A stretch of DNA of 40,550 nucleotides from a virus, in IMG/VR virus record IMGVR_UViG_3300009034_000104, positions 1-40,550 of that record, one strand, 5' to 3'. Below the pieces are notes generated by a model. It searched no databases. It was not told the origin of the DNA and saw only the letters and a list, made by a program, of their open reading frames with translations. This document shows positions 1 through 40,550 of this stretch, piece after piece; the stretch's first letter is position 1; each line of letters starts with the position of its first letter. A program made the translations under genes and the position numbers.

Positions 1-95
1 AACCTGTGGGAAGCCAACCTGCGGGAAGCCGACCTGTGGAGAGCCAACCTGCGGGAAGCCAACCTGTGGGGAGCCGACCTGCGGGGAGCCAACCT
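1..95 (+). repeat. 15-bp tandem repeats coding pentapeptides
   Basis: Tandem 15-bp units of the form GCC(A/G)ACCTG(T/C)GG(G/A)(A/G)A. They encode the pentapeptide repeats and recur at 40444-40550. Positions 41-95 are identical to 40472-40526, long enough to break or collapse an assembly. Confidence 0.9.
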
Positions 96-474
96 AGAGA
101 ACACAATACTGGACGGCTTAAACTGGCTTGCCTACATTGGTATTGTGGCAGACAAAAGAGGATTTGCTTATGCTTATAAGGTCACAGATGCGATGGGAGA
201 GGGCATTTATCAAGGTGGAATAAATTATACACAGAAACTAACCTTCAGAGTGCCAGAAGTAGACCCAGATGTGAACATGCAATGCTCTTATGGTATCAAC
301 CTTGCGACATTCGCTTGGTGTCTTAATAATAAGCAAGATGACAACTATAGGATTTTTATGTTTAGGTTTAATATTGCTAGTGCAGTTTGCCCCATTGCCT
401 CAGATGGCAAATTCAGAGTGAGGAAATGCACTAAAATTGGCGAGTGTGATTGGAAGGGTAATTTATTATCATAG
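1..474 (+). CDS. Pentapeptide-repeat protein with DUF5758-like C-terminal domain (C-terminal part)
   Basis: The reading frame is open from the first base and ends at 474. Residues 1-36 are pentapeptide repeats of the form A(N/D)LxG or A(N/D)LxE, with Trp and Arg mostly alternating at the fourth position. The last ~110 residues form a globular domain starting AYKVTD, with a Gly-rich GIYQGGINY stretch and a C-terminal DGKFRVRKC stretch. This resembles the DUF5758-type domain often found behind pentapeptide repeats in phages (from memory of the family). The N-terminus is at the other end of the window (40369-40550). Pentapeptide repeats fold as a right-handed quadrilateral beta-helix. The function of this protein is unknown. 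Confidence 0.8.
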   Translation, partial: NLWEANLREADLWRANLREANLWGADLRGANLENTILDGLNWLAYIGIVADKRGFAYAYKVTDAMGEGIYQGGINYTQKLTFRVPEVDPDVNMQCSYGINLATFAWCLNNKQDDNYRIFMFRFNIASAVCPIASDGKFRVRKCTKIGECDWKGNLLS

Positions 475-527
475 CCCGAAAGATAAAGATGTGTAGCCCT
501 CTGAGCAGATGGTAATGGAGTTGAATA

Positions 528-920
528 TTGGTTGATGTCTGGTGGAGTGAGCGAGAAATCGTGTTCCAGAGACAGCAAATGTTATGGCTAGTCGAGCATC
601 TTCACGTTATCAAATCCGGAGATTGGCCCGCCAATCCTGAAGGCACCAGTTACGTTGACCCGATAGTTCATGTCCAGGCGAGGCGTAAGGCTCCCTTTGA
701 GACCGCAGCACAGATATATGGGGAGGTCTCAGATAGGTTAGAGGCTACTGGCGAAGCTGGTCAGGTATTGCTAGAGGAGATTCAATCTGGCCTGACTGAT
801 GTGAACTTGCTCAGCGGCTTTGCCAGGTCTGCGCTGAATTATATGAGTGGATGGCCGAGACGGAGAATGTGCTATAATGCTTGGCGAAGGCAGAGACGTT
901 ACCGAAAGAAGGAGGAATAA
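528..920 (+). CDS. Hypothetical protein, Trp-rich
   Basis: 130 residues, with a TTG start at 528 chosen because GGAG at 517-520 lies 7 bases upstream and no other start in this frame has a ribosome site. Not recognised. The protein is mixed helical, with WW near the start and a very basic tail rich in Arg (about residues 110-130). It overlaps the start of the next gene by one base at 920, which suggests translational coupling. No transmembrane segment or metal motif is visible. Confidence 0.6.
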   Translation: MVDVWWSEREIVFQRQQMLWLVEHLHVIKSGDWPANPEGTSYVDPIVHVQARRKAPFETAAQIYGEVSDRLEATGEAGQVLLEEIQSGLTDVNLLSGFARSALNYMSGWPRRRMCYNAWRRQRRYRKKEE

Positions 921-1345
921 TGGATAGAACAGAGACTTACATCAAGATGTCTGATTGTGAGGAGATACAAGCCGTCTGGCATCATTCCTCAATGATTGGC
1001 ACCTATCCCTCTAATAAGGGTTTCGGCTTACACTACGAGATGGGCTACGATGGTAGTTTCTACTGGGACGGGAAATCAGTGGCGTGTGTAGACTATGAGT
1101 ATGAAACAAGGTATAAGCACAGCGATGTCTGGCTTCCCCGACAAGACGAGTTGAAGGAGATGATTGAGCCACACGAAATACTTGATACTGAAAAATCAAG
1201 GATTGCTAGTTTGCTGAGTCGTTTTTGGTATTGGTATGTAAACACGGCTAATGAATTCACCTCAATGGAACAACTCTGGCTGGCGTTTGTGATGAAAGAG
1301 AAATACGGGAAGACCTGGGACGGACAGAAATGGGTAAACAAATGA
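920..1345 (+). CDS. Hypothetical protein
   Basis: 141 residues from the ATG at 920, preceded by GGAGG at 911-915. The frame is open further upstream to 881, but the longer start has no ribosome site and overlaps the previous gene. The N-terminal half is rich in aromatic residues (GLHYEMGYDGSFYWDG), and a helical segment with WYWY lies near residues 92-96. Not recognised. It is the last + strand gene before a 1.2-kb stretch with only minus-strand genes and non-coding DNA. Confidence 0.7.
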   Translation: MDRTETYIKMSDCEEIQAVWHHSSMIGTYPSNKGFGLHYEMGYDGSFYWDGKSVACVDYEYETRYKHSDVWLPRQDELKEMIEPHEILDTEKSRIASLLSRFWYWYVNTANEFTSMEQLWLAFVMKEKYGKTWDGQKWVNK

Positions 1346-1405
1346 AGCGTTTTCGTAGTCATTGACTTTTTTTAGTTTGCATAAACTGTCTACTCTAGGC
1401 ACGAT

Positions 1406-1434
1406 TTGACAAACTAAGCGAAATCTGATACCGT
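1406..1434 (+). promoter_or_regulatory. Possible + strand promoter for a non-coding transcript
   Basis: TTGACA at 1406-1411 is a perfect -35. Seventeen bases later TACCGT (1429-1434) is a poor -10, matching the consensus at three of six positions. No gene follows; two strong hairpins do. Confidence 0.3.
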
Positions 1435-1440
1435 TATTTT

Positions 1441-1657
1441 TGTGGGTGCCTTGTGCCCATTTTCTCTTTCATCTCCTCCTTTCCTTTCATTTTGCTGCCT
1501 TGCTGGCGCGGCGTCAAAGACACATTTACAGGTGCCCATAAGAAAGTACCATCCTGTAAATGACAGAGTAGGGCTTAAATCGGGCAGTCATCAGCTCCAG
1601 CAGGCAGCAAGCACAATAACAATAGCCGGGGCGAAGTTTAGTATTCCCGGCTATTTT
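1441..1657 (+). ncRNA. Candidate structured non-coding RNA
   Basis: This part of the 346-base gene-free stretch 1346-1691 has no plausible gene. It contains a perfect 10-bp inverted repeat (CATTTACAGG at 1523-1532, CCTGTAAATG at 1553-1562, 20-base loop) and then a second perfect 10-bp hairpin followed by four T (1621-1657). With the possible promoter at 1406 it has the layout of a small RNA ending at an intrinsic terminator. The hairpins are seen; transcription is inference. Confidence 0.3.
1621..1657. terminator. Strong hairpin terminator, probably serving the minus-strand operon
   Basis: AATAGCCGGG (1621-1630) pairs perfectly with CCCGGCTATT (1646-1655) around a 15-base loop. The + strand side ends in TTTT; the minus side is moderately T-rich. 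It lies 37 bases beyond the last minus-strand stop at 1692, so it can end that operon and possibly a + strand RNA as well. Confidence 0.55.
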
Positions 1658-1691
1658 AGGCTAGTAGATTTCGCTCTCAGTGCGTCAGTTT

Positions 1692-1904
1692 TTAGCGTTC
1701 ACTGGGGAGCTGATAATTGCTAGGCATAAGACCTACTGGCGTTGGCTGTCTATTTATACCAGCATCGAAGGCTGTTTTAACTGCCTGATTGTGTTCTTCA
1801 ACATGGCATTGCCTACCACGTAGGAATCCGCAATACTGGACACCAGCCTTCGGATGGAGGCCACAAGGTTTTGGAGTTCGCTTTCTTAATTCCAGGCAAA
1901 TCAT
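1692..1904 (-). CDS. Hypothetical small protein, last gene of the minus-strand operon
   Basis: 70 residues. The reason to accept it is an AGGAGG seven bases before its ATG and its place 15 bases after the stop of the ribbon-helix-helix gene. The composition is rich in Pro, Gln and Cys (C3, C14, C25, C33) and not clearly protein-like in its second half. No family recognised. It may be a real small protein or only a short translated frame. Confidence 0.4.
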   Translation of the reverse strand: MICLELRKRTPKPCGLHPKAGVQYCGFLRGRQCHVEEHNQAVKTAFDAGINRQPTPVGLMPSNYQLPSER

Positions 1905-1919
1905 TCTGAATCCCTCCTT

Positions 1920-2066
1920 TTATTTCTTCTCCCTCTCTAGCTTCTCCTTTAGAGCCTGAGTGATCCAGACTCCAAGATTTACACCTTCTTTTACTGCTGC
2001 TGCCCTTGCAGCTCTGTAGATGTCAGGGTCCAGGTTCTTGACCTGTTTGGTTACTGTCTGTTTCAT
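1920..2066 (-). CDS. 48-residue ribbon-helix-helix (Arc/CopG-like) DNA-binding protein
   Basis: A basic N-terminal strand (KQTVTKQVKNL) is followed by DPDIYRAARAAAVKEG, a turn, and a second helix LGVWITQALKEKLEREKK. This is the pattern of the ribbon-helix-helix fold, which binds operators as a dimer through its N-terminal strand. The AGGAGG ribosome site lies seven bases before the ATG at 2066. It is the middle gene of a three-gene minus-strand operon beside a divergent control region with two inverted repeats. It is therefore the natural candidate for the regulator of that region. An antitoxin is the alternative, but no toxin-like neighbour was recognised. Confidence 0.75.
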   Translation of the reverse strand: MKQTVTKQVKNLDPDIYRAARAAAVKEGVNLGVWITQALKEKLEREKK

Positions 2067-2093
2067 ATCTGACCTCCTCTTTTATTCAGGGGG

Positions 2094-2294
2094 TTAGGAT
2101 TCTATAATCTCCATTTCTGTATTGTGGCAAAACGCATCATCGTCATCGATATAGAACCAGCCCCCCATATCATAAAGCATCCTAATGAGCCGTGCCTCAC
2201 CGCAGATAATACATTTATGCGGAACCATATCCTCTCTAGTCAGATGAGTCCCCATAATGTAATTGTCTAGGCTTTGTCTCATTCTGTTGTCCAT
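2094..2294 (-). CDS. Small zinc-binding-like protein, first gene of the minus-strand operon
   Basis: 66 residues with CIICG (about residues 28-32) and a later FCHN, giving C-x2-C plus Cys/His ligands that could bind one metal. An acidic run YIDDDDAF lies just before the last Cys. AAGGAGG lies about nine bases before the ATG at 2294. A good sigma70 promoter sits directly upstream on the minus strand. Function unknown. Possibly a small regulator or anti-host protein, since it is transcribed away from the packaging genes. Confidence 0.6.
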   Translation of the reverse strand: MDNRMRQSLDNYIMGTHLTREDMVPHKCIICGEARLIRMLYDMGGWFYIDDDDAFCHNTEMEIIES

Positions 2295-2325
2295 CCTTCA
2301 TAACCTCCTTTTTGATACTAGGTAA

Positions 2326-2355
2326 AGTATATCACACCTTGTCCATATGTGTCAA
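2326..2355 (-). promoter_or_regulatory. Sigma70 promoter for the minus-strand operon
   Basis: On the minus strand TTGACA (2350-2355) and TATACT (2326-2331) are separated by 18 bases. The first gene starts about 32 bases downstream at 2294. Confidence 0.7.
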
Positions 2356-2430
2356 CCCCTTTCATTACCTCATTTTGTGCCTATTAAATATTATTTTACA
2401 CTCAGGGTCTCAGCGCCTCTTTACGCCTAA

Positions 2431-2457
2431 CAAGTATTCCTTAGCCTCAAATACTTG
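2431..2457. promoter_or_regulatory. Inverted repeat, candidate operator
   Basis: CAAGTATT (2431-2438) and AATACTTG (2450-2457) are perfect 8-bp arms with an 11-base spacer, between the divergent promoters. Confidence 0.45.
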
Positions 2458-2465
2458 CCGCCTCT

Positions 2466-2484
2466 CTGTTCAGAGTCTGAACAG
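2466..2484. promoter_or_regulatory. Palindromic operator overlapping the rightward -35
   Basis: CTGTTCAG (2466-2473) and CTGAACAG (2477-2484) form perfect 8-bp arms with a 3-base spacer. The right arm overlaps the -35 proposed for the rightward promoter, so a bound dimer would block that promoter. Confidence 0.55.
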
Positions 2485-2506
2485 TAAGTAGTATATAGAA
2501 TATTAT
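2478..2506 (+). promoter_or_regulatory. Rightward promoter for the packaging operon
   Basis: TGAACA (2478-2483) and TATTAT (2501-2506) are separated by 17 bases. The -35 is imperfect, the -10 good. The first clear gene starts at 2573. Confidence 0.45.
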
Positions 2507-2533
2507 TCCCTGTATAAAGGAGATATATATAAT

Positions 2534-2569
2534 ATGCAAAACGGCCTTACTCAAAAACAGGAGACCTGA
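2534..2569 (+). CDS. Possible 11-residue leader peptide
   Basis: ATG at 2534 follows AAGGAG at 2517-2522 and encodes an 11-residue peptide, MQNGLTQKQET, ending 3 bases before the next ATG. The AGGAG used by the next gene lies inside it. It could couple translation or be chance. Confidence 0.25.
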   Translation: MQNGLTQKQET

Positions 2570-2572
2570 ACT

Positions 2573-2953
2573 ATGCGTTCCGTTAATAAACAACGAGTCA
2601 ACAAGAAGCTAGGGGGTGTCACTGGTAAGGGCTTTATGCCAGGGCAATCAGGCAATCCAAATGGCAGACCGCCAAAGAATAAGTGTATTACATCTCTGGT
2701 GAAGGAATTATTGGAGCTTGACGCAGGGAAGGGCAAGACTCATGGCCAGCTGGTAGCAGAGGCTATGGTTACATTGGCCAAGGAAACTCGGTTCAAGGGC
2801 AATGTATCTGCAATAAAGGAATTGCTAGACCGCGTAGAAGGACCAGTAACTCTTCAGATAGGTGGTGATGCCGATTCACCGGTAAAGGTTCTGGTGATGA
2901 CAGAGGTGACACGGCCTGAAGAGATTGAAGGAGAGGTGAAAGAAGATGTGTAA
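2573..2953 (+). CDS. DUF5681-domain protein, probable small terminase-like subunit
   Basis: 126 residues. The stretch GFMPGQSGNPNGRPPKNK (about residues 20-37) is the hallmark of the DUF5681 domain, found just upstream of terminase genes in many phages and prophages. A helical segment follows (SLVKELLELDAGKGKTHGQL), then KGNVSAIKELLDRVEGP, which resembles the usual end of such proteins. The basic N-terminus fits DNA recognition in packaging. The role as the small, DNA-recognising terminase component is inferred from position and family. First solid gene behind the rightward promoter. Confidence 0.7.
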   Translation: MRSVNKQRVNKKLGGVTGKGFMPGQSGNPNGRPPKNKCITSLVKELLELDAGKGKTHGQLVAEAMVTLAKETRFKGNVSAIKELLDRVEGPVTLQIGGDADSPVKVLVMTEVTRPEEIEGEVKEDV

Positions 2954-3089
2954 CCGTTGTATATATAGGCGAATATGCAGGTATATTGAAGCTGAGGTAA
3001 TGAAGTCTGCTGCTGACACTTCCTGTCAACGCTTTAAGGCAATCCCACCATATCCAGCCACGCAATCGGAAGACCAGTATCTAGTTTGA
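2946..3089 (+). CDS. 47-residue Cys-motif protein
   Basis: ATG at 2946 overlaps the end of the DUF5681 gene. The protein begins MCNRCIYRRICRYIE and has a fourth Cys near residue 27 (SCQRFKA), a C-x2-C-x5-C-x15-C pattern that could hold a zinc or metal ion. No ribosome site of its own is needed if it is coupled to the previous gene. It is one of many tiny Cys-motif proteins in this genome. Function unknown. Confidence 0.6.
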   Translation: MCNRCIYRRICRYIEAEVMKSAADTSCQRFKAIPPYPATQSEDQYLV

Positions 3090-3143
3090 CAATAACTACA
3101 TAAACAACATAGTGCGTCCCAGGCTAGGCGTAATAGCTTGACA

Positions 3144-3195
3144 GGCGCAAATGTGACAACATCTCGGTTGCATATACTAGGCGTGAATGTGACAA
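3144..3195 (+). repeat. Direct repeats in the gap before gene 3223
   Basis: GGCGCAAATGTGACAA (3144-3159) and GGCGTGAATGTGACAA (3180-3195) match at 14 of 16 positions, 36 bases apart. A weaker third copy starts near 3127 (GGCGTAATAGCTTGACA). The 133-base gap 3090-3222 holds nothing else. Possibly a regulator-binding site. Confidence 0.45.
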
Positions 3196-3222
3196 AGTGA
3201 CGGCATATTCACAGGAAGGGGA

Positions 3223-3495
3223 ATGATGACCACGACCAAAACTAAGCAGGAAAAGATAATGAAAGGGATAGCGACAACGGTTACAACTGGGCGTGACAGA
3301 GGACTTGGCTCATTCGCCATAGCCAAAGAAATCCTCCAATATGAGGACTCACAAGGCGTAGTGATAAAGGTGGAGAGGGAGTCTTTGAGTTGTGGTCATA
3401 TCGGTTTATCTGTTGCACATGGGAATACTAGCCCTAAATGTCCCTTAATGGAAGCAGGCTATTGTGCCGTTGGGCCGTTAATAGAGGTGAAATGA
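3223..3495 (+). CDS. Hypothetical protein
   Basis: 90 residues. The ATG at 3223 (or 3226) follows AGGAAGGGG. The N-terminus is basic and rich in Thr/Lys. The C-terminal half has SCGHIGLSVAHGN and KCPLMEAGYCAVG, so three Cys and two His could bind a metal. Not recognised. Its stop overlaps the next ATG (ATGA at 3492). Confidence 0.6.
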   Translation: MMTTTKTKQEKIMKGIATTVTTGRDRGLGSFAIAKEILQYEDSQGVVIKVERESLSCGHIGLSVAHGNTSPKCPLMEAGYCAVGPLIEVK

Positions 3496-3665
3496 CAAAT
3501 TTTAATGATAACTTACGGGAACGCTTAGAAGACCCTGAATTTGCTGCTCATTTTGCTAATGCTCAAGTAGAATCGGCCAAAGAGTTATTGAAAGCTAGTA
3601 TTATCCAGAGTTTAACTATTGGCAGTATGTCTACTAAGGCTATCAGGATAGAGGAGGATAAATGA
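3492..3665 (+). CDS. 57-residue helical protein
   Basis: The ATG at 3492 overlaps the previous stop; a longer frame upstream is less likely because it lacks a ribosome site. LRERLEDPEFAAHFANAQ resembles the N-terminal helix seen in small HTH antidote proteins, but no HTH follows and the protein ends in SMSTKAIRIEEDK. Function unknown. The stop overlaps the next start at 3662. Confidence 0.6.
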   Translation: MTNFNDNLRERLEDPEFAAHFANAQVESAKELLKASIIQSLTIGSMSTKAIRIEEDK

Positions 3666-3826
3666 CCGAACTAAAACTACTGGCCGTCATCCGGGACACT
3701 GCTCAGCTTGAGGTGGAGATGCTGTTAGAGGCGATGGTTGAGGAATTAAAGGATGCTGAAGAGCGTATCGTCAGAGATATCGTTGCTCTATTCCGGGCAA
3801 GAGAAGAGGAATTGGTCAAGACCTAA
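3662..3826 (+). CDS. 54-residue helical protein
   Basis: ATG at 3662 overlaps the previous stop, and its own stop overlaps the next start at 3826. The protein is nearly all charged helix (VEMLLEAMVEELKDAEERI) with heptad-like leucines, so it may form a coiled coil. No family recognised. Confidence 0.6.
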   Translation: MTELKLLAVIRDTAQLEVEMLLEAMVEELKDAEERIVRDIVALFRAREEELVKT

Positions 3827-3948
3827 TGTGTAAGAACTTCAGAGAGATGCTAGCCATGAGGCGGGAGATACAGCGTCTCAATGGTCAGGTGGAGAGATTA
3901 GAGGCCGAGAATAAGGCTCTCAGGGCTAGGCTCAAGAAGAATAAATGA
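3826..3948 (+). CDS. 40-residue coiled-coil protein
   Basis: TAATG overlap at its start and ATGA overlap at its end. The sequence IQRLNGQVERLEAENKALRA has a perfect leucine-zipper heptad, followed by a basic tail RLKKNK. It probably dimerises. It could be a tiny partner of a terminase or a regulatory protein, but nothing in the sequence decides this. Confidence 0.6.
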   Translation: MCKNFREMLAMRREIQRLNGQVERLEAENKALRARLKKNK

Positions 3949-4022
3949 CAACACAGACTCAGCTTGAGGTTAATTATGACGAAGACCGCTTTGGAGCAGA
4001 TGAGAAAGAAGTGCATAGATGA
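3945..4022 (+). CDS. 25-residue peptide resembling the terminase N-terminus
   Basis: ATG at 3945 overlaps the previous stop and reads MTTQTQLEVNYDEDRF before stopping at 4022. The first nine residues nearly match the start of the large terminase (MTTQTLEVKN at 4301). It is probably a leftover copy of that start region rather than a functional gene. Confidence 0.4.
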   Translation: MTTQTQLEVNYDEDRFGADEKEVHR

Positions 4023-4326
4023 ACTAATCGAACTGGATAGGTCGGGAACCGTTTCCTCAGAAGATGGATACCGTGTCACGAAGAGGTTAGAGATGATAGA
4101 CAGGCAACTGAGGGAGCTACATGACGACTCAAATAGAGGTCAAGGAGGCGTAATGGTACAGGCAAAAGAGAAGGTTTATTGGAGGGGTAAGGACACCGAT
4201 GACATGACAAAGGAGGAAGTAAAGGAGGCCTTTTTGGATTGCCACTACCAGATGGAGCGATTATACGAGATGGTTCACGAGGCATTAACAGGTCACTATC
4301 GTGACGACACAGACATTAGAGGTTAA
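3976..4326 (+). CDS. Hypothetical helical protein overlapping the terminase start
   Basis: 116 residues from the ATG at 3976, which has GAGG six bases upstream. Residues 1-59 are a helical module (ALEQMRKKCIDELIELDRSG). At 4153 an internal in-frame ATG preceded by AAGGAGG begins a second module (VYWRGKDTDDMTKEEVKEAF). The gene may therefore be a fusion of two small genes, or make two products. It overlaps the GTG start of the terminase by 26 bases. Function unknown. Confidence 0.6.
   Translation: MTKTALEQMRKKCIDELIELDRSGTVSSEDGYRVTKRLEMIDRQLRELHDDSNRGQGGVMVQAKEKVYWRGKDTDDMTKEEVKEAFLDCHYQMERLYEMVHEALTGHYRDDTDIRG
4121..4153 (+). pseudogene. Remnant copy of the terminase start
   Basis: In a second frame inside the preceding gene, ATG at 4121 encodes MTTQIEVKEA and stops. 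It resembles both the 3945 peptide and the true terminase N-terminus at 4301. Confidence 0.35.
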
Positions 4327-5509
4327 AAATACCCCATTAGTCAGAAAGACCAGGGACGCTACCAAGAAGTGTATCCTGCACGTTGGTGGTGCCGGCAGTT
4401 CGAAGTCATATTCTATCGCCCAGTTGTTGATATGGAAACTCGTTGAAGAGGACGGTAAGAGAATAGGGATATGCCGCAAGACGTTCCCGGCACTGAGAAT
4501 GACGGCTATGGACCTCCTGCTTGACCTCTTAAAGCAATACGGCATATACAATGCGAATCGGCATAACAAGACGGCCAACACCTACACTTACAAGGATAAT
4601 ATCATTCAGTTCTTCAGCCTGGACGAACCAGAGAAGATAAAGAGTGCTAACTTCAACTATATCTGGATGGAAGAGGCTAACGAGTTCACTTACGAGGACT
4701 ACATTGTTCTCAAGCTCCGGTTGAGGCATCCCACAACAGAGTCAGAGCCAAATCATATATACCTGAGTTGCAACCCTATTGACGAACAGAACTGGATCGC
4801 TAAGAAGCTGATATATGAGGATGATGTTCAGTTCATCCATTCCACGTGGAAGGACAACCCGTTCTTGGACAGGGACTATATCAGGGTTCTACAGCAGCTA
4901 ATCAACGAGGATGAGAACTACTACCGAATATACGTCCTCGGGGAATGGGGCAGGCTAGAGAACCTGATATATACGAACTATGAGCAGGTTGATTCGTTGC
5001 CTGGGGAATATCAGGCCATGGCTTACGGCTTAGACTTCGGGTATGTGAATCCTACGGCTCTTGTGAAGGTGTGTATTGTTGAACGTGAGGTTTACCTTGA
5101 GGAGAGGATTTACAGGCCTCATATAACGAACTCAGACCTCATAGAGCTATTGTCGCACGAGGAGCGGGGGGACATCTACGCCGACAGTGCCGAGCCACAA
5201 AGAATAGAGGAGATTAGCCGGGCAGGTCATGTGATATTTCCTGCTGAGAAAGACGTTAAGCTGGGGATTGACCTATGCAAGAGGCAGAAGCTCAAGGTCA
5301 CGAAGGGGAGCGTTAACCTGATAAAAGAGATTCAGGGGTATCAGTGGAAGGTAAACAAGGACAAGGTAGTTCTGGAGGAGCCGGTCAAGTTCAACAACCA
5401 TCTCATGGACGGCATGAGGTATTGCATATACGGCCTGGTCAGTAGGTTCGGGTTTGCGACACAGGTTCCTTCAGGGAGCAGATATACGGAGATTCACAGG
5501 TTTCGATAG
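4301..5509 (+). CDS. terL: Terminase large subunit
   Basis: 402 residues. The packaging motor couples ATP hydrolysis to DNA translocation and cuts the concatemer. Walker A is GGAGSSKS (residues 29-36), Walker B YIWMEE (120-125), and the coupling motif CNP is near 158. The C-terminal RNase H-like nuclease shows YGLDFG (Asp245), YADSAEP (Asp295) and NHLMDGMRY (Asp370), the usual three acidic residues. This is the PBSX/Terminase_3 type. The GTG start at 4301 gives a normal N-terminus although no clear ribosome site precedes it; coupling to the overlapping upstream gene is likely. The portal follows 1.8 kb downstream after several small genes and an inserted HNH gene. Confidence 0.95.
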   Translation: MTTQTLEVKNTPLVRKTRDATKKCILHVGGAGSSKSYSIAQLLIWKLVEEDGKRIGICRKTFPALRMTAMDLLLDLLKQYGIYNANRHNKTANTYTYKDNIIQFFSLDEPEKIKSANFNYIWMEEANEFTYEDYIVLKLRLRHPTTESEPNHIYLSCNPIDEQNWIAKKLIYEDDVQFIHSTWKDNPFLDRDYIRVLQQLINEDENYYRIYVLGEWGRLENLIYTNYEQVDSLPGEYQAMAYGLDFGYVNPTALVKVCIVEREVYLEERIYRPHITNSDLIELLSHEERGDIYADSAEPQRIEEISRAGHVIFPAEKDVKLGIDLCKRQKLKVTKGSVNLIKEIQGYQWKVNKDKVVLEEPVKFNNHLMDGMRYCIYGLVSRFGFATQVPSGSRYTEIHRFR

Positions 5510-5517
5510 GAGGACGA

Positions 5518-5829
5518 ATGGAATACATAGTCAAAGTAGCTGGATGGGGAAAGGTCAAGGTTCCTTGGCGTTGCAGAAGAGGTTGGCATAGTCTAGTTCT
5601 TGTCGCCAATAAAAAGACAGGATTTCAGTATTGTTCTCTCTGTGGTAAGAGGAGTCCTACTAATCCAGTGCAAATTATGCAAGATGGGGAAATCATACTA
5701 GTAGGGCATGGCGATTGGTATTTTGACCCTGAAAACACCGAGAAGATATACACTCGTGATATAGACACCGACAAACTGGGAGAGACAATCCACGTCAGAG
5801 ACCTAGTTGGAGAGGGTGAGGTGACATAA
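5518..5829 (+). CDS. Small zinc-motif protein downstream of terminase
   Basis: 103 residues with a GGAGG ribosome site just before the ATG. The N-terminal part has WRCRRGWHSL and YCSLCGKRS, giving C-x4-H ... C-x2-C, a likely zinc knuckle. The rest is beta-rich and acidic. Family unknown. The stop overlaps the next ATG (TAATG at 5829). Confidence 0.7.
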   Translation: MEYIVKVAGWGKVKVPWRCRRGWHSLVLVANKKTGFQYCSLCGKRSPTNPVQIMQDGEIILVGHGDWYFDPENTEKIYTRDIDTDKLGETIHVRDLVGEGEVT

Positions 5830-6002
5830 TGCCAGTAAAAGTCAGAAAGGTCAATGGATATAGGGTTAGCACACCGGGTGGAGTCAAGGCGAAGAGCACT
5901 ACAAAGGTTAAGGCTCAGAGGCAGACCAGATTACTGAGGGGTGTAGAGCACGGATGGGTTCCAACTGGTCGTCCAGCCAGAAAATCAAGAAAGAAGAGCT
6001 AA
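5829..6002 (+). CDS. 57-residue basic phage protein with altered 3' end
   Basis: Begins MPVKVRKVNGYRVSTPGG, continues with TTKVKAQRQTRLLRGVEHG and ends PTGRPARKSRKKS. I recognise this as a small basic protein type often found beside terminase or portal genes; its function is not known. Its last 18 bases overlap the 3' end of the minus-strand HNH gene. Beyond that gene, at 6475-6516, a second copy of the C-terminus (PTGKPARKRKSK) lies orphaned. The HNH insertion therefore seems to have replaced the original 3' end. Confidence 0.7.
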   Translation: MPVKVRKVNGYRVSTPGGVKAKSTTKVKAQRQTRLLRGVEHGWVPTGRPARKSRKKS

Positions 6003-6428
6003 TTGTTCCTTCAATATTCGGTTCTCAAGCTCTAATTGCTGGATTTGTTTTGTCAGAGCAAAATGGTTACGAGAATGTGTTTGTTTGGGAACGATAACGA
6101 GATTCACGATGTGGTTATCTAATTTATCCCCATTGAGATGATGAACCTCTTCACTGGGCTTAAGTTGCCTGCCGAGATGTTGTTCCATTACATATCTATG
6201 CTCAGCAATACGTTGGGACTGTCCGCGAATATAGCGGTAACTATGACCTTGCCCATTGCCATAAATGGCTGTGCCACCCTTAAACGCAGGATTCTTAGAA
6301 CCTCTGTACATGCCTGATTGCCTGCGCCACTCATGGTCACACGCCTTACTACAAGTCTTCTTAGTGTTCGCTTGAGACGGTGACACTTTAATTGGGGATT
6401 GGCAAATTAGACACTCTTTAATAATCAT
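5985..6428 (-). mobile_element. HNH homing endonuclease, minus strand, inserted
   Basis: 147 residues. The N-terminus has four Cys (6, 9, 26, 30: CLIC ... CSKAC), a zinc finger. The HNH core is EHRYVMEQHLGR followed by EVHHLNGDKLDN (94-105) with a later THSRNH. The C-terminus is a coiled coil (QQLELENRILKEQLALLS). Such free-standing genes cut phage DNA and spread by repair. It is the only minus-strand gene between 2295 and 10018, overlaps its neighbour, and has an orphan copy of that neighbour's 3' end on its far side. No strong ribosome site precedes its ATG at 6428. Confidence 0.85.
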
Positions 6429-6474
6429 ATTGATATTATATTACCTTATTTGGGGGATGTCAAGTAAACTATCG

Positions 6475-6516
6475 AAACCCACTGGGAAGCCTGCAAGGAA
6501 GCGCAAGAGCAAGTAG
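6475..6516 (+). pseudogene. Orphan 3' tail of the gene at 5829
   Basis: The frame ending at 6516 encodes PTGKPARKRKSK and stop, close to the PTGRPARKSRKKS end of the gene at 5829. It lies just beyond the HNH gene and has no start of its own with a usable ribosome site. Confidence 0.6.
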
Positions 6517-6666
6517 ATGACCGAACAAGAGAGTCAGGATGAAGAACTCAAGAAGCAACTTGAGAAGATAGACTGGCATAAATACCTCGATTATGGTAGT
6601 GTCAAAATACAAGTTCGGGCAGGTAAGAAAACGCTAACAAGTATTGAACGAACATATCCCGATTAA
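6517..6666 (+). CDS. 49-residue DUF2292-like protein
   Basis: ATG follows directly on the orphan stop. After an acidic helix (EESQDEELKKQLEKIDW-like), the part IDWHKYLDYGSVKIQVRAG ends in a TLTSIERTYPD segment. This resembles the small DUF2292 fold, where a YGSV strand leads to an IERT strand. In the ancestral order it followed the basic 57-residue protein directly. Function unknown. Confidence 0.6.
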   Translation: MTEQESQDEELKKQLEKIDWHKYLDYGSVKIQVRAGKKTLTSIERTYPD

Positions 6667-6678
6667 AAGGAGGAACCT

Positions 6679-6879
6679 ATGATAGAAGGAAAACCAATTC
6701 TCGAAGTACAAAGGATAATCGAGGAAGACCATAGATGTATGTTCTGTTATCCCCATTATGAAGCTCGGGACTTATGGTGTTGCACTAGAATGGGGATGAT
6801 GGAAACTGGAATACCACACATGTTCGGAATCCCATGTACTCCCCATGACTGGGAGAATTGCCCATTTAAGAAAAGCTAA
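6679..6879 (+). CDS. 66-residue Cys-rich protein
   Basis: AAAGGAGG precedes the ATG. Cys pairs include CMFCYPHY (residues 20-23) and WCCTRMG, followed by PCTPHDWENCPF, so six Cys and several His could bind one or two metal ions. No known family. Small Cys-motif proteins of this kind are frequent in this genome. Confidence 0.65.
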   Translation: MIEGKPILEVQRIIEEDHRCMFCYPHYEARDLWCCTRMGMMETGIPHMFGIPCTPHDWENCPFKKS

Positions 6880-6927
6880 ATAACGAACTAATTTAGAACG
6901 ATAATCTAGCCCAACGGAGGAACCTTA

Positions 6928-7155
6928 ATGCAGATAGCAGAGAAACAAGGGGTTATTTGCGTGGGGGTCAGGTATAGAGCTAGAAAGCATTTTCTTGATG
7001 GGCGTTTTGAAAATCCCTATGGTGATGCCCGTTATTTGGAGAATACACTTAAGAAAGGAATGGCTCTCATCTTTGAAGAGGAAATGGAGAGACTAATCAA
7101 AGAGAGAGTTTGCCCTTGCTGTGGGCAATTTACAATGGCCGATTTCGACTGGTGA
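6928..7155 (+). CDS. 75-residue protein with C-terminal CxCC motif
   Basis: The ribosome site is ACGGAGG within an 18-base stretch repeated downstream at 7208-7225. The N-terminal part is basic (VRYRARKHFLDGRF), then a helix LKKGMALIFEEEMERLIKER, and the end is VCPCCGQFTMADF. One metal site is possible only with a partner or as a dimer. Function unknown. Last gene before a terminator. Confidence 0.65.
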   Translation: MQIAEKQGVICVGVRYRARKHFLDGRFENPYGDARYLENTLKKGMALIFEEEMERLIKERVCPCCGQFTMADFDW

Positions 7156-7207
7156 GCAAAGAGAGAAGTGTGCTAATGGGTAGCATAAAATAGAATAAAA
7201 CCCAACT

Positions 7208-7225
7208 TAGCTGAACGGAGGAACC
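7208..7225 (+). repeat. Duplicated ribosome-site segment without a gene
   Basis: TAGCTGAACGGAGGAACC matches TAGCCCAACGGAGGAACC at 6907-6924 in 16 of 18 positions. The first copy serves the gene at 6928. The second runs straight into a terminator hairpin, with no gene behind it. Confidence 0.5.
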
Positions 7226-7258
7226 GCAGGCTGTGAAAAGGTCTGCGGTTTCTTTTTT
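7222..7258 (+). terminator. Intrinsic terminator before the portal gene
   Basis: AACCGCAG (7222-7229) pairs perfectly with CTGCGGTT (7243-7250) and is followed by a T-rich run TTTCTTTTTT. It separates the packaging region from the portal gene. Confidence 0.75.
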
Positions 7259-7290
7259 ATTTACCCCAGCCACAAATAGAAGGAAAGTAA

Positions 7291-9039
7291 ATGTACGATA
7301 CTGAGAAAGAGATAATAGAGGTCATCAAAGGGAAAGAGGGTGAACTAGAAGACCTCCGTACCCGGATGGATGCTGACTTTGATTTCGTCACTCTGAAGGA
7401 GTATGTTCCCAAAGACGATTCCGGGAACACTAGGGAGGGTTATAACGCCTATACATCCAGTGCTCCCAAGAATTTCTTTGATAAAGTCCTGGATGGGTCA
7501 AATAGGGCCGAGGCCTCTTTACAGATTAAACTGCCTGAAAAGGCCACAGAGAAAGAGAGAAAGGCAGCGTCTGTTGGAGAACTCTATCTCTTCGGTGCTC
7601 TTAATGAGATAGACAGGACTATGCGTGCCCGAGGAGAACCGCCATTAAGGCAGCAATTAAACTTCTTCATTGGTTCAAGGGGCTGGGTTTCCTTGATAGC
7701 ACTTGTCTATCTCCTGAAAGAAGAGACCGTGTTTGATGTTCAGGTCTGGGATCCGCTTCACGTTACCTGGGAGAGAGGTCCCAACGGACTACTGTGGAAA
7801 GCCAACAAGAGAAAAGCTACCAAAGCCCAGATTAAGGCTGAGTGGGATGTTGACATAAGGGGCAAAGATGCTATTCTTATTAACTTCTTTGATGAGGAGA
7901 GAAACTCGGTAATAATAGAGAATAGCTTTGCCAAATCCCCTAAAGAACACAACATCGATCATGTGCCAGGCTTCGTAGGGTCCGTTGGTTCTATGCCAAC
8001 AATGCAGATGAAGGACTATAGTTCAACGATGGAGTACAGGGGAGATTCCGTCTGGGCTTCCTCTCGAGGTTTGTATGAACCCCGGAATAAGAATATCTCT
8101 AGGCTAATGGATATTCAAGACAGGGCAGTGGTGGGGTCAATAAAGCATTACTCAAAGAGGGGTGACAAGGCTATTCCAAGCGACCCTTACAGGACATGGC
8201 AGGAAATCAAGCTATCAGTTGATGATGCGGAGGAGCTAAGCGCACTTGAACTACCGAAAGCACCGCCTGAGACCGCAGCCATTGACCAGATTCTAAACCA
8301 GGACATCGGGCAGAGCACACTACCGTATCCACTGGCGTATGGCGGGACTAAGCAGGCGATGAGTGGTGCAGCCTTCGGTATTCTGGCAGAGGGTACGAAG
8401 TCTGTTTATAGTCCCAGAATTGAATTACTTGACCAGAGTTACATCTGGCTATGTGAGGAGTTGCTCTCGCAGTTTGCGGTGAAAGGAGCAAAACCAGTTG
8501 ACTTCAGGGGTTATAAGCCAGATGGCGATTTCTTTACAGTGAAGGCCAAGCCGAAAGACATAGACCCAAAGTGGTTCGTCCATGTTTCATTTAGACCGAA
8601 GATGCCTAGGGACAGGGAATCGGAGATAATGATGTCTTTGGCTGCAACCGGGAAGCGCGGTCCAGAGGATGAGCCATTGATGGACTATCAAACGGCGAGA
8701 GAAGATATTTTGCAGCTCAGAGACCCAGATGCGGTGAAAGACAAGATATTGGAGCAAAAAGCCATGTCTTTACCGCCAATAATGATTACGCAGATTGCGA
8801 AAGCACTGAAGGCAAGGGGTGCTGAGGAAGACTTGATTCGGGATGTTTTAATGCTATTGAGTCCTCAGACGGCACAGAGACAGCCTCAGTTACCACCGGA
8901 GTTACTTCAGGCTGCCGTTGAGGCACTATCCATGAATCCAGAGACACAAGGGATCGCACAGGCGATTATTCAAGTAATGAGTGCTGGGCAACAGGCGCAA
9001 CAGGCACCTGAGCAACCAGCGCAAGAGGAGGTAAGATAA
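7291..9039 (+). CDS. Portal protein
   Basis: 582 residues. Portal proteins form the dodecameric ring at one vertex through which DNA passes. The size fits podovirus-type portals. A mid-part VFDVQVWDPLHVTWERGPNG is typical of the portal wing/stem, followed by the long helical region (YSPRIELLDQSYIWLCEELL). The C-terminus is Gln/Ala-rich and probably extended. Its position after the terminase and before scaffold and capsid genes supports the call; sequence similarity to characterised portals is not obvious by eye. The ribosome site is GAAGGAAAG; a terminator lies just upstream, so a promoter must exist in 7258-7290 or reading through occurs. Confidence 0.75.
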   Translation: MYDTEKEIIEVIKGKEGELEDLRTRMDADFDFVTLKEYVPKDDSGNTREGYNAYTSSAPKNFFDKVLDGSNRAEASLQIKLPEKATEKERKAASVGELYLFGALNEIDRTMRARGEPPLRQQLNFFIGSRGWVSLIALVYLLKEETVFDVQVWDPLHVTWERGPNGLLWKANKRKATKAQIKAEWDVDIRGKDAILINFFDEERNSVIIENSFAKSPKEHNIDHVPGFVGSVGSMPTMQMKDYSSTMEYRGDSVWASSRGLYEPRNKNISRLMDIQDRAVVGSIKHYSKRGDKAIPSDPYRTWQEIKLSVDDAEELSALELPKAPPETAAIDQILNQDIGQSTLPYPLAYGGTKQAMSGAAFGILAEGTKSVYSPRIELLDQSYIWLCEELLSQFAVKGAKPVDFRGYKPDGDFFTVKAKPKDIDPKWFVHVSFRPKMPRDRESEIMMSLAATGKRGPEDEPLMDYQTAREDILQLRDPDAVKDKILEQKAMSLPPIMITQIAKALKARGAEEDLIRDVLMLLSPQTAQRQPQLPPELLQAAVEALSMNPETQGIAQAIIQVMSAGQQAQQAPEQPAQEEVR

Positions 9040-10022
9040 TGCCACAATATGGCCCAACAGGAAGAACATCGTTTGGAAGTATGGAACAACTGGCAGCTTA
9101 TGCTAAGGCGATAGGACCAGAAGCATTTCAAGCAGAGGTGGATGAGTTTGTCAAAAACATGCTTCGGGAATCACACGGTCTCTCAGAGGAACAGATTAGA
9201 AGATTAACCGGAGGTGGCGGTTTCACCCCTACACTGCCTACTACGCAGCAGGCGCCACAAGCAGGTTGGCCACCTACAGAAGTAGGCGGTGGTGCGATGC
9301 CAGCACTAATGCCAACATTCCAAGGGGCTGGAGGTGGGCCGACAGAAGAAGAATCGTATGCGCTACTGATGAGAGAATATGGTCTAACACGGGAGCAAAT
9401 TGATGCTTATAGAGGTCAGGGTTTGAGTTTTTCGGAGATAGCCGAGCTAATGGAGCAACAACCTGTAGGAGGTGGTGAGATGCCAACAACATACCCAGTC
9501 GGAAGCCCTGAGTGGATGGAGGAACGCTATGGGAGAGGTGCTGGTTTTGGTACAGCACTGGGGACTTATGGTCGACAGTACCTTTCACCGTTTGAGGAAT
9601 ATCTGGCAGGTCGCCATCAGCTACTAGACCCACTCTATGACATTTCAACGCGCATGGGGACTGCTGGCGGATTTGGGCAGTACCTGCCAGGTGGAATGTA
9701 CTCTCAGTGGGCACCGCAGTATGCTCGCAACCCCTTTGAAATGTACGGCTTGGCAAAGTCAATGATGGGTAATGTCTTCGGGATGACACCGGAGCAAAGA
9801 GCCACAACAGGTATTACTGCTGGGGGTCAAGACTTTGGAAGCCTGCTTGAGATGGCTTTGCGTACCTCATTGGGTAAGCGAACTGCGGGGTGGATGGCTG
9901 AACAAGTACCAGGTGCCTACCAGAGCTGGGTATCAGAATATCCAGGCTGGACGGCTGAAGGCGGTGAGCCAAGTTTCCTGAACTATCTGAAACAAAAGTA
10001 TAATCTCGGTCAGTTTTTCTAG
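9039..10022 (+). CDS. Gly/Gln/Pro-rich virion-associated protein
   Basis: 327 residues, TAATG-coupled to the portal gene. There is a helical N-terminal segment, a low-complexity Gly/Pro/Gln linker (residues ~60-105 and ~145-160), a short helical repeat (EEESYALLMREYGLTREQIDAYR resembles LLRESHGLSEEQIRRL earlier), and a C-terminal aromatic-rich part. It looks like a structural or head-internal protein. The C-terminal style (PSFLNYLKQKYNLGQFF) recurs in the gene at 10502. No family recognised. Confidence 0.7.
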   Translation: MPQYGPTGRTSFGSMEQLAAYAKAIGPEAFQAEVDEFVKNMLRESHGLSEEQIRRLTGGGGFTPTLPTTQQAPQAGWPPTEVGGGAMPALMPTFQGAGGGPTEEESYALLMREYGLTREQIDAYRGQGLSFSEIAELMEQQPVGGGEMPTTYPVGSPEWMEERYGRGAGFGTALGTYGRQYLSPFEEYLAGRHQLLDPLYDISTRMGTAGGFGQYLPGGMYSQWAPQYARNPFEMYGLAKSMMGNVFGMTPEQRATTGITAGGQDFGSLLEMALRTSLGKRTAGWMAEQVPGAYQSWVSEYPGWTAEGGEPSFLNYLKQKYNLGQFF

Positions 10023-10447
10023 CGTTGGTCTGTGACCCCAAGTGTTTTTTCGAGGAAGCTGACCCTATCTTCCAAGGATGGAATGGATGATGGGCGACCA
10101 ATTCCTGCAACTTGAGCCTGTAATTCCTTAACCCGTCTTTCTACCGATTTGACCCTTCCCTCTAGTGATTCGGGTTCCCTGATGTTTTCTTGAAAGCCAG
10201 AGGGGATGACCTTCTCCTCAAGAACTTCGACTCTTTCTACTAGGGACTTTCGGGTAACATCCCAATAAGGTTCAATACCCAGTTCCTTCTGTACATCTTC
10301 GAGTATCTTCTCAACCTTCTTGAGCCTCTCCTCAACGCTAGATGATGTGGGATTACTTGCTGTTACAGTGGATTCAGACTCTGCTACTTCACAGGCTGTA
10401 CACAATAGCAGAGAAACCAGAAGAATTAGGCTAATAACTATTTTCAT
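10019..10447 (-). CDS. Phage-encoded lipoprotein, probable moron
   Basis: 142 residues with a signal peptide (MKIVISLILLVSLLL) and a lipobox-like CTAC with the acceptor Cys at 19; the -3 residue is Cys rather than the usual Leu. The mature part has three coiled-coil segments (VEERLKKVEKILEDVQKEL, ERVEVLEEKV, LEGRVKSVERRVKELQAQV). AGGAGG lies seven bases before the ATG, and a promoter lies upstream. It is the only minus-strand gene in the head operon and touches the preceding stop codon. Membrane-anchored coiled-coil lipoproteins placed this way often block superinfection or alter the host surface. That role is inference. Confidence 0.75.
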   Translation of the reverse strand: MKIVISLILLVSLLLCTACEVAESESTVTASNPTSSSVEERLKKVEKILEDVQKELGIEPYWDVTRKSLVERVEVLEEKVIPSGFQENIREPESLEGRVKSVERRVKELQAQVAGIGRPSSIPSLEDRVSFLEKTLGVTDQR

Positions 10448-10479
10448 ACTTCACCTCCTGTCCGCCGGTGGACATCAAG

Positions 10480-10508
10480 ATCTTATCACAAGGGGAAAGA
10501 AATGCCAA
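10480..10508 (-). promoter_or_regulatory. Promoter for the lipoprotein gene
   Basis: On the minus strand TTGGCA (10503-10508) and TAAGAT (10480-10485) are separated by 17 bases, about 30 bases upstream of the start codon. It overlaps the 5' end of the next + strand gene. Confidence 0.5.
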
Positions 10509-10801
10509 ATAATAATCCGTGGTCATATTGGTTAGAGGACTTTCCATCAGCACTTTATGGCGCAAGCATACCTCGGGGCTCGCCCTCATTTATGGATTAC
10601 TGGCGTAAGCAGCAAGGCCGAGTATGGGGCGAATATGAAACGGCTTTAGGGCAGATGGCGATGGCGGGTGAGCCTCCATCTATGCACTTTCGTAGTTTCC
10701 TTGAGCAATACCCATTCATGCAGAGATTCAATCTAATGTCACCGGCACAGCGTGGCATCAATTATGGCAGGTTTGCACCGAGATTAAGCTGGAGATTGTA
10801 A
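10502..10801 (+). CDS. 99-residue virion-associated protein
   Basis: Begins MPNNNPWSYWLEDFPSALYG and is rich in aromatics, Pro and Arg. MHFRSFLEQYPFMQRFN and SPAQRGINYG recall the C-terminal part of the gene at 9039, from which it is separated by the inserted lipoprotein gene. It may be part of the same head-internal protein set. The stop overlaps the ATG of the giant gene at 10801. Confidence 0.65.
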   Translation: MPNNNPWSYWLEDFPSALYGASIPRGSPSFMDYWRKQQGRVWGEYETALGQMAMAGEPPSMHFRSFLEQYPFMQRFNLMSPAQRGINYGRFAPRLSWRL

Positions 10802-13800
10802 TGACTACGGCCTTCGACCGCATTGCACAATCCTATATAGATTCAGATAAAGAAGTTCAAGAGCTTTTTCCCCGGAAGCCGTGGTTGGCTAGACCGAAGC
10901 CTCAGCCGAAATTCCCTTTTACTGAATATTTCAGGAAGAAGCGAGGTGAAGAGCTTGAGTTAGGTGTTCCTGCTCTTTTTGGTGCATCAGCTAAGGTAAC
11001 TGCACCTGAACGTCCGCCGAGAGCACCTGATGCTCTTACGATGGCTCGCTTGAAGCAGGGAAAGGGCATACCATTATCTGCTGAGGAACGACAACTATTG
11101 GAAGATGTGGAGTATTGGGGCGAGGCGGGTGTGCCTCCTGCATTTATGAGGCGACCTTACAGGAAGGTTTCAGAAGCTGTCTATGGTGCAGCCGAATATC
11201 CCTTATTTGAAATTGGTGGTGTGACTATAACTCCGAGTCTTATTGTAGGTCTCGGCTTGATAGCCTATGGAGGTTATCAAGGTGTTCGCTCTTTGATACC
11301 AGTCACTAAAGAGATAGGTGACAAGGTTCTCCGACAAACACTGAATACTGGTGTTGATAAATGGATAGCGCAACGCTCAAGGGGAGTACCACCACAGCAT
11401 CTAAAGAAAACACAGGACTTTCTATACAATGCGATTGCGCGTGACAGGATTTGGCTACAGGAACGAGCAACACAAAATATGCTGGCAAGGCAAGGTAGAG
11501 GGATTAGTGGTACTAGGGCAGCACAGCAGGCAGTAGACCAGACCATTCAGGACGTTGAGGCTAGGATAGCTTCTCTTGTTCCGCGTGCTACTCAGACGGG
11601 TGCTTTGGTGTTCGGTGGTAGGGCAGGAGTAATAAATAAAGCCTCGTGGGATGCTATGACTATTCCTCAACGAGTTGCACTGGCTAAGAGTATGAAGCTT
11701 CCAGGCTCACTCGGTTCAAAGGAATGGAATGATTTGAGTTTGGCGGAGCAGATCGGTTTGAAAGGAGCAAAACTTAGACTTGAACCTGCTCCTGCTGAAG
11801 TCCCTGTAGTTGCTCCCAAACCTGCTGCGCCAACAGCAAAACCAAGCATTACTCCTGTAGTAGAAGCAGCGCCAATTCCCGTAGACATGCCAGCAACTCA
11901 AAGGGTATTCAGTAGAATATCCCTTGAGCAGCCAGCACCAGCACTGGGTGAACGTCTACAACAAGGGTGGCATAAATTCAGCAGAGCAATGCTTGATGAC
12001 CTGCATCCCCTTGACCAATTCGTTAAGGTTGCTAGACAGGGCGGGGCAGAAATACAACTAGAGGAGAACCCCTACATCTGGGCTAGATTGCTCCGAGGCA
12101 ATGTCAGCAAGGCCAATGTCATGCTCGACAGAGGTACATTCGGCAAGCAGTTCTGGAAGATGGAGCGGGGCAGGGCTGTTCCCAATTTCAAGGGGCCTGG
12201 ACTAGAGGAGATACTCGAGCCAGTAAGAGAACCTACAGCATGGCGAGATTTTAGCACCTATTTGACATCTAAGAGGTCGGTCGAACTCGCTGGCAGAAAG
12301 ATAAAGACGGGAATCCTGAAGAAAGATGCCCTAGCTGCGATTAGAGAACTCGAAACGAAATATCCCAATTTCCCTAAGATGGCAGAGAGTGTTTACAGCT
12401 ATCAGAATCATCTCTTGGAGTATGCCCAGGAGATGGGTCTTCTCGATAAAGCTCTGGTTGCAAGACTCCAAGCATACAAGTCCTATGTGCCATTCCACAG
12501 AGTCTTTGAGAACCTTCAGGCAAAGGGCTTCATGGGCAAGAAGATGGCTGATATTGCCCCACCGATTAGGAGAATCAAAGGTTCGGAAAGGCTAATAGTC
12601 AATCCTCTTGAGAGCGTAGTTAAGAATACCTATCTACTGACAAGTGCTGCTGATAGAAACCAGGTTGGCATAATGATGGCTAACATCGTCAAGAAAAACC
12701 CTGAACTGGCAGCACTATTTCATAGAGTGCCAGTCCCAAAGACAAGGGTTGCTAGGGTCACTGCCAAGGAACTGGGGATTGAACTTGAGGGCTTATCACT
12801 GGCTGAAAATGAGGGTGTTCTCAATGTTTTCAGACCATCGTTCTTTACCAAAGAGAATCAAGTCTGCGTTCTGGTAAACGGGAAGAGGCAATTTTACCAG
12901 TGTGATGCTGATTTATATAGGGGACTTCTGGCACTAGATAGAGAATCAATGGGCATGGTTGGGCAGGTGTTGAGTATGCCAGCTAAGTGGCTGAGAGCTG
13001 GTGCAACGCTGAGTCCTGATTTCATGGTTAGAAACCCTGCCAGGGACCAGCTTACAGCTTTTGCTTATTCCAATTATGGCTTTATACCTGGGATTGATTT
13101 TATGAAGGGTGTTGCCAGTATCTTCAAGAAGGGGTCTGACTATCAGTTATACCGAATGTCTGGGGCTGAGAGGGCAATGCTTGTCTCGATGGATAGGCGG
13201 TATCTGCAAAAGTCCTTCACAGAGATAGTTGAGGGTAAGGGATTCAAGGATTACGTCAAACATCCCCTAGAACTTTTGCAGATTGGCAGTGAGCTTGGAG
13301 AGAAGGCAACCAGATTGGGTGAATTCAGGCTTGGGATACGCAAGGGAGCCACACCGCTTGCAGCAGGATTCTCGTCCCGGGAAGTCACCCTAGACTTTGC
13401 CAAAATGGGAACCACTGCGAGGGCAGTCAATACCATCACAGCCTTCTTTAATGCCAATATTCGGGGCTGGACGAGGATGATCAACTCATTTCGTGACCAG
13501 CCGGTGAGAACCTCACTGAAGGTCTTTATGGGTATTAGCCTCCCGTCTATCCTACTTTATTATGCCAATAGAGATGACCCGAGATGGGATGAAATCCCTC
13601 AATGGCAGAAGGATTTGTTCTGGATTGTAATGACCGACGACAACATTTACAGAATCCCCAAGCCGTTTGAACTCGGTATCATATTTGGCTCTATCCCTGA
13701 AAGGTTTCTTGAGTTTCTTGATAAGAAAGACCCCGATTTACTGGTTGAGTCCATGAAAAACGCGTTTGAAGCTGGCTCTCCAGGCTTTATCCCCACAGCA

Positions 13801-14748
13801 CTCCTGCCAGTCATAGAAAACATCAGTAATTACAGCTTCTTCCGTGAGAGGCCGATTGTCCCAGAGAGCAGGAAGGCGATGCCACCGGAACTCCAGTATG
13901 GAGGATATACTTCTGAAACAGCAAAATTGATAGGGGATTGGGTTAAGTACTCGCCTGCCAAGATAGATAATCTGATGAATGGCTATACTGGTGGGCTTGG
14001 TAGATATGCGACAAATATCCTTGATGCCATTCTCAAGGGAACTGGCGTTAGTCCAGACATTCCTCAACCATCGCCAACACTAGCCGAAGCACCTGTAATT
14101 AAGGCTTTCGTGGTAAGAGACCCTTACGGCTCATCCAGTGAATCGGTAGATAAGTTCTACAAGAGACTTGAAGAGTATCAGAGGCACGAGAAGTATCTGA
14201 AGGAGATGCTCAAGCTCGGTGAGCAGGAAAAGTTTGAGGCCTACAAGGCAAAGCACCCGGAAGTGCTGCTTTTCTATGATGACCAATACAAAGACCACTA
14301 CTCAGCATCCGCAAGATACCTCAGAAGGGTAGCAAGGCAACTATCCGAGATTCGTAAGAAACAGACTGAAATCTATAACTCCCGAACTCTAACGCCACAA
14401 CAGAAACGCCGGATGATTGATGAGACAAATAAGTTGCTAACTGATATTTGCAGCAAGGCATTAGAGGCATTGGAGAGTCCGGCCAATATGCAACGCGAAT
14501 TCACACTGGAACGCAGTGGCCTACCTACTTATCAAGGCCCAGTTCAATCCTGGGAGAACATCAAAAACGATTTAGGATCATCTCTTATGAAAGCGTTGGA
14601 GAAGCTCTGGTATAAGGGTGGGACTCTCACGCCAGAAGAGGTGCGAAGACTACAGGCGATTCATTCCAAGTATCCACTAGGCTACAGGGATTTTAACGCT
14701 TGGGTCAAACAGGGACTCAGGCAATTCTTTGAGAAGGCAAATAGATAG
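10801..14748 (+). CDS. 1315-residue internal virion protein with LPD38-like region
   Basis: The largest gene. Residues ~1-130 are basic and Pro-rich, ~133-160 hydrophobic (ITPSLIVGLGLIAYGG), and ~350-375 a Pro/Ala linker. Residues ~725-965 resemble large polyvalent protein-associated domain 38 (RNPARDQLTAFAYSNYGF, then IPKPFELGIIFGSIPERFL), with a hydrophobic stretch SLPSILLYYAN. The last ~250 residues are charged helix. Polyvalent proteins are packaged and injected with DNA. Being placed between portal and scaffold it is probably ejected or forms a core. There is no tape-measure-like coiled coil elsewhere, so this may be the internal-core equivalent of a podovirus. Role inferred from domain and position. 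Confidence 0.75.
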   Translation: MTTAFDRIAQSYIDSDKEVQELFPRKPWLARPKPQPKFPFTEYFRKKRGEELELGVPALFGASAKVTAPERPPRAPDALTMARLKQGKGIPLSAEERQLLEDVEYWGEAGVPPAFMRRPYRKVSEAVYGAAEYPLFEIGGVTITPSLIVGLGLIAYGGYQGVRSLIPVTKEIGDKVLRQTLNTGVDKWIAQRSRGVPPQHLKKTQDFLYNAIARDRIWLQERATQNMLARQGRGISGTRAAQQAVDQTIQDVEARIASLVPRATQTGALVFGGRAGVINKASWDAMTIPQRVALAKSMKLPGSLGSKEWNDLSLAEQIGLKGAKLRLEPAPAEVPVVAPKPAAPTAKPSITPVVEAAPIPVDMPATQRVFSRISLEQPAPALGERLQQGWHKFSRAMLDDLHPLDQFVKVARQGGAEIQLEENPYIWARLLRGNVSKANVMLDRGTFGKQFWKMERGRAVPNFKGPGLEEILEPVREPTAWRDFSTYLTSKRSVELAGRKIKTGILKKDALAAIRELETKYPNFPKMAESVYSYQNHLLEYAQEMGLLDKALVARLQAYKSYVPFHRVFENLQAKGFMGKKMADIAPPIRRIKGSERLIVNPLESVVKNTYLLTSAADRNQVGIMMANIVKKNPELAALFHRVPVPKTRVARVTAKELGIELEGLSLAENEGVLNVFRPSFFTKENQVCVLVNGKRQFYQCDADLYRGLLALDRESMGMVGQVLSMPAKWLRAGATLSPDFMVRNPARDQLTAFAYSNYGFIPGIDFMKGVASIFKKGSDYQLYRMSGAERAMLVSMDRRYLQKSFTEIVEGKGFKDYVKHPLELLQIGSELGEKATRLGEFRLGIRKGATPLAAGFSSREVTLDFAKMGTTARAVNTITAFFNANIRGWTRMINSFRDQPVRTSLKVFMGISLPSILLYYANRDDPRWDEIPQWQKDLFWIVMTDDNIYRIPKPFELGIIFGSIPERFLEFLDKKDPDLLVESMKNAFEAGSPGFIPTALLPVIENISNYSFFRERPIVPESRKAMPPELQYGGYTSETAKLIGDWVKYSPAKIDNLMNGYTGGLGRYATNILDAILKGTGVSPDIPQPSPTLAEAPVIKAFVVRDPYGSSSESVDKFYKRLEEYQRHEKYLKEMLKLGEQEKFEAYKAKHPEVLLFYDDQYKDHYSASARYLRRVARQLSEIRKKQTEIYNSRTLTPQQKRRMIDETNKLLTDICSKALEALESPANMQREFTLERSGLPTYQGPVQSWENIKNDLGSSLMKALEKLWYKGGTLTPEEVRRLQAIHSKYPLGYRDFNAWVKQGLRQFFEKANR

Positions 14749-14763
14749 GAGGATTTCAAAAAG

Positions 14764-15513
14764 ATGACTACTGAGGAGAATCAACCCCAAATGGACGCTC
14801 AACCAAAGGCAGAGCAGGCTGAGGTGGAAACTCCCCAACCTGTTGAGCCAGAGGTTAAAGCACCATCTGAGGCGGAAGCAGAACCTCAAGTTGAGGCTGA
14901 AAAGGGTCAAGCGGAACCTGAGAAGGCTCAACCGTCCGAAAGGACATTCACGCAGGAAGAATGGTCGAAAAGGGAGGCAGAGGTTCAAAAGCAAGTCTCT
15001 GAAGCAACCAGGCGACTCTCTGAGTTCCAGATGCAGCAGCAGATTGCCGACCTTGAGCGCACCGAACAGTCAGCGCAAGCTGAAGACGACAGGATGGTTG
15101 ACGACGGTCAAATCACCCAAGCCGAGGCTGACAAGAGGCGTAGCGACAGAACCGAACAGAGAGAGCAGAAGGCACAGACAGCCCGGGAGATGCAGATTGC
15201 ACAGGGCATAAGGACACAAGCCGAGCAACTGGGCAGAGTCCTTGCAGCACAGGACTTCAGTAAGCAATATAACCTTTCAGAAGAACAGCACGCTGGACTC
15301 TTGAGCGACAAGGAAATCACAGGCCCTCATGCAGTGCAGATTATGGAGACCAAAGCAGCTAACCTTGCGTTGGAAAATATGCAGGGCGAGTTGAAGACAG
15401 CTCAAGCAACCCCACAAAAGTTCGACCAGGGATTGGCGGGGACAACAGGCCCCGCAGAACCCGAATCAGCCAAAGGAAAGATAAAGGCTGGTTGGAGGGA
15501 AATTCACAAATAA
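14764..15513 (+). CDS. Scaffolding protein
   Basis: 249 residues. The first ~60 are Glu/Pro/Ala/Gln-rich and low in complexity. Then comes a long charged coiled coil (TQEEWSKREAEVQKQVSEATRRL through RTEQREQKAQTAREMQ-like stretches). The end is basic (AKGKIKAGWREIHK), as expected for capsid contact. Its place directly before the major capsid gene and its composition are typical of scaffold proteins that guide procapsid assembly. AGGAGG lies before the ATG. Confidence 0.8.
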   Translation: MTTEENQPQMDAQPKAEQAEVETPQPVEPEVKAPSEAEAEPQVEAEKGQAEPEKAQPSERTFTQEEWSKREAEVQKQVSEATRRLSEFQMQQQIADLERTEQSAQAEDDRMVDDGQITQAEADKRRSDRTEQREQKAQTAREMQIAQGIRTQAEQLGRVLAAQDFSKQYNLSEEQHAGLLSDKEITGPHAVQIMETKAANLALENMQGELKTAQATPQKFDQGLAGTTGPAEPESAKGKIKAGWREIHK

Positions 15514-15528
15514 TTTAGGAGGTAAGAC

Positions 15529-16548
15529 ATGGCTATTGTGGGCCATTGGGCATCATTAACCGAAGCCCAGAAGCTAGTCCAGTCCAAACTCCTGAGGGGT
15601 GTTGTTCAGGAAGTCATAGAGGAGGGGTCACTTCTACCCGAACTCCCTGTAATGGCAATAGACTCTAAGTCTGTTCTCTATAACAGGGAAAACACCTTAC
15701 CGACTGCAGCCTTCTATGACATCCATGAGCAGATACCCTGGCAGGCAGACGTGGACTATACCACTCAGGTCGAAGCCATACTGAAGCGCGTAGCCAGGCA
15801 GGATGTACTTGACCAGTTTATGATGGACACCTACCGGGATCCCAACGACTACCGAACCATCGTACTGAGCGAACTTCGCAAAGGTTGTCAGAGAACCCTT
15901 GAGGACAAGCTAATCTTTGGGGACATTGATAACGATGCTGCGGAGTTTGATGGCATAAGTCACCTGTTTGAAGCTGACGCTGCTGGTGGTGAGACCTTTG
16001 ACACCACTGGTACGTACGGCCAGCTATACGATATGGCCGATGCTGGACTCAGCGTCAAGACCACGCGGGATATGCTGGACAGGGTGAGACCGAAGGCAAG
16101 CGTCATACTGATGAGCAGGACTATCCGTAATCGAATTAGTGCTGCTGCCCTGGAAGCTGGTGTAGCTAGCACCTACCCGGCAGGTCACATTAACTATACC
16201 AAGGACGAGTACGGCACAAGGGTTGAGTTCTTTGATGGTATTCGTCTGCTGGTTTCCGACTACATGGTTGATGAGGACGACAATACTGGGGACAAGGCAA
16301 CATCTGCCAGTGAAATCCAGAGCATCTACGCCATCAGGTTCGGTCAGATAATGGACGGAGGTCTCTGTCTGTGTACTGGTGGAAGTACTGGAGGCCCTGA
16401 GTTCTTCAAGGTACGAGAACTTGAGGCACTGGAAGACTACGATGCTGCCGGCATCAGGCTGACCGCTTACTGCTGTCTGGCACTGGGTAGCAATCTCGGT
16501 GCTGCACGGATCACCAGCATTGATACGGCTGCTGCCGTGGTCGCATAG
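15529..16548 (+). CDS. Major capsid protein (HK97 fold)
   Basis: 339 residues with an AGGAGG start directly after the scaffold. The pattern fits HK97-type capsid proteins: helical N-arm, then E-loop-like stretch (SVLYNRENTLPTAAFYD), then a peripheral domain with DVLDQFMMDTYRDPNDYR and a long helix ELRKGCQRTLEDKLIFGD, and an A-domain with PKASVILMSRTIRNRISAAA. The C-terminal AIRFGQIMDGG / RLTAYCCLALGS strands are also typical. No protease gene is apparent, which fits scaffold-directed assembly. Confidence 0.85.
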   Translation: MAIVGHWASLTEAQKLVQSKLLRGVVQEVIEEGSLLPELPVMAIDSKSVLYNRENTLPTAAFYDIHEQIPWQADVDYTTQVEAILKRVARQDVLDQFMMDTYRDPNDYRTIVLSELRKGCQRTLEDKLIFGDIDNDAAEFDGISHLFEADAAGGETFDTTGTYGQLYDMADAGLSVKTTRDMLDRVRPKASVILMSRTIRNRISAAALEAGVASTYPAGHINYTKDEYGTRVEFFDGIRLLVSDYMVDEDDNTGDKATSASEIQSIYAIRFGQIMDGGLCLCTGGSTGGPEFFKVRELEALEDYDAAGIRLTAYCCLALGSNLGAARITSIDTAAAVVA

Positions 16549-16591
16549 GCTTAAACTCAGCCTTAAATGAGCGATAGACTTCGCAGGTTGA

Positions 16592-16616
16592 GGGGGAGCC
16601 TGAAGTAAAATCCCCC
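16592..16616 (+). terminator. Stem-loop after the capsid gene, possible attenuator
   Basis: GGGGGA (16592-16597) can pair with TCCCCC (16611-16616), with a 13-base loop. There is no T-tract, so termination would be partial or it may stabilise the capsid mRNA. Confidence 0.35.
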
Positions 16617-16638
16617 CAGTAAACTCTAGGAGAGACAT

Positions 16639-17493
16639 ATGACTAATATAGCAGAAAGGGTAATTAACCACGACATCAGAGTTGTGGACGGTAGGTACAT
16701 TCAGATGCCTGTATGGTTTCGTGGGGAGCCAGATAGAGCTTGGGGTAATCTTACGCTACCCAATCCTCATGCCAACTCATCTGTTGGTGACACGGTTCAG
16801 AAATACCCCATAGGAACCAAGTATGTAGATGGCGACAGGACATTCTTCTACGGCTATACCAACACCGTCTATACGGCCAATAAAGCCAACATCGGTATGT
16901 TCAATCTGAACAAAGACGATGGTATCACGTGGGGTGCAACAGCAGGTGAGGCTGGTGATACCAAAGTCGGTATCCTAGCATCAGGGTTGGTTGATGGGAC
17001 TACGCCGTCTGAGGACGACTATGCTGGTGGATGGTTACTTCCACGAACCAATCCGTACAGCTCCTACAGGATAGTCAAGAGTTCTACCAGTGGCAAAAGT
17101 ACTTCAGGTGAGGTTGACATCTACATTGACCACGGACTCGTAGAGGCTGTTACTCTCAGTCAAGGTTCTTGTTTCATCTGCAAGAGCGAGTGGGGCAAAA
17201 TGTATCAGCACTGGGCAGGCGGTCTTGACTACGTTACTTGCGTAGGTGTCACCCTGATAGACCCAGTCGCCTCAACATGGCAGTGGGTTCAGGCTTGGGG
17301 GCCATGCTATGTCGTACCCTACAATGAGGAAATGGGTGCTACTGTCAATATTCACCAAGCCATATTCCATATTGACGGGACAATCGCCAAGCATAGCAAT
17401 AGCACAGACAGGCAACTGGCTGGCTATTTAATCCCCAACCGCATCAGTGCAACGACCTCATCCTGGCTGGTCAGGCTACAGGTAAATTGTTAA
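16639..17493 (+). CDS. Probable virion surface or decoration protein
   Basis: 284 residues after an AGGAG site. The protein is beta-rich, with Gly, Thr and aromatic residues (GTKYVDGDRTFFYGYTN, GGWLLPRTNPYSSYRI). It has no signal peptide and no enzyme motif. Directly downstream of the capsid gene, such proteins are often decoration or head-tail proteins. I do not recognise a named family; structural role is inferred from position and composition. Confidence 0.6.
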   Translation: MTNIAERVINHDIRVVDGRYIQMPVWFRGEPDRAWGNLTLPNPHANSSVGDTVQKYPIGTKYVDGDRTFFYGYTNTVYTANKANIGMFNLNKDDGITWGATAGEAGDTKVGILASGLVDGTTPSEDDYAGGWLLPRTNPYSSYRIVKSSTSGKSTSGEVDIYIDHGLVEAVTLSQGSCFICKSEWGKMYQHWAGGLDYVTCVGVTLIDPVASTWQWVQAWGPCYVVPYNEEMGATVNIHQAIFHIDGTIAKHSNSTDRQLAGYLIPNRISATTSSWLVRLQVNC

Positions 17494-17541
17494 GCCTGTA
17501 ATTGCTGAGCAAAACAGGAACGAATATAAGGAGCAACGAAT

Positions 17542-17796
17542 ATGGAGAAACCTAACATAATTGGACTACCAACGTCTCAGATGATGGCTTTGTGTGATGT
17601 GCTCGGTCTGCCTCCAGAGGTACAGGATAGTACAGAGTCTATGATTATAGGTCTGGAAAAAGCCAGCTTCACTAAATTGAAGGTGGTTAAACAAGACCCG
17701 GATAAGGCTAGACCAGAGAACAGCATAGGCTTTGAGCCAGACCAGGTAGATGCCGACATAGTGGCAGCACGGAAAGTCGCACTGGGAAGAGACTAG
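17542..17796 (+). CDS. 84-residue hypothetical protein
   Basis: An AGGAG site precedes the ATG. It has a short helical N-terminal part (LPTSQMMALCDVLGLPPEVQD) and a polar C-terminus (NSIGFEPDQVDADIVAARKVALG). Coupled end to start with the zinc ribbon gene at 17797. Not recognised. Confidence 0.6.
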   Translation: MEKPNIIGLPTSQMMALCDVLGLPPEVQDSTESMIIGLEKASFTKLKVVKQDPDKARPENSIGFEPDQVDADIVAARKVALGRD

Positions 17797-18102
17797 GTGC
17801 CTATCTACGAGTACGAGTGTCAGGGTGGTCACAGGTTTGAGCGCTATAAGCAGATGCAGGATAGGCATGATGCGTCATGCCCAGAATGCGACAAACCTGT
17901 TCGCTTGAGGATTTCGGTGCCGTGTGTAGCCTTAAAGTATCCGCCAACTCCTCTCCCCGTTTACCTGCATGATGGAACTAAGATACATGAGTTTAGTCAT
18001 GCACCAGCGATAAGACCACCCACACCGCCTGAAGAACTTGTGAGGCTTGGAGAGTTAGCTAACAATCCAGACAGATTCGAGCCTCAGAAGGCGGGAACTT
18101 AG
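17797..18102 (+). CDS. FmdB-like zinc ribbon protein, first copy
   Basis: 101 residues with a GTG start adjacent to the previous stop. It starts MPIYEYECQGGHRFERY and has SCPECDKP at residues ~28-35, the layout of FmdB zinc ribbons. The usual first CxxC is altered: only Cys8 remains, with His12 able to replace the second ligand. The rest is Pro-rich. A second copy is at 18613. The family is widespread and of poorly known function; a structural zinc role in the virion or a regulatory role is possible. Confidence 0.7.
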   Translation: MPIYEYECQGGHRFERYKQMQDRHDASCPECDKPVRLRISVPCVALKYPPTPLPVYLHDGTKIHEFSHAPAIRPPTPPEELVRLGELANNPDRFEPQKAGT

Positions 18103-18135
18103 GTGCCTACGCTATAAAGTTAACAGGAGGCAAAT

Positions 18136-18603
18136 ATGGCAACATCAAAAGATGCGCTGGTTAAGAGCCAGTTTGGCGGGATGGGTGTCGTGCAGCAGTA
18201 TGGCGTAAAGATAACAGGGTATGTCGGGCTATCTTCGGCTGCGTCTGCAACAATAGCCAACTACACCGTAAGCCCATTTACCCACGATATGGTTATTCTC
18301 GCTGCCTATATGGACATCACTACAGTAGATGCTCAGGATGCAGACCTTGATATTGGAATCGCTGACGATGCCGATGGGACAAACCAGGAGGACAATCTGT
18401 TTGATAGCCCTGCTAATACAGCAGCAGTTGTTCTTGAGGGTTTGGCAGTTCAAACCATTGCTGGCAAAGCACTCCCGATCTGGAAAGCGGCCGGGGCTTC
18501 TACCAATAGTTACATTACCGCAGAGCAGAATGGGAATGTTGATGCGTCTAGCTTGGTTTATAATCTGCTTTTGGTCTGCGCCCGTAAATCTGACTTTGAC
18601 TAG
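18136..18603 (+). CDS. Probable virion structural protein
   Basis: 155 residues, AGGAGG site. Beta-rich and Ala/Asp/Thr-rich, with VSPFTHDMVILAAYMDITT, DADLDIGIADDADG and a late LVYNLLLVCARKS strand. The pattern is that of jelly-roll-like decoration or fibre-associated proteins common in environmental phages, but I cannot name a family. It sits between the two zinc ribbon genes. Confidence 0.6.
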   Translation: MATSKDALVKSQFGGMGVVQQYGVKITGYVGLSSAASATIANYTVSPFTHDMVILAAYMDITTVDAQDADLDIGIADDADGTNQEDNLFDSPANTAAVVLEGLAVQTIAGKALPIWKAAGASTNSYITAEQNGNVDASSLVYNLLLVCARKSDFD

Positions 18604-18612
18604 AGGGTAATC

Positions 18613-18855
18613 ATGCCCATATATGAATACTCTTGTCCTAGACACGGCAAGTTTGAATCATTGAGGGGCATGGATGATAGGCATAATGCGCCATGCCCCC
18701 AGTGTCAGACTCAATCAAAACTAATTCCCTCCACCTTCAAAATCAGGATGTTCACCAGACTTGACCAGGCAGATGGCGAAGGTTATACGTCACGGTTTGT
18801 CAGCAATGCTGAACTGGCTGAAATGAGAAAAGGTAATGCTATGGGGCAAACGTAA
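18613..18855 (+). CDS. FmdB-like zinc ribbon protein, second copy
   Basis: 80 residues, start MPIYEYSCPRHGKFESL, then PCPQCQTQSK at ~27-36. As in the first copy, the first metal pair is C-x2-H (Cys8, His11) instead of CxxC. The second half is basic with no known motif (FVSNAELAEMRKGNAM). About half of the first 35 residues match the copy at 17797, so the pair arose by duplication. Confidence 0.7.
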   Translation: MPIYEYSCPRHGKFESLRGMDDRHNAPCPQCQTQSKLIPSTFKIRMFTRLDQADGEGYTSRFVSNAELAEMRKGNAMGQT

Positions 18856-18863
18856 GGAGCAAT

Positions 18864-19046
18864 ATGGCTACTAGAGTGTGTCCGGAGTGTGGGGATGAAA
18901 AGGATGCCAGGGGTTTCAACATTCATCTAATCAGGTGTCGGGAGAAGGCAAGAATGAAAGCGTTGAGGAAGAGGTATGCCAATCAACTTGCCACTATGAC
19001 ACCACAGGCAGGTGAAAGATTCCTGAGAAAAGCTCAAGGAGGATAA
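18864..19046 (+). CDS. 60-residue zinc finger protein
   Basis: An AAGGAG site precedes the ATG. RVCPECGDEKDARGFNIHLIRC forms a C-x2-C-x12-H-x4-C finger, followed by a strongly basic helix (REKARMKALRKRY). It looks like a small nucleic-acid binder. It is the third metal-site protein in this part of the structural operon. Its AGGAGG tail overlaps the ribosome site of the next gene. Confidence 0.65.
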   Translation: MATRVCPECGDEKDARGFNIHLIRCREKARMKALRKRYANQLATMTPQAGERFLRKAQGG

Positions 19047-19047
19047 C

Positions 19048-19431
19048 ATGCAAAAAAGTGGTTGGAAGACTGCAACACTAGATTATGATAGGTCAGCCAC
19101 TGAGTTCACTGGTGACGATGTTGACCGGTACACGGACTTGGTTGACCTTGATGAGGCATACGAGTTCCTGACAGTTATTATACCGGCACTATCTTCTAGT
19201 GGAACGGTCACACCGTATATCCAGAGAGATGATGCTATCGCAACCATACCTGTCGCAATGGTGGCTCTTGATGACGATGCTACTGGCCATTTCGCTCACG
19301 CTACATCATCTGGCGCTGGCAGTATAGTCGCCATATTCCGTATCGGCGGTGCTCAGTATTTCAGGCTATATGTCTCAGCCAACCAGAGTGCCAACAGACT
19401 GTTTTACTGTCGTGGGTTTAATAGGGCATAG
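19048..19431 (+). CDS. Probable virion structural protein
   Basis: 127 residues, AGGAGG. Beta-rich with Asp/Thr/Ser (YTDLVDLDEAYEFLTVIIPA) and a C-terminal FRLYVSANQSANRLFYCRGF. It shares the look of the 18136 and 22489 proteins without clear alignment. No enzyme motif. Likely a head- or tail-surface protein. Confidence 0.55.
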   Translation: MQKSGWKTATLDYDRSATEFTGDDVDRYTDLVDLDEAYEFLTVIIPALSSSGTVTPYIQRDDAIATIPVAMVALDDDATGHFAHATSSGAGSIVAIFRIGGAQYFRLYVSANQSANRLFYCRGFNRA

Positions 19432-19443
19432 AAGGGGGAAATC

Positions 19444-19950
19444 ATGGCGATTAGAGCTTATGGTTCGTCTACTACTGACCATCCGACATGGGTTTCAAAG
19501 ACCGCATATACGTTCCTTAATTTCGTGATCCCCACGACGCCAAATGGTTTTTGCTATGAATGTACTGTTCCCGGTAGTTCGGGAACTATTGAAGTATCTT
19601 GGCCCACAACACCGGGGAACAATGTCGTAGATGGTGATTTCGAGCAACAAGACCCGGTTACGTGGGTCTGCCGAGAACTTCTAGCCCCGAATCCCCTTGA
19701 AGTAGAACTTGATACCGAGGGGTTCGGTGGATACGCCTACAAGGACATCTGGGTAAAGAACTCTGGCGCTGAGTTCATAGTCTATGGTAGCCATGACGGT
19801 GAAAACTGGAGGCAGATTGACGAACTGAATACCCCACACGGTGACAGAGATAATCGCCATAAGGGTCTTCAGAATGCGTATCGGTATATCAAGGTAACTG
19901 TAGATTCCGAGAACGAGAGTGAAATAGAGATTATCGCTGGTGTAGGATGA
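19444..19950 (+). CDS. Virion protein with discoidin-like (F5/8 C) domain
   Basis: 168 residues. The N-terminal ~75 residues resemble tail-fibre linker modules (TTDHPTWVSKTAYTFLNF, YECTVPGSSGTIEVSWP). Residues ~80-165 resemble a discoidin/F5-8 type C lectin domain: KDIWVKNSGAEFIVYGSHDG, NWRQIDELN, then AYRYIKVTVDSE. Such domains bind sugars. A role in attachment or in binding glycans on the virion is inferred. It ends four bases into the next ATG. Confidence 0.6.
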   Translation: MAIRAYGSSTTDHPTWVSKTAYTFLNFVIPTTPNGFCYECTVPGSSGTIEVSWPTTPGNNVVDGDFEQQDPVTWVCRELLAPNPLEVELDTEGFGGYAYKDIWVKNSGAEFIVYGSHDGENWRQIDELNTPHGDRDNRHKGLQNAYRYIKVTVDSENESEIEIIAGVG

Positions 19951-20186
19951 ATCTTACTCTGTACCAAGCCCATAGCCTAGCACAAGTTTTTCGTAGCGTG
20001 CCTAAAGAACTCTATACAAGAATAATAACAGCGCAGCTTTTCGGTAAGAATCAGAAGCAGCAGGGGGAAGTTGAAGCTACTTTGTGCCGTAACGGGGATG
20101 CTTTTTGGACAAAAACAATAGATGGGGAAGTCTACGTGTATATTGGGCATATTGTGAAAGAACACATTGATGGGGTTGGTGCATGA
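19947..20186 (+). CDS. 79-residue hypothetical protein
   Basis: ATGA overlap at both ends, with the previous gene and with the glycosyltransferase gene at 20183. N-terminal helix (YQAHSLAQVFRSVPKELYTRI), then a beta-hairpin (GDAFWTKTIDGEVYVYIGH). Not recognised. Tight coupling suggests it is made together with the glycosyltransferase. Confidence 0.6.
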   Translation: MNLTLYQAHSLAQVFRSVPKELYTRIITAQLFGKNQKQQGEVEATLCRNGDAFWTKTIDGEVYVYIGHIVKEHIDGVGA

Positions 20187-22135
20187 AGCTGATCTGGCTC
20201 AGTGTGGCACCCTGGGCTCCAACTGGATACGGCATTGTCACCAGACAGGTTGTTCCGAGAATACAGGCAGAAGGCCATGAAGTAGTCGTGGCCTGCAAGC
20301 ACTTTCATACTGGAACAGTTGTCTGGAACGGCATACCAACCATTCAGGGAATGGACCTGAGTATGCTTAACAGGATGATTGATAGGGGTGAGGCTGACTA
20401 TATCATCAGCCTCTTAGATAATCACGCTATTGACGGAGTGCCCAAGAAGTGGATTTCTTACACTCCTTTTGATACAGAGAAGATACCCCTTTCTATCAGC
20501 AGAAGCCTTGAACAGCCGTTGATGATAATTGCGCTCACAAGCCATGGTCAAAAAGAGATTGAGAGAGTCGGGTATGAGTCTTGGTATGCGCCTCATGGGA
20601 TTGACACCAAGATATACTATCCTGATGAAGACAGCCGACAAAGGGGCAGAGAGGCTTTAGGTTGGCAAGATAACTTTGTCATCGGCAGTGTTGGAGTCAA
20701 TTATGCTGATGACCGCAAGAACTACGTCAACCTCCTCCGAGCATTCAAGGACTTTCACACGATGCACGAAGAGGCAAGATTATATCTGTCAGTCAATCCT
20801 CTACATACAGACAAGAACGATTCTCTCACGAGGGCGATGCAGAACCTAGAACTCGACAATCTGGTGAAGTGGGCTGAACCCGACCAGTATTTTCTGGGCA
20901 AGGTTAGCGACCAGATGATGGCTAACCGGTATAGACTCATGGATGTCTTCTGCTTGCCGACAAAGGGTGAGGGATTTGGCTTACCTCTGATTGAAGCTCA
21001 GGCTTGCGGTGTGCCGGTCATAACGACTGATGCTTCTACTGGACCCGAATTATGTCCTACTCAATATCTAATCCCAGTCAAAGATGATGAGTGGGAGTGG
21101 TTTAACAAAGAATGGCGAGCGTCTGTAAGTGCTAGTAGTATCTTTCAAGCATTGCAGAGAGCATATAATCATCCTCACCTCCGAGAAATAGGTCAGATTG
21201 GCTGTAACAATGTTCAGAGATATGACTGGGACTTACTGCATGAAGAATACTGGAAGCCAATACTCAAAGAGATTGAAGGGTTAAAGACAAAGGTTCAGAG
21301 TATTCCCCATTATAAGAAAATCTACAGCTCGTTTGATGGACGCATAACGATGTCTGATTGCGGCAAGTGGTGTGAGAATAAGTGTGGTGGCGACTTTTAC
21401 TTTATGTTGCTACCAGAGGAGAAACCTACAGACAGACCTATCAAATCAAGAAGTTATCCTGTGCAACCAGACCAGAATGGGAGATTATGGGTGATTCAAG
21501 GCTGTCCTCTCCATAGTTGGCTCTCAAGGAGATTTAAGGCTGAAGTTACACAAGTATGGACTGAACTCTGGGGTTATCCAGTAGTTAGGGAACACTTCAA
21601 CGGTGCTGTCATGGATTTTGATGGAGTAATTCCGCTAGACGATATAGAAATAGACTTCAATGCCGAATACTCTTGGGCAATGCAGAGCCAGTATCACACC
21701 AACTGTCCAGACCTATCAGAATATCTCAGTGGTAGGGTCTTGGAGGTTGGCTGTGGTGATGGTAGTAGGGTCAAGGAACTTCAGGATAAGGGAATTGATG
21801 CTATCGGGTTCGAGATAAATCCTGCTCAGAAGATGATGCTTGCTGATGCAGAAGCTATCCCATTCAAGGATTCCTCTTTTGATGCCGTGTACTCAGTGGA
21901 TGTTTTGGAACACCTCTCAGACCCACTCAGAGGCATTTCTGAGGCATTTAGAGTAAGTAAAGGTGTTGTCATATCATCCATAACGCCAGTTGAATCTGCT
22001 GTATTCTGGCAAGACCCTACGCACAAGGTTGAATGGGATAGGGAGCGGTGGAAGAGAGAAATCAATGAGTTCGGGGAGATTATTGATATTCTCGAACCCT
22101 TTACCGTGATAGCGAGGAAGAGATGCCAACATTAG
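20183..22135 (+). CDS. Glycosyltransferase-methyltransferase fusion
   Basis: 650 residues, cytoplasmic, with two enzymes in one chain. Residues ~1-370 are a GT-B glycosyltransferase of family GT4 type: APWAPTGYGIVTRQ at the N-terminus and EGFGLPLIEAQACGVPV near 262-278 (the E-x7-E donor site). Residues ~390-500 hold an unfamiliar Cys/Trp-rich linker (SDCGKWCENKCGGD). Residues ~515-650 are a class I SAM methyltransferase: VLEVGCGDGS (motif I, ~519-528), AIPFKDSSFDAVYSVDVLEHL. Probable task: add a sugar and methylate it or a neighbouring group. Being inside the structural operon it may decorate virion proteins, or host glycans. Substrate unknown. Confidence 0.85.
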   Translation: MKLIWLSVAPWAPTGYGIVTRQVVPRIQAEGHEVVVACKHFHTGTVVWNGIPTIQGMDLSMLNRMIDRGEADYIISLLDNHAIDGVPKKWISYTPFDTEKIPLSISRSLEQPLMIIALTSHGQKEIERVGYESWYAPHGIDTKIYYPDEDSRQRGREALGWQDNFVIGSVGVNYADDRKNYVNLLRAFKDFHTMHEEARLYLSVNPLHTDKNDSLTRAMQNLELDNLVKWAEPDQYFLGKVSDQMMANRYRLMDVFCLPTKGEGFGLPLIEAQACGVPVITTDASTGPELCPTQYLIPVKDDEWEWFNKEWRASVSASSIFQALQRAYNHPHLREIGQIGCNNVQRYDWDLLHEEYWKPILKEIEGLKTKVQSIPHYKKIYSSFDGRITMSDCGKWCENKCGGDFYFMLLPEEKPTDRPIKSRSYPVQPDQNGRLWVIQGCPLHSWLSRRFKAEVTQVWTELWGYPVVREHFNGAVMDFDGVIPLDDIEIDFNAEYSWAMQSQYHTNCPDLSEYLSGRVLEVGCGDGSRVKELQDKGIDAIGFEINPAQKMMLADAEAIPFKDSSFDAVYSVDVLEHLSDPLRGISEAFRVSKGVVISSITPVESAVFWQDPTHKVEWDRERWKREINEFGEIIDILEPFTVIARKRCQH

Positions 22136-22485
22136 TCGGTGGGGGATTGGCAGTAGAGTTCTCTGTAGATGTCCGTAAGTCAGACCGCACACTCCTTTAT
22201 CGGGAAGCCTCTGTGATGATGCCGAAGTTGCCAGAAGCACCAGCAGAACCGACGTGCTTCACGGTTCCCTGCATCAATCAGTACCAGAGGCTTTTTGATA
22301 AGTGGACTGAGGGATGTCGGAAGATTATGGATTTTGTTGAGATATTACAGGAATACCATTCTTTAAGGTGCAAATACTGCATGGAGCACAGGGATGAAGA
22401 AATAGACGAAAAATACAGAACGGGTGAGCCTTCACCCCGAAATGTACAAGAAACAAGGAAGGCGATAGAACTACTGAGGAGGTAG
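22123..22485 (+). CDS. 120-residue hypothetical protein
   Basis: Overlaps the end of the fusion gene by 13 bases. Beta N-terminus (PTLVGGGLAVEFSVDVRKSD) and a helical C-terminal part with RCKYCMEHRD and CFTVPCINQY, so Cys pairs may bind metal. Not recognised. The stop is three bases before the next ATG. Confidence 0.6.
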   Translation: MPTLVGGGLAVEFSVDVRKSDRTLLYREASVMMPKLPEAPAEPTCFTVPCINQYQRLFDKWTEGCRKIMDFVEILQEYHSLRCKYCMEHRDEEIDEKYRTGEPSPRNVQETRKAIELLRR

Positions 22486-22488
22486 ACA

Positions 22489-22887
22489 ATGGCTCAGGAA
22501 CAGGTCGTGAACAATGAAGGTATCGGTGAAATAGTCCTATGGCTAACAGGGGGTACTTCTACCACACCTGAAAGCATCTCTGCAATCAAGACTGCGTGTT
22601 CGGCTGCTACGGCAAGTGGGTATGCTAATTACACCAAATGTACTGAAGCAGGGCTTACGCTGGCGACAATCGCGACTATCAGTGCATCCAGTGACTCATT
22701 CTCCAATGATACGGTTCATGTAGAGCATCCCTTTACTGCTGGGACAGATGCAACCGTCAAAGGTCACATGCTGGTCAACGATGACGATGATGCCCTGTAT
22801 TCCGTGTGCTGCTATGCCGGCGACATAACTGTTGAAAGCGGAGATACCATCACCGTTACTCACAAGATTCGTGGCAAGAATGGGTAG
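22489..22887 (+). CDS. Probable virion structural protein
   Basis: 132 residues, GAGGAGG site. Rich in Thr, Ala and Ser, with a C-terminal beta part (FTAGTDATVKGHMLVNDDDD, YAGDITVESGDTITVTHKI). Similar in style to environmental phage structural proteins lying before fibre genes. No enzymatic motif. Confidence 0.6.
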   Translation: MAQEQVVNNEGIGEIVLWLTGGTSTTPESISAIKTACSAATASGYANYTKCTEAGLTLATIATISASSDSFSNDTVHVEHPFTAGTDATVKGHMLVNDDDDALYSVCCYAGDITVESGDTITVTHKIRGKNG

Positions 22888-22893
22888 GAAATC

Positions 22894-24486
22894 ATGCCGG
22901 ATATAGTTTATCCACCTGGAAGTGACCATGCGACTCTCCTGCATAGTTTTGCCCTGAGAGAATATCTTAGGCGTGAGCACAACAGGCTAGGGCAGATTGC
23001 GAGAGATAATCCAGCCAAATACATGGCTACAGGTAAGTGGAGGCGATTCCGCAGTCAGTACGATGAGGCCATAATACCTGCCCTGAACGATGGCATTAGA
23101 TTTCGTAAGGTAATCCGAAACAAGCTGGAGCCACGTGGTTTAGATAGAGATGGAAAACTCGCTTTCTTTGACCAGTACCTTTATGGAAAGGGCGATATAA
23201 GAGCCTTATCAAATCGGCAACTGGCCAGCATGGTTCAAAGGATTTCAGCACCCTGCGTGGACTGGTTGAAGACTATTAAGCTTGATGACCTGCAACCTCT
23301 TGGCTTGCTCGACCCTTATGTGGACTGGACTGGTTGGACTGAGACAGACACAAGCGGTGTTCTGACTGTGGCTGCCAATACATTAACTACTCTTAATATG
23401 ACCCGTGGGGATGATGCAGTGGTAGTCGGTGATTATGGTGCTGGGCACTTTGTTACAGGCACAACTCATTATATTGATGCTGATGCTACAGAGGTAGGCA
23501 ATGCTACCGAGTATGTGCTTTACCGACAGTGTAACAGTCCGAATGAGAATTATGACGTTACCCCCTTTCTTTTGCATGACTTTTACACAGGGGGAAAACA
23601 TGTTTATGAGTATGACAACGGCGTAACTGACGATATTGATATAAGTGGCGCAGACACCCTAACCTTTGATGGAAGACGATATTATATCAAAATAACAAGA
23701 GACAACCCCTCAGTTGCCTCAACCTGGGATGATGCACGAGATGGTACTAGCCTGATTGACACGCTATCTATTAACCAGGATGCCACCACCTATCGCTATC
23801 TTGAGTGTGCACGGACTAGGGCATACAGCAGCAATGCCAACGAGACGAGTGGGCATGAATATGACCTTGACCTGCAGGAGGCAGCAGTAACCGACTATCC
23901 AAGGTCAGCCAGCGTAGCTGTGGGACTCGCACCTCTATCGTCAAGAGCACTGGCCCTAGCCAGAAGTTCCTCTCCAAGTATGGGTACTGACCTCAGTGTT
24001 TCGAGGATTGCTAATTTTCCTAGAACGCCATCACCTTCTCTTGGTTTAGCGACTGCCGTATCGAGGCTTGCTAATTTCCCCAGGACGGTAAGCGCAACAT
24101 TGGGATTAGCCAGCAGAGTTTCTAGGACAATCGCAGTAGCAAGGTCGAGTGCAGCAAGTTTAGGCTTGGCTAGTACTGCATCGAGGGCTTTGGTTGTTGC
24201 AAGAAGCGTAGCAACATCTTTAGGTCTGACTACCGCGGCTTCAAGAGCATTAGCGATAGCTAGGTCAGCCACAGTATCCATAGGATTAGCAACTACAGCG
24301 GTGAGAGTATATGGCAGAGTAAGGGTTGCCTCAGTGGCCTTGGGTCTTTACACCGTTGCTTCAATCTTGGAGAAGATTAAGAGATTAGTCCTGAGCATCG
24401 GAACCAATAGGACTACAGGCGATGTCGGGACAAACAGAGATGTGAGCACTACCGGCGATAACCGAATTGTAAAGCCCCGGTCATAG
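22894..24486 (+). CDS. Virion protein with lectin-like domain and eight 20-residue repeats
   Basis: 530 residues. Residues 1-125: a basic helical head (REHNRLGQIARDNPAKYMA). Residues ~135-330: a LamG/concanavalin-like beta domain (WTGWTETDTSGVLTV to YRYLECARTRAYS). Residues ~330-490: eight tandem 20-residue repeats of consensus SRxxxxxRSxxxSLGLxxxx, each 60 bp. C-terminal cap: GLYTVASILEKIKRLVLSIG then NRTTGDVGTNRDV. The repeats look like a beta-solenoid shaft or rod. The same repeat occurs in the genes at 25844 and 27437. Likely a fibre or surface protein. Confidence 0.75.
   Translation: MPDIVYPPGSDHATLLHSFALREYLRREHNRLGQIARDNPAKYMATGKWRRFRSQYDEAIIPALNDGIRFRKVIRNKLEPRGLDRDGKLAFFDQYLYGKGDIRALSNRQLASMVQRISAPCVDWLKTIKLDDLQPLGLLDPYVDWTGWTETDTSGVLTVAANTLTTLNMTRGDDAVVVGDYGAGHFVTGTTHYIDADATEVGNATEYVLYRQCNSPNENYDVTPFLLHDFYTGGKHVYEYDNGVTDDIDISGADTLTFDGRRYYIKITRDNPSVASTWDDARDGTSLIDTLSINQDATTYRYLECARTRAYSSNANETSGHEYDLDLQEAAVTDYPRSASVAVGLAPLSSRALALARSSSPSMGTDLSVSRIANFPRTPSPSLGLATAVSRLANFPRTVSATLGLASRVSRTIAVARSSAASLGLASTASRALVVARSVATSLGLTTAASRALAIARSATVSIGLATTAVRVYGRVRVASVALGLYTVASILEKIKRLVLSIGTNRTTGDVGTNRDVSTTGDNRIVKPRS
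23881..24360 (+). repeat. Eight tandem 60-bp coding repeats
   Basis: Units start at 23881 and repeat every 60 bases to 24360 without indels. DNA identity between units is modest while the protein pattern (SR, RS, S-L-G-L) is kept, so they are old and under selection. Confidence 0.8.
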
Positions 24487-24493
24487 GAACATA

Positions 24494-25639
24494 ATGGCAG
24501 ATACAAAACTCAGTGCACTAACTGAATTGGCTGCTACCCCTGCGGATGATGATGAGTTGTATATCCGTGACATCTCTGAAGCCGCAGCAGCAGAGTCAAA
24601 GCGAATTACGATAGCTAATGCGGTGATAGCTGCTGTCAAGGCCGGGGTGAAACTAAACGAACTTCAAAACCCTGACGGTACCATAGACCTCAATGGTCAA
24701 GAACTACAAAATGCGTCTATAATTTCAGGGCGAACAAGTGCTGGGTTAATTTTCAAAGGTTTGAGGGAAGACAATGACAATAACATTCTGATATATAGCG
24801 TAGGAGTAAGTCCAGGATTTAGTGATACTCTGAGACTAATCATCGGTGGCAGGGCTGCCGAGGCTACTGCTACATGGTCTAATATAATTCATAGTGGCTT
24901 AAAACTAGGAGGGTCAGTAGACCTCAATGGTCAAGCCTTTGATGCTGGGAGCGGCAGTGCTGATATTCGCACTACTGGTTCAGGAAAGGGCTTAGAAATT
25001 CGCAGCACACAAACTGGGGCTACGGGCCCCATTCTCCTTGGTTATCATGTTAACACAAGCCGTGCTGCTGATAATGTTGTTTTCACAATACAGGCTACAG
25101 GTTACGACGATGCCGATGATCCTCAAGATTATTGTCGCATTGAACTCCAAATTGAAGACCCGACAGCAGCCAGCCCAGATGGCAAAATGCGATGGAGGAA
25201 TATGTCTGCTGGAAGTTGGAACACAGGTATGACCCTCTCTGGTGCTGGTGATTTATGGATTGATAAAAGGCTATTCCAAACAACCATTGTCACCAATATA
25301 ACTACCGCTGGTGCTGCGACTTTATCAGCGGCGCAGATGGTTGGGGGGATGATTACGAGAGACCCTAATGGGGATAATAGAACGGATACAACAGACACCG
25401 CAGCCAACATTGTTGCTGCGATTGCTGATGCTATAGTTGGCACGAGCTTTGAGTTTACCATTAAAAACACGGCCGATGCTGCTGAGACGATTACAGTTGC
25501 TGGAGGCACCAATGTGACCACTTCAGGCACAATGACGATTGCGCAGAATTACACAAAGAGGTTTATGGTTGTGCTCACGAATGTCACTGGTGCTTCAGAA
25601 GCAGCTACTATTTATAGCTTGGGAACTGTAGTGCATTAA
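24494..25639 (+). CDS. Tail fibre-like protein
   Basis: 381 residues. The N-terminus MADTKLSALTELAATPADDDE is a common fibre/spike head-attachment start. LNGQELQN and VDLNGQAFDAG are beta-repeat elements seen in fibres. The C-terminal ~110 residues (TTAGAATLSAAQMVGGMITR ... SGTMTIAQNYTKRFMVVLTN) are a small beta domain often at fibre ends. No catalytic motif. Likely a receptor-binding or accessory fibre. Confidence 0.7.
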   Translation: MADTKLSALTELAATPADDDELYIRDISEAAAAESKRITIANAVIAAVKAGVKLNELQNPDGTIDLNGQELQNASIISGRTSAGLIFKGLREDNDNNILIYSVGVSPGFSDTLRLIIGGRAAEATATWSNIIHSGLKLGGSVDLNGQAFDAGSGSADIRTTGSGKGLEIRSTQTGATGPILLGYHVNTSRAADNVVFTIQATGYDDADDPQDYCRIELQIEDPTAASPDGKMRWRNMSAGSWNTGMTLSGAGDLWIDKRLFQTTIVTNITTAGAATLSAAQMVGGMITRDPNGDNRTDTTDTAANIVAAIADAIVGTSFEFTIKNTADAAETITVAGGTNVTTSGTMTIAQNYTKRFMVVLTNVTGASEAATIYSLGTVVH

Positions 25640-25647
25640 GGAATAAA

Positions 25648-25854
25648 ATGATTAAGCTGACTCAAGCTGAGTTGACGTGCTTCAATATCATCAATGCTCA
25701 TTTGCAAAGCTCACAAGCCGAAGTTCAGAGAACTCTTCTCGCTCAGAGTAGCTATATTCAGCTTCTGGAAATAAAGTATAAAGCAACTTTCAATCCAGAA
25801 ACTGGTGAGTTTGTGCCAATAACAAAAAGGAAGCCTAAAGCCAATGGCGAGTAG
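25648..25854 (+). CDS. 68-residue hypothetical protein
   Basis: One long helix (AELTCFNIINAHLQSSQAEV, QLLEIKYKA) followed by FNPETGEFVPITKRKPK. Position between a fibre and a repeat protein suggests a chaperone or small adaptor, but no family is recognised. The end overlaps the next ATG. Confidence 0.55.
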   Translation: MIKLTQAELTCFNIINAHLQSSQAEVQRTLLAQSSYIQLLEIKYKATFNPETGEFVPITKRKPKANGE

Positions 25855-26155
25855 ATTGGCATTAGAGCAGGGTACGGATATTCTGCTATTGGAAACAGGC
25901 GATGGTCTATTACTGGAGATTCGAGAGTATGTTCTGACGGTAAGCACAGCGCTTGGTCTTGCTCCATCGGCTTTAAGGGCTTTTGGCTTGACGGTTTCAC
26001 TTACATTAGGTCTAGCTCCAACAGTTTCCAGGGCAATAGTCACAGCCAGAAGCGTAAGCACAACAATAGGGCTTTATACTGTTGGTGTAGCCTCTGAGTG
26101 GATTAACAGGCTATTGAGAGCCGTAGGAGTTAATAGAGATGTGGAGAACTGGTAA
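25844..26155 (+). CDS. Small repeat protein sharing the 20-residue repeat
   Basis: 103 residues. N-terminus LLLETGDGLLLEIREY is a beta-hairpin like those at fibre ends. It then has about three repeats: VSTALGLAPSALRA, VSLTLGLAPTVSRA, ARSVSTTIGLYTV. It ends with the same cap as the gene at 22894 (GLYTV ... RLLRAVGVNRDVENW). It is therefore a short paralogue of the repeat shaft. Weak ribosome site; the stop overlaps the next ATG. Confidence 0.65.
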   Translation: MASRLALEQGTDILLLETGDGLLLEIREYVLTVSTALGLAPSALRAFGLTVSLTLGLAPTVSRAIVTARSVSTTIGLYTVGVASEWINRLLRAVGVNRDVENW

Positions 26156-26979
26156 TGGCAATTTATAGTAATACGAGAATAGTCCTCCGTCATTTATGCG
26201 CCCGACTCTGTAATGACCTGATTTTAGGGACGGTCACTTCCCCAGCATCAGGCAATTTTGTTTGTGCTGAAACTGACTGGGAGAAGGCCGATGACCATTT
26301 CAATACGTGGGTGGAGATGTTCTGCTATGCTGGCACAGGTGTCGGCACTTCGGGAAATCCTACGGACTGGGATAACACGAGTCATACTTTGACATTCCTG
26401 CCGGCAGCCACACTAACGGCAGCCGACTCAGTGGAGATGCACGAGAGATTCACTGTCAGCGAATACAATGCCTTCATAAACCTGGCAATAGATATGGTTG
26501 CGAAAGAAGGTCTGCTCCATAAGGTTGACGAAAGCGTTGACCTAGTTTCGGATACGTACCAGTACACGCTATCAACTCAATTCCTCTACGTTGACAGAAT
26601 CGAGATGGAGTCTGGCACTTCGGGTGTTTACAACAAAGACAAACCCATAGACCGGCTTTACTGGCGAGTTCTCAGGGCAGCGACAATAGAACTGGAGTTT
26701 GTTAAGGAACTCTGGTCTCCTACTGATGGAAGGACACTGAGGATTACGGGATTGGCTTCTCCATCTAAATTGGATACTGATACTGAAGCGTGTCCGATAA
26801 ATCCTGCCTATGTAGTCTATCAGGCTGCTGCTCTCTTGCATCAATCACGGATTCGGGGAACTGATATGGACTCGGAATATCACAGAGGTCAGATGACACT
26901 TTGCCAGGCAATGGCTGAGGCTGAAAGGTCCAGGTTGAGAGTAAGCATAGGTGGGGCAGTGCCAGTGGTTGAATCCTGA
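26155..26979 (+). CDS. Tail-tube A-like / head-tail connector protein
   Basis: 274 residues. The helical part YNAFINLAIDMVAKEGLLH, then a strand-rich part with YTLSTQFLYVDRIEMES and LRITGLASPSKLDTDTEACP, then helix NPAYVVYQAAALLHQSRI. This order resembles the podovirus gp11-type tail tubular/adaptor proteins that sit under the portal. By-eye similarity only. Its neighbour being a propeller-like tail protein supports it. Confidence 0.55.
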   Translation: MAIYSNTRIVLRHLCARLCNDLILGTVTSPASGNFVCAETDWEKADDHFNTWVEMFCYAGTGVGTSGNPTDWDNTSHTLTFLPAATLTAADSVEMHERFTVSEYNAFINLAIDMVAKEGLLHKVDESVDLVSDTYQYTLSTQFLYVDRIEMESGTSGVYNKDKPIDRLYWRVLRAATIELEFVKELWSPTDGRTLRITGLASPSKLDTDTEACPINPAYVVYQAAALLHQSRIRGTDMDSEYHRGQMTLCQAMAEAERSRLRVSIGGAVPVVES

Positions 26980-26996
26980 TTAATATGGAGTAGATT

Positions 26997-27437
26997 ATGG
27001 CTGAACCGCAGCGATATATCTGGCTTAACGGAGAGCGATTACCGATACTCGGGTCAGTTGGTTGGCGCAGGATTACGCCTTTCCCAAACCAATTTGCCAC
27101 CAGCAGACCAAGTATTGAAGATTACACGCCTACGAGAAAAGAAACTTGGGGTAAACTCAAGGGTGGAATGGGGATTGAGAAGTGGACTCCGAATGATAGC
27201 GATAGGTACTGGGATGCTGAGGGCGTAGATGCTTCTCTGAATGTTCAGACACTAGCTCCCCTAGTAACAACTCTCGGAACCTTCGGAGTAGAGCCAGTAA
27301 AGATTCTGAAATTCAGGGATAGAATCTGGGCTATTGGTCATAATGCGATTTCTTACTGGACTGGGAGCGCATGGACGGCAGCCAAGTCTGACTTTCCGAA
27401 TCCCACTGATGCAGCAGTTTTTTATGGGACTATGTGA
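26997..27437 (+). CDS. N-terminal part of a split tail propeller-like protein
   Basis: 146 residues, ending abruptly in AAVFYGTM. It has propeller-like strands (ILKFRDRIWAIGHNAISYWTG, SAWTAAKSDFPNPTD). The style continues in the gene at 27437 only from about nucleotide 28045 (TWLCVASQDSGSIKS, SAWTDCAKD). The segment between looks like an inserted lectin-plus-repeat module. The TGATG overlap (27435-27439) would permit coupled translation of the two parts. Confidence 0.7.
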   Translation: MAEPQRYIWLNGERLPILGSVGWRRITPFPNQFATSRPSIEDYTPTRKETWGKLKGGMGIEKWTPNDSDRYWDAEGVDASLNVQTLAPLVTTLGTFGVEPVKILKFRDRIWAIGHNAISYWTGSAWTAAKSDFPNPTDAAVFYGTM

Positions 27438-29404
27438 TGGCAACATTTGAACTTTATATTAGTGGTGATGATACTCATACTGACTTACAATCTGGTACAA
27501 GTTGGAAAGCACAGACTTTCACACCATCAATTGCTCATTCTATTACCAGTGTTAAGCTAAAGCTATTTAGAGTCGGTAGTCCAGGAACTATCACTGTCAG
27601 TATCAGGGCTACTGATGGAAGCGGTCATCCTACTGGTGATGATTTAACATCTGGTACTACCGATGGCGATACATTAACAACAAACAATGCTGGTGAATGG
27701 AGAGAGGTAACTTTAACAAGTTACACTCTTTCTGCTGGCACAAAATACGCTATTGTCATAAGGGCATTGAGTGCTGATGCCTCTAATTATTTTGCTTGCA
27801 GAGAGCACATCAATAGCCCAACCTATACTGGTGGCAACCGAGAGTATAGCACAGATAGTGGTTCTTCATGGTCAGCAACGACTGGTGCTGATATGATGTT
27901 TCGAGATAGGGGCCCTGCTGTTCCCAGTGCTTCAGTTTCTGTAGGCTTTGCTCAAACAAGTGCAAATAATAGTCGTGCCTTAGTAGCTACGAGGTCATCC
28001 TCTGCCTCAATGAGCCTTATTGCTAGTCCCCGTTTAGAACTGGATATGGTCACGTGGCTCTGTGTGGCATCTCAGGATAGTGGTTCAATCAAAAGTAAGA
28101 GTGCTCTGGGTTCTGCCTGGACTGACTGCGCTAAGGATGCTGGTGGTGGTTTGGTAGGTTCTCACTTTGCTCAATATCTCAACCGGCTGTGCGTCATTAA
28201 CTTTGAGAAATCCGGGTTTAGCTACTCATCAGTCAATGATATAACTGCTAACTGGACCGAGAAATCCGCCTTCCCGAATCTACCTCACAACTTCACTGAT
28301 TTGTTTGTAGGCAGAGATGCTGGGGATGACCCAGCTCTGTATTTCCTCACTCCTACAGGGATGTTCTATCTTGATGTCTTCGCTAACTTTGTCTTCGGGC
28401 CAACTGAACTGAGCTGGGAATACGACTCCACATCTGGCAAGAAAGGGATGTACTGGAAGGGTAGCCACTACATCGCTGTGGGGAAGGGTATCTATTGCAT
28501 AACCAAAGGTGTCGTAGATTTGGTCGGGCCTGATGTGGATGACGGTCTACCCTCAGATATACAAGGCAGTATTACTGATATGATAGGGGTGGGCTTCTGG
28601 CTGGTGATTGCTGTTGATGGCGGAACTTCCAAGAAGAGCTCCATCCTCAAGAGGTATATTACAGGGAATCACTGGCATCCAGTCCACGTAACAAGTGCAG
28701 TGAACACTCCCATTAGAGCCTTATTCTGGGATAGCGGGACTCTGTATTTTGGGGAAGGCACGAATGTCAAGAGCCTGCCGTTTCCTGCCATAACCGATAA
28801 TGTCAGAGAGATTTCGACTCATACGTATGCTGCCTCCGGGGAATTGATTGACTCCTATTTCCACAGCGAGTTTGAGGCAATGCCCAAAGTAGCTCATAAG
28901 GTCTGGGCTGTTACTCAGGATTGCGACTCTGACGACAAGATAACCATATCCTACAGGATTGATGAAGAGACTGCTTGGACGGAGTTGGGTAGCTTTGAAA
29001 CTTCACCGAGGCCAACAGCACTACCATTCCCAGCATCTGGAGATTCTATAGGTGTTTCGTTTGAGAGGATACAGTTCAAGAGGGCATTTGAAAGAGGCTC
29101 CACAACTACCAACAGCCCCAAACTCGTATCACTGATCCTGGAATACCGGGTAGTTCCACCTGTGCTATGGGGGTTTGATGTGAGGGTACTCGCCAGAACT
29201 CAGGGCGATCAGTCAGGTAAAAGTATTATAAGTGCTCTGAAGACGGCTCTTGAGACGGCAACACTCTTGTCATTCTATCCTAGTGGGGATAAGTCTGACA
29301 CGGAGTATTTTGTGGAAGTGAAGGGCATGCCTGGGAATGAGGCAGGCACGGAGTTTGGGACTGAGGGAATATATCAATTAAGTGTTGAGCAGGTAGTAGA
29401 TTGA
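27437..29404 (+). CDS. Tail protein: lectin-like domain, repeat, then propeller C-terminal part
   Basis: 655 residues from the ATG at 27437 (a GTG at 27434 is one codon earlier). Residues ~1-155: a beta domain of the type with SVKLKLFRVGSPGTITVSIR and LSAGTKYAIVIRA ... GSSWSATTGADMMF, probably carbohydrate binding. Residues ~158-200: about 1.5 copies of the 20-residue repeat (SRALVATRSSSASMSL). From ~205: propeller-like tail protein continuing the gene at 26997, ending with a tail-type domain. The role as tail-tube B-like nozzle protein is inferred. Confidence 0.7.
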   Translation: MATFELYISGDDTHTDLQSGTSWKAQTFTPSIAHSITSVKLKLFRVGSPGTITVSIRATDGSGHPTGDDLTSGTTDGDTLTTNNAGEWREVTLTSYTLSAGTKYAIVIRALSADASNYFACREHINSPTYTGGNREYSTDSGSSWSATTGADMMFRDRGPAVPSASVSVGFAQTSANNSRALVATRSSSASMSLIASPRLELDMVTWLCVASQDSGSIKSKSALGSAWTDCAKDAGGGLVGSHFAQYLNRLCVINFEKSGFSYSSVNDITANWTEKSAFPNLPHNFTDLFVGRDAGDDPALYFLTPTGMFYLDVFANFVFGPTELSWEYDSTSGKKGMYWKGSHYIAVGKGIYCITKGVVDLVGPDVDDGLPSDIQGSITDMIGVGFWLVIAVDGGTSKKSSILKRYITGNHWHPVHVTSAVNTPIRALFWDSGTLYFGEGTNVKSLPFPAITDNVREISTHTYAASGELIDSYFHSEFEAMPKVAHKVWAVTQDCDSDDKITISYRIDEETAWTELGSFETSPRPTALPFPASGDSIGVSFERIQFKRAFERGSTTTNSPKLVSLILEYRVVPPVLWGFDVRVLARTQGDQSGKSIISALKTALETATLLSFYPSGDKSDTEYFVEVKGMPGNEAGTEFGTEGIYQLSVEQVVD

Positions 29405-29610
29405 AGCTTTTTGATTGCCTTTCAATAGGGTTTCTACTAGTGTTGTCGGTAAATACCGTGATTATCTTCTATCTGGCGTTCCTTAATGACTATGTATGTC
29501 TTGTAAATGTAAATACATTCCGAGAGGGTTATATTGAGGCAGTCTTATTTCCTCTCTGGGTAGTTATGGGAATAGTGACATTCGTGAGAATGATCAAGAG
29601 GTCAGATTAA
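29401..29610 (+). CDS. Two-helix membrane protein, possible holin
   Basis: 69 residues, with a TTG start overlapping the previous stop (no better start). Two hydrophobic segments, residues ~6-28 (LSIGFLLVLSVNTVIIFYLA) and ~44-62 (YIEAVLFPLWVVMGIVTFV), and a basic tail VRMIKRSD. Size and topology fit a class II holin, but holins cannot be recognised by sequence alone. It lies beside another membrane protein at 30011. Confidence 0.55.
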   Translation: MKLFDCLSIGFLLVLSVNTVIIFYLAFLNDYVCLVNVNTFREGYIEAVLFPLWVVMGIVTFVRMIKRSD

Positions 29611-30021
29611 ATGCACTTAATCATTGATGGCGTATCGAGCAATATCCAGCTAATGACGACTCAAGCTCTCATTTATCGTTGGCTCTACGATGCCGTCAAG
29701 ATTGCTGATATGAGCCCAGAGGGCGAACCTGTAATAAAGTCATTCGCCTGGCCTGGGTCAACCGATAGTGATGCAATCTCAGCGTATCAGTTCATAAAGG
29801 AATCGGGGATAGCCGTTCACTGCTACCCGGAGCGTCAGTTCGTTTTTATCGATGTATTCAGTTGTAAAGAGTTTGACCTTGAGAGGATGATTGACCACAT
29901 AATCAAGCAGTTCAAGATTAAGCAGCCTAGAGTGGTAATACTTCGGCGTGGTGTTGATATGAACAGTGGGAAGATAATACCAGCGACATTCGAGTCGCAA
30001 GAGGACCTGAATGGCATATGA
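29611..30021 (+). CDS. speD: S-adenosylmethionine decarboxylase-family pyruvoyl enzyme
   Basis: 136 residues, the length of the prokaryotic class 1b proenzyme. ESGIAVHCYPE (64-74) aligns with the family's ESHxSIHTWPE: Glu64-Ser65 is the self-cleavage site giving the pyruvoyl group, His70 the processing residue. Cys85 in DVFSC is the catalytic Cys. The Ser-5-His-15-Cys spacing is exactly that of the family. The N-terminus HLIIDG also matches. Differences: His after the Ser is Gly, and TW is CY, which could change substrate; some homologues decarboxylate arginine or ornithine. Product would feed polyamine synthesis. It sits between two membrane proteins at the end of the late operon, and no other polyamine gene is present. 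Confidence 0.8.
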   Translation: MHLIIDGVSSNIQLMTTQALIYRWLYDAVKIADMSPEGEPVIKSFAWPGSTDSDAISAYQFIKESGIAVHCYPERQFVFIDVFSCKEFDLERMIDHIIKQFKIKQPRVVILRRGVDMNSGKIIPATFESQEDLNGI

Positions 30022-30391
30022 CAGCGAGTATCTTCCGGCACCGGTCACGGACTCTATAGAGCCTTATCATCAATTCTGGAGCAGAGGTTTGTACATGGCT
30101 AAGACTGATGAGATTTTGAAAGCAGTAGCCGAGATTGACAAAGGAGTAGGCGAGGTCAAGAAGGGTCAGGATGACCTTAAAGAGCGCTTGCTAAGTCCTG
30201 ATGGTGAAATACCACTGATAAGACATCACATGGAGAAGCTAAATGGAATCTTTCTTGACCATGAGGTTAGACTTGTCAAAATCGAGACAAAGAAAAGGAA
30301 TGGGAAGAAGGTTCTCGGTATAGGTGGTGGTACAACTTCAATAATCATAGCAATAATCTATGGAGTAGGCAAGCTAGTTGGTTGGTGGTAG
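30011..30391 (+). CDS. Membrane protein with coiled coil, possible holin (XhlA-like)
   Basis: 126 residues. A GAGG precedes the ATG at 30011 by six bases; an internal ATG at 30095 is the alternative. The coiled-coil-like DEILKAVAEIDKGVGEVKKG and a second helix HHMEKLNGIFLDHEVRLVKIE precede a basic stretch (KKRNGKK) and a single C-terminal membrane helix (residues ~101-122). This layout resembles XhlA/hemolysin-type lysis proteins. No endolysin was recognised nearby. Last gene before the terminator. Confidence 0.6.
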   Translation: MAYDSEYLPAPVTDSIEPYHQFWSRGLYMAKTDEILKAVAEIDKGVGEVKKGQDDLKERLLSPDGEIPLIRHHMEKLNGIFLDHEVRLVKIETKKRNGKKVLGIGGGTTSIIIAIIYGVGKLVGWW

Positions 30392-30455
30392 AACCTCACC
30401 AGAAGCCCTCAGATGGCTTTTAAGGCACTTAAAGAATTGAAGATATGGATAAGTA

Positions 30456-30479
30456 GCCCACGAAAGTGGGCACTTTTTT
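30456..30479 (+). terminator. Intrinsic terminator of the late operon
   Basis: GCCCAC (30456-30461), GAAA loop, GTGGGC (30466-30471), then TTTTTT (30474-30479). The GNRA-type tetraloop makes the hairpin very stable. Confidence 0.85.
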
Positions 30480-30710
30480 GCATTTGTAGCTAGTGACACT
30501 CAGAGCTTTGAGAGAAATGACTCTCTCAGTTCCAAATCTACGGCATCAAAATCTCTTCCGAGTGGTAAACTAAGGGTGATGTTAAGCTTGATAGCTGGCG
30601 CACGAGCGCAAATGGTAGTAAATGCGAGGAAAAGGGCGATTAGCAGAGAACCTTGATAGCACTGGACGCAGAGGCTTGATACCTGTAAACCTCAATGCTG
30701 GTGGAAGGGC
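30480..30710. other. Non-coding early control region
   Basis: No gene. A small hairpin (GAGAG at ~30512, CTCTC at ~30523) lies shortly after the terminator. The word CTTGATAGC occurs at 30587-30595 and 30652-30660, with a variant CTTGATACC at 30675-30683. They may be binding sites for a regulator of the following promoter. No tRNA shape was found. Confidence 0.4.
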
Positions 30711-30738
30711 TTGACTTCGTGGTTACATAACATATATA
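30711..30738 (+). promoter_or_regulatory. Promoter for the early/replication operon
   Basis: TTGACT (30711-30716) and TATATA (30733-30738) with 16 bases between. The first gene starts at 30841 after a GAGGAGAG ribosome site. Confidence 0.6.
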
Positions 30739-30840
30739 GTTCTATGTAGATAAACTAATCATACTAGATAACATAAACTTCCATGATAGCCTAGCATAGT
30801 CTGAATGGTACGATTTCTTATGTTAGGTGAGAGGAGAGAC

Positions 30841-31050
30841 ATGAGAGAGAACCGAAAGAAGCAAAAGGAAAGAGCATTAAGGCTCTTGTCAGCTATCGCA
30901 CATGGAAGCAATTTTGAAGAGGCTGCAAGAGATCAGGGCATATCCAAACAAAGAGTGCAGCAACTTCTAAGTAATCTTTATTGGTTACTTGATGTCAACA
31001 GCATTATACAGGCAGTCTATATTGCAACGAAGCAAGGTTTGATTAAATGA
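30841..31050 (+). CDS. LuxR/GerE-type helix-turn-helix protein
   Basis: 69 residues from the ATG at 30841 (GAGGAG upstream); the frame is open to 30805 but without a ribosome site. Basic N-terminus, then FEEAARDQGISKQRVQQLLS (HTH) and LYWLLDVNSIIQAVYIATKQGLI, which closely follows the end of LuxR-type HTH domains. It is a stand-alone DNA-binding domain. First gene behind the early promoter, so a regulator of the phage programme is likely. Confidence 0.7.
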   Translation: MRENRKKQKERALRLLSAIAHGSNFEEAARDQGISKQRVQQLLSNLYWLLDVNSIIQAVYIATKQGLIK

Positions 31051-31153
31051 TAAACAGCGACAAAACTCGCTTGACTAACCAGAAAGAGGAAGGTGGATAA
31101 TGTGTATTGGTGGACATAGCATGTTCACCTAATAGCATGAGGGAGGAATTGAG

Positions 31154-31612
31154 ATGCCAACGTCAATAGGGAGCAGAATAAATGGAAATGAGTCTGAGGT
31201 CTTTAAGAAGCTCGAACTCTTCGGGCCAACGTATGTGTGTGAGGAAATTATCAAGCCTTCCTGCACTCCTGAAGCATTACAGAGATGGCTTAACAAACAG
31301 CCGGGCTATGAGAATGTCTCTGTATATGCTCTCAAACCCACGTTCAGGCATCCACCTGGCGAGATTACGGCTAAAGATATTGTGGCTGAAATCCAGAAGA
31401 GCTTTGAAGCATACAATCATCAGATATCTGCGCTGCAGGACGATCTGAAGCAGAAGGACGAAACGATAGACTATCTTCTGTCAGTGCTAAGGCGAAAGAA
31501 CGTCTTGAGTGCGCAGGACATTAGCTCACTGATGAAGACCATAGCGAATCCGATAGAAGGAATCAGGCAGCATTGTGGAACTGGATTATCTATGGCACGG
31601 GTATCCTTGTAA
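31154..31612 (+). CDS. 152-residue hypothetical protein with coiled coil
   Basis: AGGGAGG site. The N-terminal ~75 residues contain a helical unit (SEVFKKLELFGPTYVCEEII, PEALQRWLNKQPG) that might be a winged helix. A coiled coil follows (FEAYNHQISALQDDLKQKDETI). Not recognised; possibly regulatory or replication-related by position. Confidence 0.6.
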   Translation: MPTSIGSRINGNESEVFKKLELFGPTYVCEEIIKPSCTPEALQRWLNKQPGYENVSVYALKPTFRHPPGEITAKDIVAEIQKSFEAYNHQISALQDDLKQKDETIDYLLSVLRRKNVLSAQDISSLMKTIANPIEGIRQHCGTGLSMARVSL

Positions 31613-31748
31613 GATTCTAATCAAGCCAGTCTTTAAGAAAGGCATCAAGCGCAACGTTTTAATACAGCTTGAGGATGGCTTCAAAATAGTTGTGCCTTGG
31701 AGAGCATTGAGAAGGGCAAATAAATACCAATGCAGAGCAAGATTATAG
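31575..31748 (+). CDS. 57-residue protein, GTG start
   Basis: This frame overlaps the end of the previous gene and the start of the next. GTG at 31575 starts a protein with NVLIQLEDGFKIVVPWRALR, a clear beta-hairpin plus helix typical of small conserved phage proteins. The ribosome site is weak (GGA at a distance), so coupling to the upstream gene is likely. Protein-like sequence is the main support. Confidence 0.5.
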   Translation: MELDYLWHGYPCKILIKPVFKKGIKRNVLIQLEDGFKIVVPWRALRRANKYQCRARL

Positions 31749-31972
31749 ACGGCGAAGTTAGAGCTGGTACTGACACTAGAAACAATCAGATCCGAGCTAT
31801 GGTGAAGACCGGTAGGAGTCAAGCATCTATAGCCCGGGAGTACGGCATTAGTGAAAGTGCAATCAGCAGGATCGTGAATCGGAAGGACTCTCATCCTGAA
31901 GAGGAGCTAAAGCTCAAGTCTAAGGTTTTGAAGGTCTTAAAAGCAATCTGCAGGAAGGTGAGCGGGAAATGA
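31730..31972 (+). CDS. Small helix-turn-helix protein
   Basis: 80 residues. RSQASIAREYGISESAISRI (about 29-48) is a classical HTH of the resolvase/Hin or sigma-like type. The N-terminal part AGTDTRNNQIRAMVKTG is an extra helix, the C-terminus very basic (KLKSKVLKVLKAICRKVSGK). Likely DNA-binding regulator. The stop overlaps ATG at 31969. Confidence 0.7.
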   Translation: MQSKIIDGEVRAGTDTRNNQIRAMVKTGRSQASIAREYGISESAISRIVNRKDSHPEEELKLKSKVLKVLKAICRKVSGK

Positions 31973-32028
31973 GTTGCCTTCTAGAAGAGTTGGCAAGAGC
32001 AATGGAATGGCTGAGGAAAGGAGGAGAA

Positions 32029-32337
32029 ATGACACAGGACATAATAGACCAAATCCGCGAAGCGGATAAGGTGATCAACGCAGACCAATTCGAGAAGTGT
32101 GTCTGGTGTGGTGAAGAAATACAACCTTGGAAGGAGATGCTGCATCAGGGTCATGCCCAGTATGGGCCGTGCAATGAGAAGGAGAAGCAGTGCTACGACC
32201 TGCTGATTGACCTGTGTGAAAACTACAATCACGGTGACAGAGCAACAACACCGTATGACCCAGACGCGAGAAAAGTCCTCAATGAGATTGCAGGGATAAT
32301 CAGGGAAACCAACTTCATTGAACCCAAAGGGGGCTAG
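32029..32337 (+). CDS. 102-residue zinc-motif protein
   Basis: The start at 32029 is chosen for its AAAGGAGGAG site; the ATG at 31969, overlapping the previous stop, would add 20 residues. CVWCGEEIQP (residues ~24-33), then a His-rich LHQGHAQYGPC and KQCYDLLIDLCENYNHG could complete a zinc site. The look is that of a small treble-clef or HNH-like fold without its active site. Function unknown. Confidence 0.6.
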   Translation: MTQDIIDQIREADKVINADQFEKCVWCGEEIQPWKEMLHQGHAQYGPCNEKEKQCYDLLIDLCENYNHGDRATTPYDPDARKVLNEIAGIIRETNFIEPKGG

Positions 32338-32339
32338 AG

Positions 32340-32423
32340 ATGTCTACTCAAGGGGTATCGGCGGTAATTCTAGTTAAGTCCGTGTCGGGCGAGAAGCCAG
32401 CCCAGGCTTTGCAAGTAGGCTAG
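32340..32423 (+). CDS. Possible 27-residue peptide
   Basis: AAGGGGG lies six bases before ATG at 32340; the peptide MSTQGVSAVILVKSVSGEKP ends at 32421. It may be translated, perhaps a leader for the genes at 32521-33476. Confidence 0.25.
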   Translation: MSTQGVSAVILVKSVSGEKPAQALQVG

Positions 32424-32520
32424 TAAACTCTAATCCTGAGAAAATAGACGAAAGATTATAGAGCTAGGGCTATACTAGATGAACCCTAGTTCGCCAAGTC
32501 AAAGGTCGAAATCCTGAGCA
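32424..32520. other. Structured leader before the Cys-rich/radical-SAM pair
   Basis: Contains AATCCTGAGAAAA near 32433 and AATCCTGAGCAAT near 32510, a direct repeat, and a hairpin CTAGGG ... CCCTAG near 32464-32489. No ribosome site better than a weak one precedes the following ATG. Confidence 0.3.
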
Positions 32521-32664
32521 ATGAACAGACTAGGCGAAAGAGTGAAGGAGTGCCCAATCGGCTATAGCTACTGCTACGCTTATTGCTACTGGCGGGTACG
32601 GGACAGGTGTTATCAGAGGAGCAAGCGGGGCAGGAAGATACCGGGAGTGAAGAGAGAGAAATGA
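32521..32664 (+). CDS. 47-residue Cys/Tyr-rich protein coupled to radical-SAM gene
   Basis: ATG at 32521; the stop overlaps the next start (ATGA at 32661). The core CPIGYSYCYAYCYWR followed by RDRC has four Cys amid Tyr residues, then a very basic tail (QRSKRGRKIPGVKREK). It resembles neither a standard zinc finger nor a known toxin. The CYAYCY stretch recalls the CEYCYA motif of the neighbouring protein. It could be a metal-binding partner, a peptide substrate of the radical-SAM enzyme, or a degenerate copy of its N-terminus. Confidence 0.5.
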   Translation: MNRLGERVKECPIGYSYCYAYCYWRVRDRCYQRSKRGRKIPGVKREK

Positions 32665-33476
32665 ACCGCACGAGTATAGAGTGGGTAAAGAACCCAGATG
32701 GCAGTCAAGGTTTCACTTGGAATCCAATCACGGGCTGCTTAAACAACTGTGAGTATTGCTATGCTCGGAAGTTGGCCAATGGGCGGTTGAAGCAGAGGTA
32801 TTTGGCAAAAAAGACTTGGCCCCTTACTGCTGGACTTACTGACCATCCAAGTGCCGACCCCTTCTATCCCCGCTTCTGGCCTGAGAGATTATGGCTACCG
32901 AGACATTACCGCAAGGACTCTGGGATATTCCCTTGTGATATGTCTGACCTCTTCGGAATAGGGATACCTGAAGAATGGACAAACCAAGTCATTAGAGTAA
33001 TGGAACTGTGTTCGTGGCATCGGTTCTATCTCCTGACGAAGCAGCCCCAGAATCTAATCAACTTCTCGCCGTTCCCTGCAAATATATGGTGTGGGGTAAC
33101 CGTAACCAACGATGCTATGCTCACACTGGCATTGACGGAACTCGGTCATATCGAAGCCACTGTGAAGTATCTGTCCATTGAACCGCTACTGGGTTCTCTT
33201 CAACCACCGATTGATAGGAGACTATCACAGGCCGGTATCAACGGGGTAATCATCGGCGCACAGACGAAGCCCACTATCTATCCCAATCCACGCTGGGTTC
33301 ACGAGATTATCGTTGCGTGTAGAGAGGCAGGTATACCGTATTTCCTGAAAGACAATTTGGCTGGGTGCCTTCCCAAAGAAGCACCTTACTACAGGATGCC
33401 TGGCTACCTTGTGCAAAAAGAAGGCTTTAGTTATGTGACCGATAAACCGATATTGATTCAGGAGCTTCCCTTATGA
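32661..33476 (+). CDS. DUF5131 (Gp37/Gp68-like) radical-SAM-type protein
   Basis: 271 residues. NRTSIEW and TWNPITGCLNNCEYCYARK are the signature of DUF5131 phage proteins; Cys26, Cys30 and Cys33 form a CX3CX2C iron-sulfur motif as in radical-SAM enzymes. Further family parts: IFPCDMSDLFG, HRFYLLTKQPQNL, IWCGVTVTND, LSIEPLLG, GVIIGAQT, PYFLKDN. The reaction is unknown for the family; nucleic acid or protein modification is suspected. The start at 32661 follows the stop of a Cys-rich small gene. The stop overlaps the ATG of the next gene. Confidence 0.85.
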   Translation: MNRTSIEWVKNPDGSQGFTWNPITGCLNNCEYCYARKLANGRLKQRYLAKKTWPLTAGLTDHPSADPFYPRFWPERLWLPRHYRKDSGIFPCDMSDLFGIGIPEEWTNQVIRVMELCSWHRFYLLTKQPQNLINFSPFPANIWCGVTVTNDAMLTLALTELGHIEATVKYLSIEPLLGSLQPPIDRRLSQAGINGVIIGAQTKPTIYPNPRWVHEIIVACREAGIPYFLKDNLAGCLPKEAPYYRMPGYLVQKEGFSYVTDKPILIQELPL

Positions 33477-33595
33477 AACAAGGCGACCTCGATTTAGCTT
33501 TTCTCCGCGCAGTGGGCTTCCAGAACAGAAGGTGCGTTCTGTATGAGCCGCCGTATTACTGGTGGATTGAATGGGTACAATTGAATCTGAACTGA
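33473..33595 (+). CDS. 40-residue protein coupled to the radical-SAM gene
   Basis: ATGA overlap at 33473. The sequence DLDLAFLRAVGFQNRRCVLYE and YYWWIEW is compact and protein-like with one Cys and many aromatics. Function unknown. Its tight coupling on the 3' side, like the Cys-rich gene on the 5' side, makes a three-gene unit. Confidence 0.55.
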   Translation: MKQGDLDLAFLRAVGFQNRRCVLYEPPYYWWIEWVQLNLN

Positions 33596-33605
33596 GAGTG
33601 AAGAA

Positions 33606-34061
33606 ATGAATAAGGGTTTGTTGCTGAGTGATGAGGCAATACAGGCAGCCTTTGATGGTGATTTTGGTGAAGTCTACTTTGGCCACAAGCCAACACCAGA
33701 TGACATCCTACTGGTCAAGTTAAGATTAGTAGCCAAAGCCCAACTCGCCAAAGTCCTCAAGCACATTCCTGATGAGGAAGAAATCAAGAAGGATTATGAG
33801 GCATTGATACTTGAGCATCGCAGAGAATATGAGGCAAAAGTCAAGGTTGCCAAAGAAATAGCCAAGAAACAAGAGAGGGAGAGGATAGCGAAGATAGCAT
33901 ATAAATATCTTGATGCTGGTATTTGTGACATTTGCTATGAGGATAATTGTGGTGACGAATTTACTTGCACAAAGGGGCGACATGGGGAGCCTTGCAAATG
34001 CCACAGTAGAATCAATGATTCGAGGGCTAACCTTGAGAAAGCCCTCAGGAAAGGAGAATGA
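33606..34061 (+). CDS. 151-residue helical protein with Cys-rich tail
   Basis: GAGTGAAG precedes the ATG. Residues ~50-115 form a long charged helix (EEEIKKDYEALILEHRREYE, KVAKEIAKKQERERIAKIA). The C-terminal part has CDICYEDNCGDEFTC and CKCHSR, about seven Cys/His for metal binding. Unknown family. Its stop overlaps the next ATG. Confidence 0.6.
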   Translation: MNKGLLLSDEAIQAAFDGDFGEVYFGHKPTPDDILLVKLRLVAKAQLAKVLKHIPDEEEIKKDYEALILEHRREYEAKVKVAKEIAKKQERERIAKIAYKYLDAGICDICYEDNCGDEFTCTKGRHGEPCKCHSRINDSRANLEKALRKGE

Positions 34062-34264
34062 TGGCAGAATACCAGTATGTTGAACACAGACAGGCTGACC
34101 CGATAAAGGTGAAACTCATCAAGGGTCAGAAGGAAGCCTACGGCTGGGAGGTGACAATCCAAGGTAGCATTGGCGTTGACATCATAGCCGAGATTCAAAG
34201 GATAGACGAAATCCTTAGAGGCACATACGTCAAGGTAGAAGAACCGAAGCCAGAGCAGGAGTGA
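34058..34264 (+). CDS. 68-residue phage protein next to recT
   Basis: ATGA overlap at the start; a second Met at position 2. KGQKEAYGWEVTIQGSIG and IIAEIQRIDEILRGTYV show one beta-hairpin and one helix. Short proteins with this YGWE/IDEILR pattern occur next to recombination genes in environmental phages (from memory). Function unknown. Confidence 0.6.
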   Translation: MMAEYQYVEHRQADPIKVKLIKGQKEAYGWEVTIQGSIGVDIIAEIQRIDEILRGTYVKVEEPKPEQE

Positions 34265-34304
34265 TAACCGAGACTCCGAGCTATGCGTTCTTTGTGAGGT
34301 GAGA

Positions 34305-34520
34305 ATGGTTTCTATACCAGCAACAGAGGTATCGACAAGGAACTGCTACAACTGCCTTGTAGATGGCGAGTATGTAGCTTGCCGAAAAGATCGTATCCTT
34401 TCGAAACATGCTCACCGGCAAATGCGTCTCTCCTATGAGAAAGTGCTCAAAAGCGAGTATCTATACCGATGCTGCCGAGATTGCCCAGACTTCGATAACG
34501 ATTGGGTTACTGAAAAATGA
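34305..34520 (+). CDS. 71-residue Cys-motif protein
   Basis: ATG at 34305 with GAGGT upstream, preferred over a GTG at 34299. NCYNCLVDGEYVACRKD and CCRDCPDFD provide six Cys, likely two zinc sites or one tetra-Cys site. The stop overlaps the recT start (ATGA at 34517). Function unknown. Confidence 0.6.
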   Translation: MVSIPATEVSTRNCYNCLVDGEYVACRKDRILSKHAHRQMRLSYEKVLKSEYLYRCCRDCPDFDNDWVTEK

Positions 34521-35779
34521 AAACACTCACTCAAGCTAATCTCACATACGAAGAAGCTAAGAAATACATCGAGTCTCACGAATGCGGAGACTGCGGTAGC
34601 AGACTGAGTATCGCTTGGGGAGGAATGCACGGCGTTGATGACGAGATTATCAGATGTACGAATAACATTGAGCATAACAGCTTTGTCAGACCTCAGAGCC
34701 TAAGTGCCTCACAGATACCGGGATTTAATCTATATGAGTCAAAGAAACAAAGGAGGAGAAAATTGGTACAAGAACACGGAGAAGAGAAGGGAACTGCACT
34801 ACAGAAGTTTCTAGCACCCGGGCAACTCAGTGAGAAGAGAGCTGAGCTAATCTTAAGAACCATCTGGGATAAAGCATCCGATGAGGCAGTTATCAAAGCA
34901 GCTATGCTCTGCTTCAATCACGGCCTAGACCCGCTACTCGGCCACGTCTTTCTTATCCCATTCGGCGATGAATGGGCGGTAGTGGTGGGCATAAAGGCTA
35001 ATCGGCTTATGGCCGGCCAGAAGGGTAAGTATGGCTATGGTGATGACAGCCCACGAATTATGACCGACCAAGAGCAGAAGAAGGTATTTGGTAAGGTTGA
35101 TGAGGACAACATCGTAGCTATTACTGTTCTTCAAGACGTTGATCGTCTTCAATATCGTGGCTACGGCAGATACCAGAAAAAAGGTGGTCACTTCCAAGGC
35201 GAAGAGAAAGGGAACAGCCGCGAGAATATGGCTATGATCAGGTCTGAACGCCAAGCGCTTGACAGGTTTGCTCCCGGGACTTTACCGCAGGGTGTTGAAG
35301 TCGTTGACGAGCGTTTTATGGAGGGACAGTTTAAGGAGATTGACGAGGGCAGAAAAGTGGTGATCAAAACCGGTGAGATTGTTGAGCAGAAAGCACAAGA
35401 CCCTGAGTCTGAAGAAGAAACCACCGACAATCCGTATGCCGACCTACTGATTGGATGCCCCGAGCACTCCGAGTCTTGGCTAATCAACAAGAAATTCGGA
35501 ACCAGGTTTCACCCAATGCCGGACAAAGAAGAGCCATTCTGTAATTTCGGGCCGCAGATCAAGGTACTACTCGGAGAACTTGCCAAGAAAGCCTTTGTAA
35601 ATCCAGAGGAGGAACTGAAGCCGTGGCTGAAGGAGAATTACGGCAAAACAAAGTCCAAGTTCAGTGAGGAAGAGTGGGTTGAGGTACTGGGCAAGCTGGA
35701 TGCCATGGCTAATCCTGAGCCCGTACCAGTTCAGGGAGAACAGGCGAGTTTCGGTCCAGACGATATTCCGTTCGGATAG
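34517..35779 (+). CDS. recT: RecT/Bet-family single-strand annealing protein with N-terminal zinc motif
   Basis: 420 residues. Residues ~100-280 follow the RecT/Bet pattern: KAAMLCFNHGLDPLLGHVFLIP, VGIKANRLMAGQKGKY and the late ENMAMIRSERQALDRFAPG. The family anneals complementary single strands during phage recombination and concatemer formation. The N-terminal ~55 residues hold CGDCGS and a later C47, an extra zinc-like module. The C-terminus is acidic and may bind a partner. No exonuclease of the usual RecE/Exo type lies next to it. The gene at 38532 is a possible nuclease partner. Confidence 0.85.
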   Translation: MKTLTQANLTYEEAKKYIESHECGDCGSRLSIAWGGMHGVDDEIIRCTNNIEHNSFVRPQSLSASQIPGFNLYESKKQRRRKLVQEHGEEKGTALQKFLAPGQLSEKRAELILRTIWDKASDEAVIKAAMLCFNHGLDPLLGHVFLIPFGDEWAVVVGIKANRLMAGQKGKYGYGDDSPRIMTDQEQKKVFGKVDEDNIVAITVLQDVDRLQYRGYGRYQKKGGHFQGEEKGNSRENMAMIRSERQALDRFAPGTLPQGVEVVDERFMEGQFKEIDEGRKVVIKTGEIVEQKAQDPESEEETTDNPYADLLIGCPEHSESWLINKKFGTRFHPMPDKEEPFCNFGPQIKVLLGELAKKAFVNPEEELKPWLKENYGKTKSKFSEEEWVEVLGKLDAMANPEPVPVQGEQASFGPDDIPFG

Positions 35780-35815
35780 ATGGACATTTGGAGGAGAATT
35801 GTAAAGGAGGAGGAA

Positions 35816-36085
35816 ATGCAAATCCCAGAGAAATACAAACCAATGGAAGAATTTATCGGCAAGATGATTGCTCGGCTTGAGGAAGCGGAAAAGAAATACG
35901 GTAATTGGGAAGATGTTGATTATGATGGCTTATACTATCACTTCGTTGAGGAAATAGGAGAGCTTATGGCGAAGCAATTCGATGATATAACCGAAGTAAT
36001 TGACGTGGCGAATATGTGCTTTATGATGTGGTGGGCACTGGAGGGTCATCTCTCAGAGTTGAGAAAGGTGAGTTCAGCTAGTTAA
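35816..36085 (+). CDS. MazG-like nucleotide pyrophosphohydrolase
   Basis: 89 residues from the ATG at 35816, which has AAAGGAGGAGG; a frame open to 35780 has a poorer site. FVEEIGELMAKQF and ITEVIDVANMCFMMWWAL give the EExxE ... ExxD metal-binding helices of all-alpha NTP pyrophosphatases. Such enzymes remove unwanted nucleotides or lower ppGpp. The spacing between the two motifs (10 residues) is shorter than usual, so activity is uncertain. Confidence 0.65.
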   Translation: MQIPEKYKPMEEFIGKMIARLEEAEKKYGNWEDVDYDGLYYHFVEEIGELMAKQFDDITEVIDVANMCFMMWWALEGHLSELRKVSSAS

Positions 36086-36119
36086 CATTTCAGGACAGGA
36101 TGTAACAAGTGAGGCATAG

Positions 36120-36386
36120 ATGAGTGTCCAACCAACTAGGGAAGTGGATTATAGACCAGCCGAGAAAGCGTTGAAGTTGTGGCTCAAAGCTCAAGGCATG
36201 GGCATAATGAAGTGCCAAGAGTGGAATAGGTGGGATTTTAATAACCGTCCATTTTGGTCTGTGTGGGGTTTAGTCTATGGAAAGGCTAACAGAGTATTCA
36301 CTGACTTTTGTGGCATCCATATATACGATGATGGTGAAGTGCTTATTGTGGCAAAAAACATTTTCACCGATACAGACCTGAAGTGA
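36120..36386 (+). CDS. 88-residue hypothetical protein
   Basis: AGTGAGG lies before the ATG. RPAEKALKLWLKAQGMGIMK is a helix; the rest is beta-rich with aromatic residues (NNRPFWSVWGLVYGK, CGIHIYDDGEVLIVAKN). Not recognised; might be a nuclease-like fold fragment, but no catalytic pattern is visible. Confidence 0.6.
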   Translation: MSVQPTREVDYRPAEKALKLWLKAQGMGIMKCQEWNRWDFNNRPFWSVWGLVYGKANRVFTDFCGIHIYDDGEVLIVAKNIFTDTDLK

Positions 36387-36392
36387 GGCGAT

Positions 36393-36761
36393 ATGGCGAA
36401 ACCTCAGCTTGACAAATACAAATGCGGTAAATGCAAGGATACTGCACTAATCCCGCTTAAAAGGAAGGACGGTTCGGTCGTTCCCTATGCTTGGTTATTC
36501 TGTGAGTGCTATGAGGAGGAGCCAGAGCACTATCATCCGGTACGGCCAGAAGATTTTGACTTCCCTATATCCTACTCTTATTACAGAAGTCTTTGCCAAT
36601 ATCATGGCTGGGCTGACCCAGGTAGTGATGTTTCACCAGAATCAGATACTAGAGAAGTTGAGCAAGTAAAAGCCGATCTTCTTAATCTTCAAGCAAAAGT
36701 AGGTGAGTTAGTGCATAAGAAGACGGTTGCTAAGCAAGGTACTAAATATACTATTAAATAA
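36393..36761 (+). CDS. 122-residue zinc-motif protein before the origin candidate
   Basis: KYKCGKCKDTALIPL and WLFCECYEEEP make a four-Cys zinc site as in replication loader or DnaC-like N-termini. A C-terminal helix EVEQVKADLLNLQAKVGELV may dimerise. Its position directly before the 9-bp repeats and the ATPase suggests a replication accessory. Inference only. Confidence 0.6.
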   Translation: MAKPQLDKYKCGKCKDTALIPLKRKDGSVVPYAWLFCECYEEEPEHYHPVRPEDFDFPISYSYYRSLCQYHGWADPGSDVSPESDTREVEQVKADLLNLQAKVGELVHKKTVAKQGTKYTIK

Positions 36762-36840
36762 ATATATATAGGGGGGTAACAATAAAGCTATCAATTCCTT
36801 TACACGTGTCTCCTCTTGACGCAAACAGTTTTAGCCTCGT

Positions 36841-36921
36841 GTTACTGTTGTTACTGAAGTTATTTTCTGCTACTGAAGTTACTGAGTTACCATTGTTACC
36901 GTTGTTACTATTGTTATTAGG
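36841..36921 (+). repeat. Tandem 9-bp repeats, candidate replication origin
   Basis: Nine units of about 9 bp based on GTTACTGTT / GTTACCATT / GTTACTGAA run from 36841 to 36921; two units deviate by one base in length. GTTACY occurs at 36841, 36850, 36878, 36886, 36895 and 36904, GTTATT at 36859 and 36913. AT-rich DNA (ATATATATA) lies ~75 bases upstream. In-frame stops show it is not coding. Iterons beside a replication gene fit an origin or an autoregulatory site. Confidence 0.65.
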
Positions 36922-36929
36922 AGCGCTAA

Positions 36930-37814
36930 TTGCCAGAATTCACGAAGTATGATATTGAGCAGTGGATAAAAACCATTGCTACCGGTGAATTCCATTATAA
37001 GAGCGTATGCGGGCTTGATAGGGTACAACTTACTCCTCAGGATGATTCAAAGATCAGAAAATATTTATGGGATTTTTGTCATAGCTCAGAGCCAATATGT
37101 GAGTCGGTCGGTAGGAGAGATGGGTATTATCGGGCAATACAGAATGCCGCTCAGCCTGTGGACTGGCAGGGTGCAGAAGCAAAGAAGGACTTCCCCCTGA
37201 TTCTACCGTTTGATTTAAGGAGGTATGTATTTATCTACCCGAACACGGCAACAATAGTCGCTGGTTCAAAGAGTTCTGGTAAGACTGGATTCCTCTACCG
37301 AACAGTGGCTCTGAATATGCTTCATGTGAATACTATACTCCTGAGCAATATGGAAGGTGGCAGAGAACAGATGCGGGACAGGTTTTCTGCGATGGACATT
37401 GAGATACCAAAACCCGCACCGTTTACGGTCTATCCTGTTTCAGAGAATTTCCACGATTATATCAAGAAACCGGATACTCTCTACGTCATTGATTATATTG
37501 ATGCCCCAGATGGTATGGACTTCTACCTCATAGGAGCATCGATTTCTAAGATCAGAAAGAAGCTGAATAATAGTGTGGCCGTTATAGGCTTGCAGAAGCC
37601 CTCGACTCGCGATACAGCTTTTGGTGGGGAACAGACGCTGAAGGATTCGGCACTTTATATAGCAATGGACAGTAGCAAATTGAAAATAGTAGATGCCAAA
37701 GTGCCAGCAAGTAAAACACTTCATCCTAAGAATATGGCCTGGACCTTTCGGTATGAGGATGAGGGAACCACATTCGAGGATATAACTCCTTACTATGGGG
37801 AATCTGGTCAATAG
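36930..37814 (+). CDS. RecA/DnaB-like ATPase, probable replicative helicase or initiator
   Basis: 294 residues. TTG start at 36930, seven bases after AGGAG (36919-36923). Residues 1-95: a basic N-terminal domain (WIKTIATGEFHYKSVCGLDR). Walker A GSKSSGKT (112-119), Walker B LYVIDYID (184-191), and RecA-like elements VAVIGLQKPSTRDTAFGGE and ALYIAMDSSKLKIVDAK. No primase or polymerase is encoded, so the phage uses host enzymes. Repeats just upstream support a role in initiation. Confidence 0.75.
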   Translation: MPEFTKYDIEQWIKTIATGEFHYKSVCGLDRVQLTPQDDSKIRKYLWDFCHSSEPICESVGRRDGYYRAIQNAAQPVDWQGAEAKKDFPLILPFDLRRYVFIYPNTATIVAGSKSSGKTGFLYRTVALNMLHVNTILLSNMEGGREQMRDRFSAMDIEIPKPAPFTVYPVSENFHDYIKKPDTLYVIDYIDAPDGMDFYLIGASISKIRKKLNNSVAVIGLQKPSTRDTAFGGEQTLKDSALYIAMDSSKLKIVDAKVPASKTLHPKNMAWTFRYEDEGTTFEDITPYYGESGQ

Positions 37815-37850
37815 CGGTGAAGATTACCGCCCAATGAAGGGGAAACAGTA

Positions 37851-37887
37851 ACGGTATACCGTCTAAGCGTTTAATGGGTATTAAACG
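37851..37887. promoter_or_regulatory. Operator-like palindromes upstream of gene 37905
   Basis: ACGGTATACCGT (37851-37862) is a perfect 12-bp palindrome. CGTTTAAT and ATTAAACG (37868-37875, 37880-37887) form a perfect inverted repeat with a 4-base loop. Related elements recur at 38238-38281. Confidence 0.5.
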
Positions 37888-37904
37888 TGAAGGAGGGAAA
37901 AGTT

Positions 37905-38234
37905 ATGAAGGATTGTAAATGTCATGCTAGAGCAATAGAGACCGAAAGGCAAGAGATGTGGAAAAGAATCTTTCCACCCGATGGGAATGTGCCTATCACA
38001 TGCCCGATACCAGTTGGCAGAGGTAATTTAGCTGGGCAAGAAGCTGATTTCTATCTGCTTGATTTTGACCGAGTCTCGCACACTGAAAAGGAAGCACTTA
38101 TATTTGAGATGGCAGAAAAATTCAATTTAGCTCCTATTGAAATCAGGCGGGAGATTGAAGCACAAGGGGCACCAGTTAAGGCGGATAGAGTCTTTGTCTC
38201 TTGGTGCAAAAACCATAGCTTGGCAGCACTATAG
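37905..38234 (+). CDS. 109-residue hypothetical protein flanked by operator-like repeats
   Basis: ATG at 37905 with GGAGGG; a GTG at 37887 would lack a site. N-terminal MKDCKCHARAIE may bind metal with a later Cys. The rest is mixed (EADFYLLDFDRVSHTEKEAL, FNLAPIEIRREIEAQGAPV). NLAPIEIRREIEAQG looks like a small helical recognition part. Not recognised. Matching palindromes lie on both sides of the gene, so it may be autoregulated or a transferred cassette. Confidence 0.6.
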   Translation: MKDCKCHARAIETERQEMWKRIFPPDGNVPITCPIPVGRGNLAGQEADFYLLDFDRVSHTEKEALIFEMAEKFNLAPIEIRREIEAQGAPVKADRVFVSWCKNHSLAAL

Positions 38235-38237
38235 TAT

Positions 38238-38281
38238 GCGTATAACAGAGGTTAAACGCATAGACAGTAGCCGTATACCGT
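38238..38281. promoter_or_regulatory. Operator-like repeats downstream of gene 37905
   Basis: GCGTATAAC (38238-38246) and GTTAAACGC (38251-38259), 4-base loop, then CCGTATACCGT (38271-38281). The same two motifs, in the opposite order, lie at 37851-37887. Confidence 0.45.
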
Positions 38282-38311
38282 CCAGATAATGACTCTTGTT
38301 TGGAGGGAGAG

Positions 38312-38491
38312 ATGACTTGCTCATATACTGACGAGGAATTAGAGATTTGGGATGGCGTAAGTAATCCAATGGGACAGCCTTGTTATAGATGCGATGACTA
38401 CGATTGTGTCCATAATTTTAATCATGACAATCCTGAGTTGATTGATGATTGGGAGTACGATGAGGCTGGCTATCCGATTCAGCCTATTTAA
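38312..38491 (+). CDS. 59-residue acidic Cys-motif protein
   Basis: ATG at 38312 with GGAGGG; TTG at 38300 overlaps the ribosome site and is rejected. MTCSYTDEELEIWDG, then CYRCDDYDCVHNFNHDN: four Cys and two His, very acidic. Could mimic nucleic acid or bind metal. No family recognised. Confidence 0.6.
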   Translation: MTCSYTDEELEIWDGVSNPMGQPCYRCDDYDCVHNFNHDNPELIDDWEYDEAGYPIQPI

Positions 38492-38494
38492 CAA

Positions 38495-38539
38495 ATGACC
38501 ATAGAGATTACAGAAAAGCAGTTTGAGGAACATGGCTAA
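38495..38539 (+). CDS. 14-residue peptide, perhaps a gene remnant
   Basis: ATG at 38495 starts MTIEITEKQFEEHG and stops. The sequence looks like the N-terminus of a larger protein of the type that begins phage nuclease genes (ITEKQF), so it may be a truncated gene overlapped by the next one. Confidence 0.3.
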   Translation: MTIEITEKQFEEHG

Positions 38540-38870
38540 CAAGGGCAACTATTATAAAGTCAAGACTAAGAAGTGGTTTGAGGCTGACGGCTACACGGTA
38601 GAGTATCTTGAGAGACTACAGCACGTGTACGCCAAAGGCAAGGTGATGTATATGAAACGTGACCTACTTGGAGCCGATGGGCTGGCAGTCAATGAGCACG
38701 AGTTCATTCTGTGGAACTCTATCACGAACAAAACTGACGTGAGCAAACATATCAAGCGGTTCAAGGAATATCCCTGTCCCAGTTTCATAAAGCGATACAT
38801 AGTCTACTGGGAAGCCAGGGCTAAGGAACCTGAGCTGATAGAAGTAGATATTGGAGGTATTGAAGAATGA
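38532..38870 (+). CDS. Possible PD-(D/E)XK-fold nuclease
   Basis: 112 residues from the ATG at 38532, GAGGA upstream. GNYYKVKTKKWFEADGYTVEYLE is a Hjc/VRR-NUC-like N-terminal helix and strand, and RDLLGADGLAVNEHEFILWNS holds an acidic residue followed by a strand, as in restriction-like folds. The final catalytic Lys is not obvious (LWNSITNKTDVSKHI). FKEYPCPSFIKRYIVYWEAR completes the fold. If active it may serve RecT or resolve DNA branches. The call is moderate. Confidence 0.55.
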   Translation: MANKGNYYKVKTKKWFEADGYTVEYLERLQHVYAKGKVMYMKRDLLGADGLAVNEHEFILWNSITNKTDVSKHIKRFKEYPCPSFIKRYIVYWEARAKEPELIEVDIGGIEE

Positions 38871-39205
38871 AAGCTAAAGACACCGTGATGATGCCAGAAC
38901 AAACTAGGAAAAAGAGGAAGGAGTTATTCCCTCACGGGCATAAGGACTGCTTTGAATGTGAGCAGTTTGTAAGGAATGCCCAAGCCGAAATCTCCTTCAA
39001 GGGAGGTCAACAGAAAGAGTATAAAAGGTGGATTAAAGCTTGTATGAAGGCAGGGATGCTAATTTATGCGCCCGACCACTTGGTTAATTTACACAAGGCA
39101 GGGATAAAACAAGTGGTGGAGTGGATAGAGGATAACAGAATGTTTAATAGAAAAACTGATAAATGGTGCGAATGGCAAGCCCAACTCAAGGACTGGGGCC
39201 TATAG
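38867..39205 (+). CDS. 112-residue hypothetical protein
   Basis: ATGA overlap with the previous stop. GHKDCFECEQFVRNAQAEIS has C-x2-C; WIKACMKAGMLIYAPDHLVNLHKAG is helical and QVVEWIEDNRMFNRKTDKWCEW ends the protein. Not recognised. The start is basic (TRKKRKEL). Confidence 0.6.
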   Translation: MKAKDTVMMPEQTRKKRKELFPHGHKDCFECEQFVRNAQAEISFKGGQQKEYKRWIKACMKAGMLIYAPDHLVNLHKAGIKQVVEWIEDNRMFNRKTDKWCEWQAQLKDWGL

Positions 39206-39227
39206 AGCAGATAGCTAGGATTTTGCA

Positions 39228-39479
39228 GTGAAGAAATACCAGATTATCTATAGTGAGATTGGTGTGATAGCTGGGACATATGACCAATACGATGACTGGA
39301 AGCGTAAGGGCTATGATTGGGGACAGAAATCTTTTTATGTGTTTGATGAATCCGATTTAACAGGGCGGTCAAGAGATATACTAATCCTTGTAATCGGTAC
39401 AGGTCACCAGAAACACGAACTTATTGATGAAGCTGCGGAACATGGCTTTGAGGTTAGATACTATCAAAGTAGAGAGTGA
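39228..39479 (+). CDS. 83-residue hypothetical protein
   Basis: A GTG at 39228 is the only start that fits. Beta-alpha pattern: YQIIYSEIGVIAGTYDQYDD, then SRDILILVIGTGHQKHELIDEAAEHGFEVRYY, which recalls a small Rossmann-like or Toprim-like fold. No active-site motif. Weak ribosome site. Confidence 0.5.
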   Translation: MKKYQIIYSEIGVIAGTYDQYDDWKRKGYDWGQKSFYVFDESDLTGRSRDILILVIGTGHQKHELIDEAAEHGFEVRYYQSRE

Positions 39480-39491
39480 TATAGAACTGTG

Positions 39492-39701
39492 ATGCCTACA
39501 CTATGGATGATGCTACGCAGAGACCGGTCGGACGAAATAAGAGCAATGCTGATTCAGTTGCAGTTTGAGAGGTATGGTCTGAAGCTCGACTATCCCCGTA
39601 ATCATAACGATATTACTCTTGAGCCTGCGATTGAGGATACTCACGAGGTCAAGGTTTTGATGAAACAAACGAGGCGTCATTTCAAAGGAGGTGAACGATG
39701 A
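39492..39701 (+). CDS. 69-residue hypothetical protein
   Basis: ATG at 39492, weak ribosome site. Helix RSDEIRAMLIQLQFERYGLK, then ITLEPAIEDTHEVKVLMKQT. Its AAAGGAGG tail serves the next gene at 39698. No family recognised. Confidence 0.5.
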   Translation: MPTLWMMLRRDRSDEIRAMLIQLQFERYGLKLDYPRNHNDITLEPAIEDTHEVKVLMKQTRRHFKGGER

Positions 39702-39904
39702 AAACTTGTCCAATTCTAAAAGCGGGAACTATGACAGAGAGCATTATGGTGGAGAAGCAGGTAGCACCAAGCACTGTTTCTACTCACTCTATTACAGTTA
39801 CACGTAAGGCCGCCGAGTGTATGGGTGAAGAGTGTGAGTGGTTTGACAATGGTTGCCCAGCTCATCAAGGGTTGTCTGTTGTTAGAGTGAAGTGCTCTGA
39901 GTAA
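39698..39904 (+). CDS. 68-residue Cys-motif protein
   Basis: AAAGGAGG upstream and ATGA overlap. MKTCPILKAG, then ECMGEECEWFDNGCPAH: five Cys and a His in an order seen in small phage proteins of unknown function that start CPxLKAG. Middle part is beta (THSITVTRKA). Likely metal-binding. Confidence 0.65.
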   Translation: MKTCPILKAGTMTESIMVEKQVAPSTVSTHSITVTRKAAECMGEECEWFDNGCPAHQGLSVVRVKCSE

Positions 39905-39908
39905 TCCT

Positions 39909-40121
39909 ATGAGCATGGCGAGTCAAAAAACAGGACACCGCGAAGGTTACGGAGTGAGGGAATACGTGCCAGACACAAAGCCCGGTATGCTGAAGGTCAG
40001 AGTATTCGGCGAGGTATATCAGGTCTGGCCTCTTCACTGTATGCGAGGATGGAAGTGCGTGCAGTGTGTGGTCGAGGGGAAGATACAATGCGAAGCCCGC
40101 TTTGCGAATATGGGAGGTTGA
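39909..40121 (+). CDS. 70-residue Cys-motif protein
   Basis: ATG at 39909, five bases after the previous stop. REGYGVREYVPDTKPGMLKV is beta-rich; HCMRGWKCVQCVVEGKIQC has four Cys and a His. Function unknown. It precedes the broken endonuclease gene. Confidence 0.55.
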   Translation: MSMASQKTGHREGYGVREYVPDTKPGMLKVRVFGEVYQVWPLHCMRGWKCVQCVVEGKIQCEARFANMGG

Positions 40122-40127
40122 TAGCTG

Positions 40128-40335
40128 TTGGTTGACGAGAAAACCTGCTGGATCTGCCCCTCCAAGCAGTTTGTTGATGACCACCATTATGATTGCCGTG
40201 CGGGTGCTTTGAGTCCTGACACTGTTCCCCACATACCATGATTTGGGAGTGGAATGGTTTGAGGATGAATATTTAGACAAAGCGATTGAGATTGAGAACA
40301 GGAAAAGGCAAATCCATTATGACCTACCCCCATAG
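40128..40335 (+). pseudogene. Broken HNH/endonuclease VII-like gene
   Basis: TTG at 40128 (GGAGG at 40113-40117) reads LVDEKTCWICPSKQFVDDHH then YDC and SPDTVP and stops at 40241. In the +1 frame from 40231 the protein continues TYHDLGVEWFEDEYLDKAIE to a stop at 40335. Together they form one protein with a CxxC, DHHYDC core typical of small phage HNH/endonuclease VII-like proteins. The expected second Cys pair between VP and TYHD is missing, so a small deletion plus frameshift has probably inactivated it. Confidence 0.65.
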
Positions 40336-40368
40336 ACTAAAAGGACAATTATTGAAAGGAGTAGTGGG

Positions 40369-40550
40369 ATGAATAAACAAAAATTGGCTAAAACATTGCG
40401 ACTACACAAGCACTGGTTGGAAGATAAAATTGGTGGTGAGAGAGCCAACCTGTGGGGAGCCGACCTGCGGGGAGCCAACCTGCGGGAAGCCAACCTGTGG
40501 GGAGCCGACCTGCGGGGAGCCAACCTGCGGGAAGCCAAGCTGTGGGGAGC
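40369..40550 (+). CDS. Pentapeptide-repeat protein (N-terminal part)
   Basis: ATG at 40369 with GAAAGGAG upstream. [20 protein letters not shown] is a short helix with the HKHWL pattern usual before phage pentapeptide repeats. [20 protein letters not shown] begins the repeats, running to the window end with W and R alternating. The gene continues at position 1. The join lacks exactly one base for an open frame. Confidence 0.8.

What the first reader, a model, noticed from the sequence alone, without database searches (positions are those of the whole stretch)
23881..28045. A 20-residue repeat family shared by three virion genes
SRxxxxxRSxxxSLGLxxxx occurs eight times at 23881-24360 with exact 60-base spacing, about three times at 25920-26090 and about 1.5 times at 27920-28040. 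I know no named family with this pattern. Alternating small and hydrophobic residues with a fixed period of 20 fit a beta-solenoid or trimeric shaft. Copies in separate proteins may let the proteins co-assemble into one rod, or act as exchange points for lectin modules.
Basis: partly seen in the sequence, partly recalled or inferred. Interest (0 to 1): 0.7.

Follow-up and report, generated by a model that had tools for sequence, protein, structure and literature searches.

The report
Viral tail adhesin stalk repeats
A short 20-residue building block recurs in three neighbouring virion genes of this bacterial virus and in about 40 other uncultured virus sequences, where it probably forms a stiff stalk that carries swappable binding domains on the virus tail; it belongs to no named family that I could find.

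Summary
Gene 22894-24486 has eight in-frame 20-residue units at 23881-24360 (lag-20 self-identity 0.45 against 0.12 in shuffles). Gene 25844-26155 has three. Gene 27434-29404 has about 1.5; that weak copy is supported by its position in two syntenic relatives.

A 60-nt-period DNA pattern found genuine arrays in about 42 IMG/VR loci, in three sequence flavours (profile-profile E 5e-16). A stricter form found none in genomes of 84,980 prokaryote species. Pfam, PHROGs, NCBIfam and PDB sequences contain no matching repeat family.

The arrays lie in tail genes and follow or enclose beta-sandwich or propeller modules. These modules are exchanged: the window's choice-of-anchor-R domain is unrelated to the domain at the same site in L161 (backbone 63-66% identical), yet about 77% identical in DNA to domains between repeat blocks of two otherwise different viruses.

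With a deep in-register alignment AlphaFold2 gives a beta-solenoid (pLDDT 74); a shallow alignment gave a poor antiparallel sheet.

Best reading: a stalk repeat of tail adhesins whose array edges are sites of module exchange. Co-assembly of the three proteins into one rod has no support. Fold and oligomeric state remain inferred.

The parts
22489..22887 (+). 132-aa gene that precedes the array gene here; a gene of similar size (about 128-134 aa) precedes it in most other array-bearing viruses
   Evidence: 63% identical in L161 and 45% in L162; same position and size elsewhere
22894..24486 (+). Gene 1, long adhesin, 530 aa: N-terminal region about 1-140, module about 141-325, eight repeats, C-terminal cap
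   Evidence: no Pfam hit and only a marginal PHROG hit
23881..24360 (+). Array of eight 20-residue units
24361..24483 (+). C-terminal cap with short GTNRxxx.. repeats, shared with L161 (GTNRSISEVGTNREISETGDNRDVETW), L162 and gene 3 (VGVNRDVENW)
24494..25639 (+). Gene 2, probable fibre protein, no repeats; C-terminal third matches phrog_673
   Evidence: E 1.4e-36; start of the gene about 80% nt identical to L104
25844..26155 (+). Gene 3, 103 aa: LLLETGDGLLLE leader, three repeats (about 25925-26086), cap VGVNRDVENW
   Evidence: leader about 78% nt identical to L104, which also continues into an array
26155..26979 (+). SU10-type adaptor, PF24175
   Evidence: 29.3 bits, cut-off 27; 66-73% identical in L161 and L162
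26997..27437 (+). Propeller-type (presumed nozzle) protein, part A, ending in a stop-start overlap
   Evidence: 60% identical in L161 and L162; overlap TGATG, TAATG, TAGTG in the three viruses
27434..29404 (+). Propeller-type (presumed nozzle) protein, part B, starting with an inserted module plus 1.5 repeats
27467..27889 (+). Choice-of-anchor R domain, the exchanged module
   Evidence: NF041539, 44.9 bits, cut-off 30; 53-55% identical to domains in L180 and L183
27920..28036 (+). About 1.5 repeat units between the module and the conserved propeller
   Evidence: homologous copy in L161 detected

Best explanation
The 20-residue unit is a beta-strand-rich stalk repeat, most likely one coil of a beta-solenoid, found in tail-attached adhesins of uncultured tailed phages. 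A block of repeats presents beta-sandwich or beta-propeller binding modules, which sit at its N-terminal side or between repeat blocks, while a conserved cap or a tail protein (nozzle or hub) anchors the chain. In this virus one gene is a long adhesin (modules + 8 repeats + cap), one is a short version (leader + 3 repeats + cap), and one is the presumed nozzle propeller into which a module plus 1.5 repeats has been inserted. That insertion splits the nozzle into two probably translationally coupled polypeptides. Because the repeats stay alike while the modules differ, the array edge is where modules are exchanged by recombination, which would change receptor binding. Shown here: the repeats, their spread among viruses, their place in tail genes, the module swaps and the conserved split. 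Inferred: the fold, the surface display, the anchoring and the receptor-binding role.
For: About 42 viral loci with genuine arrays. Array genes lie next to adaptor or tail genes; in L172 the array is fused to what reads as the start of a prophage-tail endopeptidase. Modules with known binding-type folds: Laminin_G_3, BNR, F5/8 type C, DUF2341, choice-of-anchor R. Module exchange: unrelated N-terminal domains in L161 beside a 60-66% identical backbone; the window's anchor-R domain is about 77% identical in DNA to domains in L180 and L183, against about 67% for the adaptor gene in the closer relatives. Fold: AF2 pLDDT 74, last four units 82-90, beta-solenoid neighbours at Z up to 11.3. The split of the propeller is conserved in three viruses.
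Against: The shallow-alignment AF2 model was an antiparallel sheet at pLDDT 52. The deep alignment contains shifted windows of the same arrays and may favour a solenoid. Foldseek gives no significant match. No binding, display or structural experiment exists; the nozzle identity is inferred from gene order and a propeller-like sequence, with no PDB sequence match.
Confidence: 0.6

Rival explanations
1. The array is a trimeric beta shaft (like the triple beta-spiral of adenovirus fibre or other intertwined phage fibre shafts): each unit gives strands that pair between three chains, not a self-contained solenoid coil.
For: Most phage fibres are trimers (general knowledge; SU10 long and short fibres are trimers, PMC9509320). 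The first monomer model was poor, as expected if other chains are needed. Alternating hydrophobic positions fit either.
Against: The deep-alignment monomer model reaches pLDDT 82-90 in its last four units and resembles solenoids. The 20-residue period is longer than the roughly 15 residues of the triple beta-spiral (general knowledge).
Confidence: 0.25
2. The repeats are a flexible linker of low structural order that only spaces the modules.
For: High Ser/Ala/Thr content; copy number varies from 1.5 to several tens of units.
Against: Period of 20 in 417 of 475 spacings, kept at low DNA identity between adjacent units (33-62%) and in three divergent flavours; fixed Gly and Arg positions; AF2 beta structure.
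Confidence: 0.06
3. Copies in the three proteins let them co-assemble into one rod or sheet through their repeats.
For: Several viruses have arrays in two or more genes (window, L161, L173, L174, L175), and the window's nozzle unit is closest to gene 1 of the same virus.
Against: The L161 nozzle unit is closer to a window unit than to its own array; the nozzle copy has only 1.5 units; many records show an array in one gene only, though most are fragments.
Confidence: 0.07

Closest known systems
SU10 (Kuravirus) nozzle gp17 with fibre dock loop and inserted Ig-like nozzle domains (PMC9509320)
   Same: A propeller-type tail protein encoded near an adaptor of the SU10 family, with extra domains inserted into the propeller
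   Different: Here the insert is a swapped beta-sandwich plus repeats and the protein is split into two ORFs; no sequence match to any PDB chain
BACON-domain tandem repeats in tail proteins of crAss-like phages (PMC6949934)
   Same: Tandem repeats in tail-associated proteins, suggested role in host binding, horizontal transfer of domains
   Different: BACON units are whole domains of a named family; these units have 20 residues and no named family
Domain mosaicism of phage receptor-binding proteins (PMC10684548)
   Same: Domain shuffling between otherwise unrelated receptor-binding proteins
   Different: Here one repeat family marks the borders of the exchanged modules
Beta-solenoid adhesins and tailspikes (FHA 1rwr; phage CBA120 TSP2 6w4q)
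   Same: Predicted coil geometry: VIA-align Z 10.8 (rmsd 3.0, 150 aligned) and Z 9.4 (rmsd 3.3, 160 aligned)
   Different: Sequence identity 6-8%; no profile hit; at most a shared fold class

Membership tests
Named repeat or domain family (Pfam-A, PHROGs v4, NCBIfam) | A model that matches the array stretch | tested here: not met
   No model covers the arrays convincingly in the window or in relatives
Repeat with a solved structure | Sequence-profile match to a PDB chain | tested here: not met
   No hit at E <= 1
Beta-solenoid proteins | Stacked coils with parallel in-register strands | tested here: inconclusive
   Deep-alignment model resembles solenoids (Z up to 11.3), shallow one does not; Foldseek not significant
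Pentapeptide-repeat proteins | A(D/N)LXX units with a five-residue period | tested here: not met
   Lag-5 self-identity 0.07 against 0.45 at lag 20
Triple beta-spiral fibre shafts | Trimer with intertwined strands, about 15 residues per unit | not testable with these tools
Choice-of-anchor R domain, NF041539 (the inserted module) | Score above the curated cut-off of 30 bits | tested here: met
   44.9 bits in the window; L180 33.7; L162 27.9, below cut-off
SU10 adaptor, PF24175 (neighbouring gene) | Score above the gathering cut-off of 27 bits | tested here: met
   29.3 bits
Podovirus nozzle (T7 gp12, SU10 gp17) | Beta-propeller fold, hexamer attached below the adaptor | not tested

The most novel reading that the evidence does not exclude
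The repeat is an undescribed, virus-restricted stalk superfamily used by many uncultured phages with different tail types as a common socket for binding modules: a domain flanked by repeat blocks can be recombined into adhesins, nozzles or tail hubs, and insertion into nozzle or hub genes has repeatedly produced split, translationally coupled tail proteins.
Probability: 0.35. Interest if true: 0.7.

Novelty: new variant of a known kind. Interest (0 to 1): 0.5.

Why it matters
Receptor-binding proteins of uncultured phages are hard to recognise because their binding domains change quickly. A conserved, profile-detectable stalk repeat gives a handle to find them, to delimit the exchanged modules, and to study how one kind of module moves between very different tails. 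The split nozzle is also a clear structural question for cryo-EM.

Tried and rejected
Tblastn of gene 1 and of a flavour-c array in the phage collection: no match; a flavour-b array found one human-faecal phage scaffold without annotation (MT835599, E 6e-5). Back-translated protein searches: gene 1 found only a near-identical contig that ends inside the array (L001), gene 3 nothing. More than half of the pattern hits were rejected as frame artefacts of pentapeptide-like, collagen-like or other low-complexity DNA. Concerted evolution between arrays of one virus: inconclusive. Spacing parity as a strand signature: deviations from 20 are mostly 18, 21 and 22, which does not decide between topologies. 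Foldseek against viral models and PDB: no significant match. A weak PDB match of L016 to an IgA1 protease (E 0.0018) was not reproduced by the profile and is treated as compositional. Searches for distant relatives of the nozzle and adaptor returned only the two viruses already found, so no unsplit nozzle was available for comparison. Literature searches found no paper on this repeat in the held library.

Full report
OBSERVATION. The window is a linear IMG/VR virus record with a TerL, an LPD38 polyvalent protein, a major head protein and an SU10-type adaptor. Gene 22894-24486 holds eight in-frame 20-residue units at 23881-24360. Lag-20 self-identity is 0.45, against a shuffle mean of 0.115 and a maximum of 0.197. 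A profile built without window sequences scores the array 114 bits, shuffles at most 8. Gene 25844-26155 holds three units (E 7e-6). Gene 27434-29404 holds about 1.5; that copy is below the profile threshold and is accepted because it resembles gene 1 and because the same site in L161 carries detected units. Adjacent units of gene 1 are only 33-62% identical in DNA, so the period has probably been kept by selection on the protein rather than by recent duplication (inference).

FAMILY. A DNA pattern with three consecutive units in 60-nt register found 112 stretches in IMG/VR. About 42 loci are genuine long open arrays; the rest are frame artefacts or were not resolved by my filter. A few of the 42 are overlapping or near-identical contigs. 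Three flavours occur: SASVSVGVVATASRAIAITR (a, like the window), TALLGLKTTASRVVALTR (b) and ADSLGLTDSxxRxxxxxRxx (c). All keep the Gly and the two Arg positions, with hydrophobic residues around the Gly (the Gly was the anchor used to cut units). The a/b profile hits 39 of 40 array-bearing records at E <= 1e-5, flavour c included (these records had been chosen by the pattern or as relatives). Profile-profile comparison of a/b with c gives E 4.7e-16, with few effective sequences. A stricter form of the pattern, met by 20 of the 42 viral loci, gave 44 hits in 84,980 prokaryote genomes, none of them genuine. No Pfam, PHROG, NCBIfam or PDB sequence model covers the repeat.

CONTEXT. In most array-bearing viruses the array gene follows a small gene of about 128-134 aa (window 22489-22887); an SU10-adaptor-type gene lies nearby, upstream in several of the other viruses and just downstream of the array genes in the window, L161 and L162. 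In L172 the array polypeptide ends in about 80 residues that read as the beginning of a prophage-tail endopeptidase, whose remainder (PF06605, E 1e-32) is the next ORF (the continuity is my reading of the sequences), and L098 shows the same ending. The N-terminal and embedded domains of array proteins include Laminin_G_3, F5/8 type C, BNR propellers, DUF2341 and choice-of-anchor R, the usual equipment of carbohydrate-binding surface and tail proteins (general knowledge).

SPLIT PROTEIN. In the window, L161 and L162 the gene after the adaptor is divided into A (146-151 aa) and B (649-656 aa) with a stop-start overlap (TGATG, TAATG, TAGTG) in all three. B begins with a module and about 1.5 repeats and then continues with sequence 65-66% identical to the window in both relatives. 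The order adaptor-propeller suggests a podovirus nozzle. In SU10 the nozzle propeller also carries inserted domains and a fibre dock (PMC9509320). The propeller fold was not tested here.

MODULE EXCHANGE. Adaptor and propeller parts are 52-73% identical in protein among the three viruses, but the N-terminal domain of B in L161 is unrelated to that of the window, and the N-terminal domains of the adhesin are unrelated in all three; similarity begins at the array. The window's B domain is a choice-of-anchor R domain (44.9 bits), 53-55% identical to domains embedded between flavour-b repeat blocks in L180 and L183. In DNA it is about 77% identical to these over 128-144 bp, while the adaptor genes of the closer relatives are about 67% identical. 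L180 and L183 share little else with the window: the repeats and, for L183, a weak 21% match of the major head protein. This is best explained by horizontal exchange of modules with borders at the repeats. Whether recombination uses the repeats themselves or is only tolerated there is not shown.

FOLD. With 20 rows AlphaFold2 gave an antiparallel-looking all-beta model at pLDDT 52. With 117 in-register rows it gave a beta model at pLDDT 74, pTM 0.70, with the last four units at 79-90 by 10-residue block. VIA-align's best matches are beta-solenoids (Z 11.3 adhesin 3pet, 11.0 pectate lyase 1ee6, 10.8 FHA 1rwr, 9.4 phage tailspike 6w4q), but Foldseek is not significant. The second alignment includes shifted windows of the same arrays, which may push the result to a solenoid. 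I therefore hold 'beta' as likely, 'solenoid' as more likely than not, and 'trimer' as untested.

VERDICT. I judge it an undescribed repeat family within a known kind of system (modular phage tail adhesins).

Noticed in passing
window 1-95 and 40442-40550: Both ends carry the same 15/45-nt repeats and read as two halves of one pentapeptide-repeat gene; the record has 40551 bases, one more than the window. The genome may be circular or circularly permuted and nearly complete, broken inside this gene.
   Followed up: partly
window 26997-29404; L161 4388-6804; L162 4955-7347: A propeller-like tail protein is split into two ORFs with a stop-start overlap in three viruses; L172/L098 suggest a similar split of a tail-hub protein behind an array.
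   Followed up: partly
window 25844-25925; L047; L096: A leader of the type LLLETGDGLLLE / LLEDGSGNYILEDSSG precedes or interrupts arrays in several viruses (about 78% nt identical between window and L104), perhaps a separate small hairpin module.
   Followed up: no
C-termini of array proteins, e.g. L055, L104, L046, L019: Many array proteins end in short 9-11-residue repeats (TSQYRKIKTITSQYRKIRT, LTTRLYDRSLTTRLYDR, TYHDVKVFTQTYHDV), different in each group; role unknown.
   Followed up: no
window 24494-25639: The C-terminal third matches phrog_673, annotated 'head scaffolding protein', although gene position and N-terminus look like a fibre gene; the annotation may be wrong.
   Followed up: no
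window 29611-30021 and 20183-22135: A phage S-adenosylmethionine decarboxylase (PF02675, E 2e-18) and a fused glycosyltransferase-methyltransferase beside the tail genes.
   Followed up: no
window 23895-24281, minus strand: A 128-aa antisense ORF over the array is kept open by the 60-nt periodicity; most likely an artefact of the array.
   Followed up: no
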